From a bacterium (GTDB lineage: Bacteria > Desulfobacterota_D > UBA1144): a stretch of DNA of 40,047 bases. Positions 1-40,047 of this stretch are shown one piece after another. The stretch covers positions 1 to 40,047 of the forward strand of contig JABILG010000007.1 of NCBI GenBank assembly GCA_018654605.1. The letters are read 5' to 3'. The translations under genes and the position numbers were made by a program. The notes below the pieces were generated by a model. It did no database searches. It was not told where the DNA came from and saw nothing but the letters and a program-made list of their open reading frames with translations. Numbering within the stretch: the stretch's first letter is position 1; each line of letters begins with the position of its first letter.

Positions 1-108
1 AAGAAAAAGACTGTAGCTAAGAAAAAGACTGCAGCTAAGAAAAAGCCAGCGGCTAAGAAAAAGACTGTAGCTAAGAAAAAGACTGCAGCTAAGAAAAAGC
101 CAGCGGCT
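1..108 (+). repeat. Two perfect tandem copies of a 54-bp unit inside the H1-like gene
   Basis: Bases 1-54 and 55-108 are identical and each codes for 18 residues built from three lysine-rich hexapeptides. Perfect identity at synonymous positions suggests recent duplication or slippage rather than selection on the protein alone. More copies may lie to the left of the window. Confidence 0.85.
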
Positions 109-144
109 AAGAAGCGTAAAACTACCAAAAAAAAGAAAAGGTAG
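1..144 (+). CDS. Lysine-rich histone H1-like protein, C-terminal end (partial)
   Basis: The gene enters from the left edge and ends at a TAG at 142-144. The visible 47 residues are almost only Lys, Ala, Thr, Val and Pro in a KKKTVA / KKKTAA / KKKPAA hexapeptide pattern, ending in a basic KKKKR-type tail. This is the composition of bacterial histone H1-like DNA-binding tails (Hc1/Hc2, AlgP and similar), which are disordered, bind DNA or RNA by charge and can compact nucleoids. The N-terminal part is outside the window, so the real family cannot be named; a lysine-rich tail on another nucleic-acid-binding protein would look the same. It is convergent with rho. A second gene with such a tail lies at 35120-35707. 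Confidence 0.75.
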   Translation, partial: KKKTVAKKKTAAKKKPAAKKKTVAKKKTAAKKKPAAKKRKTTKKKKR

Positions 145-161
145 TGTTTATTTTGTTAGAT

Positions 162-191
162 TAAGGACATCAGCTTTAGTTGGTGTCCTTA
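162..191. terminator. Hairpin between the convergent H1-like gene and rho
   Basis: Left arm TAAGGACATCA and right arm TGGTGTCCTTA form about 11 pairs (one G-T) around an 8-base loop. The right arm runs into the rho stop codon. Neither side has a clear T-run, so this may be a weak bidirectional terminator or an mRNA 3'-end stabiliser. Confidence 0.45.
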
Positions 192-1493
192 GCTATTCAT
201 AGCTTTTAAGAATTCTTTATTTGATTTTGAAGCTTTTAGTTTATCCAGCAAAAATTCCATAGATTCATTAGGACTCATAGGATTAAGAACTTTTCTTAGG
301 AGCCATATCCTGTTTAAATCATCTGGCTCGATAAGTAGTTCTTCCTTTCTTGTTCCAGATTTCTGAAGATCAATTGCAGGGTATATTCTTTTTTCTGCCA
401 ATTTTCTTTCGAGATAGATTTCCATGTTTCCAGTACCCTTGAATTCTTCAAAGATAACCTCATCCATTCTGCTTCCAGTTTCAATTAATGCTGTAGCTAT
501 AATAGTTAAGCTGCCACCTTCTTCAGTGTTTCTAGCCGCACCAAAGAATTTCTTTGGTCTTTGTAAGGCGTTGGCTTCCATTCCACCTGTTAATACTCTA
601 CCGCTTGAAGGTGAAACAGTATTACTTGCTCTTGCAAGCCTAGTAATGCTATCTAGAAGTATTACTACATCATTTCCATGTTCGACAAGCCTTTTAGCTT
701 TTTCAAGAACCATGTCAGCTACTTGCACATGTCTTTGTGGAGGTTCATCAAAAGTAGAGCTTACCACTTCTCCTTTTACTGACCTTTCCATTTCAGTAAC
801 TTCTTCAGGTCTTTCATCTATTAGTAATACAAATAATGATACATCTGGGTTATTGTCCGTTATAGCTTTGGCTATCTTTTGCAACAAGACAGTTTTTCCT
901 GTTCTTGGGGGAGCAACTAGAAGCGCCCTTTGTCCTTTACCTATTGGAATAAACATGTCTATAATTCTAGTTGAAAGTTCATCGGGGTCATTTTCCATAT
1001 CTAGTCTATTATTTGGATGAAGAGGCACTCTGTTTCCAAAACTTATCCTCTCTCTACAATAGTCAGGATCTCCAAAATTAACAGATTCAATTTTTAATAA
1101 GGCTAGGTTTTTTTCACCTTCGCGTGGTAACCTTACATAACCGCCAACAGTGTCCCCAGATTTTAAAATAAAAGATCTTACTTGTGATTTTGAGACATAT
1201 ATGTCATCGGGACCGGGGAGATAGCTATATTTTGGTGAACGGAGGAATCCATATCCCTCGTTTAATATCTCCAAGACCCCTTCAGCGTAAATCTCACCTT
1301 TACTTTCATATTGAGATTTAAGAATTGCATAGGTTATTTCTTGTCTAGTCATTTTTCCTATGTCATCTATCTTAAGGTCTAAAGCGATTTGCTGGAGCTC
1401 TTCTGATTTTAATTCTCTAAGCTCATTTAGATTCATCATATCTAAATTCTTCTTACTAGAATTTTCAGTGGTATTTTTAATTTGTTTACTCAT
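189..1493 (-). CDS. rho: Transcription termination factor Rho
   Basis: Rho is the hexameric RNA helicase/ATPase that ends transcription at factor-dependent sites. The 434-residue protein has the normal length and order: an N-terminal helical Rho_N region with [16 protein letters not shown] near residues 22-37, the cold-shock-like RNA-binding domain with [20 protein letters not shown] around 80-100, then the RecA-type ATPase with Walker A PPRTGKT around 195, Walker B-like [14 protein letters not shown], and the C-terminal secondary RNA-binding and R-loop segments ([20 protein letters not shown]). There is no large insertion in the N-terminal domain, unlike Rho of many high-GC bacteria. It stands alone, divergent from yebC with about 143 bases between them, which must hold both promoters. 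Confidence 0.97.
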
Positions 1494-1636
1494 TTACTAC
1501 CTTTGGAAATAATTTTTGGGATTAATTTCTTTTAATACTTAGTTTATATATATACATATTTTAAGAAATGTCAATTTTTTAATTGTTTTGTGGACTATTT
1601 TTTGATAAGATTTGTAATTACAGAATAGGTGGAAAT

Positions 1637-2383
1637 ATGTCAGGACATTCAAAGTGGAGCTCTATAAAACATAAGAAAGGTGCACTAGATGCTAAGAGGG
1701 GAAAGATATTTACCAAGCTAATTCGTGAGATTACTGTTGCATCAAGAGATGGTGGTGGTGATCCTGATACTAATCCAAGACTGAGACTAGCATTGCTAAA
1801 TGCAAGAAGTGCCAATATGCCGAAAGATACATCTGAAAGAGCAATTAAGAAGGGGACAGGTGAGTTAGCTAGCGATACTTATATTGAAACAACATATGAA
1901 GGATATGGCCCAGGCGGAACAGCTGTTCTCGTTGAAGTTCTAACGGATAATAAAAACAGAACAGTTTCAGAACTTAGAAGAGCTTTTAGTAAATTTGGCG
2001 GGAATTTAGGTGAGACCGGATGTGTTTCATGGATTTTTAATAAAAAAGGGAAATTTGAGGTTCCTATAAAATCTATAGATGAAGATTCTTTAATTGATTT
2101 ATCTTTAGACTTTGGTGCGGATGATGTCGTTTGTGATGGAGAAGTATTTCTTGTTTTAACAGAGGTTGATAAATTCGAAGAAGTTAGGAAGGGGTTAGAG
2201 GAAAGTAATATAGACTTTAAAAATGCCGAGATCTCAATGATACCTTCCAATTCTGTTAAAGTAGAAGGTAAACCTGCAGAGCATATGCTTAAAATGTTAG
2301 ATTTATTAGATGATTGTGATGATGTACAAAAAGTTTATTCAAACTTTGATATAGATGATTCGGTTATCGAAGCTTTAATCTAG
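1637..2383 (+). CDS. yebC: YebC/PmpR family transcription/translation factor
   Basis: YebC-family proteins were annotated as transcriptional regulators (PmpR); recent work on the family assigns a ribosome-associated role in relieving stalls at proline-rich stretches. The 248-residue protein starts with the family signature MSGHSKWSSIKHKKGALD and contains RARSANMPKD-like and GYGPGG motifs, with three domains and normal length. An ATG lies 54 bases upstream in frame, but 1637 is preferred because it gives the conserved N-terminus and has an AGGTGGA ribosome site four bases upstream. In many proteobacteria yebC precedes ruvC; here the next gene is a convergent Hjc/Mrr-like nuclease, and the two stop codons overlap in the tetranucleotide CTAG. 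Confidence 0.96.
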   Translation: MSGHSKWSSIKHKKGALDAKRGKIFTKLIREITVASRDGGGDPDTNPRLRLALLNARSANMPKDTSERAIKKGTGELASDTYIETTYEGYGPGGTAVLVEVLTDNKNRTVSELRRAFSKFGGNLGETGCVSWIFNKKGKFEVPIKSIDEDSLIDLSLDFGADDVVCDGEVFLVLTEVDKFEEVRKGLEESNIDFKNAEISMIPSNSVKVEGKPAEHMLKMLDLLDDCDDVQKVYSNFDIDDSVIEALI

Positions 2384-2739
2384 TTTTTTAATTTGACCCA
2401 TTTGCCTAACCATTCTTCAAAATTAGGATGGAATTCAATTTCGGTTTTCTTTTCTTTTGCTGGTGTGCTATAAAACATAATCATTCCAAAATTACTCATT
2501 GCAGATTCTATCTCCCTATATTTCTCTGGTTTCGAAACATAGCCTCTTTTACATTGAACACCAATCCAGATTCTATTTTCATTTTTCTTATTATAGAGAC
2601 CAAAGACAATATCAGCAGTTCCTTTGCTGCCCCTACTCTCGATTCCATAAAATTTTAGCTCTTTATACTCTGATATCAGATCAGCTACCTTTAGATGAGT
2701 CTTTTTTTCAAATAGGTAACCTTTTCTGTATTGTGACAT
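2380..2739 (-). CDS. Small PD-(D/E)XK nuclease, archaeal Hjc / Mrr-like
   Basis: A 119-residue protein with a layout like archaeal Holliday-junction resolvase Hjc and Mrr-type nucleases. It has a basic YRKGYLFEKK start with a possible catalytic Glu11, then the motif SRGSKGTADIVF (Asp43) and GVQCKRG with the Q-x-K variant (Gln62, Lys64) typical of Mrr-like enzymes. The fold assignment rests on motif order and spacing, not on a search. Its stop overlaps the yebC stop by four bases on the other strand. The position next to yebC, where ruvC often lies, invites the guess of a junction resolvase, but a restriction-type or repair nuclease is equally possible. Start ATG at 2737-2739, no strong ribosome site. 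Confidence 0.6.
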   Translation of the reverse strand: MSQYRKGYLFEKKTHLKVADLISEYKELKFYGIESRGSKGTADIVFGLYNKKNENRIWIGVQCKRGYVSKPEKYREIESAMSNFGMIMFYSTPAKEKKTEIEFHPNFEEWLGKWVKLKN

Positions 2740-2825
2740 AGTAACTTATACAACAATTATTCTTTATAAACAAAGATTTTTTTGATTAGTTATTGGGGAT
2801 AAATAGTCTACAATAATAGTCTATT

Positions 2826-3458
2826 ATGAAAATAATTTTAGTTAGACATTGTGAAACTGATTGGAATAAAGAAGAAAGGTGTCAAGGCGTTAGCGATCTT
2901 GAATTAAACACCAATGGTTTTTCCCAAGCAAAGAAGCTTGCGTTATATTTTAAAGATAAAGAAGTTGATTATGTTTTTTGTAGTGACCTTAAAAGAGCAA
3001 AGCAAACTCTAAATGAGATTAATTATGATCAAAGATTTAAGGTTATTTATTCTGAAAAGTTAAGGGAAATGGACCAGGGTGAATTTGAAGGACTATCGTT
3101 AAGTTATCTTAAAGAGAAGTATTCTAATGAGCTACGAATCTGGAGAGAGAATCCCGAGAATTTTCGATTACCTAAAGGAGAGACTCTTGGTGAAGTTAGA
3201 GATAGGAGTTTGAGTTATATTAAATATATATTGAAAGATTTACCATCGGAGAGCACAGTATTAATTGTGACCCATAACCTAGTCATTGCATCTATACTAT
3301 GTACAATTTCAAACAAAGAGTTGAAGTTCTTTGCCGACTTTACGACAGAATCGGGCGCAATATCAGAAGCCTCTTTTTCTAACAATAATTTAACTTTAGA
3401 TATTTTAGATTTTGTAGGTCATTTAAAATTAAATGATAAAGTTGTAAAATCTGCATAA
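2826..3458 (+). CDS. Histidine phosphatase superfamily protein (phosphoglycerate-mutase-like)
   Basis: A 210-residue branch-1 histidine phosphatase. The catalytic histidine sits in LVRHCETDWN near residue 8 (the usual RHG is RHC here), followed by SDLKRAKQT with the conserved Arg, Glu in MDQGEFEGL around 83, and the second histidine in VTHNLVIASI around 154. The substrate cannot be told: such proteins include cobalamin and alpha-ribazole phosphatases and general phosphomonoesterases. The lack of a full phosphoglycerate mutase sequence argues against a glycolytic role. It is the first gene of a plus run with argS (28-base gap) and a phosphatidyltransferase. Confidence 0.88.
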   Translation: MKIILVRHCETDWNKEERCQGVSDLELNTNGFSQAKKLALYFKDKEVDYVFCSDLKRAKQTLNEINYDQRFKVIYSEKLREMDQGEFEGLSLSYLKEKYSNELRIWRENPENFRLPKGETLGEVRDRSLSYIKYILKDLPSESTVLIVTHNLVIASILCTISNKELKFFADFTTESGAISEASFSNNNLTLDILDFVGHLKLNDKVVKSA

Positions 3459-3486
3459 GGAACAGGAGTTAAAATAAAGTAGTGAT

Positions 3487-5130
3487 ATGTTGACTGACAA
3501 AATAACTGAAAAAATTAAGAATTCATTGTTAAACGACCCAAGATTTGCTGATCTAGATTTTTCTAATCTTCTACTTTCTATACCTCGTAATCCTGATCAT
3601 GGAGATTTTTCTACTAATTTTGCGATGATTAACTCTAGTAGGTTAAAATCAAAGCCGATTGACCTAGCTCAGGAAATGTTAAATTTATTAAAAAAATCGG
3701 ATGATTCTTTTTTTCAGGATATATCTATTGAGAAGCCTGGATTTATTAATTTTGTAATTTCAAACAAAATTTACCAACGCTATCTTGCTGATGTAGTTTT
3801 GCAAGGAGTGGATTATGGCTCAGGAATTCATAATAATAAGAAAGTTTTAATAGAGTTTGTTTCAGCTAACCCTACAGGATTGCTTCATTTAGGCCACTTG
3901 AGAAATGCTGCAGTTGGTGATTCTATTGCAAGAATATTAAAGTTTTCGGGATATGATGTTGTTAAAGAATATTACGTAAATGACTATGGCAACCAAGTTC
4001 GTTTATTAGGAGAATCTCTTAAAGAAAGAGTTTTAGAAAAATTAAAGCTTGATTTCAATATCCCAGAAGGTGGATATAAAGGTGACTATTTAATTGATGT
4101 AGCTGAAACTCTCTTGTTGACCAAAGATTCAAGGTCAATATTGAAAGAAGAAACCGCTTTCTTTTCTAATTTCGCGATTAGCTGTCTTACTAAAGAAATC
4201 GAGAAAGATCTTGAAGATTTAGATATTAACTTTGATTCCTGGTATTCAGAAAAGGAAAAGATACATGATTCAGATTCAGTCATAAATATTAAAAAACTTA
4301 TAATGTCTGCAAACGGACTATACAAAAAAGAAAAAGCCGAGTGGATTAAGACTTCAGAATATGGTGACAATGATGATTGGGTTATTACTAAGTCTGATGA
4401 CTCATCTACTTATTTTATGAATGATATTGCATATCATCATGATAAATTCCTCAGAGGTTTTGATAAGATTGTTAATGTTTGGGGTGCTGATCACCATAGT
4501 CATATTTCAAGATTAAAAGCATCTATGAAACTCCTTTCGAATGATTTAAGCAAATTGGACTTTGTTCTGATTCAGTTTGTAAGATTGATAAAAGATGGTC
4601 AAGATGTTTCTATGTCAAAAAGATCTGGAACTTATACAACAATTAAGGATATGCTGAATGAATTCAATAAAGATCTAGTAAGGTTTATGATGGTATCAAG
4701 AAGTTCTGATTCTCATTTTGATTTTGATTTAGATAAGTGCAGAGAGGGGTCAGACGATAACCCCATTTTTTATATACAGTATGCCAGCGCAAGGATTAAC
4801 AGTATTTTAAATAAACATGATTTAAATAAAGATGATACGAAATCTGTAGACTTATCTTTATTGACTGAGGAAAAAGAGATTAAGTTGATAAAAAAAATAC
4901 TAAGTTTTCCAGACACAGTAGAAGAAGCCTCTGGTACAATGTCCCCTCATAAGATAGCTTTTTACCTGCAAGAGTTAGCCGCAATCTTTCATAGTTATTA
5001 TAAAAGTACAAAGGTTCTGATTGAGAATGATGAATTAAGTAAGGCAAGGATTCTACTGCTGAGTTCTATAAAAATAGTTTTTGTAAATGGGCTAAACTTA
5101 CTTGGTGTATCATCACCAGAAAGAATGTGA
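3487..5130 (+). CDS. argS: Arginyl-tRNA synthetase
   Basis: ArgRS charges tRNA-Arg with arginine in the cytoplasm. The 547-residue class Ia enzyme has the N-terminal Add-1 domain (IPRNPDHGDFSTN near 33), the HIGH-type motif in NPTGLLHLGHLRNA around 128-141, a WGADHH motif around 333, the KMSKS equivalent MSKRSGTYTT around 377 and a C-terminal anticodon-binding helical domain with SARINSIL. Length is normal. Start ATG at 3487; the gene sits between a histidine phosphatase and a CDP-alcohol phosphatidyltransferase with gaps of under 30 bases, so co-transcription is likely. Confidence 0.97.
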   Translation: MLTDKITEKIKNSLLNDPRFADLDFSNLLLSIPRNPDHGDFSTNFAMINSSRLKSKPIDLAQEMLNLLKKSDDSFFQDISIEKPGFINFVISNKIYQRYLADVVLQGVDYGSGIHNNKKVLIEFVSANPTGLLHLGHLRNAAVGDSIARILKFSGYDVVKEYYVNDYGNQVRLLGESLKERVLEKLKLDFNIPEGGYKGDYLIDVAETLLLTKDSRSILKEETAFFSNFAISCLTKEIEKDLEDLDINFDSWYSEKEKIHDSDSVINIKKLIMSANGLYKKEKAEWIKTSEYGDNDDWVITKSDDSSTYFMNDIAYHHDKFLRGFDKIVNVWGADHHSHISRLKASMKLLSNDLSKLDFVLIQFVRLIKDGQDVSMSKRSGTYTTIKDMLNEFNKDLVRFMMVSRSSDSHFDFDLDKCREGSDDNPIFYIQYASARINSILNKHDLNKDDTKSVDLSLLTEEKEIKLIKKILSFPDTVEEASGTMSPHKIAFYLQELAAIFHSYYKSTKVLIENDELSKARILLLSSIKIVFVNGLNLLGVSSPERM

Positions 5131-5155
5131 TAAATTCTATTATTGAAGAGGAATT

Positions 5156-5932
5156 ATGAATAGCTATATTGAACTTGTAAACCCACATAATGTTTTTATA
5201 TTTACAATAACTATTCTTTTATTTTTTAAAGGCTGGTCAGCTCTTTTAAGCAAGAATGAAGATGATGTTTACAGTAAAACTATTCTTAAGGCTACTAAGA
5301 GTACGAAGGGTTATCAAGATGATACCGTTATTTCAAGTGTCTTCAAAGAATGGTGGACTTATGTAATTTCACCAATTGAGGATAATCTAGTAAAAATTAA
5401 AATTGACCCTAATTTTCTAACTCTAATGTCTTTTCTTGTTTCCTTCTTAACAGCCTACTTGTTCTCATTTGGCTCGATATTCTTTGCATCAATCGTTCTT
5501 TTGGCAGGCTCCAGTTTTGATATCTTAGACGGAAGGGTCGCGAGAATTAATTCAGTTACATCTGATAAGGGTGCTTTCTTGGATAGCTGCCTTGATAGAT
5601 TCTCAGAGATTGTGGTTATGTTTGGTCTTCTAATATTTTATTCGTCAACTCAATTTGTTTATTTTATTTATTTAGCTGCTGTGTTTGGTTTGACAGTAAG
5701 TTATGTAAAAGCTGCAGCAGAGAATCATGGTTTTCAAACTAATATTGGAATAATGCAACGACCAGAAAGAGTAGCGTGCCTTGGTTTAGGAGGCTTGATA
5801 AGCTCATCTTTAGAATATTATGGAATCCAATTCTTTGGAGTTGAGCATTTAACATTTATGCTAACAATAGTTTTTATTACCCTTCTTTCTTTGTATGCGA
5901 CTATTCAAAGGTTGCTTCTAGGACTAAGATAG
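5156..5932 (+). CDS. CDP-alcohol phosphatidyltransferase family membrane protein
   Basis: This integral membrane enzyme family moves a phosphatidyl group from CDP-diacylglycerol to an alcohol such as glycerol phosphate, inositol phosphate or choline. The family signature D-G-x2-A-R-x8-G-x3-D-x3-D is seen as DGRVARINSVTSDKGAFLDS followed by CLD, at about residues 123-145, with hydrophobic segments before and after it (around 10-25, 85-120, 150-185, 205-255). At 258 residues it is longer than PgsA, with a soluble N-terminal stretch of about 60 residues between the first segment and the catalytic region. The acceptor alcohol is unknown. It ends two bases before the convergent rplS stop. Confidence 0.85.
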   Translation: MNSYIELVNPHNVFIFTITILLFFKGWSALLSKNEDDVYSKTILKATKSTKGYQDDTVISSVFKEWWTYVISPIEDNLVKIKIDPNFLTLMSFLVSFLTAYLFSFGSIFFASIVLLAGSSFDILDGRVARINSVTSDKGAFLDSCLDRFSEIVVMFGLLIFYSSTQFVYFIYLAAVFGLTVSYVKAAAENHGFQTNIGIMQRPERVACLGLGGLISSSLEYYGIQFFGVEHLTFMLTIVFITLLSLYATIQRLLLGLR

Positions 5933-5934
5933 AA

Positions 5935-6276
5935 TTATTTTGTACTCTCTTTAATCCTTGATGCTTTCTTGGAAAGTCCTCTAATATAATAAAGTTTAGC
6001 TCTCCTGACTTTACCTTTTTTCTTAACATCAATTTTATCAATTTGTTTTGAATGAACTGGGAATATTCTTTCAGTGCCAATACCGTAAGAGATTTTTCTC
6101 ACAGTAAATGTCTCTCTTATGCTAGCACCGCTTCTTGAAATTACTATTCCTTCGAATATTTGTATTCTTTCTTTTTCTCCCTCTTTAATTTTATATGATA
6201 CGGCAACTGTATCACCTGATTTAAAGGGTGGAATTTCTCTGAGACTCTTTTCTTCTAATTTGTCTATAATATTCAT
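5935..6276 (-). CDS. rplS: 50S ribosomal protein L19
   Basis: L19 lies at the 30S-50S interface. The 113-residue protein has the full family pattern: [18 protein letters not shown] near 17-34, [20 protein letters not shown] around 42-61, a [12 protein letters not shown] motif, and the basic [13 protein letters not shown] near the C-terminus. It is the last gene of the minus block rpsP-khpA-rimM-trmD-rplS; only seven bases separate it from trmD. Confidence 0.97.
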
Positions 6277-6283
6277 CTCTCAC

Positions 6284-7576
6284 CTAAAAATTGCAACCGA
6301 AAATTCTATCCAATATTATTGCAACAGCACTCCTCACGGATAAATGATTATATTCATAATAACTACCGACAGGCTTTAGAATGTAGTCTGCATTATCTAA
6401 AACTTCTTTAGTTAAGCCCCAACCAGTTCCAAATAAGAACAAATAAGGACTATCATCCGTATCCAAGTTACGTCTGATGTCAGAATAATTAACCATATTA
6501 TGCATAATTCTTCCATCGGTTGCAACTATTTTTGGTCTTTTTCCATGAATTTTTTTAATTGCTTTTATTGCGTCGCTGATACTATTTCTTATTTCTATAT
6601 TTTCAAGCGCTTTATGTTTGGTGCTATCATTTTTAATATTGATTCCCTTTTGCCAGTAATCTAAAACATTCTTAGCCAATTCCCTTTGTTCTTTAACAGG
6701 ATGTGTTATGTAGTACTTTTTAATACCGTAGGACATACAAGTTCTCGCTATATCTTGAATATCAAGATTAGTTAGAGATGTTTTAATAACTTCACCTTTA
6801 ATATTTTGGATTGGATAATGAACTAAAGCTAAGTATGCGTTTGATTTAATACTATCTTTCTTTATTTTCCTTAGAAACTCTCTTTCCTCTAGCTTTAAAT
6901 TTGAAGCTTCTAATAAGTCCTCCCTTCGTTTTAGGGTTGAGAGAATAGATTCCTGTCTATTGAACTCTTTAATTCTCTTGTGGTTACCTGTAGTAAGTAG
7001 TTTTGGTACTTTTCCAACCTTTAACTTTGCAGGGCGGGTATATACAGGATGTTTTAAGAGTGAATCATTTAAGCTATCGTTTTTAACTGAGTCCTTATTT
7101 CCAACAACTCCATTAATCATTCTACTTACCGAATCCATAAGTATAACGGCTGGATATTCACCTCCAGACACAATGTAGTCGCCAATTGAGACCTCTAAGT
7201 CGGCATATTGTTCTATGATTCTTTCGTCAAATCCTTCATATCTACCACATATGATAGATATGTTCCCCATCTTTGACATCTTTTTAGCTAAATTATTATC
7301 CAATCTTTTTCCTTTAGGAGTTAGGAATATTACTTTAGTGCCTGGATTAGATTTCTTAATCGCATTTATTGCCTTGGAAGCGTTTTTATATTTAATTACC
7401 ATGCCTGGCTCTCCACCAAATTGCTTATCATCCATGCGGTCTGAATCATTTAGATAATCTGAGTAAGAGAATATATTTACTTTAATCTTCTTTCTTTTTA
7501 TTGCTTTAGATAGAACTCCATATTTTAGACTTGGTTTAATTAATTCTCTGAAAACGCTTAAAATATTAAATATCAT
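6284..7576 (-). CDS. trmD: tRNA (guanine37-N1)-methyltransferase TrmD fused to a second SPOUT RNA methyltransferase domain
   Basis: TrmD methylates N1 of G37 in tRNAs to keep the reading frame. Residues 1-235 are a complete TrmD: FGGEPGMV (53-60), CGRYEGFDERI (110-120), IGDYIVSGGEYPA (131-143) in the trefoil knot, and the tail DSLLKHPVYTRP (171-182) with the expected catalytic Asp just before it. Residues 245-430 match the PF09936-type SPOUT domain often found next to or fused with TrmD in deltaproteobacteria: YLALVHYPI, LDIQDIARTCMSYGIKKYYI, FGTGWGL and YNHLSVRSAVAIILDR. Its RNA target is not established. The ATG overlaps the rimM stop as ATGA; rplS follows after seven bases. Confidence 0.93.
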   Translation of the reverse strand: MIFNILSVFRELIKPSLKYGVLSKAIKRKKIKVNIFSYSDYLNDSDRMDDKQFGGEPGMVIKYKNASKAINAIKKSNPGTKVIFLTPKGKRLDNNLAKKMSKMGNISIICGRYEGFDERIIEQYADLEVSIGDYIVSGGEYPAVILMDSVSRMINGVVGNKDSVKNDSLNDSLLKHPVYTRPAKLKVGKVPKLLTTGNHKRIKEFNRQESILSTLKRREDLLEASNLKLEEREFLRKIKKDSIKSNAYLALVHYPIQNIKGEVIKTSLTNLDIQDIARTCMSYGIKKYYITHPVKEQRELAKNVLDYWQKGINIKNDSTKHKALENIEIRNSISDAIKAIKKIHGKRPKIVATDGRIMHNMVNYSDIRRNLDTDDSPYLFLFGTGWGLTKEVLDNADYILKPVGSYYEYNHLSVRSAVAIILDRIFGCNF

Positions 7577-7836
7577 AAGTTGGAAATTTCCTCAATATTA
7601 TTAACCATTATATTTTTTTCTTTTAAATCAATTAAAACTATAAACGAACTATTAATAGGGACCAGATATGTTTTGTCATTATAGGAAACTTCAAGAAGCA
7701 AAGTCGTCTTAGATCCCAATACTCTTAACACTGTTCCATACAGCTTCTTGGAAGATGAGATAATATTAAAATTAACGAAATCATGATCTAGATAATTATT
7801 TAGATTGAAATTAGGTAAGGCTTCAGAATCGGTCAT
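7573..7836 (-). CDS. rimM: RimM-like protein reduced to the PRC-barrel domain
   Basis: RimM is a 30S maturation factor of about 170 residues with an N-terminal RimM domain and a C-terminal PRC barrel that binds S19. Here only 87 residues are present. They fit the PRC-barrel half: YGTVLRVLGSKTTLLLEV (33-50), YLVPINSSFIVLIDLKEKNI (57-76), then a VNNIEEISNL end. The region upstream is closed: a stop codon lies seven codons before the ATG in frame, and khpA ends 34 bases upstream, so no N-terminal domain is hidden there. Location between khpA and trmD supports the identity. Either the N-terminal domain was lost or this is a very divergent form. Confidence 0.72.
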   Translation of the reverse strand: MTDSEALPNFNLNNYLDHDFVNFNIISSSKKLYGTVLRVLGSKTTLLLEVSYNDKTYLVPINSSFIVLIDLKEKNIMVNNIEEISNL

Positions 7837-7870
7837 AAGTATCTTTACAAATCAACAAGATAAGTTTCAA

Positions 7871-8113
7871 CTATTGTTCAACAATCTCTAGAACAGCTCT
7901 TCTTTTATCTTTTGCAGCAGCAGCACCCAACAGAATCCTCATTGCCTTTGCAGTTTTTCCTTGTTTTCCTATTATTTTGCCTAAATCTTCTTGAGCTACC
8001 TTAAGCTCATATACAGTTGTAGTGTCTCCAGTTACCTCATGTATCTCTACTTCTTCAGGTTTATCTACCAGAGAACTTGCTATCGATTTAATTAATTCCG
8101 CAACTTTATTCAT
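7871..8113 (-). CDS. khpA: KH-domain RNA-binding protein KhpA
   Basis: An 80-residue single KH-domain protein. The RNA-binding GxxG loop is in KIIGKQGKTAKAMRILL around residues 43-59, and the rest fits KhpA (YlqC family), an RNA chaperone that in Gram-positive bacteria pairs with KhpB/Jag. Its place between rpsP and rimM is the usual one in deltaproteobacteria and Firmicutes but not in enterobacteria, which helps place the organism. Confidence 0.94.
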   Translation of the reverse strand: MNKVAELIKSIASSLVDKPEEVEIHEVTGDTTTVYELKVAQEDLGKIIGKQGKTAKAMRILLGAAAAKDKRRAVLEIVEQ

Positions 8114-8182
8114 TTTGACCTCTATTGTGAATTATACAACACTTGGATTAAATAAGCTTATATTTTTTTACATAATGTAGAA

Positions 8183-8626
8183 CTAAGCTTTTTCCGCAGG
8201 TTCAGGCTCTGTTTCAGGAGCTTTCTCTTCGGCAGTAGAGGCTTCAGCTTCAGGAGCTTTCTCTTCGGCAGTAGAGGCTTCACCTTCAGGAGCTTTCTCT
8301 TCGGCAGTAGAGGCTTCAGCTTCAGGAGCTTTCTCTTGTTCTACTGGAGCTTTTTTTGGTTTTCTTTTTGGTTTATCTTTTACTAATTCCGCATATTTTT
8401 CTGGGTCTGTTAGTTTTTGAACTCTATTGCTTAGCTGAGCACCCTTCTTAACCCAATCGTTAAGTTTTTCCATATTTATTGAGACAACTGAAGGCTCTTG
8501 AAGTGGGTCATATGTTCCAAGTATTTCTAAGAATTTTCCATCCCTTGGAGATCTAGAATTGGTTGCTACTACTCTGTAGAAAGGTCTCTTTTTTCTTCCT
8601 AATCTTGCTAGTCTAATTTTTATCAT
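8183..8626 (-). CDS. rpsP: 30S ribosomal protein S16 with an acidic repeat tail
   Basis: S16 is an early-binding small-subunit protein. Residues 1-80 are normal S16 (MIKIRLARLGRKKRPFYRVV, RDGKFLEILGTYDP). The start at 8626 is chosen over an ATG 15 bases upstream because it gives the conserved MIKIRL start and has a strong GGAGG site with six bases spacing. After residue ~90 comes a tail of about 55 residues rich in Glu, Ala, Pro, with a 12-residue repeat of the type EKAPEAEASTAE. Alanine- and glutamate-rich S16 extensions occur in other bacteria, but their role is unknown. Length 147 residues against 80-90 in the usual protein. Confidence 0.95.
   Translation of the reverse strand: MIKIRLARLGRKKRPFYRVVATNSRSPRDGKFLEILGTYDPLQEPSVVSINMEKLNDWVKKGAQLSNRVQKLTDPEKYAELVKDKPKRKPKKAPVEQEKAPEAEASTAEEKAPEGEASTAEEKAPEAEASTAEEKAPETEPEPAEKA
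8214..8337 (-). repeat. Tandem 36-bp repeat in the rpsP tail
   Basis: Three full copies (8214-8249, 8250-8285, 8286-8321) and a partial fourth. Copies one and three are identical; copy two differs by one base (Gly in place of Ala). The unit is in frame and codes for 12 residues, so copy-number change alters only the tail length. Confidence 0.92.
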
Positions 8627-8656
8627 AATTCCTCCGTCCATTAATAATGATTAAGA

Positions 8657-9988
8657 TTAATTAAAATTCAACATATTTTTAGATTTTTTTTTAAATTTGC
8701 CCATATTCTTTGACATCTTTCTCATTTGGAGAAATTTTTTCACTAAAGAATTTATATCCTGAACAGAGGTTCCACTACCTTTTGCAATTCTTCTTCTCCT
8801 GCTACCATCAAGTAGACCGTGATCACTTCTTTCTTTTTTTGTCATAGAGTCTATTATTGCGACTGTTCTTTTTAGCTCTACATTAGCTTTTTTAAGAGCT
8901 TCATCATCACTAGAGAGTTTTCCAAGGCCTGGAATCATTGATAGTGTGCTTTTCAAAGAACCCATTTTTCCCATTGATTTTATGGCGTCCTTAAAATCGT
9001 TAAAATCGAACTCGTTCTTCTTAAATTTGTCAGTTAGTTTTTCTGCATCTTTTTCGTCTATAGCACCAGAAGCTTTTTCTACTAAGGATACTACGTCACC
9101 CATTCCAAGAATTCTGGAAGCCATTCTGTCTGGATGAAAAACATCAATCATATCAAGCTTCTCACCAAAACCATAAAATTTAATCGGTTTTCCTGTAACA
9201 TATTTTGCTGATAATGCAGCCCCACCTCTTGCATCACCATCAAGTTTTGTTAAAAGAATCCCATCTATAGTTACCTCTTCGTCAAACTGTTTGGCTACAT
9301 TAATTGCTTCTTGACCTATCATTGAATCTATAACCAGGATAGTTTCATGAACTGTTACCTTATTCTTAATTGATTTAAGCTCGTCAATCATACTTGAATC
9401 TATCTGTAGCCTTCCTGCAGTGTCAATGATAAGTGTATCGAAACCATTATTATACGCATGCTCATGCGCACTCTTACATATATCAACAACATTTTTGGAA
9501 TCATTAGGGATGAATGGTATTTTGATTTGTTCTGAAAGAATTTTTAATTGTTCTATAGCAGCAGGCCTATAAATATCTGCGGATACAAGGCAGGGATTTC
9601 TTTTCTCTTTTTCTTTTAGATATTTTGCTAGCTTAGCTGCGGTAGTTGTCTTACCCGATCCTTGCAATCCTGCCATCATAATAACAGCTGGTGGCGTCAC
9701 TTTAATATTTAAAGGTTCTGTTTTTTCTCCTAAAAGGTTTACGAGCTCATCATTAAAGATTTTAATAAATTGTTCACTTGGGGAAACACTTTTAGTTACT
9801 TCTTGTCCAATAGCTTTTTCTTCTATGCTTTCAACTAAGCTTTTAACTACTTTGTAGTTAACATCAGCTTCTAGGAGACTCATTCTTATCTCCTTTAATG
9901 AGGCTTGTATATTTTCATTGCTAATTACATTGTTCCCTCTTAGTTTCTTAAAGGAACCACTTATCTTATCTGTAATTTTTTCAAACAT
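8657..9988 (-). CDS. ffh: Signal recognition particle protein Ffh
   Basis: Ffh binds SRP RNA and signal sequences and delivers inner-membrane proteins to FtsY. The 443-residue GTPase has the N helical bundle, G1 loop GLQGSGKTTTAAKL around 105, DTAGRLQIDS around 188, TKLDGDARGGAAL around 245, and the M domain with the RNA-binding GSGTSVQDINSLVKKF near 395. The Met-rich C-terminal end is short and basic. Its RNA partner is at 32462-32560. It begins the ffh-rpsP-khpA-rimM-trmD-rplS block. Confidence 0.97.
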   Translation of the reverse strand: MFEKITDKISGSFKKLRGNNVISNENIQASLKEIRMSLLEADVNYKVVKSLVESIEEKAIGQEVTKSVSPSEQFIKIFNDELVNLLGEKTEPLNIKVTPPAVIMMAGLQGSGKTTTAAKLAKYLKEKEKRNPCLVSADIYRPAAIEQLKILSEQIKIPFIPNDSKNVVDICKSAHEHAYNNGFDTLIIDTAGRLQIDSSMIDELKSIKNKVTVHETILVIDSMIGQEAINVAKQFDEEVTIDGILLTKLDGDARGGAALSAKYVTGKPIKFYGFGEKLDMIDVFHPDRMASRILGMGDVVSLVEKASGAIDEKDAEKLTDKFKKNEFDFNDFKDAIKSMGKMGSLKSTLSMIPGLGKLSSDDEALKKANVELKRTVAIIDSMTKKERSDHGLLDGSRRRRIAKGSGTSVQDINSLVKKFLQMRKMSKNMGKFKKKSKNMLNFN

Positions 9989-10003
9989 AATTTAATTATA
10001 GCA

Positions 10004-12535
10004 TTAATTCTTGTCTTCTTTCTTTGTAATGGTTTTTTCAGGCTTTATCATTTCAAACTTAGGTTTAAACTTTGAATCTAAATATAGCTTAGCTTTGAAA
10101 AAGGGTTTTCTTGCATTTTTCCTCTTGGACTTAAATTGTAAAATATTAGTTTTTTCACCATTAAATAATTTTCTTGCTTCGTCTAGTGGTAGAGAAAATT
10201 TCTTCTTCTCTTCTTCGTCTTCAGAACTTAAATAAGGCGATAAAATTAGAGTCGAAATCTTATTTGTCCCCTTTTTGCCAAAATAATAAAACTTTTCATC
10301 ATAAAATACTTTTGAGTTTACAAAGTCAAAATGACCTAAGCTAGACTTTTCTCCTAAGTCAACTTCTTTTTCTTGTCCCCAATCTAATTCATACTTTCCA
10401 GTTTCTTTCAGTACAACATCTGCTCCATAGAACGTTCCGAATCTACTCAAGAAACCTTCAAGTTTAATTCTCCCTTCTTTTCCATTAAAAGATTTTATTA
10501 ACTCTATGGCTTCATCCCTACTAACTGGTCTACCTGAAATAATTTTGTTTATATTGGTTGAGCTATCTGGTTTGTCGGTAGTAAATCTGTTAAAAGTTTC
10601 CATTACAGGAAGTCCTGTTATCGGACAGTCTATACCTAGTGGTCTAATGAATGTATCGGTATCTACACTTACTGATTTAGCTTTTTCTATTATCTCATCT
10701 CTAAGCTTGTCCGTTTCTTTCATAAAAGCATCGTATGAATATTTTTCTTCTTCCATCTCTTTAAGTTTTAGCTCCCATTCGCCAGTGAGATTTGCTTCCG
10801 TTAGCCTTTTCAGATCTAATATCTCCAAGTCTTGAATAAGTTGTCTTCCTCTTATATGAGAAGCAATACATTTTTTACCATTCTCTTCTTCTGTTCTAAA
10901 TAGATAACTCTCTCTAATTAAATCTTCAATAGTATTGGCTCTTGTAGCAGGTGTACCGATTCCTTTGTTTTTCATTGCCATCGCTACTTCTTCGTCACCA
11001 GAGTCATTACCAGCTGTTTCCATAGCCCTAAGCAGAGTAGCATCAGTATATCTTGGCTTAGGATTAGTATGACTTTCTTCTTTTTTTATCTCAAGACATT
11101 TAGCCTTCTCATTTTCTTCAATAGCGTTAAGTATCGTTTCGGCAGTGTTGCTTTCAAGTACTTCTTTCCAACCTTTATTAATTAGGATTTTTCCTTTTGT
11201 TCTAAAGTGGACATCTCCAATCTGTGTATCCCTAATTGTTTCTTGTGTTATAACTGGGGGGTAGAATATAGCTAGGAATCTTCTTACAATAAGGTCATAT
11301 ATTTTTGTTTCTGGTTCAGTAAGTTTACCACTAGGAGGCACTACATTAGTAGGGATTATAGCGAAGTGGTCGGAAACTTTCTTTGAATCAAAAACTTTCC
11401 TGTCTTTATTGTTTACTAGACCTTTGTCTAAAATATTTTGTGAATAAATCTCATATATGGAATTTTCAAATTTACCTAATGTTTCCACTACCTGATTAGG
11501 GTAATCATCAGGAAGCCTTCTAGAGTCGGTTCTGGGATATGTAATATATCCTTCACCGCTTCTAGGTTGATAGAGACCTTGTGTTATTTGTAATGTTTGC
11601 TGAGCTCTGAAGCCAAATCGACTATTTGCTTCTCTTTGAAGACTAGTTAAATCAAATAATGCCTCAGAGTATTCCTTTTTTTCCTTTTTTTCTTCATTTA
11701 TTTTACCAATTTGATTTGTACATGAGGCTGTTATGGAATTGGCAATATCTTGATTAAAAATTCTATCACTTTTCCTTGTTCTTTTTTCTTCTTCATTAAA
11801 CTCTTTATTATTAAAGCCAGTATCGTAATATATTCCTTCGTATTCACCAGAATTTATCTTAAATTTTGCTGTAATTTGAAAATATTTTTGAGAAATAAAG
11901 TTCTCAATCTCAATATCTCGGTTTACAACTAAACTTAAAGTTGGAGTTTTAACTCTTCCTACAACTTGTTTGTTGAAACCAACATTATATGCCTTACTTG
12001 ACCATCCAGTGATAGCCCTTGTACCATTCATTCCAATTACCCAGTCAGCATGTGTTCTAGCTAAAGCTGAATCCTTTAAGCCCCTAAAGGCCGTATCAGG
12101 TTGGATTGAAGTAAAAGCTTTTGAAATTCCATCTTTAGTCATCGATTGAAGCCACAGTCTTTTTGAAGGTTTTTTTATTTTTAGATAACTAATAACTTGA
12201 TGATAGATTAACTCACCTTCTCTACCTGCATCACATGCATTTATTAGCGAGTCCACATCCTCTCTTTTACTTAGTTTCTTAATTAAGTCTACTTTGGATT
12301 TTACTCTAGCAATCGGTTGCAATTTTTCTGGCCTACTTAAGGGCAGCAAGTCCAGGTTCCACTTCTGTTTAGGCTTCTCATATTCTACAACATGACCTTG
12401 AGCAGATGTGATAATATAATAATCGTTTTCATAAAATTCAGCTTTCTTAGATTTTTTGTTAATAGATAAAGCATCAGCAATTAAATTTGCTACACTTGGC
12501 TTCTCGGCAATAATTAAAGATTTCATTGAACTCAT
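10004..12535 (-). CDS. topB: Type IA DNA topoisomerase, topoisomerase III type
   Basis: It relaxes or decatenates DNA through a 5'-phosphotyrosine. The 843-residue protein has the Toprim domain (LIIAEKPSVANLIADAL at 6-22, CDAGREGELIYHQ around 103), GMNGTRAITG around 167, and the catalytic tyrosine in GYITYPRTDSRRLP near residue 333. The first segment, the WLQSM and QTLQITQGLY-like motifs and the absence of zinc-finger cysteines fit the long TopB form better than TopA. Start at 12535 (two Met codons are close; the second, at 12526, also gives a good N-terminus). The C-terminal 200 residues resemble topoisomerase C-terminal repeats and end in a lysine-rich tail. It sits upstream of ffh with a 15-base gap. 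Confidence 0.9.
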   Translation of the reverse strand: MSSMKSLIIAEKPSVANLIADALSINKKSKKAEFYENDYYIITSAQGHVVEYEKPKQKWNLDLLPLSRPEKLQPIARVKSKVDLIKKLSKREDVDSLINACDAGREGELIYHQVISYLKIKKPSKRLWLQSMTKDGISKAFTSIQPDTAFRGLKDSALARTHADWVIGMNGTRAITGWSSKAYNVGFNKQVVGRVKTPTLSLVVNRDIEIENFISQKYFQITAKFKINSGEYEGIYYDTGFNNKEFNEEEKRTRKSDRIFNQDIANSITASCTNQIGKINEEKKEKKEYSEALFDLTSLQREANSRFGFRAQQTLQITQGLYQPRSGEGYITYPRTDSRRLPDDYPNQVVETLGKFENSIYEIYSQNILDKGLVNNKDRKVFDSKKVSDHFAIIPTNVVPPSGKLTEPETKIYDLIVRRFLAIFYPPVITQETIRDTQIGDVHFRTKGKILINKGWKEVLESNTAETILNAIEENEKAKCLEIKKEESHTNPKPRYTDATLLRAMETAGNDSGDEEVAMAMKNKGIGTPATRANTIEDLIRESYLFRTEEENGKKCIASHIRGRQLIQDLEILDLKRLTEANLTGEWELKLKEMEEEKYSYDAFMKETDKLRDEIIEKAKSVSVDTDTFIRPLGIDCPITGLPVMETFNRFTTDKPDSSTNINKIISGRPVSRDEAIELIKSFNGKEGRIKLEGFLSRFGTFYGADVVLKETGKYELDWGQEKEVDLGEKSSLGHFDFVNSKVFYDEKFYYFGKKGTNKISTLILSPYLSSEDEEEKKKFSLPLDEARKLFNGEKTNILQFKSKRKNARKPFFKAKLYLDSKFKPKFEMIKPEKTITKKEDKN

Positions 12536-12606
12536 AGAAACCCAAATTTATATAAAGAAAAAAAATATGTCAAATTTGTTCTTTTTAAAGTAGACCTTAA
12601 GTACCC

Positions 12607-13587
12607 TTAATTATTGATTAAATTATTTTTATTAAACCAGTCAATTAGTTTAGTCAGAATTTGGTCACCATCGAGATATTTTATTCCTAACTCGTCAACA
12701 GATTTTTTAGAACTTGCTTGGGCTCCAATCTTTATTGCTTTTAATCCATCAACTGGAAGAGAAGGTCTTTTGTTGGTAAAGAAACTAACGAACTCGGAAT
12801 AGTAAGACACTAGTGAAAGAATCAAATTAGGCGTCGTTTTAATAATTCTTTCTTTTTTCATGATTCTGCAAACTTTATCAAACACATCACCAATTTTAAT
12901 ATTCTCACCTACTACAACATATTTAGATCCCACTTTTAAATCTATAGCTTTGACCATTACTTCTATTACGTTGTCGATATATACAAGTGGTATATATGAG
13001 CCAGGAAAAAATTTTGCTTTAACTTTACCATTAGCTATTCCCAAAACTGTTTTACCAAAAGTCTTGGTATCTCTCGGTCCCGTTACTACCCCGGGGTTTA
13101 ATGTAACAAGAGGGAGCCCATCCTTCATATATTTCACTGTTTCCTTTTCCACTAAATATTTAGATCTACTATAATGACTCTCGAAATCACCCTGATGTAT
13201 GGATTCTTCATTGGCAATGATTCCCTCGGGTTGCCTAATGGCCGCTATGCTACTAATATGAATAACCTTCTTTAGTGGGAATTTTTTAGCTTCTTCAAAC
13301 AAGTTAACAGTCCCTTTTACGTTCACATCGTAATAGGTTTGGTTATTTGGTAGCCACCACGAGGCAATATTTGCAAGATGAAATAGAATCTCGATATTCT
13401 TAAAAATACCAACTAAAGATTCTTTCTTTGTAACGTCACCTAAAATACATTTAAAACCTTCAGATTCTAGCCTATGAAAGTCTTCTTTTTTTCTAACAAG
13501 TATTACTACAGTATGACCCAGCGCTTTTAGCTTATTAACTAAAAAAGGTCCAATATAGCCTGTAGCACCGGTAACGAGTATGTTCAA
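12607..13587 (-). CDS. NAD(P)-dependent epimerase/dehydratase family (extended SDR)
   Basis: A 326-residue extended short-chain dehydrogenase. The Rossmann nucleotide loop TGATGYIGPFLV is at 6-17, an acidic GDV motif around 51, and the catalytic pair is YSRSK around 139-143 with a preceding Ser in HISSIAAIR. Relatives include dihydroflavonol reductase-like and hopanoid-associated HpnA-like reductases; the substrate cannot be told. It lies 12 bases after a small unknown gene on the same strand. Confidence 0.85.
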   Translation of the reverse strand: MNILVTGATGYIGPFLVNKLKALGHTVVILVRKKEDFHRLESEGFKCILGDVTKKESLVGIFKNIEILFHLANIASWWLPNNQTYYDVNVKGTVNLFEEAKKFPLKKVIHISSIAAIRQPEGIIANEESIHQGDFESHYSRSKYLVEKETVKYMKDGLPLVTLNPGVVTGPRDTKTFGKTVLGIANGKVKAKFFPGSYIPLVYIDNVIEVMVKAIDLKVGSKYVVVGENIKIGDVFDKVCRIMKKERIIKTTPNLILSLVSYYSEFVSFFTNKRPSLPVDGLKAIKIGAQASSKKSVDELGIKYLDGDQILTKLIDWFNKNNLINN

Positions 13588-13599
13588 ATAAAGATAATC

Positions 13600-14013
13600 C
13601 TAAAGAATAATTTTTTTATCTTCTGTAATAATCTTACTTTTTTCTTCTCCAGCTTTTTCTTGTGCCGCTTTTTGTGTTTCTAAAACTCTAGCCTCAATAA
13701 GTTTAAATAACCTAGCTTGAAAATCTTGATCAAAAGCGCAAACTCGAGGAATTATATATCCCATAGCAGCAACTTGAACAAAGAATTCCGCGTTTGCTTT
13801 AATGAAGTCTTCGGGGACATCTCCGTAAGCCTGCTTTAGTTGGCCATATATTGTTTCTTGTATTGATTTAACAATATCAGCAATAGTATCAGCTCCTTCT
13901 TTTGGTTGCTGTTGTAGCCCTAAGTTGAAAGCATTAGCTATTGAACTTTGGATTGCTTGTATTGCTTCTTCGGGACTGGGTTGCTTATTTTCATCTTTAG
14001 TTTCTTCACTCAT
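13600..14013 (-). CDS. Uncharacterised small helical protein
   Basis: I do not recognise this 137-residue protein. It has no signal peptide or membrane segment. A polar, acidic N-terminus (MSEETKDENKQPSPEEA) precedes Gln/Ala-rich helices and a charged C-terminus. An AGGAG ribosome site is well placed before the ATG. It is followed 12 bases later by the SDR gene and is divergent from the ThDP-enzyme gene. The short predicted helices could suit a structural or assembly role, but nothing in the sequence assigns one. Confidence 0.75.
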   Translation of the reverse strand: MSEETKDENKQPSPEEAIQAIQSSIANAFNLGLQQQPKEGADTIADIVKSIQETIYGQLKQAYGDVPEDFIKANAEFFVQVAAMGYIIPRVCAFDQDFQARLFKLIEARVLETQKAAQEKAGEEKSKIITEDKKIIL

Positions 14014-14072
14014 ATTAAAGCTCCTTATATTATCTATTTTAATACATTATACTGTTAAATAAGTTAAAAACT

Positions 14073-15749
14073 ATGAGCAAAAAAATAGACGGCGGTTTTG
14101 CAATTGTTAAGACGCTAAAACAACTTGGTATTAAAGATATTTTCACCCTAGCTGGTGGACATATCAATCCTATATATAATGCTTGCAAAGAAGAGGGGAT
14201 TAGACTAATTGATTTTCATCATGAGCAAGGTGCTTCAATGGCAGCAGATGCCTATGGTAGGGTTACGAAATCTCCAGGTGTTTGTTTAGTAACAGCTGGT
14301 CCGGGACTTACTAATGTAGTAACCGGCATGTCAGGTGCTTTTTTATCTAATTCTCCATGTATTTTTCTTTCTGGTAAGTCAGGCGTAGAAGAACTTGATA
14401 GGCTACCCCTTCAAGAGATTGATCAAGAGAATATGGTTAGACCAGTTACCAAGTGGGCTAAAACTGTCTACGATACAAAGAGATTATCAGAATATACAGC
14501 ACAAGCTTATAAAATGTGTACCTCAGGAAGACCGGGACCCGTCTATCTTGGCTTCCCTCATGAAGTCTTATATGATGAAGTTGATGCCTCGCAGCTTGAG
14601 AGTCCGCAGATGGGGACCCCTGGTAATCCAGAAATAACAGATGAGGACTGTGAAAGGTTTAAAGAACTTCTAATTTCATCCTCACGACCAGTTGTATTAA
14701 CAGGAAGTGGCTCTTGGTATTCAGGAGCAGAAGATTCTCTTAAAGAGTTTGTTGAGAAAATTAAAGCTCCTATCTTTACTCTTAATTTTGGTAGAGGCGT
14801 AGTTTCAGATAATCATGAAAATTGCATGGGTCAAGCTTCACCTTCTGCTCTTAATGGTTTTAAAAAAGCTACCTCTGAAGCTGATTTAATTATACTCTTG
14901 GGTGTTAGGCTCAGTCTTTATATTGGCTGGGGAAGAACATTTAATCCTGAAGCAAAAGTAATACAGGTTGATATTGAGGCTGAAGAAATAGGAAGGAATA
15001 GGCCAGCTGATCTTCCAATTTTATCAGATATCAGTAAGGCAATTAAAAAACTGAATATAATTATCGAAGATAGTTTAGATTTTTCAAAATGGTTAACAAT
15101 TTGTAAAGAATGGAGAGATGAAGAGTGGTCAGAAGTTGAGAAGCTCAAATTAAATAATGAAAAACCTTTGCATGTATTAAGAGTAGTAAAAGCAGTCGAA
15201 GATTATTTTGGCAACGAAGCTATGCTTTGCATAGATGGTGGAGACACTCAGGCATGGACTGATTCAACTTACAATGTTGATAAGCCTGGCATGTATGTAA
15301 AAGGCGGTCCGTTAGGTTGTATGGGGGTAGGGGTACCTTTTGCTTTAGGAAGCAAGACAGCTTTTCCAGACAGACAAGTTGTTCTGATAACAGGTGACGG
15401 TGCTGTTGGAATGAACTTGATGGAATTTGAAACTGCAGTTAAACATAATCTTCCTTTTATTTGTGTAGTATGTAATGACCAGTCATGGGGAATGACAAAA
15501 CACCAACACTGGCTTACTTATGGAGAAGACAAAACACCAGCAGGGCATGAACTACCTTTTATAAAATTTCACGAAATAGTTAAGGCAATGGGTGGTTACG
15601 GAGAACTTGTAGAAGATTCTAAAGATTTAATCCCAGCCCTAGAGCGAGCCACAAAATCTGGCTTACCTTCCTTAATTAATGTTATAACTAATCCAAATGC
15701 TACTAGTGCAGCTACTCATGCAATTACAGCAATGATGACAAGAACTTGA
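14073..15749 (+). CDS. Thiamine-diphosphate-dependent enzyme (acetolactate synthase-like)
   Basis: A 558-residue member of the acetolactate synthase / 2-hydroxyacyl-CoA lyase / benzoylformate decarboxylase superfamily. The activating Glu is in DFHHEQGASMAADAYGR around 44-60, followed by TAGPGLTNV near 75; a middle nucleotide-type domain (TGSGSWYSG) and the ThDP-binding motif GDGAVGMNLMEFETAVKH with its distant N in VVCNDQSWGMTKHQ around 441-475 are present. The 2-hydroxyacyl-CoA lyase and oxalyl-CoA decarboxylase groups fit as well as catabolic ALS-like ones; no regulatory subunit gene is nearby, which argues against biosynthetic acetolactate synthase. The next gene begins seven bases downstream. 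Confidence 0.85.
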   Translation: MSKKIDGGFAIVKTLKQLGIKDIFTLAGGHINPIYNACKEEGIRLIDFHHEQGASMAADAYGRVTKSPGVCLVTAGPGLTNVVTGMSGAFLSNSPCIFLSGKSGVEELDRLPLQEIDQENMVRPVTKWAKTVYDTKRLSEYTAQAYKMCTSGRPGPVYLGFPHEVLYDEVDASQLESPQMGTPGNPEITDEDCERFKELLISSSRPVVLTGSGSWYSGAEDSLKEFVEKIKAPIFTLNFGRGVVSDNHENCMGQASPSALNGFKKATSEADLIILLGVRLSLYIGWGRTFNPEAKVIQVDIEAEEIGRNRPADLPILSDISKAIKKLNIIIEDSLDFSKWLTICKEWRDEEWSEVEKLKLNNEKPLHVLRVVKAVEDYFGNEAMLCIDGGDTQAWTDSTYNVDKPGMYVKGGPLGCMGVGVPFALGSKTAFPDRQVVLITGDGAVGMNLMEFETAVKHNLPFICVVCNDQSWGMTKHQHWLTYGEDKTPAGHELPFIKFHEIVKAMGGYGELVEDSKDLIPALERATKSGLPSLINVITNPNATSAATHAITAMMTRT

Positions 15750-15756
15750 TGATTTT

Positions 15757-16005
15757 ATGATCAAATTAGCTTTCCTTATTCTTTTTGCAATGTTTTTACA
15801 GTTTAATTCTTTTTCAATCGACCAAGACGGCATAAATAAAACTATAAAATTGTGTCAAAGTAATCAGGAGCAATTCAAAGCCAGTGGTTTAACAAGGGAG
15901 AAATATAACTCTTTTTGTTCATGCTATATAAAGGGTTTATTTGAAGATGGTGATAAGCGTAAAGAGTATGAAAGTATTAGAGACAATTGTCTATTGTTCG
16001 AATAA
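15757..16005 (+). CDS. Small secreted cysteine-containing protein
   Basis: An 82-residue protein of unknown function with a clear signal peptide (MIKLAFLILFAMFLQFNSFS). The mature part of about 60 residues has four cysteines in the order C, C-x-C, C (KLCQS, FCSCY, DNCLL), which could form two disulfides in the periplasm or bind a metal. Similar small FCSCY-type proteins are common in marine proteobacteria as unknowns. It follows the ThDP gene by seven bases, so is probably co-transcribed, though a functional link is not evident. Confidence 0.72.
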   Translation: MIKLAFLILFAMFLQFNSFSIDQDGINKTIKLCQSNQEQFKASGLTREKYNSFCSCYIKGLFEDGDKRKEYESIRDNCLLFE

Positions 16006-16055
16006 GATGGTTATATGAAGAATTATTTATTAGCTAGAAGGTGATTAGAATATCT

Positions 16056-17855
16056 TTATTCCTTGCTTGTTAACACTGCCATAAATGCTTCTTGTGGTAT
16101 TTCCACGCTACCCACATTCTTCATTCTTTTCTTACCTTCTTTTTGCTTATCAAGCAGCTTTCTTTTTCTGGATACATCTCCACCATAACACTTAGCAGTT
16201 ACATCCTTTCTTAAAGCTTTAACGGTTTCACTAGCTATTATTTTTGACCCTATAGCTGCTTGAATCCTAACTTCAAACAACTGCCTAGGTATTATTTCTT
16301 TAAGTTGCTCCGTGATGTCGCGACCACGATAGTATGAATTTGATCTATGAGTTATGAGAGATAGAGCGTCAACTATTTCACCATTTATCAAAGTATCAAG
16401 TTTAACAAGGTCAGATTCTACTAGACTCGTAGGCTCATAGTCCATAGAGCAGTAACCTTTAGTTATTGATTTAACTTTATTATAAAAATCGTAAATCATT
16501 TCTGATAATGGAATCTCGTATTCTAAAATAAGTCTTTCCTCAGAAATAAAGTTTATATTTTTTTGAACCCCTCGTCTTGATTCACAAAGTTCCAACAAAC
16601 CACCAAGAAAACTTTTTGGAGAATGAAGACTAATTAAGACAAAAGGCTCTCTAATTTTATTAATCTCACTTAAGTTAGGCAAATTTTTGGGGTTATCTAC
16701 TTTTACTATTTTCCCGTTTGTCTTATCAACTTCATATACAACGGTAGGAGATGTAGCGATTAAGGAGAGATTGAATTCTCTTTCTAATCTTTCTTTGATT
16801 ATTTCCATATGTAGTAGCCCTAAGAAGCCACATCTAAAACCAAAACCTAAAGCAGCGGAATTTTCAGCCTCATAATCTATTGAAGAATCATTTAAACTGA
16901 TTTTCTCTAGTGCTTCTTTTAATTGTTCGTAAAAGTTCGAGTCGATGGGGTATAAGCCGCAAAAAACCATAGGCTTAATATTTTTAAAGCCCTTTAAGGC
17001 CTCCTTAGCGGGCTTTTCAGTCAGCGTTACCGTGTCCCCTACCTTTGCATCACCAAGCTCTTTGATAGAAGCCGTTATAAACCCAACTTCACCTGAACCA
17101 AGTGTTTTAACTCCTTTTGATTTAGGATTAAAAATCCCTAAATTTCTTGTCTCATAAGATTTTTCTGTTGCCATCATTTTGATTTTTTCACCTACCTTCA
17201 GGCTTCCACTAAATACTCTAACTAAAAGAACGACTCCCAGATATGTATCAAACCAGCTGTCTATAACAAGTGCTTTGAAATCATTTGAAGAATCTACTTT
17301 AGGAGCAGGAACTCTTTTTATGACTTCATCTATTATATTTAGAACACCTTCACCTGTTTTCGCACTTACTAGGACTGCATTGCTACAATCAACCCCAATG
17401 GTATTCTCAATTTCTTCACAAACTTTCTCTGGATCAGATGATGGAAGATCTATCTTATTAATGACAGGTATAATCTCGAGGCCCATATCGGCAGCTAAAA
17501 AAGCATGTGCTAATGTTTGTGCCTCAACACCTTGCGTAGCATCTACAACAAGTAAAACTCCCTCACAGGCCATAAGACTTCTTGAAACTTCGTAGCTAAA
17601 ATCAACGTGTCCAGGAGTATCAATTAGATTAAAAATATAGCCTTCTCCATCCTTACCTTTGTAATTAATTCTTACAGATTGAGACTTTATTGTTATCCCT
17701 CTTTCTCTTTCAATATCCATATTATCTAGGAATTGATTTGTCATGTCTCTTTTGGTGACAGTGTTTGTGAGTTCAAGGATTCTATCGGCAAGAGTAGATT
17801 TACCATGATCAATATGAGCAATGATACTAAAGTTCCTAATATTTTCTTTCTTCAT
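16056..17855 (-). CDS. lepA: Elongation factor 4 (LepA)
   Basis: LepA is a translational GTPase that acts on ribosomes during initiation/back-translocation and 30S assembly. The 599-residue protein has the complete set of motifs: G1 [15 protein letters not shown] (13-27), [10 protein letters not shown] switch I, DTPGHVDF (G3), NKIDLP (G4) and the LepA-specific C-terminal domain with [20 protein letters not shown] and [20 protein letters not shown] around 550. Last gene of the minus operon purE-tsaC-DUF1015-lepA, 21 bases after DUF1015. Confidence 0.97.
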
Positions 17856-17876
17856 CTATCTTTGAGTATAAATCAT

Positions 17877-19067
17877 TTAATATAATTTATTGAATAATAA
17901 TCCTGTAGCTACTTTAGGATAAAAGTAAGTAGATTTTTGAGGCATTTTATCATTATTTAAAACAACTTTCATAATATCTGATGGTACAAATTTTGGCAAA
18001 ATTAGCCCAATCGATTCTGAATTTATTGATGATTTTGCGTCTTCTAGACTTTTAAAATGCCCAACACTAGAATATGTTTCTTTAAATGAGTCTATGATTT
18101 TCTCTTGGACGGCATAAACACTCATTGAATAAAATCGTTCAAGCTCATTATCATTTATTGTACATTTAAGCGTAGAATTATTTTTTTTATCTATATAGAA
18201 AAATTCATTTGGTTGAAGAGAGTCTTCGTTCATGTCTCCAGACCAACTCACGGTTTTGAAATTTTCTATTACAAGTTTTGTAATTTCCTTCGATGAAGAG
18301 ACATCGTTTAATATTCTGTGCGTTGGGTTTATAAGAAGACCGTCTTGTATAGCTCCAGTTAAATAAAACATTACATAACTTGTTTTATCAGAACGGTTTG
18401 CTTTTGAGTAATTTAATGACGTTTCATACCTATGGTGCCCGTCAGCTATTAATATTTCTTTTGAATCAAAAAAAGAAGAGATTTTAGAGATTGTTTTGTT
18501 ATCACTAATTTTCCAAATCTTATTGGTTATACCATCTAAGGATTTTGCCTCAATTATAGGGTCGTTCTTCTTGATGAATTGGCCAACAAGTTTCTCTACA
18601 GTATCTTCGGAATTGTCATATACTCCAAAAATAGGGCTTATATTTGTTTTGCAAGAGTTCATTAGCTTTAGTCTGTCAGCTTTAGGCCCGCTGAATGTTT
18701 CTTCATGTGGTAGAACTATTTTTTCATCAAAATCAGATAACTTTACGAGTGCGACAATGCCTAATCTTTCATATTCTTTATTCTTAAAAGTAAATTTCTG
18801 ATGATATGGATAAATGCTTTCCTTATCTTCTTCGACTAAAACTTGATTTTCTATCCAGCTACTAAATATCTCACCTGCCTCATCGTATTTTATATCTCCC
18901 TCAGTCTTGTTCAGATCAACCTTTATAATATTATTTTCGTGCATTGAATATAAGAGTTCTTGTTGGTGCTTGTTGATTACATCATAGGGAGGAGCAATAA
19001 CTTCACTGATATCACTTATTTTATTATGGTTATATCTTAATGCCTTAAAACCTTTAACCTTTGCCAT
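17877..19067 (-). CDS. DUF1015 family protein
   Basis: A 396-residue protein of the DUF1015 family. Family hallmarks seen: EVIAPPYDVI near 23-32, LGIVALVKL near 102, a LPHEETFSGPKADRLKLM segment around 117-134 and IADGHHRYETSLNYS around 207-221. The conserved DGHHRYET motif suggests a metal or nucleotide site, but no activity is established. The first 14 bases overlap the end of tsaC, implying coupled translation. The gene sits between tsaC and lepA, both translation-related. Confidence 0.9.
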   Translation of the reverse strand: MAKVKGFKALRYNHNKISDISEVIAPPYDVINKHQQELLYSMHENNIIKVDLNKTEGDIKYDEAGEIFSSWIENQVLVEEDKESIYPYHQKFTFKNKEYERLGIVALVKLSDFDEKIVLPHEETFSGPKADRLKLMNSCKTNISPIFGVYDNSEDTVEKLVGQFIKKNDPIIEAKSLDGITNKIWKISDNKTISKISSFFDSKEILIADGHHRYETSLNYSKANRSDKTSYVMFYLTGAIQDGLLINPTHRILNDVSSSKEITKLVIENFKTVSWSGDMNEDSLQPNEFFYIDKKNNSTLKCTINDNELERFYSMSVYAVQEKIIDSFKETYSSVGHFKSLEDAKSSINSESIGLILPKFVPSDIMKVVLNNDKMPQKSTYFYPKVATGLLFNKLY

Positions 19068-19680
19068 TATAAAAATCCTTAATCTTTTTTGAGTTTAAAT
19101 CGCCCTCTCTTATTATAGTAAGACCATTCTCTGCATTCCTAACTATTGTAGACCCTAGAGACTTCTCTATATCTCCATAATCTACTATGCAATCAACTAA
19201 ATTATCAAAAGTATTATATATTGTTTTAAATAAAAAAATATTTTTATTTCCACTCACGTTCGCACTGGTCGAAATTATTGGGTAGTTAAGGAATTCAAAC
19301 AATTTAGTTGTAAATGGATGCGAAGAAATCCTACAACATACTTCATTGTTCGAGCTTACCAATCTCCTATCAATGGATTTTGATTCCTTTGCTTGTAGTA
19401 GAATTGAAAAAGGGCCAGGTGAAAATTCTAATATTAAATTTTCATCAAGATATTTGAGATTGCAAAAATCCTTTATCATATTTAAATCTTTAAATAATAG
19501 TGTGAAATTCTTTTCCTTCTCCCTTTTTTTTATTTCGTATATTCTTTTGATAGCATCTTTATTGTCGGCCCTACAACCTAGACCATAAAGTGTTTCGGTG
19601 GGATAACATAAAACTAATCCTGATTCTAAAAGATTAACGATTTCTATTGGGTCTATTTGAGATTTATTATAAACTAGCAA
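19054..19680 (-). CDS. tsaC: L-threonylcarbamoyladenylate synthase (TsaC/Sua5/YrdC family)
   Basis: TsaC makes threonylcarbamoyl-AMP for the t6A37 modification of tRNAs reading ANN codons. The 208-residue protein has the YrdC-fold motif YPTETLYGLGCRA near 31-43 (PTET), KKREKEKNFTLL with basic residues of the substrate site around 72, and SANVSGNKN near 145. It is the single-domain form. It starts two bases after the purE stop and overlaps DUF1015 by 14 bases. Confidence 0.9.
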   Translation of the reverse strand: MLVYNKSQIDPIEIVNLLESGLVLCYPTETLYGLGCRADNKDAIKRIYEIKKREKEKNFTLLFKDLNMIKDFCNLKYLDENLILEFSPGPFSILLQAKESKSIDRRLVSSNNEVCCRISSHPFTTKLFEFLNYPIISTSANVSGNKNIFLFKTIYNTFDNLVDCIVDYGDIEKSLGSTIVRNAENGLTIIREGDLNSKKIKDFYNGKG

Positions 19681-19682
19681 TT

Positions 19683-20171
19683 TTATTTATTATGTTTCTC
19701 TGCAGCTTTCATGACTTTATTTTTTAAGCTTTGTCTAAAATTGTTCAACGATTCTTTAATTTCAGGATATTTAATAGAAAGTATTGATGCAGCATAAATG
19801 CCAGCATTTCTTGCTCCACCTTTACCGATAGACATAGTTGCAACTGGAATTCCAGGAGGCATCTGTACAATTGACAACAGCGAGTCCATTCCATTTAAGC
19901 ATGATGAATCTATTGGTATCCCTATTACAGGCAAAGTTGTATAAGAAGCGACAACACCAGGTAAATGGGCAGCCCAACCAGCAGCAGCTATTAGAACTTC
20001 AACACCTCTTTCTTCAGCGGTGCTCATATATTCTTCTAAGAGCTCAGGAGTCCTGTGCGCCGAAGCAATCCTAAGGTCATAGGATATCCCTAATTCATCG
20101 AGTATGTTGCATGCGTCTGAGGCTTTTTCAAGATCAGAGTCACTTCCAACAATTATTCCAACTAAAGGCAT
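19683..20171 (-). CDS. purE: N5-carboxyaminoimidazole ribonucleotide mutase
   Basis: PurE moves the carboxyl group of N5-CAIR to give CAIR in purine synthesis. The 162-residue protein has [17 protein letters not shown] at 4-20, [10 protein letters not shown] around 36-45, [12 protein letters not shown] near 67 and [13 protein letters not shown] around 101. It lacks an adjacent purK. It begins the purE-tsaC-DUF1015-lepA run. Confidence 0.96.
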
Positions 20172-20229
20172 GGTTTTAAGTTATCTTGATTATGCTAATA
20201 TTTCAAGAGGATATTTTGCGGAGCAGGTT

Positions 20230-20967
20230 TTGATTACAAAAGAATTCTTAGATGACATATGTTTTATCACCCAGCACGACCACGCACGAGTGTCATTAGA
20301 TCTTTTCTTGATGATTAATCCAGACATAACTCAGGGATTGGAAAAGCTAGAAGAGTTAAAATACGCTATTCGGAATCATGACTGTGGTTGGATAGAATAT
20401 GATAGTGCTCCAAAAACGGATAAGTTAGGAAAAGTATTTACTTTCCAGAACATGAAACCATCACTTCAAGATGAGCTTTGGATGAAAAGCATTACGAGTT
20501 CGGTCATTCCTTACTCTTCTTTGTTAATCGCTGAGCACTTTAAAGCTTTAAGCTTGAATTCTTCTACCAGACAAGGAAAGAATAATTTTGTAGAACTATG
20601 TGAAAGGTATATTAGAAAGAATCATTCCAAACTTTTAGAAAATATTAACCATGAAAATTTTAAAGTACATTTGGGTTTCTTAAAGTTTGTGGACTTACTA
20701 TCTTTAATTCTATGCAGAGAAAGAGAGGTAGTTAAGGACTTGATACCTTCAATTAATGGAATAGATGGAAATGTCTTTAGTGTAAATATTAAGAAAGTTG
20801 ATGATTCAATTTATAAGTTTCCACCTGGATTCTTAAAAGCCAAGCAAAATATCATTGAAATCCCATATAAGATGCTCCCAATGGAATTAATTCAAACTCC
20901 CAAGAAACTTAAAGATGAATTTAGACATGCTGAGACTAAGTTTAGGAGAATAGGCCTATCTAGCTAA
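20230..20967 (+). CDS. DUF3891 family protein, HD-like fold
   Basis: A DUF3891 family protein. The family motif QHDHARVS and the later NHDCGW and GRYI-type His/Asp residues suggest a metal-binding HD-like fold, but no activity is established. I prefer a TTG start at 20230: it has a GGAG site with six bases spacing, gives an MITK...FITQHDHAR start and 245 residues, and frees about 58 bases for two divergent promoters. The ATG at 20170 also works; its codon would overlap the purE ATG in the palindrome CATG. The C-terminal 12 bases overlap the end of the AMP-ligase gene on the other strand. Confidence 0.75.
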   Translation: MITKEFLDDICFITQHDHARVSLDLFLMINPDITQGLEKLEELKYAIRNHDCGWIEYDSAPKTDKLGKVFTFQNMKPSLQDELWMKSITSSVIPYSSLLIAEHFKALSLNSSTRQGKNNFVELCERYIRKNHSKLLENINHENFKVHLGFLKFVDLLSLILCREREVVKDLIPSINGIDGNVFSVNIKKVDDSIYKFPPGFLKAKQNIIEIPYKMLPMELIQTPKKLKDEFRHAETKFRRIGLSS

Positions 20968-22590
20968 TATGTATTTCGTTAAATCAACATTTTTCAAAAA
21001 AGATCTCTTTATCTTCTGAGTAGAGGTTTTTTCAAAATCTTCGAAAGTTAAATAAAACTTTTTGATTCTTTTGTAGGATTCTATTTTTTTATTAATTTCG
21101 ATGCAGTTCTTGTAAAGAATCTTTGGGATTCTCTCTTTAGACTCATTTTTAATTAGTTCATCGTCAGGACATATAATTGCAATGATATTTTCATCATCAT
21201 TACTAAAAACTATAATATCTTTTATATAAATAGATGAAGAAAAGAATTCCTCAATTTCCTCTGGATAAATATTCTTTCCACTTTTATTAACTATCACAAA
21301 CTTTTCTCTTCCTGTTATATAAAGATATTCTTCGTTGTCTAGATAGCCTATATCGCCAGTGTTTAGCCAACCATCCTTCAAGACTTCTTGGGTGCCTTTC
21401 TCATTTTCATAATAGCCTAGAAATATATTAGGTCCTTTTGCCTTAATTACACCATGACCTAAATTATTGGGATTAATAATTGAGACCTTGCACGAGCTTA
21501 TGACCTTCCCTACTGATCCAATTTTTTCTTTCCCAAGTGGGTTTACAGACAATAGAGGTGAAGCCTCCGATAGCCCATATCCTTGAGTAATAGGGAGTCC
21601 TATTTCGTTAAAGAGTCTCTCTACTTTAGGACTAAGAGCAGCACCACCGCTTAGTAGGAGCTTTAGTTTCTCTAGACCTAGTTTTTTTTTTAATAAAAGA
21701 CCAAAAAGTTTAGGAGAAATCCATAGTAAGAATTTTTGGATTCTTGACTGAGAAGTTCTCTTATAAATATTTTTATATATTTTTTCTAAGATTAATGGTA
21801 CTACTGGCCATATAGTTGGTTTAATTTCTCTCATCTCTTTGACCATGGTTGCTAGGTCAATTTTAGAACAAAAATGCGTATGATTTCCTTTGCTGATATT
21901 ATGCAAGAGGCTACATGTTAGTTCATAGACATGATGAAGAGGCAGGATAGAAAAAGACTTTTCGTAATTTTTTAGTGGAAGAATCTTGTGAATATCTTCT
22001 ATGTTAGATAAAAGATTTTGATGACTTAGCATAACACCTTTAGGTTCACCTGTAGTACCAGAAGTAAAAAGGATTTCCACGATATTATTTTCGATTGCCA
22101 TTTCCGCATTGTCTATGTTTTTCAGAAGAATCATTGATTCAAGGTTTTTATTCTTCTTGTCTTGCATTTTAATTACAACACCATCCATAGACTGTATGAT
22201 AGATTGGAACTTGTTTAAGGTTTTAAAGTTTTTAATACTATCAACAATAAATAGTCGTGTATTTGTGAATTCTAAAATAAATTCAATTCCGTGGTTATTC
22301 ATTTTAGGGTCTATTGGAACCACTACGTATCCATTTTTAATTATTGCAAAAAAAGTTATCACCCAGTTAATTGAATTCGAACCAGACAGAGCGATGTTTG
22401 ACTTTTCCTCTAGTCCTAACTTTTTCATTTCATTGCTTTTTTTATTGATCGCTGATAAAAGTTCTGAATATGTAATCGTATTTAATACTTTATTTTTATA
22501 TTCGGATAATGCAATCCTACTGGGAAATTCTTCCGAGGAAAATTTAATCAATTTGTACAGGTTATTAACTTCTTTAAAGTCTATTTTCAT
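20956..22590 (-). CDS. AMP-dependent acyl-activating enzyme (fatty-acyl-CoA/AMP ligase)
   Basis: A 544-residue ANL-superfamily ligase that activates a carboxylic acid with ATP, then usually transfers it to CoA or a carrier protein. Motifs in order: LFTSGTTGEPKGVMLSHQNL around 170-190 (P-loop A3), YGLSEASPLLSV around 338 (A5), DGWLNTGDIGYLDN around 402 (A7), and a C-terminal TSTQKIKRSF around 525-534 with the catalytic Lys. Fatty acids are the likely substrate, but acyl-AMP ligases look alike. It is divergent from amt, with 103 bases of intergenic sequence holding a sigma-54-type site that points away from it. Confidence 0.85.
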   Translation of the reverse strand: MKIDFKEVNNLYKLIKFSSEEFPSRIALSEYKNKVLNTITYSELLSAINKKSNEMKKLGLEEKSNIALSGSNSINWVITFFAIIKNGYVVVPIDPKMNNHGIEFILEFTNTRLFIVDSIKNFKTLNKFQSIIQSMDGVVIKMQDKKNKNLESMILLKNIDNAEMAIENNIVEILFTSGTTGEPKGVMLSHQNLLSNIEDIHKILPLKNYEKSFSILPLHHVYELTCSLLHNISKGNHTHFCSKIDLATMVKEMREIKPTIWPVVPLILEKIYKNIYKRTSQSRIQKFLLWISPKLFGLLLKKKLGLEKLKLLLSGGAALSPKVERLFNEIGLPITQGYGLSEASPLLSVNPLGKEKIGSVGKVISSCKVSIINPNNLGHGVIKAKGPNIFLGYYENEKGTQEVLKDGWLNTGDIGYLDNEEYLYITGREKFVIVNKSGKNIYPEEIEEFFSSSIYIKDIIVFSNDDENIIAIICPDDELIKNESKERIPKILYKNCIEINKKIESYKRIKKFYLTFEDFEKTSTQKIKRSFLKNVDLTKYILAR

Positions 22591-22639
22591 TAAATATAAT
22601 AATACAGTATCGCTTAATCTTTTTTATTGAATTTATGAA

Positions 22640-22656
22640 TTGGCACGCATATTGCC
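22640..22656 (+). promoter_or_regulatory. Sigma-54 (RpoN) promoter of the first amt gene
   Basis: TTGGCACG-CATA-TTGCC matches the sigma-54 consensus YTGGCACG-N4-TTGCW nearly throughout, with the -24 GG at 22642-22643 and the -12 GC at 22654-22655. Predicted transcription start is near 22667, giving about 27 bases of leader before the ATG. NtrC-type activation under nitrogen limitation is expected from known amt control. The same bases form a TTGGCA/TGCCAA dyad, so a repressor operator is a weaker alternative. I do not see a clear NtrC site upstream. Confidence 0.85.
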
Positions 22657-22693
22657 AATATGTAAATAAGAATAAGATTTTGGAGGTAATAAA

Positions 22694-23986
22694 ATGTTTA
22701 AATCAAAAACAAAAAAATTTTTTATTTTTTTATTTTTATCTATTTTAACAGTTTTTTCTGTCGGTAGTGCATCTGCGTCCAGTTCGCCAGATGAAACAGC
22801 TTTTGTTTTTAATACTTTGCTGTTTTTAATTTGCGGCTTTCTTGTTATGTGGATGGCAGCAGGATTTGCTATGTTGGAATCAGGAATGGTTAGGTCAAAG
22901 AATGTCTCTACTATTTGTTTAAAGAATGTAGGGTTATATGCAATTTCCGGAGTAATGTTTTATATAGTTGGATATAATCTAGCCTATGGGATTCCCGAGG
23001 GCGGATATATAGGGAGTTTTACTTCATTTAGTGCAGTCGAAGATATGGCTACCGGCTATGCTGCACATTCAGATTGGTTTTTTCAGATGGTTTTCTGTGC
23101 AACAACAGTTTCAATAGTTTCAGGAACAATAGCCGAAAGAATTAAAATATGGCCTTTCTTCATATTTGCTGCATTTTTAGCAGGAGTCATTTATCCAATA
23201 GAAATGGGTTGGCAGTGGGGCGGCGGCTGGTTGTCATCTATGGGCTTCTCTGATTTTGCAGGTTCTACACTTGTGCATGCAGCAGGCGGTGCTGCGGCCT
23301 TAGCAGGAGCATTGATAATTGGACCAAGAATTGGCAGATTTGGAAAGGATGGATCATCTCATCCAATTCCTGCTTCTAGTATTCCACTTGCCACATTAGG
23401 TACTTTTATATTGTGGCTAGGATGGTTTGGTTTTAACGGTGGATCTCAACTTGCAATCGGTTCGATGGATGATGCTGTAGCAGTTTCAAATATTTTCGTA
23501 AACACAAATATTGCGGCTTGTTCCGGTTTAATAGTTGCAATGGTCATATCTCAATTATTATATGGGAAGGTTGATGTCACGTTCGCATTAAATGGGGCCC
23601 TTGCAGGACTTGTTTCTATTACGGCGGAACCTTTGATGCCTACTGCTTATAGTTCTATGCTCATCGGTGGAGTTGGAGGATTAATTGCGGTATTCGGAAC
23701 ACAATTTATTGCTAGTCTTAAGATTGATGATGTTGTTGGTGCCCTACCAGTTCATTTAATTGCTGGGATATGGGGGACAATCGCAGTTGCGATAACAAAT
23801 CCTGATACATCATTTATAACCCAAGCGATAGGAGCTTTCTCAGTAGTGATTTTTGTCTTTATTGTTTCATCTCTCTTGTGGTCTTTGTTGAAAGTTACTG
23901 TTGGGGTTAGGCCAACAGAAGATGAGGAATTATTAGGTTCTGATAAAAGTGAGGTTGGAATAGAAGCTTATACCTCAGTTAAGTAA
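22694..23986 (+). CDS. amt: Ammonium transporter (Amt family), first copy
   Basis: Amt proteins are trimeric inner-membrane channels for ammonium. The 430-residue protein begins with a basic n-region and signal peptide (MFKSKTKKFFIFLFLSILTV, cleavage after SVGSASA), then the first helix of the mature channel with FAMLESGMVRSKN. Eleven or so helices follow. The twin-His site is seen as STLVHAAGGAAALAG near 194 and LPVHLIAGIWGT near 353. A strong GGAGGT site lies seven bases before the ATG, behind the sigma-54 promoter. No PII (glnK) gene is adjacent. Confidence 0.95.
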   Translation: MFKSKTKKFFIFLFLSILTVFSVGSASASSSPDETAFVFNTLLFLICGFLVMWMAAGFAMLESGMVRSKNVSTICLKNVGLYAISGVMFYIVGYNLAYGIPEGGYIGSFTSFSAVEDMATGYAAHSDWFFQMVFCATTVSIVSGTIAERIKIWPFFIFAAFLAGVIYPIEMGWQWGGGWLSSMGFSDFAGSTLVHAAGGAAALAGALIIGPRIGRFGKDGSSHPIPASSIPLATLGTFILWLGWFGFNGGSQLAIGSMDDAVAVSNIFVNTNIAACSGLIVAMVISQLLYGKVDVTFALNGALAGLVSITAEPLMPTAYSSMLIGGVGGLIAVFGTQFIASLKIDDVVGALPVHLIAGIWGTIAVAITNPDTSFITQAIGAFSVVIFVFIVSSLLWSLLKVTVGVRPTEDEELLGSDKSEVGIEAYTSVK

Positions 23987-24003
23987 AAGAATTTATAGAT
24001 CCT

Positions 24004-24039
24004 AAGTAGCAATCTTAGTCTAAATAAGTTTTGCTACTT
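24004..24039. other. Hairpin AAGTAGCAA/TTGCTACTT between the two amt genes
   Basis: A perfect 9-bp inverted repeat (24004-24012 and 24031-24039) with an 18-base loop sits between the two amt genes, just upstream of a second hairpin. It lacks a T-tract. It could be a regulatory leader, an RNase site that separates the two messages, or a chance repeat. Confidence 0.4.
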
Positions 24040-24042
24040 ACT

Positions 24043-24089
24043 GATAAGCCCCTATTTACTAGCTTTTATAGGGGCTTATCTTATTTTTT
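24043..24089 (+). terminator. Intrinsic terminator after the first amt gene
   Basis: A perfect 13-bp stem, GATAAGCCCCTAT (24043-24055) and ATAGGGGCTTATC (24068-24080), 12-base loop, then TTATTTTTTC. This is a strong Rho-independent terminator. Its right arm and T-tract lie in the same stretch that codes for the putative signal peptide of the second amt gene, so it may attenuate that gene. Confidence 0.85.
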
Positions 24090-25289
24090 CTATTTATACC
24101 TTTTACAAGTTTTGCTAATATAGATTCAGGAGATACTTCTTGGATTCTCACTTCAACAGCACTTGTTCTTTTTATGACACTTCCTGGGCTTGCACTATTC
24201 TACGGTGGGCTAGTTCGTTCAAGGAATGTCCTATCTGTCCTAATGCATTGTATAGCTGTCGCATCTTTAATGTCTATATTATGGATTGCCGCAGGCTATT
24301 CAATAGCTTTTGGTGACGGGTTAGATTTAAATAAATATTGGGGTGGTTTCTCAAAGTTTTTTCTAAGTGGAACAACTTCTGCCAGTCTTTCAGGAAGTAT
24401 TCCAGAGTCAGTTTTCTTATCTTTTCAAATGACTTTTGCTATTATTACACCTTGCTTAATCATTGGAGCTTTTGTAGAAAGAATTAAGTTTTCATTTGTA
24501 TTAATCTTTTCAGCTTTATGGATGCTGCTATGTTACGCACCTGTAACTCATTGGGTGTGGGGTGGTGGATTCTTAATGGAGCTCGGTACAGTAGATTTAG
24601 CTGGAGGACTAGTTGTTCATGAAACTGCTGGTTTAGCAGCTTTGGTTGTTGCTTTTTTCATAGGCAGTAGGAAAAATACTAAAAAGCCACCGCATAATCC
24701 AGGTTATGTTATGCTAGGTGCGTGCATGCTCTGGGTTGGGTGGTTTGGATTTAATGCTGGTTCCCAGCTGGCTGCAAATGGTAGTGCAGGGATGACATTA
24801 TTGGTCACTCATCTTTCAGCTTCAGCAGCTTCGCTTTCTTGGGCTGGATACGAATATTTTAAACATGGGAAGGCTTCGTTAGTAGGTCTTGTAACAGGGA
24901 CAATTGCCGGCCTTGCTACTATAACTCCTGCCTCAGGTTCGGTCACGCCGTTTGAAGCAATATTGATTGGGTTTTTTGCGGGAATAGTTTGCCAAGAAAT
25001 GTGTTCTATTGTTAAAAATAAATTTAATATTGATGACTCGTTAGACGTATTTGCAGTCCATGGTTTTGGTGGAATTCTAGGCACTCTTTCTATAGCTTTT
25101 TTTGGGCATGCTGGATGGTATGAGCAACTTTCGGGAGTACTAATAGTCGGAATATACACTTTAGTGATAACTGCAATGATAGTAATTTTAGTTAAGACAA
25201 TTGTACCAATCAGAGTTGACTCCGATAGTGAAGAGATTGGCTTAGATCAATCAGAACATGGCGAAAAAGCTTACGATTTAAATAGTTAA
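24078..25289 (+). CDS. amt: Ammonium transporter (Amt family), second copy, start uncertain
   Basis: A second Amt channel with twin-His motifs DLAGGLVVHETAGLAALV and DVFAVHGFGGILGTL. The first ATG in frame (24174) begins halfway through the first helix (MTLPGLALFYGGLVRSRN), which would damage the channel. Upstream, the same frame stays open to a TAG at 24069 and codes for a hydrophobic, signal-like segment followed by NIDSGDTSWILTSTALVLF, as expected for an Amt N-terminus. In that stretch there is no ATG, GTG or TTG. ATC at 24078, just after AGGGG (three bases away), or ATA at 24096 or 24120, is the only start-like option; a frameshift or assembly error is the other. If ATC is used, length is 403 residues. 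Confidence 0.6.
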   Translation: MLFFLFIPFTSFANIDSGDTSWILTSTALVLFMTLPGLALFYGGLVRSRNVLSVLMHCIAVASLMSILWIAAGYSIAFGDGLDLNKYWGGFSKFFLSGTTSASLSGSIPESVFLSFQMTFAIITPCLIIGAFVERIKFSFVLIFSALWMLLCYAPVTHWVWGGGFLMELGTVDLAGGLVVHETAGLAALVVAFFIGSRKNTKKPPHNPGYVMLGACMLWVGWFGFNAGSQLAANGSAGMTLLVTHLSASAASLSWAGYEYFKHGKASLVGLVTGTIAGLATITPASGSVTPFEAILIGFFAGIVCQEMCSIVKNKFNIDDSLDVFAVHGFGGILGTLSIAFFGHAGWYEQLSGVLIVGIYTLVITAMIVILVKTIVPIRVDSDSEEIGLDQSEHGEKAYDLNS

Positions 25290-25293
25290 GTTT

Positions 25294-25479
25294 CTATTTC
25301 TCTGAAAGCATTTTGCCGCCAACACCCCACTGGTTCCTCGGTACCTCATCAATCTGAACATATGTGGAAGAGGCAGGTTTTCCTGCTACCTTTAGCATAG
25401 TATTTGTTATATCTTTAACTATGTCCTTCCTTTGTTTTTGTGTTAATTTTCCAGCGACTTTAACATTTATGTATGGCAT
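25294..25479 (-). CDS. 4-oxalocrotonate tautomerase-like protein
   Basis: A 61-residue tautomerase-superfamily enzyme. The start is placed so that the protein begins MPYINVKV; Met removal exposes the catalytic Pro1. Other hallmarks are a KDITNTMLKV helix and PRNQWGVGGKMLSEK at the end. The substrate is unknown. Two bases separate it from the upstream zinc-ribbon gene stop, so the two are translated from one message. Confidence 0.88.
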   Translation of the reverse strand: MPYINVKVAGKLTQKQRKDIVKDITNTMLKVAGKPASSTYVQIDEVPRNQWGVGGKMLSEK

Positions 25480-25480
25480 A

Positions 25481-25660
25481 TCAGCATCCAAATAGAACCA
25501 TGTATTTTTTACCACAACAATGACATTCTTTGTCAGCTTTGCTATCCTCAGAGTCGTTCTTATCTAGATGCTCATGAACAACTGGGAACAACTTACTTCC
25601 GCAGCTAGGACATTCTTTATGGTATGCAGAAATTGGTTCTACTAAATTTATTTTTTCCAC
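25481..25660 (-). CDS. Small zinc-ribbon protein upstream of the tautomerase
   Basis: A 59-residue protein from a GTG at 25660; a stop lies three codons upstream, so the start is well limited. Two cysteine pairs, ECPSCGSK around 16-23 and ECHCCGKK around 45-52, fit a zinc ribbon; the linker between them is acidic (HEHLDKNDSEDSKAD). No ribosome site is strong. The stop TGA is two bases from the tautomerase ATG. Function unknown; it may be a small zinc-binding partner or adaptor. Confidence 0.65.
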   Translation of the reverse strand: MEKINLVEPISAYHKECPSCGSKLFPVVHEHLDKNDSEDSKADKECHCCGKKYMVLFGC

Positions 25661-25676
25661 TAAGTAATATTACAAT

Positions 25677-25732
25677 AAAAAAAGCCCCTTAAGCAAGATG
25701 TCACCCCGTAAAAAAACATCAAGAAAGGAGCT
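25677..25732 (-). terminator. Terminator-like hairpin in the leader of the zinc-ribbon/tautomerase pair
   Basis: Read on the minus strand, an outer stem AGCTCCTT/AAGGGGCT (seven of eight paired) encloses a GATGT/ACATC stem and is followed by seven T. It lies 16 bases before the zinc-ribbon start. It could end a short upstream RNA, or attenuate the pair. No ligand-binding class could be recognised. Confidence 0.5.
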
Positions 25733-25837
25733 CAATATTTAAATTAACTAATTTTCGTTTTTTGTCACTTTCTTTCCTGTAGGATTAATTATTAGATCTA
25801 CGATTTATGTTTAGAGATATGTAGTATAGTAATAATT

Positions 25838-27175
25838 ATGTACCAATGCAGCTCTTGTGGGAAAAAATATAGAAAAATGCAAGGTAAGTGTGATATTTGT
25901 GAAGAGTGGAATTGCATTGATGAATTTAACGATAGTGTTACAAAGCCAGGAAGCAAAGTTCTGGAAAAAGATACTAAACCCGCAAGTTTATCGTCGATTG
26001 AGGTTGAGGATAATATTAGGTATACGAGTAATATTTCTGAAATAGATAGGGTTTTAGGTGGAGGATTTATTCTAGGCTCTTCTATCGTTATTGGTGGCGA
26101 GCCTGGAATAGGAAAATCCACGCTGGCACTGCAGTTAGGGAGATTAGCTAAAGATAATTTTAAATTTATGTATTTTTCAGGAGAGGAGTCCCAAAAGCAG
26201 GTTAAATTACGTGCAAAAAGAATAGGTACTAACTCGGACCATATGATCTTGTCTGAGGACAGTACTTTGGAGGTAATAATACGGCAGATAAGACATGAGA
26301 AACCTAGTTTTGTAGTCATAGACTCTATTCATACCATTAAAAGCATTGAAGCTAGTTCAAGTATTGCAGGTTCAGTTAATCAGGTAACAAATTGTTCGAA
26401 TCAATTAGCAGAGCTTTCAAGAGAATTAAATTTTACTATAATATTGGTAGGGCATATTACCAAAGAGGGTATTATAGCTGGACCTAAAGTGCTTGAGCAT
26501 TTAGTAGATACAATTTTATATTTTGAAAAAGTTGATACAGGTAACTTGAGAATACTTAGGACCTCAAAAAATCGTTTTGGTGCTACCGATGAAATTGGAA
26601 TTTTTAATATGACCGATAAGGGCTTAGAGGAAATAACAGATCCGACAAGTTTGTTCATCTCTGGCAAAGAAGAGGCTTCAATAGGGTCGGTTATTTCGTC
26701 TACTCATGAGGGAACAAGGCCTATGTTGGTGGAGATTCAGTCTTTAGTCTCAAAGCCTACTATTTCTTTCGGCAAAAGGTACTCTACGGGTATAGAAAAT
26801 AATCGTCTTAATTTATTAGTTGCTATATTAGAAAAATATTGTGATATAAAACTTTCTGATAAAGATATTTTTATCAGCCTAACTAAAGGAATAAAAGTTA
26901 AAGATACTTCTAACGACTTAGCTACTGCAGTCGCTATATATTCAAGCTTTAAGGATCTTCCAATTTCAAATGCGAATGTATTTATTGGTGAACTTGGTTT
27001 GAGTGGAGAAGTTAAAAAAATTGATAACATTGAAAAAAGAATTAAAGAGGTTGGTAGATTGGGTTTTAAGACCTGTATTGTTCCAAAAAATTCTAAGAAC
27101 GACATAAAAGGTTCAACTAATGGACTAGATATAAAAGAAATTGAACATATTAGAGAAATTAAAAATTTATTTTAG
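25838..27175 (+). CDS. radA: DNA repair protein RadA
   Basis: RadA (Sms) is a hexameric helicase that helps branch migration in recombination. The 445-residue protein has the N-terminal four-Cys zinc finger (YQCSSCGKKYRKMQGKCDIC at 2-21), Walker A GGEPGIGKSTLALQ around 85-98, VVIDSIHTIKS Walker B, the RadA KNRFG motif near 247 and a Lon-protease-like C-terminal domain. Start ATG at 25838; a GTG is not needed. MurI follows 18 bases later. Confidence 0.96.
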   Translation: MYQCSSCGKKYRKMQGKCDICEEWNCIDEFNDSVTKPGSKVLEKDTKPASLSSIEVEDNIRYTSNISEIDRVLGGGFILGSSIVIGGEPGIGKSTLALQLGRLAKDNFKFMYFSGEESQKQVKLRAKRIGTNSDHMILSEDSTLEVIIRQIRHEKPSFVVIDSIHTIKSIEASSSIAGSVNQVTNCSNQLAELSRELNFTIILVGHITKEGIIAGPKVLEHLVDTILYFEKVDTGNLRILRTSKNRFGATDEIGIFNMTDKGLEEITDPTSLFISGKEEASIGSVISSTHEGTRPMLVEIQSLVSKPTISFGKRYSTGIENNRLNLLVAILEKYCDIKLSDKDIFISLTKGIKVKDTSNDLATAVAIYSSFKDLPISNANVFIGELGLSGEVKKIDNIEKRIKEVGRLGFKTCIVPKNSKNDIKGSTNGLDIKEIEHIREIKNLF

Positions 27176-27193
27176 TTTAAAGGAAAAGAGTAA

Positions 27194-27982
27194 ATGAAAA
27201 TTGGAATTTTTGATTCTGGAATTGGTGGGCTGACAGTATTTAAAGAAATATCAAAAGCTTTACCAACTTTTGAGATAGTTTACTTAGGAGATACAGCACG
27301 ACTACCTTATGGGATTAAGTCGAAGAGAACCATAGACCGCTATTCGGTCAATAACGTTGAACTACTTAGATCTTTAGATTGTGAAATAATAGTTATAGCA
27401 TGCAATACTGCTTCATCTTATTCCACAAGGCTGTTAAAGTCTAGATATAAACTTCCAATCTTTGATGTTATTTCTTCAGGTGTAAAAGCAGCACTTAGAA
27501 CGAATCCTAAAATAGTTGGAGTCATAGGAACTAGCTCTACTATTAGCAGTCAATCCTACAATAAGATGATTGAATCCAATAGTCAGAAAGTGAAGATTTA
27601 TAGTAAGTCTTGCCCTATATTTGTTCCAATCATCGAACAGGGATTAGTTAAGGAAAAATATTATAATAAGATAATTGAAGAGAATCTGAAGTTTTTTAAG
27701 AATAAGAAATTAAATAGTTTAATTCTTGGCTGTACACATTATCCATTAATTAAGAAAAATATAAGAGAATATATGGGAAAAGATATTCGTTTAATAGATT
27801 CTGCATTTGAGATTACATCCTCGTTAAGCAAGTATTTGTTAGATAACTATCCAGAAGAATTTAAGACTGCCAAAAAGAGAAGAAGTATCTTGTTGACGGA
27901 TAAATCTGATTATTTTCAAGTGGTAATAAAGAAGATATTTAGAAAGTTAGATTTCAAAATAAAGCTTATAGATATAAAGTAA
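27194..27982 (+). CDS. murI: Glutamate racemase
   Basis: MurI makes D-glutamate for peptidoglycan. The 262-residue protein starts MKIGIFDSGIGGLTVFKEI, has the first catalytic Cys in IIVIACNTASS near 70 and the second in LILGCTHYPLI near 178. Normal length. It follows radA and ends inside the left arm of a long hairpin. Confidence 0.95.
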   Translation: MKIGIFDSGIGGLTVFKEISKALPTFEIVYLGDTARLPYGIKSKRTIDRYSVNNVELLRSLDCEIIVIACNTASSYSTRLLKSRYKLPIFDVISSGVKAALRTNPKIVGVIGTSSTISSQSYNKMIESNSQKVKIYSKSCPIFVPIIEQGLVKEKYYNKIIEENLKFFKNKKLNSLILGCTHYPLIKKNIREYMGKDIRLIDSAFEITSSLSKYLLDNYPEEFKTAKKRRSILLTDKSDYFQVVIKKIFRKLDFKIKLIDIK

Positions 27983-28008
27983 GGTTCAAATATTGCCTTA
28001 CTTTATAT
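27972..28008. terminator. Bidirectional terminator hairpin between murI and etfA
   Basis: A perfect 13-bp stem, ATATAAAGTAAGG (27972-27984) and CCTTACTTTATAT (27996-28008), with an 11-base loop, lies between the convergent genes and contains the murI stop codon. The stem's own A/T-rich outer part can serve as U-tract in both directions, though no separate T-run follows. Confidence 0.7.
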
Positions 28009-28022
28009 CTACTTCTAAAGTA

Positions 28023-29000
28023 TTATGATAATTTTTTAAATTCTTCCGTAAGAGCAGGAAGAACTTCAAATAGGTCACCGCATATTCCATAATCGCACTT
28101 TTGGAATATTGGTGCATCAGGATCCTTGTTGATAGCTACAATAACCTTAGATGACCCCATGCCGGCATAGTGTTGTACCGAGCCTGAAATTCCTACGGCT
28201 ATATAAAGATTAGGCGCTACAACTTTACCAGTCTGACCTACTTGCATTTCGTATGGAACAAAACCTGAATCAACTGCAGCTCTTGATGCTCCGGCACCGG
28301 CTCCAATACTATCAGCTATATTAAATATAAGCTCAAAGTTTTCTGTACTTGCAACTCCTCTGCCTCCAGAAACAATCTTATCTGCCTCAGTAAGCTCTGG
28401 TCTATCCTTTGGAACAAGTTTGGTTTCAAGAATTCTGATATTATCTTGAGCAGGTATTTCAGCTGACTCCTGCACCACTTCTCCAGCTCCTGCACTTTCA
28501 GCAGCCTTAAAAGTATTAGGTCTAATTGTAGCAATCATCGGTTTTACGTCATGAAAAGTCATACCAGAAATTGATTTACCAGAATATCTATATCTTTTAA
28601 CGGCAAGAGTAGATGAAGCACTTATGTCTACATCCACAGCATCTAGTACCAGGCCACCTGATGTAAGCGCCGAGACTCTAGGAAGAAAGTCCTGATTTTG
28701 TAATGTATTCCCCCCAAGGATAATGTCAGGGTTATGTTTCTTAATAACTTCTGAAAATGCGGTAGCATATGCGCTAGGATTAAAGTCTTTTAAAGCAGGG
28801 TTTTCGATTTTGTATACCTTATCTGCTCCATATTTACCTAGATCTCCTTCTATTGATCCTGCACTTTCGCCTAAAAATACTGCTGCTACTGTTGCACTAT
28901 TTTTTTCTTTAAGTTTTACAGCGGCCGTTAAAACTTCATATGTGATATTTCTTATTGTGCCATCTGCTGTTGTGTCTATTAATACCCAAATTTCACTCAT
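28023..29000 (-). CDS. etfA: Electron transfer flavoprotein alpha subunit
   Basis: EtfA binds FAD and passes electrons from acyl-CoA and related dehydrogenases to the quinone pool via ETF-QO. The 325-residue protein starts MSEIWVLIDTT, has the ETF alpha N-domain (GADKVYKIENP) and the C-terminal FAD domain with GGRGVASTENFELI around 218, GASRAAVDSGFVPYEMQVGQ around 240 and YIAVGISGSVQHYAGM around 270. EtfB is 10 bases upstream. ETF-QO is not in the window. Confidence 0.96.
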   Translation of the reverse strand: MSEIWVLIDTTADGTIRNITYEVLTAAVKLKEKNSATVAAVFLGESAGSIEGDLGKYGADKVYKIENPALKDFNPSAYATAFSEVIKKHNPDIILGGNTLQNQDFLPRVSALTSGGLVLDAVDVDISASSTLAVKRYRYSGKSISGMTFHDVKPMIATIRPNTFKAAESAGAGEVVQESAEIPAQDNIRILETKLVPKDRPELTEADKIVSGGRGVASTENFELIFNIADSIGAGAGASRAAVDSGFVPYEMQVGQTGKVVAPNLYIAVGISGSVQHYAGMGSSKVIVAINKDPDAPIFQKCDYGICGDLFEVLPALTEEFKKLS

Positions 29001-29010
29001 TTTTTTCTCC

Positions 29011-29847
29011 TTAGATTATTTTTGCTTCTTCTCTTAAAAGTTTTGTTAGATTTTCTGCAGCTGCTTGAACTTCACCAGCTTCAACCATGTCAGAATTACC
29101 ACCCTTTAAGACATTTAAACTTCTATTAATTACAGGTATATCAATGTTGTCAACTTTGTATCTTGAACCTGCTACTCCTAGATTTTCTGCAGTTAACCCT
29201 AATTCTTCTAAATTTATAGCGTCAACAGTTACTTCCTCTAAAGGCTTCTTTTTTGCTTTCATGATTCCTGGAAGTGATGCATAACGAGGTTCATTGATTC
29301 CTCTCTCTGTTGTAACTAAAGCTGGGAAGGTTAGCTCTATGATTCTTTGTCCACCTTCTATCTCAGATTGGACTTTAATTGACTTTGCAGCTTCATCTAT
29401 GTCAACTTTAGTAGCAATTGTAGCTTGAGGTATATTTAGTTCCGCGGCTACTTGTATTGGAACTTGACCTGATTCTTCATCTATCCATTTCTTGCCAGCT
29501 AGAATTAAGTCAACGTCACCTATAGCTTTAATTTTTGCTGCGATTAATTTAGCAGTAGCATAGGAGTCAGTATCTCCAAAATTTTCATCTTTAATATGTA
29601 TTGCTGAGTCTCCACCCATTGCTAAGGCAGTCCTTATTGTTTCTAGGGCTCTTTCTGGACCTATTCCCAAAATAATGACTTCAGCCCCTGTGTTTTCTTT
29701 AATTTGAACAGCTTCTTCAACCGCAAATTCATCAAAGGGATTCAATATCCACTTTATACCAGTTTCGTCTATTCCATTACCTGAGGAATTAGCAGTAATC
29801 TGTGCCTCTGTATCAGGTGTTTGTCTTACGAGTACTACGATTTTCAT
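29011..29847 (-). CDS. etfB: Electron transfer flavoprotein beta subunit
   Basis: EtfB holds AMP and contacts dehydrogenases. The 278-residue protein starts MKIVVLVRQTPDTEA, has NPFDEFAVEEAVQIKE around 37-52, LAGKKWIDEESGQVPIQVAA (the recognition loop region, near 118) and PALVTTERGINEPRYASLPG around 175. It is slightly longer at the C-terminus than usual. First gene of etfBA, with a GGAGG site and a good sigma-70-like promoter upstream. Confidence 0.96.
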   Translation of the reverse strand: MKIVVLVRQTPDTEAQITANSSGNGIDETGIKWILNPFDEFAVEEAVQIKENTGAEVIILGIGPERALETIRTALAMGGDSAIHIKDENFGDTDSYATAKLIAAKIKAIGDVDLILAGKKWIDEESGQVPIQVAAELNIPQATIATKVDIDEAAKSIKVQSEIEGGQRIIELTFPALVTTERGINEPRYASLPGIMKAKKKPLEEVTVDAINLEELGLTAENLGVAGSRYKVDNIDIPVINRSLNVLKGGNSDMVEAGEVQAAAENLTKLLREEAKII

Positions 29848-29880
29848 TCTTTACCTCCATTTTTTAAATAAAACCTAAAA

Positions 29881-29909
29881 ATTGTAAACTAATATGCACA
29901 TCTTGTCGA
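29881..29909 (-). promoter_or_regulatory. Sigma-70-type promoter candidate of etfBA
   Basis: On the minus strand TCGACA - 17 bases - TACAAT lies about 34 bases upstream of etfB. Spacing is ideal and each hexamer is one base off consensus. Seen only by eye, without a test. Confidence 0.55.
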
Positions 29910-29922
29910 GATTGCATAAACT

Positions 29923-30528
29923 TTAGGTTATCTTTCTTCTATCTATTAAGGATTTTGCTAAAGTATTTTTATCGATATAATTAACCTCGGAGCCGATAGG
30001 TACTCCAATAGCTATTCTAGTTATTAATGGACAATAATCTTTTATTTTTTCATATATGTACTGTGCTGTAAACTCTCCATCACTTGTGGGATCTGTCGCC
30101 AATATTGTTTCTTTAAACTCCTTATTTTTTACTCTGGAGATTAGTTGATTAATCTTAAGGTCTTGAGGGTTAATTCCTTGAGAAATAGATAGCAACCCTT
30201 GTAAAACGTGATACTGACCATTGTACTCTCCGCTATTTTCAATCGACATTACATCAACAGTGTTTTCCACGATGCAAAGTAAGCTTGTGTCTCTAGAAGA
30301 ATCAGAGCAACTACATTCATCTTCAAACATAAAATTATTGCAATTAGGACAAGTTTGCACTTTCTTTCTTGCTTCAATAAGTGATTTTGCAATTTCTACG
30401 CTGAGATCGGCAGGCTTTCTCATTAAATGTAGAGCTAGCCTTGATGCGGTTGATTCTCCAATACCTGGGAGTTTGGAAAGTGATTCAACAAGTCTTTTAA
30501 GTTCCATAGGAAGATAATTTTTCGTCAT
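29923..30528 (-). CDS. recR: Recombination protein RecR
   Basis: RecR works with RecO (and RecF) to load RecA at gaps. The 201-residue protein has the helix-hairpin-helix KLPGIGESTASRLALHL near 18-34, a four-Cys zinc finger (CPNCNNFMFEDECSC) around 57-71, and the Toprim motif LCIVENTVDVMSIE around 83 with the C-terminal YIYEKIKD segment. The ATG immediately follows the ybaB stop. Confidence 0.96.
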   Translation of the reverse strand: MTKNYLPMELKRLVESLSKLPGIGESTASRLALHLMRKPADLSVEIAKSLIEARKKVQTCPNCNNFMFEDECSCSDSSRDTSLLCIVENTVDVMSIENSGEYNGQYHVLQGLLSISQGINPQDLKINQLISRVKNKEFKETILATDPTSDGEFTAQYIYEKIKDYCPLITRIAIGVPIGSEVNYIDKNTLAKSLIDRRKIT

Positions 30529-30852
30529 TTAGAGGAATCCTGGTGGTATTCCAAGAGATGTTGCAGCACGTGACATTTCATTGTTTACTTCTTCTTTTCC
30601 TTTTACCATGGCCTCGTTAACTGCAGCCAGGATTAAGTCTTGAAGCATCTCCTTGTCACCAGACGAGATGATTTCGTCATTTATGTCTATATTTAGGATT
30701 TCTCCATTACATTTTGCTCTTACTTTAATCATTCCACCACCTGTGGAAACTTCTAGAGTCCTATTTCCAGCTTCTTCCTGAAGTTTATCCATCTGGACTT
30801 TCATCTTTTCAGCCTGCTTCATCATGCTTTTCATGTTTCCGGGCATTTTCAT
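30529..30852 (-). CDS. ybaB: YbaB/EbfC family nucleoid-associated protein
   Basis: A 107-residue YbaB protein, a dimeric DNA-binding protein usually encoded between dnaX and recR. It starts MKMPGNMKSMMKQAEKM; a TTG at 30870 would add six residues, but the ATG at 30852 has the AAAGGAT site with seven bases spacing and just avoids the dnaX stop. The conserved GGGMIKVRAKCNGEIL core and PPGFL end are present. Confidence 0.95.
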   Translation of the reverse strand: MKMPGNMKSMMKQAEKMKVQMDKLQEEAGNRTLEVSTGGGMIKVRAKCNGEILNIDINDEIISSGDKEMLQDLILAAVNEAMVKGKEEVNNEMSRAATSLGIPPGFL

Positions 30853-30853
30853 A

Positions 30854-32446
30854 TCATTTATCCTTTTCAATATTTAACACTCTACAGTCAAATGCGCTAA
30901 ATAAATTCTTCATAGTCTCTGATTCAAATAGTTTATCTTTTTTTTCCGCAAATTTAAAATCCTCAGAATCTACTGAATCGTTCACTTCTTCTATCTTAAC
31001 GATTTTAATTTTGTGCTTACTGTTAAAGAAATCTTTAATTAATTCTTCTATTGTTATTATTTTCTCTTTTTCTTTTAGTATTTCATATATGAGACCACTC
31101 TTGGTGCTAATAGTTATGTTTGATTTCTCAACTTTAAAAGAACATCCTGAAAGTAATTTGAAGTTCTCATCCTCAATCTCTTTTAGGTTATCTAAGAAAT
31201 TACTAGCAGAGAATTCGCTAGTCTTTATTTTTTGGCTTTTTTTTTGACCTGAATTCTTACTCTCTTTTAAAGGCTTCTCTTCAGTATTGTTAGGCTTAAC
31301 TTCCGATAAAGCTATTTCCTTTTCGATTCTTTCATCGCCGATAATTTCATCGAAGTTTAAGTAGTTTGATATTAAACATAATTTAATTAAGTTTGATTCA
31401 ATGAGAAATTTTACATTTTGTGTCTTACTACATAGTTCATATAATTTTATAAGTTCATCGAATAGATTTTCAAATAATTCAAGATTATATTTATTTAATT
31501 CAGCTGCTTCAGATTCTTGAATAGTAATTATGTCTTCAATTTCATTCTGAATACCTAGCTTATAATAGATTGCGGACCTAAAGTAATTCAATAAAGAGTG
31601 TATAAACTTTTTGGAATCGTATCCATTTTTATTTATATGAGCATAGTTTTTTAAACATTCTTTTGTATTGCTCATAAGTAAGTTCTCTGAAATTTGGAAT
31701 AAAATCTGATTACTAGTAGCACCAAGAATCTTTCTTGCCTCATTAATAGATATATTCTTATCCAAAGATGTCATTAGTTGCTCAAGAATCCCTAAGGAGT
31801 CCCTAGCTGAGCCACGAGATTCTTCAGCGACCAGAGATAATGACTCTGTGTCAATAGTTATATTTTCTTTCTTACACACATTTTCTAGATTTTCAATTAA
31901 TGTTTTTTTCTCTAAAGTTTTAAAATTTATAGCTTGGCATCTTGATAGTATTGTAAGCGGTATTTTTTCAACTTCTGTTGTTGCCAAAATAAAAATAGTA
32001 TTGGTATTTGGTTCTTCAAGAGTCTTTAAGAGGGCATTGAATGCCGCTTTGGATAGCATGTGGACCTCATCTATAATAAATACTTTATATTGGCAATTGA
32101 TTGATGAGTAATTTGAGCTTTCAATAACTTCTCGTATTTGGTCAACACCGTTGTTGGAAGCCGCATCAATTTCTATTACATCCAAAGACTTGTTTTCGTC
32201 AATATCTTTACAGGTAGAGCAGTCTGAGCAATCTTTATTTTCTCTTAATTCACTGCAATTGATTGTTTTAGCAAAGATTCTTGCTAGTGAAGTTTTACCT
32301 ATACCTCTTGATCCAGAGAAAATCAATGCATGAGGTATTGCCTGTGTTTGGATGAAGCTTCTTAATATAGTTAGGGCATTCTCTTGACCTACAACTTCAC
32401 TGAATATTTTTGGTCTATACTTTCTAGATAAAACTTTATACGACAT
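30854..32446 (-). CDS. dnaX: DNA polymerase III subunit gamma/tau
   Basis: The clamp-loader ATPase of the replisome. The 530-residue protein has Walker A GSRGIGKTSLARIFAKTINC near 44-63, a four-Cys zinc site (CSELRENKDCSDCSTC) next to it, Walker B DEVHMLSKAAFNALLKTLEE near 122-141, SRCQAINF (sensor) and then a lysine-rich linker and C-terminal tau-like domain around 430-530. I saw no convincing slippery site for programmed gamma production. The SRP RNA and tRNA-Ser lie just upstream on the same strand. Confidence 0.95.
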   Translation of the reverse strand: MSYKVLSRKYRPKIFSEVVGQENALTILRSFIQTQAIPHALIFSGSRGIGKTSLARIFAKTINCSELRENKDCSDCSTCKDIDENKSLDVIEIDAASNNGVDQIREVIESSNYSSINCQYKVFIIDEVHMLSKAAFNALLKTLEEPNTNTIFILATTEVEKIPLTILSRCQAINFKTLEKKTLIENLENVCKKENITIDTESLSLVAEESRGSARDSLGILEQLMTSLDKNISINEARKILGATSNQILFQISENLLMSNTKECLKNYAHINKNGYDSKKFIHSLLNYFRSAIYYKLGIQNEIEDIITIQESEAAELNKYNLELFENLFDELIKLYELCSKTQNVKFLIESNLIKLCLISNYLNFDEIIGDERIEKEIALSEVKPNNTEEKPLKESKNSGQKKSQKIKTSEFSASNFLDNLKEIEDENFKLLSGCSFKVEKSNITISTKSGLIYEILKEKEKIITIEELIKDFFNSKHKIKIVKIEEVNDSVDSEDFKFAEKKDKLFESETMKNLFSAFDCRVLNIEKDK

Positions 32447-32461
32447 GTCAAACTCTTAAAT

Positions 32462-32560
32462 GGCTGGCTAATCAAAGATACCCAATCTTAATTGCTACCG
32501 TTGCTACATTTCTGTCCTGGCGGAGTTAACAATAGACCGTCATCAAAATGACCAGCCAGC
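32462..32560 (-). ncRNA. ffs: Signal recognition particle RNA, small 4.5S type
   Basis: On the minus strand, a GCTGGCT start pairs with an AGCCAGC end to close a ~99-base hairpin. The conserved tip is AACTCCGCCAGG, then ACA-GAAA-TGT (a three-pair stem with a GNRA tetraloop), then AGCAACGGTAGC. This is the small proteobacterial SRP RNA form of the alpha/delta type. Relative to the usual CCGGAAGG tip the apical pairs differ but remain paired, so it is not a pseudogene. It sits between tRNA-Ser and dnaX, the common place. Ends are approximate by one or two bases. Confidence 0.9.
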
Positions 32561-32569
32561 TTAATTCTC

Positions 32570-32656
32570 CGGAGAGTGTGGGATTCGAACCCACGAGAGG
32601 TTTGATCCTCTACACGCTTTCCAAGCGTGCGCCTTCGGCCACTCGGCCAACTCTCC
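32570..32656 (-). tRNA. tRNA-Ser (GGA)
   Basis: Minus strand, 87 bases including the discriminator G: acceptor stem GGAGAGT/ACTCTCC, D-arm GCCGAGTGGCCGAAGGC, anticodon stem-loop with GGA in CTTGGAAAG, a long variable arm as expected for a type II tRNA, and TGGGTTCGAATCCCA in the T-arm. CCA is not encoded. Reads UCC and UCU. Confidence 0.97.
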
Positions 32657-32665
32657 AACGAAACA

Positions 32666-32674
32666 ATATTAACA
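32666..32674 (-). promoter_or_regulatory. Extended -10 promoter candidate of tRNA-Ser / SRP RNA
   Basis: TGT-TAATAT on the minus strand is an extended -10-like element about 10 bases before the tRNA-Ser 5' end. No good -35 box. Weak call by eye. Confidence 0.3.
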
Positions 32675-32738
32675 TTTTCCGACCTTATAATCTTTAAGAT
32701 TTTATTTATTTTTTCTTTCAGTTAACATTGAGTTGATT

Positions 32739-33290
32739 ATGAAAAAGTGGAAAATAGAAGATAAAACTTTATTAAGAGACCTTAAAATTTTTGATTTATT
32801 TGAATACAAATTAGTTTCTCCATATTCTGTAGAGGAAAAGAAAAGTTTCGATTTTTATGTACTTAACTCAGTCGACTGGATTAACATTCTTCCTATTACA
32901 AAGTCAGGAAAAGTAGTTTTTGTCGAACAGTATAGGCCTGGCACGGATTCAATAACCCTGGAGCTTCCTGGAGGGATGACTGATAAAAATGAACAACCAA
33001 TTGAATCTGCAAAAAGGGAGCTCGTTGAGGAAACTGGTTTTTCTAAGGGCAAATGGAGCAAGCTTGGTGTTGTCCATCCAAACCCTGCAATACTCAACAA
33101 TGAATGCCATACGTTTTTAGCTTTAGATGTCGAAGAAGTTTCAAGTCCTCAAAATGCTGGAAGCGAATACACTCAGATTAAATTTATTAACTTAGAAGAT
33201 TTAGACAAAATGGTAATAGAAGGTAAAATTACTCATTCGCTAGTGATTAATGCAATTTATTGGTACAACCTATATAATAAGAATGGTTAG
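32739..33290 (+). CDS. Nudix hydrolase, ADP-ribose pyrophosphatase-like
   Basis: A 183-residue Nudix protein. The Nudix box G-x5-E-x7-REUxEExGU is exact: LPGGMTDKNEQPIESAKREL followed by VEETGF, around 88-115. Neighbouring features (VVFVEQYRPGTDSITLELPG, VHPNPAILNNECHTFLA) fit the ADP-ribose/GDP-mannose pyrophosphatase group rather than MutT. An in-frame TTG starts six bases upstream; the ATG at 32739 is preferred. There is little Shine-Dalgarno signal. The stop is two bases before tRNA-Leu. Confidence 0.88.
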   Translation: MKKWKIEDKTLLRDLKIFDLFEYKLVSPYSVEEKKSFDFYVLNSVDWINILPITKSGKVVFVEQYRPGTDSITLELPGGMTDKNEQPIESAKRELVEETGFSKGKWSKLGVVHPNPAILNNECHTFLALDVEEVSSPQNAGSEYTQIKFINLEDLDKMVIEGKITHSLVINAIYWYNLYNKNG

Positions 33291-33292
33291 TT

Positions 33293-33376
<84 letters not shown>

Positions 33377-33386
33377 TAGAGTTTTT

Positions 33387-33842
33387 ATGAATATTAAGAA
33401 GTTTTTAGATGTTAATTTTTTAAAATTTTTATTCCTTTCTTTAAACGGAAGAATTAATAGGCAAACTTGGTGGTACTCTCAATTTTTCCTTGTCTTTCTT
33501 GGAGTTTTAATATTAATACCGCTGTCATCGCTTCTTAGTTTTTTAAATTTTGACAAGCTTCAAGTTGAGAAACTCGTATCTTTTTTGGTTTTATTGATTT
33601 CAGCATTATCAATATTTCCTGATTCTAAGAGACTTCATGACAGATCTATAAATGGACTTTTTGCAATTGTTCCCTATATTGCAGCAATACCTTTACAATT
33701 TCATTTTGTACCAGACTTCCTCTTGCAGGGCTACGTTCTTTGTACTTGGGGTTTAAAAGCTTACATCTTTATTAATACAGGAATTCTTAAGGGAGATGAG
33801 GGTGTTAACAAGTATGGAGAGATAGATAAATTCAATACCTAG
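33387..33842 (+). CDS. DUF805 family membrane protein
   Basis: A 151-residue integral membrane protein of the DUF805 family. The family pattern is clear: SLNGRINRQTWWYSQFF near 18-34, two or three central hydrophobic helices, SKRLHDRSINGLFAIV near 81-96 and KGDEGVNKYGE near the C-terminus. Function of the family is unknown; some members are linked to inner-membrane or secretion functions. It starts only 10 bases after tRNA-Leu without a visible ribosome site; its mRNA 5' end may therefore be made by tRNA 3'-end processing. Its TAG shares CTAG with the moeZ stop on the other strand. Confidence 0.85.
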   Translation: MNIKKFLDVNFLKFLFLSLNGRINRQTWWYSQFFLVFLGVLILIPLSSLLSFLNFDKLQVEKLVSFLVLLISALSIFPDSKRLHDRSINGLFAIVPYIAAIPLQFHFVPDFLLQGYVLCTWGLKAYIFINTGILKGDEGVNKYGEIDKFNT

Positions 33843-34957
33843 TATCGAGGCATTTTTTCGTCAAAGGCGGCTGCCCAAGCATCTATACCACCGGCAAGAT
33901 TCTTTACTTTCTTAAATCCCATACCTTTTAATATCCTTGCAGCTTGCAAGCTTCTCATGCCATGATGACAATAAACAATTATGTCGTCAGCAGAATCGAG
34001 CTCATTTGCTCTAGATGTTATTTCTCCAAGTGGTATTAATGTTGAGTTGTTGAGTTTGCAGATTTCGTACTCACCGTATTCTCTAACATCAAGCAAGGTG
34101 ACATTTCTTTTTTCATCTATTATTTTCTTTAAGTAATCAACTTGAACTTCAAACTCATCTTCCACTTCAGTCGAGTTATTTATTCCGCAGAATTCCTGAT
34201 AGTCTATAAGTTCGGTAATTTTTGGCGTGTCAGGGTTCTTTCTGAGCTTAATTTCTCTAAATGTCATTTTTAATGAATCATAAAGCATAAGCCTTCCGCT
34301 GAGGGTTTCTCCAACTTCTAGAATGATTTTAACAGTCTCAGTGGCTTGGATAACACCAATAATTCCAGGCAAGATTCCTAAAACTCCACCCTCTGCGCAC
34401 GACGGCACCATACCGGGGGGAGGTGGTTCAGGATATAAGTCTCTATAGTGAGGTCCACCTTTATAGTTAAATACTGTTGCTTGACCTTCAAAGCGAAAGA
34501 TGCTTCCATAAACATTAGGCTTGTTAAGTAGTACACACGCATCATTTACAAGATATCGTGTAGCAAAGTTATCAGTACCATCAACAATAACATCATAGTC
34601 TTTGAAAAGGTCTAATGCATTCTCAGATGTCAATCTTAGATTGTAAGTGTTTACGGTTATGTCGGAATTAAGTTCAAGTAATCTTTTTTTAGCTGATTCA
34701 ACTTTAAGTTCACCAATTCTTTCCTCAGAATGCAAAATCTGTCTTTGTAAGTTGCTAAGATCAACGACATCATCATCAACAATGCCCAATGTTCCAATCC
34801 CCGCAGAAGCTAAATATAATGCTAACGGAGACCCTAAACCGCCTGCACCTATGCATAGGACTTTGGCCTCAGCCAATTTTTCTTGTCCGTTGACGCCGAC
34901 CTCTGGCATAATAAGATGCCTACTATATCTTCCAATCTGATTTTTAGTTAAACTCAA
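33839..34957 (-). CDS. moeZ: MoeZ-type sulfur-carrier adenylyltransferase/sulfurtransferase (ThiF + rhodanese)
   Basis: A 372-residue ThiF/MoeB-fold enzyme with a C-terminal rhodanese domain. It adenylates the C-terminus of a ubiquitin-like sulfur carrier (MoaD/CysO type) and transfers sulfur. The ATP loop is GAGGLGSPLALYLASAGIG around 37-55; DGTDNFATRY around 129 and the active-site Cys in VPSCAEGGVLGILPGI around 185 are present. The rhodanese active site is VYCHHGMRSLQ near 327. The Zn-binding CxxC pairs of classic MoeB are absent, as in actinobacterial MoeZ (PSTPKITEL-like segment). No carrier gene is adjacent. Confidence 0.9.
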   Translation of the reverse strand: MSLTKNQIGRYSRHLIMPEVGVNGQEKLAEAKVLCIGAGGLGSPLALYLASAGIGTLGIVDDDVVDLSNLQRQILHSEERIGELKVESAKKRLLELNSDITVNTYNLRLTSENALDLFKDYDVIVDGTDNFATRYLVNDACVLLNKPNVYGSIFRFEGQATVFNYKGGPHYRDLYPEPPPPGMVPSCAEGGVLGILPGIIGVIQATETVKIILEVGETLSGRLMLYDSLKMTFREIKLRKNPDTPKITELIDYQEFCGINNSTEVEDEFEVQVDYLKKIIDEKRNVTLLDVREYGEYEICKLNNSTLIPLGEITSRANELDSADDIIVYCHHGMRSLQAARILKGMGFKKVKNLAGGIDAWAAAFDEKMPRY

Positions 34958-35052
34958 ATGCCGATCCCTTAAAAGTTAAGATAAAAATATAGCATAAATT
35001 GGGGAATTTAAAATAATTTATAAGGTATTTTTTTATAAATTGTCCTAAATAT

Positions 35053-35081
35053 TTGTTTTTTAGCTATTAATTAAGTAAAAT
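35053..35081 (+). promoter_or_regulatory. Sigma-70-type promoter candidate upstream of the H1-like gene and guaBA
   Basis: TTGTTT - 17 bases - TAAAAT, 38 bases before the ATG at 35120. This is the most plausible promoter in the 162-base gap that separates moeZ from the H1-like gene. By-eye call. Confidence 0.45.
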
Positions 35082-35119
35082 CGAACTACAAAAATCGGTA
35101 AAATGGGGTAGAATATAAA

Positions 35120-35707
35120 ATGAAAAAAACAACTATTAAGATAAGTGTTACCCAAGATGGTCTTCTACCCGAAGAAGTTACTCTCCTAGGTAAAATTTTT
35201 ATACCACCAATTCAAAAGCAAATATTAAGATCTACAGGTTTTGAAAAGATAGATGATTCTACGTATGCCGGAGTTATGCCTGTGAAAATAATTGCTAATC
35301 CTAAGATGCAAGAGATTGAATTTGAAATTGGAGCGATTCCAGACTTTAGAAAAAAAGTTGTTGAATTTGTTAACCAAGTGAGTTTGCAAGATTTTCTTGA
35401 ACCAGAGCCTGAGCCGGTTGTTGAGCCAAAGAAGAAGATGTCAAAATCAAGAAAAGAAAAAGAGGAAAAGAAAGAGGCAGCTAAAGCAAAAGCTAAAAAA
35501 ATCGTTGGCACTAGCCCTCTTAAGTCTAAAGCTAAAAAAGCTGTAACTAAGAAAGCTACCGCAAAAGCAAATACTCCAAGAAAACCAGGTGCAAAGAAAG
35601 TTTCACCAAAAAAGACAGTAAAAAAAGCAGCTATAAAAAAAGTAACTGTAAAAAAAGTTGTATCAAAAAAAGTAACAAAAGGAAAAACTAAGACTAAGAG
35701 GAAGTAG
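35120..35707 (+). CDS. Two-part protein: unknown N-domain with a histone H1-like lysine tail
   Basis: A 195-residue protein. Residues 1-92 are an unknown alpha/beta domain (MKKTTIKISVTQDGLLPEEV, then a VMPVKIIANPKMQEIEFEI strand pair); I see no known motif. An acidic hinge EPEPEPVVEP (94-103) leads to a disordered tail of ~90 residues of Lys, Ala, Thr, Val and Pro (KKAVTKKATAKA, KKVTVKKVVSKKV), as in histone H1-like bacterial proteins. The N-domain makes it different from a pure Hc1 protein. It precedes guaB with no gap large enough for a separate promoter, so it is likely in a guaBA operon. The ribosome site GGGGTAGAA is about 10 bases before the ATG. Confidence 0.85.
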   Translation: MKKTTIKISVTQDGLLPEEVTLLGKIFIPPIQKQILRSTGFEKIDDSTYAGVMPVKIIANPKMQEIEFEIGAIPDFRKKVVEFVNQVSLQDFLEPEPEPVVEPKKKMSKSRKEKEEKKEAAKAKAKKIVGTSPLKSKAKKAVTKKATAKANTPRKPGAKKVSPKKTVKKAAIKKVTVKKVVSKKVTKGKTKTKRK

Positions 35708-35709
35708 CT

Positions 35710-37176
35710 ATAAATAGAGAAGTAAAGATTAAAGAGTCCCTAACTTTTGACGATGTTCTACTCGTTCCTTCCTACTCGGCTATAATGCCCTCTGCTGTAA
35801 ACGTTAAAACTAAAATAACAAAAAAGATTTCTCTAAATATACCGATTATTAGCGCTGCTATGGATACTGTTACCGAAGCTAGAACCGCAATAGCTATGGC
35901 CCAAGAAGGTGGACTTGGTGTCATACATAAGAATATGAGTATTCAAAATCAGTCGGAGGAGATTCAAAAAGTTAAGAAGTATGAAGGCGGTATGATAATT
36001 GAGCCTCACACTATTTCACCTCAATCTACCGGAAAGCATGCACTTGATATAATGACTTCAAAGAATTTTACCGGACTACCTGTTACTGAGGAAGATGGGG
36101 CTTTGTTGGGAATCATAACTATGAGAGATCTTAGATATGAAAAAAATCTTCATTATAAAGTTAGCAAGCTTATGACTCAGAAAGTAGATCTTAAAGTTGT
36201 TGAGGCTGGAACGAGTCCTAATGAAGCTCGTGAATTACTTCATAAATATAAAATAGAAAAATTACCCGTGGTAGATAAAAAGTTTAGGCTTCAAGGTCTA
36301 ATTACAATGAAAGATATTCAAAAAAGTAAAGAATTTCCTAATGCATCAAAAGATAAACAAGGAAGATTGCTAGCAGCTGCAGCTATTGGTGTTGGCTTAG
36401 ATATGGAAGATAGAGTCGAAAACTTAATAAAAAGCGGTTTAGACATTTTATTTATTGACACCGCTCATGCACATTCCAAAAAGGTTATTAATGCATTAAA
36501 ATTGATTAAAAAGAAACATAAGAGTATTCAAGTTGTTGTAGGAAATGTTGCTACCACTGATGGAGCAAAAGAATTAATTAAGGCTGGTGCTGATTCATTA
36601 AAGGTTGGAATAGGGCCTGGCTCAATTTGTACTACAAGAATAATTGCAGGAATAGGAGTTCCGCAGCTCACAGCCATTATGGATGTGTGCACTACTGCAA
36701 ACAAGAACAATATTCCAGTTATAGCAGATGGTGGTATTAAATATTCAGGTGATATAACTAAGGCTCTTGCTGCAGGCGCTAGTTGTGTAATGATTGGCAA
36801 CCTCTTAGCAGGAACAGACGAAGCACCTGGGGAGATGGTTTTATACCAAGGTAGAACTTTTAAAACTTATAGAGGAATGGGCTCTATAGAGGCAATGAAA
36901 GAAGGAAGTAAAGATAGGTATTATCAAGACGATATAATTGATTCAAAACTTGTTCCCGAAGGAATCGAGGGAAGAGTCTCTTATAGGGGGCCAATTAACA
37001 AAGTTGTTTATCAGTTGGTTGGCGGTCTTAAGGCTGGTATGGGATATACAGGGTCTAAAGATTTATCTATTCTAAAGAAAGCTAAATTCCTTAAGCTTAC
37101 AAATGCAGGACTTAAAGAAAGTCATGTGCATGATATTTCTATTAGTAGGGAAGCACCAAACTATTCATTAGACTAA
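35710..37176 (+). CDS. guaB: Inosine-5'-monophosphate dehydrogenase, probable ATA start
   Basis: GuaB oxidises IMP to XMP, the first committed step to GMP. Catalytic Cys is in [13 protein letters not shown] near residue 306; two CBS domains lie around 95-210 ([19 protein letters not shown]); the C-terminal flap and [16 protein letters not shown] are present. The family N-terminus [20 protein letters not shown] is encoded upstream of the first ATG (35785), but the frame back to its stop (35695-35697) has no ATG, GTG or TTG. ATA at 35710 lies seven bases after AGGA (35699-35702) and gives 488 residues, the usual length. Using the ATG would remove 25 residues including the conserved first strand. 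The preceding stop TAG ends two bases before the ATA, so coupling is likely. Confidence 0.85.
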
Positions 37177-37181
37177 GGATT

Positions 37182-38717
37182 ATGGACTATAGCAAAGTAT
37201 TAATTTTAGATTTTGGTTCTCAGGTTACAAAGTTAATAGCGCGAAAAATAAGAGAATTAAATATTTACTCAGAAATTCTTCCATATGAAACTAATCTTAA
37301 AAAAATAGAAGATATTAATCCAGACTGCATAATCCTTTCTGGAAGCCCTGCAAGTGTGCATGATAAAAAAGCTCCACAGCCAGATTTAAGAATCCTAGAT
37401 CTGGAGGTGCCCATATTAGGTATATGCTATGGAGCTCAGTTGCTATCAAAAGTTTTGGGCGGGAAAGTCGCAAAATCAAAAATTAGGGAGTTCGGACCTT
37501 CTAAGCTTAAAAAGATTTCAAATTCAAAGCTATTAAAAAATATAAAGAACAATGAAGTATCATGGATGTCTCATGGAGATACAATTGTTAAGCTACCAAC
37601 TAAAATAAAAGTTATAGCAAAATCCGAGTTCGGATCTATATCATTATTTTCTTCTAAAGACTCTAGAATTGTCGGAACACAGTTTCACCCTGAGGTTGTC
37701 CATACTGAATTCGGCAAACAATTTATAAAAAATTTCTTAGTAGACATTGCAGGATGCAAGCAAACTTGGAAGCCAGGGAAGCTTGTTAAGCAAAAAATAG
37801 AAGAAATTAAAAATCTCATAGGTAAAAATGTAGCTATATCAGCAATTTCTGGTGGAGTTGATTCAAGTATTTCTTCAGTTCTGGTCAGTAGAGCAATAGG
37901 CAATAAACTTAAATGCTTCATTGTTGACACAGGGCTAATGAGGCATAATGAAGTAAAAGAAATAGTCCCAGTCCTTAGAAGTCTTGGAGTTAACCTAAAA
38001 GTTATTAACGCGGGCAGTCTTTTTCTTGGAAGATTAAGAGGTATTATAGATCCAGAAAAGAAAAGAAAAATAATAGGTAAAACATTTATTGAATTATTCG
38101 ATAAAGAATCAAAAAAAGTTTCAAATGCAAAGTTTTTAGTGCAGGGGACTTTGTATCCTGACGTTATTGAAAGTGTTAATGTAAGTGGACCTTCTGCTGT
38201 AATTAAATCTCATCATAATGTTGGCGGGCTTCCTAAGAATATGAAGCTTTCATTAGTAGAGCCTCTAAGGGATCTATTTAAAGACGAAGTTAGAGACTTA
38301 GGTAAAGCTTTAAAAATTAAAAAAAGTTTAATTGGTAGACATCCTTTTCCTGGCCCAGGGCTGGCAATAAGAATTATAGGGGAAGTAACAAAGGATAGAG
38401 TTAAGCTGTTGCAATTAGCTGATAAAATATTTATAGATATTTTAAAAGAAAAAAATCTTTATGATAAAATATGGCAAGCTTTTTGTGTTCTTATACCAAT
38501 AAAAACTGTAGGTGTAATGGGTGATGAAAGAACTTATGAAAATACAATTGCAATAAGAGCAGTTAATAGTGTTGACGGAATGACTGCAAATTGGGCACGG
38601 ATCCCTTTTGATACTTTAGATTTGATATCCTCAGAAATTATTAATAATGTTAAGGGGATTAATAAGGTGGTTTTTGATATTTCTAACAAGCCACCTAGTA
38701 CAATAGAATGGGAGTGA
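37182..38717 (+). CDS. guaA: GMP synthase (glutamine-hydrolysing)
   Basis: GuaA turns XMP into GMP. The 511-residue protein has the class I glutaminase with Cys in LGICYGAQLL around 79, His/Glu in FHPEVVHTEFG around 168, the ATP-pyrophosphatase P-loop SGGVDSSI around 225, and the C-terminal dimerisation domain with HPFPGPGLAIRI around 387. It ends with the usual PPSTIEWE. Five bases after guaB. The 3' end of guaA is a known integration site for genomic islands, and an integrase follows 277 bases downstream. Confidence 0.96.
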   Translation: MDYSKVLILDFGSQVTKLIARKIRELNIYSEILPYETNLKKIEDINPDCIILSGSPASVHDKKAPQPDLRILDLEVPILGICYGAQLLSKVLGGKVAKSKIREFGPSKLKKISNSKLLKNIKNNEVSWMSHGDTIVKLPTKIKVIAKSEFGSISLFSSKDSRIVGTQFHPEVVHTEFGKQFIKNFLVDIAGCKQTWKPGKLVKQKIEEIKNLIGKNVAISAISGGVDSSISSVLVSRAIGNKLKCFIVDTGLMRHNEVKEIVPVLRSLGVNLKVINAGSLFLGRLRGIIDPEKKRKIIGKTFIELFDKESKKVSNAKFLVQGTLYPDVIESVNVSGPSAVIKSHHNVGGLPKNMKLSLVEPLRDLFKDEVRDLGKALKIKKSLIGRHPFPGPGLAIRIIGEVTKDRVKLLQLADKIFIDILKEKNLYDKIWQAFCVLIPIKTVGVMGDERTYENTIAIRAVNSVDGMTANWARIPFDTLDLISSEIINNVKGINKVVFDISNKPPSTIEWE

Positions 38718-38776
38718 ATTAGTGCATAAGTATTCTTCCCTAATATGCTGTAATCATTGACTATTATATAATATAA

Positions 38777-38975
38777 ATTACTACCAAATTACTACCATTT
38801 TTTGACTAATCTTCTTTAAGATGTATATTGTATCTTCATAACCTGTTGTAATGATTAGGTTATAGAAATTGGTATAAAAAATTACTACCAAAATACTGAC
38901 TATCAAGACCTACTATTGAAGTAGAAAAGTATTCTGGGGGTTTAGTCAGTAAAAATGCAGTAAAAATTACTACCA
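38777..38975 (+). repeat. Four direct copies of ATTACTACCA upstream of the integrase
   Basis: ATTACTACCA occurs at 38777-38786, 38788-38797, 38881-38890 and 38966-38975, all in the same orientation; AA or AAA precedes each. The first two are 11 bp apart, one helical turn. Spacing and position between guaA and int suit arm-type sites of a tyrosine recombinase or the binding sites of an excisionase. The whole 38718-38993 stretch holds no gene that I can see. Confidence 0.75.
38802..38829 (+). promoter_or_regulatory. Promoter candidate of the integrase gene
   Basis: TTGACT - 16 bases - TATATT, lying between the first repeat pair and the third repeat, about 165 bases before the integrase ATG. 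Overlap with likely integrase binding sites would allow autoregulation. By-eye call. Confidence 0.4.
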
Positions 38976-38993
38976 ATTTGGGACAATAACATT

Positions 38994-40047
38994 ATGGTAA
39001 GTGGAAGGAAAAAAAATCCAGATAATAAAAAAACCAGAAAAAAACGAACTTCTTTAAGTCATAAAATGACACATAGAGAAATACTCATTGATAGTAATAA
39101 TTGGGGTGATAAGTTCAACATTGGTAGTTTGGTTTTGTATAAAACAGAAATTCAAAAAGATATATATCAATACACTTTTTGGGTTCCCACTATGGGAAGA
39201 ACTTTGAAAAGAACCACAAGAACATCCAATTATGATGATGCAGTTAAAATTGCACAACAAGAATATTACAAAGTTCAAAATATTATGAACACAGGTGGTG
39301 GAACATATACCAAAAAGACCTTACGAAGTTCAATTGATGAATATTTAAATGAGAGGTATAAGTTTGAAGTATCACCTAAACTTATTACAGAGGGTAGGTG
39401 GAAAAACATAAGTTCTATTTTAAGAAAAAATCTAATTGAGTTTATAGGACAATATGATTTCCCCTTATCAATGATTAATGGTGCGATATTTAAACAATAT
39501 TTTAATTGGAGGAAAAAGGACAAAAGTGGAAATCCTACTAATCTCGCACTCTCTACATTGAGAAATGAGAAAAGTAGTATTAACCATTTCTTTAGGTGGT
39601 GTATCAAAGAAAAAAGATATATGAGTAATAACCAAGAACCCATATTCCAAGAAAATGTTTTTAGAAATATGACCCCTAATAAAAGAAACCCATTCTCTTT
39701 ATCGCAATATAGAAAACTCTACAAATATATTCAAAAGTGGAGTAGTGATGGTTTTATAAAACATTCCCCTGAAACAAGACATATCAACAATATGGTTTGT
39801 AATTATATAATGGTTCTTGCGAATTGTTCCTTGAGACCTAGCGAATTATTAAAAGTGAAGTGGCACGACATAACCTTTGTAGAAAAGAAAGTTCAAGGGA
39901 GAATAATATGTGAGATAGCAGTTCCATTAGAAAATAGTAAGGTAAGGAAATATAGAGATGGAATATGTAATAGAGGGGACAAACTACAGGATATTAAACG
40001 ATTATCAAAGTTTCATAACCCAGATGACTTTGTATTTACAAATAGTG
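38994..40047 (+). CDS. int: Tyrosine recombinase/integrase, N-terminal part (runs off the window)
   Basis: A long frame from ATG 38994 stays open to the right edge (351 codons visible). It has a very basic start (GRKKNPDNKKTRKKRTS), a core-binding SAM-like domain around 105-215 with RWKNISSILRKNLIEFIG, and the beginning of the catalytic domain: box I Arg in NCSLRPSELLKVKWHDI around 283-299. The His-x-x-Arg and Tyr boxes are beyond the edge. A TAA lies ten codons upstream in frame, so the ATG (or an ATT one codon earlier) is the only start. Orientation is the same as guaA, and the gene lies next to the repeats, the typical first gene of an integrative element at the guaA 3' end. Confidence 0.85.
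   Translation, partial: MVSGRKKNPDNKKTRKKRTSLSHKMTHREILIDSNNWGDKFNIGSLVLYKTEIQKDIYQYTFWVPTMGRTLKRTTRTSNYDDAVKIAQQEYYKVQNIMNTGGGTYTKKTLRSSIDEYLNERYKFEVSPKLITEGRWKNISSILRKNLIEFIGQYDFPLSMINGAIFKQYFNWRKKDKSGNPTNLALSTLRNEKSSINHFFRWCIKEKRYMSNNQEPIFQENVFRNMTPNKRNPFSLSQYRKLYKYIQKWSSDGFIKHSPETRHINNMVCNYIMVLANCSLRPSELLKVKWHDITFVEKKVQGRIICEIAVPLENSKVRKYRDGICNRGDKLQDIKRLSKFHNPDDFVFTNS

Follow-up and report, generated by a model that had tools for sequence, protein, structure and literature searches.

What is a tyrosine recombinase gene doing directly behind guaA, cut off by the edge of a contig? The contig, C14, is one of 19 in a MAG of 1.02 Mb (genome G000). It was analysed over its entire length of 40,047 bp, a stretch that we call the window. 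The 3' ends of guaA genes are documented integration targets (PMC9376610, PMC5704250), as a preliminary description of the window had noted, and the recombination site of GIsul2 at guaA is GAGTGGGA (PMC9376610). If an element entered here too, how is the guaA frame kept, where is the element's other end and what lies between the two?

We compared the window with the remaining contigs of the same genome, with 13 relatives from the family and with 58 genomes of the phylum. We conclude that the end of C14 is very probably attL, the integrase-proximal end of a guaA-specific integrative element, and that this element sits in an accretion hotspot together with earlier, integrase-less mini-elements that resemble CIMEs.

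Results

The guaA end and the integrase

GuaA has 511 amino acids with GATase and GMP_synt_C domains. A guaB-like ORF (35785-37176) lies directly ahead of its gene, and the closest relatives' GuaA proteins are 89-96% identical (96% in G003). The guaA end had been described as intact, and it is: the frame runs through PPSTIEWE to its stop (Table 1). The last codons, AGTACAATAGAATGGGAGTGA, include GAATGGGA, to be compared with GAGTGGGA, the core of the guaA-targeting GIsul2. At the insertion point itself the window reads GAATGGGAG, a GAGTGGGA-like core, where G003 and G008 both have GAGTGGGA; the stop codon is TGA in the window and TAA in those two relatives. From the stop codon onward the window departs from the relatives' sequence.

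Table 1. Positions of the features discussed, in window coordinates unless contig C2 is named
Feature	Position	Strand	Remarks
guaA (GMP synthase), host target gene	37182..38717	+	frame intact to ...KPPSTIEWE and TGA
Putative attL core AGTACAATAGAATGGGAGTGA, the final guaA codons	38697..38717	+	degenerate in-register copies on contig C2; PMC9376610
Element left end (putative attL arm and integrase leader)	38718..38993	+	26.8% GC; unlike the sequence after guaA in every relative compared
Tandem 11-bp direct repeat AAATTACTACCAAATTACTACCA, putative arm-type sites	38775..38797	+	one of two such repeats in the window
Third putative arm-site copy AAATTACTACCA	38879..38890	+	
Second tandem 11-bp repeat CAGTAAAAATGCAGTAAAAAT	38947..38967	+	repeat unit also given as CAGTAAAAATG
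Fourth putative arm-site copy AAATTACTACCA	38964..38975	+	shortly before the integrase start
Tyrosine recombinase (integrase), N-terminal 351 aa	38994..40047	+	open to the final base; gene cut by the contig end
Array of three mini-units (L154)	C2:78107-81106	reverse	conserved ends, degenerate guaA-end cores; before the photolyase-related gene

The integrase gene starts 276 bp past the guaA stop on the same strand, the adjacency looked for in a guaA element. The recombinase that had been claimed here, in the orientation of guaA and running off the right edge, is thus borne out by this gap, by 351 open codons and by a match to the PHROG family phrog_1 'integrase' (E=2.4e-19, residues 30-311). 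The protein has an arm-binding-like N-terminus, a core-binding domain and the first part of the catalytic domain, including the box-I Arg in the motif LRPSELLKVKW; the portion with H-x-x-R and the Tyr falls past the contig end. Matches to Pfam Phage_integrase (0.0015) and SAM_5 (0.011) are below threshold and NCBIfam matches are likewise weak, because the catalytic domain is cut. A predicted structure of low confidence, made with no alignment (mean pLDDT 39), places three strands and a helix at residues 46-101. The GC content of the gene, 30.2%, lies in the lower 4% of the window's 1-kb stretches.

The gene is open to its last base, as the preliminary description said, but the window comprises all of contig C14, so the edge that it runs into is where the assembled sequence stops; the assembly holds nothing to its right. 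The cargo that had been placed there is absent from the assembly altogether, as are attR and the integrase C-terminus. DNA and Pfam Phage_integrase searches of the genome's other contigs found neither the rest of the integrase nor cargo. Three contigs were rejected as cargo: C3 and C15 hold housekeeping-type genes (plus a MORN gene on C3) without a guaA-end core, and on C19 housekeeping genes predominate, next to a tRNA-like fragment that has repeats of another kind.

Between guaA and the integrase lies a leader with a repeat structure of its own. AAATTACTACCA occurs in it four times, two of the copies in tandem at an 11-bp period. A scan of the 40-kb window for tandems of period 11 with at least 10 matching positions returned two, both in this 276-bp stretch. 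Arm-type sites of tyrosine integrases look like short tandem repeats adjoining the integrase gene, and the leader repeats look like such sites.

How unusual is the integrase? At the sensitivity used, searches of the 58 phylum genomes, IMG/VR, species genomes, phages and plasmids returned no relatives, and a search of the PDB by sequence gave chance matches only. The arm repeat ATTACTACCAAATTACTACC turned up in two IMG/VR contigs, which we judged to be chance; neither stretch encodes an integrase relative. The window genome's other two tyrosine recombinases, on C7 and C9, look like an Xer pair. Twelve of the 13 family relatives have exactly two Xer-like matches and the least complete has one, so that across 14 family genomes the window integrase is the sole tyrosine recombinase beyond one or two Xer-like ones. 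Among the matches listed for the 58 phylum genomes, no other recombinase lies beside guaA.

The empty site and the right flank

A relative without an insertion would show what normally follows guaA. At locus L073 of G008 the next gene after guaA, 95 bp on, is a deoxyribodipyrimidine photolyase-related one (DPRP, assigned through PF04244 in the G003 homologue), and the stretch is identical in the public contig NZWJ02000001.1 (bacterium isolate NAT509). The empty-site genome that the preliminary description asked for therefore exists. The interval between guaA and the DPRP gene is 1282 bp in G003. In the window genome the DPRP gene lies on contig C2 together with a backbone of about 13 kb, which runs from this gene to cimA in synteny with G003 and leaves 2.6 kb to the contig end; C2 is collinear with G003 and G008 downstream of guaA. 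Because this gene and the collinear backbone sit there, C2 reversed is the right flank of the guaA site.

Assemblies tend to break at guaA. The guaA contig ends 110 bp past the gene in G002, 2 bp past it in G005 and inside the integrase in G000, as expected of a site that is repeat-rich or variable between strains. In G001 (C3, L045) a block of ORFs resembling kinases, phosphatases and glycosyltransferases takes the place of the photolyase-related gene, and its start overlaps the guaA stop. Within 8 kb downstream of guaA, G001 has no convincing copy of the guaA end (one match is at chance level), and G006, G007, G008 and G010-G013 have none.

Small units with guaA-like junctions

What fills the 2.6 kb between the DPRP gene and the end of C2? 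We find three units in tandem, of 1148, 714 and 352 bp. The first contains a gene for a MORN-repeat protein of 242 aa, the second a 146-aa ORF that runs on the opposite strand, and the third debris without a clear gene. Using the last 21 bases of guaA as reference, four guaA-end-like cores appear at 376, 1524, 2238 and 2590 of the reversed C2 tail (about 80731, 79583, 78869 and 78517 in C2 coordinates), with 4, 6, 7 and 6 mismatches. Three matches at no more than 6 mismatches were reached in none of 300 second-order Markov trials (mean 0.12), and four at no more than 7 in 3 of 300. The fourth core, 15 bp ahead of the DPRP start codon, would be the outermost junction.

The units share their ends as well as their cores. 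Cores 1-3 each have a conserved right end ahead of them. These right ends share 83-93% identity over 111-137 bp; they open with 11-bp repeats in tandem, either TTTGTGCAAAG or TTTGTATAAAG, and extend as far as the core. The same left end of about 250 bp follows cores 1 and 3, and TGGGA is invariant at five junctions from three genomes. In G003 the first ~85 bp of this left end follow guaA directly, starting at the stop codon, and this places the C2 cores in register with the 3' end of the gene. The only tyrosine recombinases detected in G003 and G005 are XerC/XerD, and the units of these two genomes are therefore integrase-less. The locus thus has tandem units at one site, bounded by att-like repeats and lacking an integrase of their own, as in accretion by CIMEs.

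Over 16 kb of C2, arm-like tandem repeats occur solely at the right ends of units. Their pattern, TTTGTRYAAAG, is a different repeat from the AAATTACTACCA of the integrase leader. Among the 58 genomes it has six sites (three in G000, one in G003 and two in G005) against none for the reversed control, and in alignments all six are unit right ends, the one on C2 of G005 being cut by the contig end before its core. Searches of viral contigs for the unit-end patterns found none.

These results bear in part on the claim that the element restores the guaA end by a repeated core. The downstream repeat exists: four degenerate copies lie on C2, in the collinear right flank, before the photolyase-related gene. 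But they bound small, integrase-less units. The element's own attR is not assignable among these junctions because the assembly gap breaks the interval, and we found no guaA-end copy flanked by the window's own arm repeats (AAATTACTACC).

Genes and repeats elsewhere in these genomes

Unit genes (L154, L189, L190) often carry a promoter-like motif, TTTTTGATAYAAT, so close to the start codon (about 6 nt ahead of it) that their transcripts may be leaderless. G005 is enriched in the motif, with 10 sites where the reversed control has 0, and the 40-kb window lacks it. MORN-repeat genes lie at several contig ends: L191 (G005 C2:33200-36728), L171 (G000 C3) and L173 (the end of G000 C13); there they may cause assembly breaks.

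Two genomes share a pair of short tandem repeats of another kind, TGCTACAGTATTTGCTACAGT, with a period of 12 (L257/L072 at C19:1-1200, and L260 at the start of C10 in G005). On C19 they lie near a fragment like a tRNA 3' end and two small ORFs, and they may mark a second family of integrase-less elements, one with a tRNA gene as its site. On C13 of G005 (L189:1450-1900) a tRNA-Arg(cct) lies near tandem TTTGGGAACGATTTGGGAACAAC and a second tRNA-3'-like piece, adjoining a unit with a guaA-type core; this locus is a possible further attachment site.

Discussion

The reading that we favour, an element with its attL at the C14 end, supposes the following steps. A tyrosine recombinase would insert the element into the last ~20 bp of guaA, crossing over within or beside the ATGGGA core. 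The guaA frame would be kept, with the stop codon and the bases that follow it coming from the element. Its integrase would contact two kinds of site, the core and, just within the left end, the tandem 11-bp arm repeats. On the far side, on C2, at least three small units would remain from earlier integrations, either relics of mini-elements or mini-elements that could be mobilized in cis; across the gap between C14 and C2, integrase and units would share one interval. Because their arm repeats differ from the window's, the units would have been served by another integrase. Several points count against the reading: the C-terminal catalytic residues lie beyond the contig, searches of the genome turned up no other piece of this integrase and no guaA-end copy with the window's own arm repeats beside it, no relative of the integrase appeared in the collections at the sensitivity used, and the ends of MAG contigs are liable to misassembly.

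Could the small units be the point of the site rather than its debris? The guaA 3' end might be a standing platform for one-gene cassettes in a streamlined marine lineage, on which helper integrases of larger elements move units of 0.35-1.15 kb in trans. The units would bring integrase-type ends and often a promoter-like motif of their own, while helper integrases come and go; the whole would be a functional analogue of a cassette array, with a protein-gene attachment site replacing attC. We consider this improbable, though the best placed of the alternatives. The window integrase itself is probably not such a helper, as the differing arm repeats argue, on sequence grounds, against its mobilizing the units.

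Slightly less probable is the related proposal that the array has the window integrase as its dedicated, integron-like recombinase, which would capture one-gene units in trans at guaA. The integrase lies close to the anchor gene, one-gene units stand in an array downstream in the same genome, and no other non-Xer tyrosine recombinase occurs in the 14 family genomes. Against this, the leader arms differ from the unit arms, and units occur in G003 and G005 without the window's integrase. Nor do the unit junctions resemble attC sites. Folded as DNA on both strands, three junctions gave z-scores from -1.6 to -0.06, no better than shuffles, and we rejected an attC reading. The part of the catalytic domain in which IntI integrases carry their specific additional domain is not confidently covered in this cut gene.

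Two further explanations are each unlikely, and to a similar degree. The integrase may be the lone remnant of a decayed element of which only the first kilobase is left beside guaA, an outcome that the preliminary description had named as fatal to its own claim. The assembly lacks the cargo, attR and the integrase C-terminus, and the neighbouring units are integrase-less and partly decayed. Yet degraded remnants are usually frameshifted, whereas this integrase has 351 stop-free codons; with complete arm-like tandem repeats in its leader and an intact core beside it, it does not look decayed. The break within the gene is an effect of the assembly and no evidence on the DNA itself. The objection is weakened by this, and no further, as the catalytic end of the gene lies past the contig edge.

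The second explanation concerns C2: its guaA-end-like sequences may not be att sites at all, and the units may be duplications of MORN genes with a shared promoter and terminator, spread by homologous recombination. MORN genes do recur at the ends of C2, C3 and C13, and the promoter-like TTTTTGATAYAAT is common to the units. But the same unit ends also bracket genes that are not MORN genes, a 127-aa lipoprotein-like ORF in G003 and the 146-aa ORF in G000. A TGGGA core aligned with guaA terminates every right end, the same left end follows guaA in register in G003, and the right ends carry tandem 11-bp repeats as integrase arms do.

It is very unlikely that the final ~1.3 kb were wrongly assembled onto guaA from a strain variant or a foreign integrase. 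Such errors do occur at the ends of MAG contigs, the integrase is low in GC and the contigs of G002 and G005 break at the same gene end, but guaA passes seamlessly into a leader with arm repeats, and the divergence starts at the stop codon, the known insertion point of guaA elements, whereas a random chimera would not be expected at an att core.

How does an element of the kind we favour compare with known systems? GIsul2 and related guaA islands (PMC9376610), ATE-1 and the Brucella IncP island (PMC5704250) use the same target gene and position. They share further traits with the locus studied here: a similar core (GAATGGGA here, GAGTGGGA there), a guaA frame that is kept, and several tandem att sites per locus. 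They differ in that no close relative of the integrase here was detectable in any collection searched, and in that the neighbouring units here are far smaller (0.35-1.15 kb) and integrase-less. In this respect the units recall the CIMEs of tandem accretion (PMC5704250), which likewise lack an integrase but keep ends with att-like cores; at a single gene end they lie in tandem with an element that has an integrase. Unlike CIMEs, the units here carry one gene or none between conserved ends, with no sign of conjugation genes or of actual mobilisation.

Two other systems share the layout at a larger scale. The ssrA islands of Dehalococcoides (PMC3146451) also stand in tandem behind a single essential gene, whose 3' end recurs as a direct repeat at the boundary of each island, and as at guaA here some have an integration module and some do not. 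They use a serine recombinase and a tmRNA target, where this locus has a tyrosine recombinase, guaA and far smaller units. The tycheposons of streamlined aquatic bacteria (PMC10872708) likewise combine a tyrosine recombinase beside a gene-end attachment site with a streamlined genome of about 1 Mb, but they are islands of 4-200 kb bordered by tRNA genes, and here the border is a protein-gene end and the units are very small. We did not assign the element to the tycheposons, as its attachment gene is guaA and not a tRNA gene.

An integrative element at guaA in an accretion hotspot is thus of a known kind; what is unusual is the small one-gene format of the units in a streamlined lineage. Here a protein gene serves as an integration hotspot in genomes of about 1 Mb that are otherwise without a detected tyrosine recombinase beyond XerC/XerD, and part of the variable gene content beside guaA consists of tiny units with ends like recombination sites. 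If such units move with helper integrases, this would explain the tendency of assemblies to break at guaA, and it would let genes turn over cheaply in genomes that have scant space for mobile DNA.

Follow-up and report, generated by a model that had tools for sequence, protein, structure and literature searches.

The four copies of the repeat ATTACTACCA found between guaA and a truncated tyrosine-recombinase gene are most likely arm-type sites of the integrase encoded by that gene, located in the attL of an element that has integrated at the guaA 3' end. The best explanation for the region at 38700–38993 of the window (the whole of contig C14, 40,047 bases) is that it forms the attL of an integrated mobile element. 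This arrangement of presumed docking sites beside guaA is ordinary in kind and adds a further case to a known class of sites. The integrated element has one of its ends here, in the small, AT-rich genome of a poorly known bacterium. The preliminary description of this DNA had proposed either the integrase or an excisionase as the protein bound. Assignment to the integrase has the best support, as this motif, with its 11-bp period, flanks tRNA-like attP cores beside integrases elsewhere.

The guaA gene (GMP synthase) is complete (37182–38717, plus strand) with Pfam matches to GATase (1.8e-43) and GMP_synt_C (5.2e-42). Its stop at 38717 and the int ATG at 38994 bound a gap of 276 bp, within which all four repeat copies lie. 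Positions of the copies (38777–38786, 38788–38797, 38881–38890 and 38966–38975, the last being just upstream of the int ATG) agree with the preliminary description in that they are exact, occur on the same (plus) strand and fall within 200 bases, with start-to-start distances of 11 (one helical turn), 93 and 85. Their placement outside coding frames was likewise borne out, as the only open reading frames overlapping them are two on the minus strand, of 41 and 38 aa, which are read as chance. An Rfam search over the window returned only two tRNAs and an SRP RNA, none of them in the guaA–int gap.

Two further features were noted in the gap. A promoter-like sequence, TTGACT-16-TATATT (38802–38829, plus strand), sits between copies 2 and 3 as a weak candidate int promoter, with 10 of 12 positions matching. 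An overlap of the repeats with an int promoter had been proposed; such promoter-like matches are no better than chance in this region, with three found and 3.2 expected. Between copies 3 and 4 there is an inverted repeat, TACTGACTA / TAGTCAGTA (38894–38951, not assigned to a strand), which is part of a repeat and has a z of -2.1 as single-stranded DNA. An excisionase or some other second protein may bind there.

The repeat is rare. Four copies of ATTACTACCA were found in the 40,047-base window where 0.07 would be expected, and none of 100 shuffles reached four. Across the genome (1,023,471 bases in 19 contigs) there are five copies, four of them beside guaA and the fifth on contig C6 within an unrelated open frame of 706 codons; the motif is thus not spread at random. 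All three genomic copies of the longer AATTACTACCAA are in the guaA–int gap. The ATTACTACCA set does not belong to a tandem array or a low-complexity run, and the other 10-mers of the window with at least four copies in 200 bp come solely from two short-period tandem arrays (position 1 to about 100, 18-bp period; about 8213–8337, 36-bp period). However, some 10-mer with four or more copies in 200 bp was also present in 29 of 200 simulated sequences of the size and composition of the window, and clustering alone is therefore not decisive; for the same reason, more weight is given to which motif it is and to where else it recurs. A literature search with the letters of the motif gave nothing on integrase sites among the titles listed.

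To follow the motif beyond this genome, a test set of 43 viral-contig loci having two TACTACCA copies spaced by 11 bp, like copies 1 and 2 of the window, was compared with a control set having the same pattern reversed (56 loci), the loci being partly non-independent, with 41 of 43 and 48 of 56 distinct contexts, respectively. The pair occurred outside long open frames at 25 of the 43 test loci as against 9 of 56 controls (Fisher 1.4e-5). At least three same-strand copies within 400 bp were found at 10 test and 4 control loci (Fisher 0.023), and a tRNA T-arm-like sequence within 400 bp at 6 and 0, respectively (Fisher 0.005). Three of these six T-arm loci (L057, L071, L073) have a near-identical context around the TACTACCA pair with several T-arm-like sequences, and no integrase in the stretches examined. 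Another viral contig, L078, has nine consecutive TACTACCA copies at 11-bp spacing (1941–2036), again with no integrase in the stretch examined.

An integrase was identified within 1 kb of the pair at 4 of 43 test loci and 0 of 56 control loci (Fisher 0.033), a comparison that favours the test set, as the custom-built wider profile was seeded partly by the integrases of L006, L086, L087 and L096 and the controls were given no Pfam seeding. Controls were examined with this profile rather than with Pfam, which was applied to the 43 test records only; Pfam missed the L006 integrase, and counts of integrases near the motif are thus lower bounds. An earlier two-seed profile, replaced by the wider one, had given 2 of 43 and 0 of 56. 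Among 84,980 species (one genome each), the exact repeat pair at 11-bp spacing was found at six loci, one of which (L178) has an integrase, and integrase loci located separately in these pair-bearing genomes did not overlap with pairs. In all, 39 of the 43 viral loci and five of the six genome loci with the pair showed no integrase within 1 kb, many of the stretches being short.

The five integrase-linked loci (L006, L086, L087, L096 and L178) all carry the repeats on the strand of the integrase, at or past the int 3' end. In L006, L086 and L178 the pair overlaps the last integrase codons (with one mismatch in the first copy in L086) and is followed by a core resembling a tRNA 3' end (GTTCAAGTCCCGCCTCGCGCA in L006) and then by a second cluster, which comprises three copies about 190 bp beyond the core in L006 and L086 and a degenerate pair in L178. 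At L096, TTTCGATTCCCATGCACTTCCGCC lies between two pairs separated by about 130 bp, the second copy of the first pair having one mismatch, and L087 has a tRNA-like core followed by a single pair. Such a layout is that of an attP whose core has arm-type sites to either side (to one side in L087). The tRNA-like cores were recognized by eye and with a T-arm pattern, and ARAGORN detected no complete tRNA gene in the comparison loci, as expected for an attP fragment. Given that the integrases of L006, L086 and L178 are similar to one another, the five loci represent about three independent cases. The geometry of the window differs from these loci, its repeats lying before the 5' end of int rather than at or after the 3' end. 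From this recurrence, integrases of little sequence similarity would seem to have an arm motif in common, TACTACCA with a period of 11 bp, and such a shared motif could help to locate attP sites by pattern. In both L006 (about 2430–2465) and L178 (about 6380–6402), the repeat pair in the last int codons encodes NYYQITT, so that arm sites double as coding sequence in these two loci.

The integrase gene itself (38994–40046, plus strand) is cut by the contig end, with 351 aa present and the second half of the catalytic domain lying beyond the end. Its product matches PHROG 1 (integrase) with an E of 2.4e-19, and positions 27–99 of 172 of PF00589 with an E of 1.9e-4, which is below the cut-off (0.0015 in a second search). 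The site is thus adjoined by a tyrosine-recombinase gene, as in an attL with arm-type sites, and four short direct repeats lie between core and int, as an attL should have. Two other PF00589 proteins, both above the cut-off, are encoded in the same genome and two apiece in the five relatives searched; all of these are presumably of the XerC/XerD type. Searches for relatives of the integrase were negative in 13 further genomes belonging to the family, 56 further ones belonging to the class, 50,697 phage records and 72,556 plasmid records, as was a peptide-pattern search of viral contigs. A sequence search of solved structures also returned no relative, giving six chains of one unrelated protein (E 0.96–1.5).

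A model of the full-length integrase had a pLDDT of 39, too poor for a structure search, and in this low-confidence model the N-terminus has the order strand-strand-strand-helix. Residues 36–106 modelled alone without an alignment gave four strands followed by a helix (pLDDT 79.9). Foldseek searches with this N-terminal model gave no match at E 0.001 in the PDB or in a viral library, the first-ranked match in the latter being a mycobacteriophage integrase (probability 0.97, E 0.08). When 1000 PDB chains were realigned, the arm-type domains 3rmp, 3ju0 and 3jtz had Z scores of 5.7, 5.3 and 5.2, in a set of weak matches that are all below Z 8 and interspersed with unrelated folds such as actin-capping protein (6.0). 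Tn916 Int itself was absent among the structural matches listed, and no arm-domain profile match was detected in the integrase. The fold model and these weak arm-type domain matches are consistent with the N-terminal domain as the predicted binder of the repeats. In the IntTn916 subgroup, the arm-binding domain consists of three strands and one helix, with a beta insertion in the catalytic domain (PMC8138268); this order fits the low-confidence full-length model, and the domain model has one extra strand. Domains of the DUF4102 type, such as those of HPI and HAI7, are also among the weak structural matches of the N-terminal model. No DUF4102 Pfam match was listed for the integrase at E up to 10 (HMMER filters on). 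The integrase is not placed in the IntSXT subgroup (epsilon15 cluster of guaA integrases), whose members have an N-terminal DUF4102 domain.

Integration at the guaA 3' end is known from GIsul2, which uses the core GAGTGGGA (PMC9376610), and the epsilon15 integrase cluster targets the 3' flank of guaA (PMC8138268). This end of the gene is presumed to be the insertion site here also, with the last guaA bases, ACAATAGAATGGGAGTGA (38700–38717, plus strand), as the presumed attL core. These bases resemble the GIsul2 core, and we infer that the exact crossover point lies in these last guaA codons. Gene order in relatives connects the locus with contig C2. A photolyase-like gene directly follows guaA in G006, and in G010 (96% identity of the guaA product) it comes after two small genes; in the present genome it is found 2.6 kb from the end of C2. 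Copies similar to the guaA core, the first being GACAATGAAATGGGAGTAA, occur between this gene and the C2 end, such that the core is duplicated at the far side of the insertion, as in an attL. Given these core copies beside the gene that follows guaA in relatives, it is most likely that foreign DNA lies between C14 and C2, contigs which are linked by synteny only and of which C2 has core copies that may belong to the cassettes described below. The rest of int and the far att site were not recovered when the ends of guaA and int served as queries against the same genome. Thirty-four 3-kb stretches at the ends of the 17 contigs other than C14 and C2 contained no repeat pair and no continuation of int. 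The ends of contig C2, scanned for motifs only (the 5-kb photolyase end and the other 3-kb end), showed no TACTACCA, and the other end of the element is absent from the assembly.

The end of C2 holds three copies of a sequence of ~130 bp, each ending in a guaA-like core, in an array of tandem small cassettes (L168, G000 contig C2:76000-81106, about 2500–4850). Single copies are found in G010 (C13:54726) and G013 (C7:4255), making three of the 57 genomes of the class, with a mean column identity of 83%. Within each ~130-bp repeat, two GTRYAAAGTTT-type repeats are paired at 11-bp spacing (in G013 the first of them is off at one position), and the left ends of two C2 cassettes have a single copy of this type. 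Judging from the translations, the cargo comprises a MORN-repeat gene, a small lipoprotein-like gene and other small genes, and no integrase was found in the cassette DNA examined. As the cassette left ends are unlike the attL of the window, we consider the guaA end to be a site shared by two kinds of element in this genome. The possibility that GTRYAAAGTTT is a second arm motif of the same integrase was not favoured on the same grounds, the motifs also being different. Three viral-contig matches to the cassette repeat, all inside long open frames, were dropped. It is improbable that the guaA locus is integron-like, with the integrase docked on ATTACTACCA capturing and stacking the integrase-less cassettes of C2; were this the case, the guaA end would be a platform for shuffling small genes. 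The stacked cassettes at this guaA site would in any event offer such genomes a route of gene gain.

Other explanations of the repeats were weighed against the same data. That they are chance occurrences or local duplications in an AT-rich spacer, having no function, draws on the clustered 10-mers of the simulated sequences but is very unlikely, as the 0.07 copies expected apply to ATTACTACCA itself, which is found again, with its 11-bp period, in the att regions of other elements. Replication iterons, too, typically come as short direct repeats spaced by about a helical turn, and the spacing of the ATTACTACCA pair would suit iterons of an integrated plasmid-like element. This is nevertheless extremely improbable, given that the adjoining gene encodes an integrase, that there is no replication gene on the guaA side of the element and that the remaining copies are irregularly spaced. 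A rather unlikely reading is that the repeats bind not the integrase but another protein of the element, either an excisionase (recombination directionality factor) or a repressor of int. The repeats do lie upstream of int and around the promoter-like match, the inverted repeat at 38894–38951 shows that other sites may be present, and KplE1 offers a case of directionality factors that bind attL too and repress int (PMC2951348). Against this, in the comparison loci the repeat flanks the core to either side and occurs at the 3' end of int, which is the layout of arm sites and not that of a one-sided operator.

With the repeats as arm-type sites of the integrase, the following course of events is predicted. 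The N-terminal domain of the integrase would bind the four ATTACTACCA repeats, and its core-binding and catalytic domains would bind and cut the core at the end of guaA. Bending of the DNA would join arm sites and core, upon which the element would integrate or excise, with a crossover in the last guaA codons that would keep those codons intact. Binding of the integrase would probably also repress int, as in prophage KplE1, because the repeats fill the region upstream of the gene.

Of the systems with some likeness to this site, Tn916 inserts at many AT-rich sites, unlike the guaA-end element. Its DR2 arm site is one that we take to contain GTAGTAA, which resembles the reverse complement TGGTAGTAAT. 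The Tn916 integrase has an arm-binding domain of strands plus a helix (PMC8138268), like the N-terminal model obtained here, and the likeness is one of predicted domain fold and of this presumed motif. Prophages of Oenococcus have direct repeats of about 10 bp, five or six per attP and beside int, which are split unevenly between the attP arms and have been proposed as arm sites by like reasoning (PMC8074189); they differ from the window in the sequences of the repeats and in their tRNA sites. GIsul2 and other guaA islands, as well as the epsilon15 cluster, share insertion at the guaA 3' end with the present element (PMC9376610, PMC8138268). The core is GAGTGGGA in the guaA islands and GAATGGGA here, and the integrase is not detectably related to those of the guaA islands by the searches made; no description of arm sites of these islands was found in the available portions of the two articles. 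A close arrangement is the attL/intS promoter region of the KplE1 prophage of E. coli, in which the arm-type sites overlap the int promoter (PMC2951348). KplE1-type prophages are inserted at tRNA genes and have another repeat, whereas guaA is used here. The intergenic gap is of similar size, averaging 208–228 for that layout and measuring 276 in the window. Negative autoregulation of an int gene with attL upstream on the same strand has been reported for KplE1 and predicted more widely (PMC2951348); such autoregulation, shown in KplE1, would probably apply to the present element, in which, as in KplE1, the presumed arm-type sites are located upstream of an int gene on the same strand.
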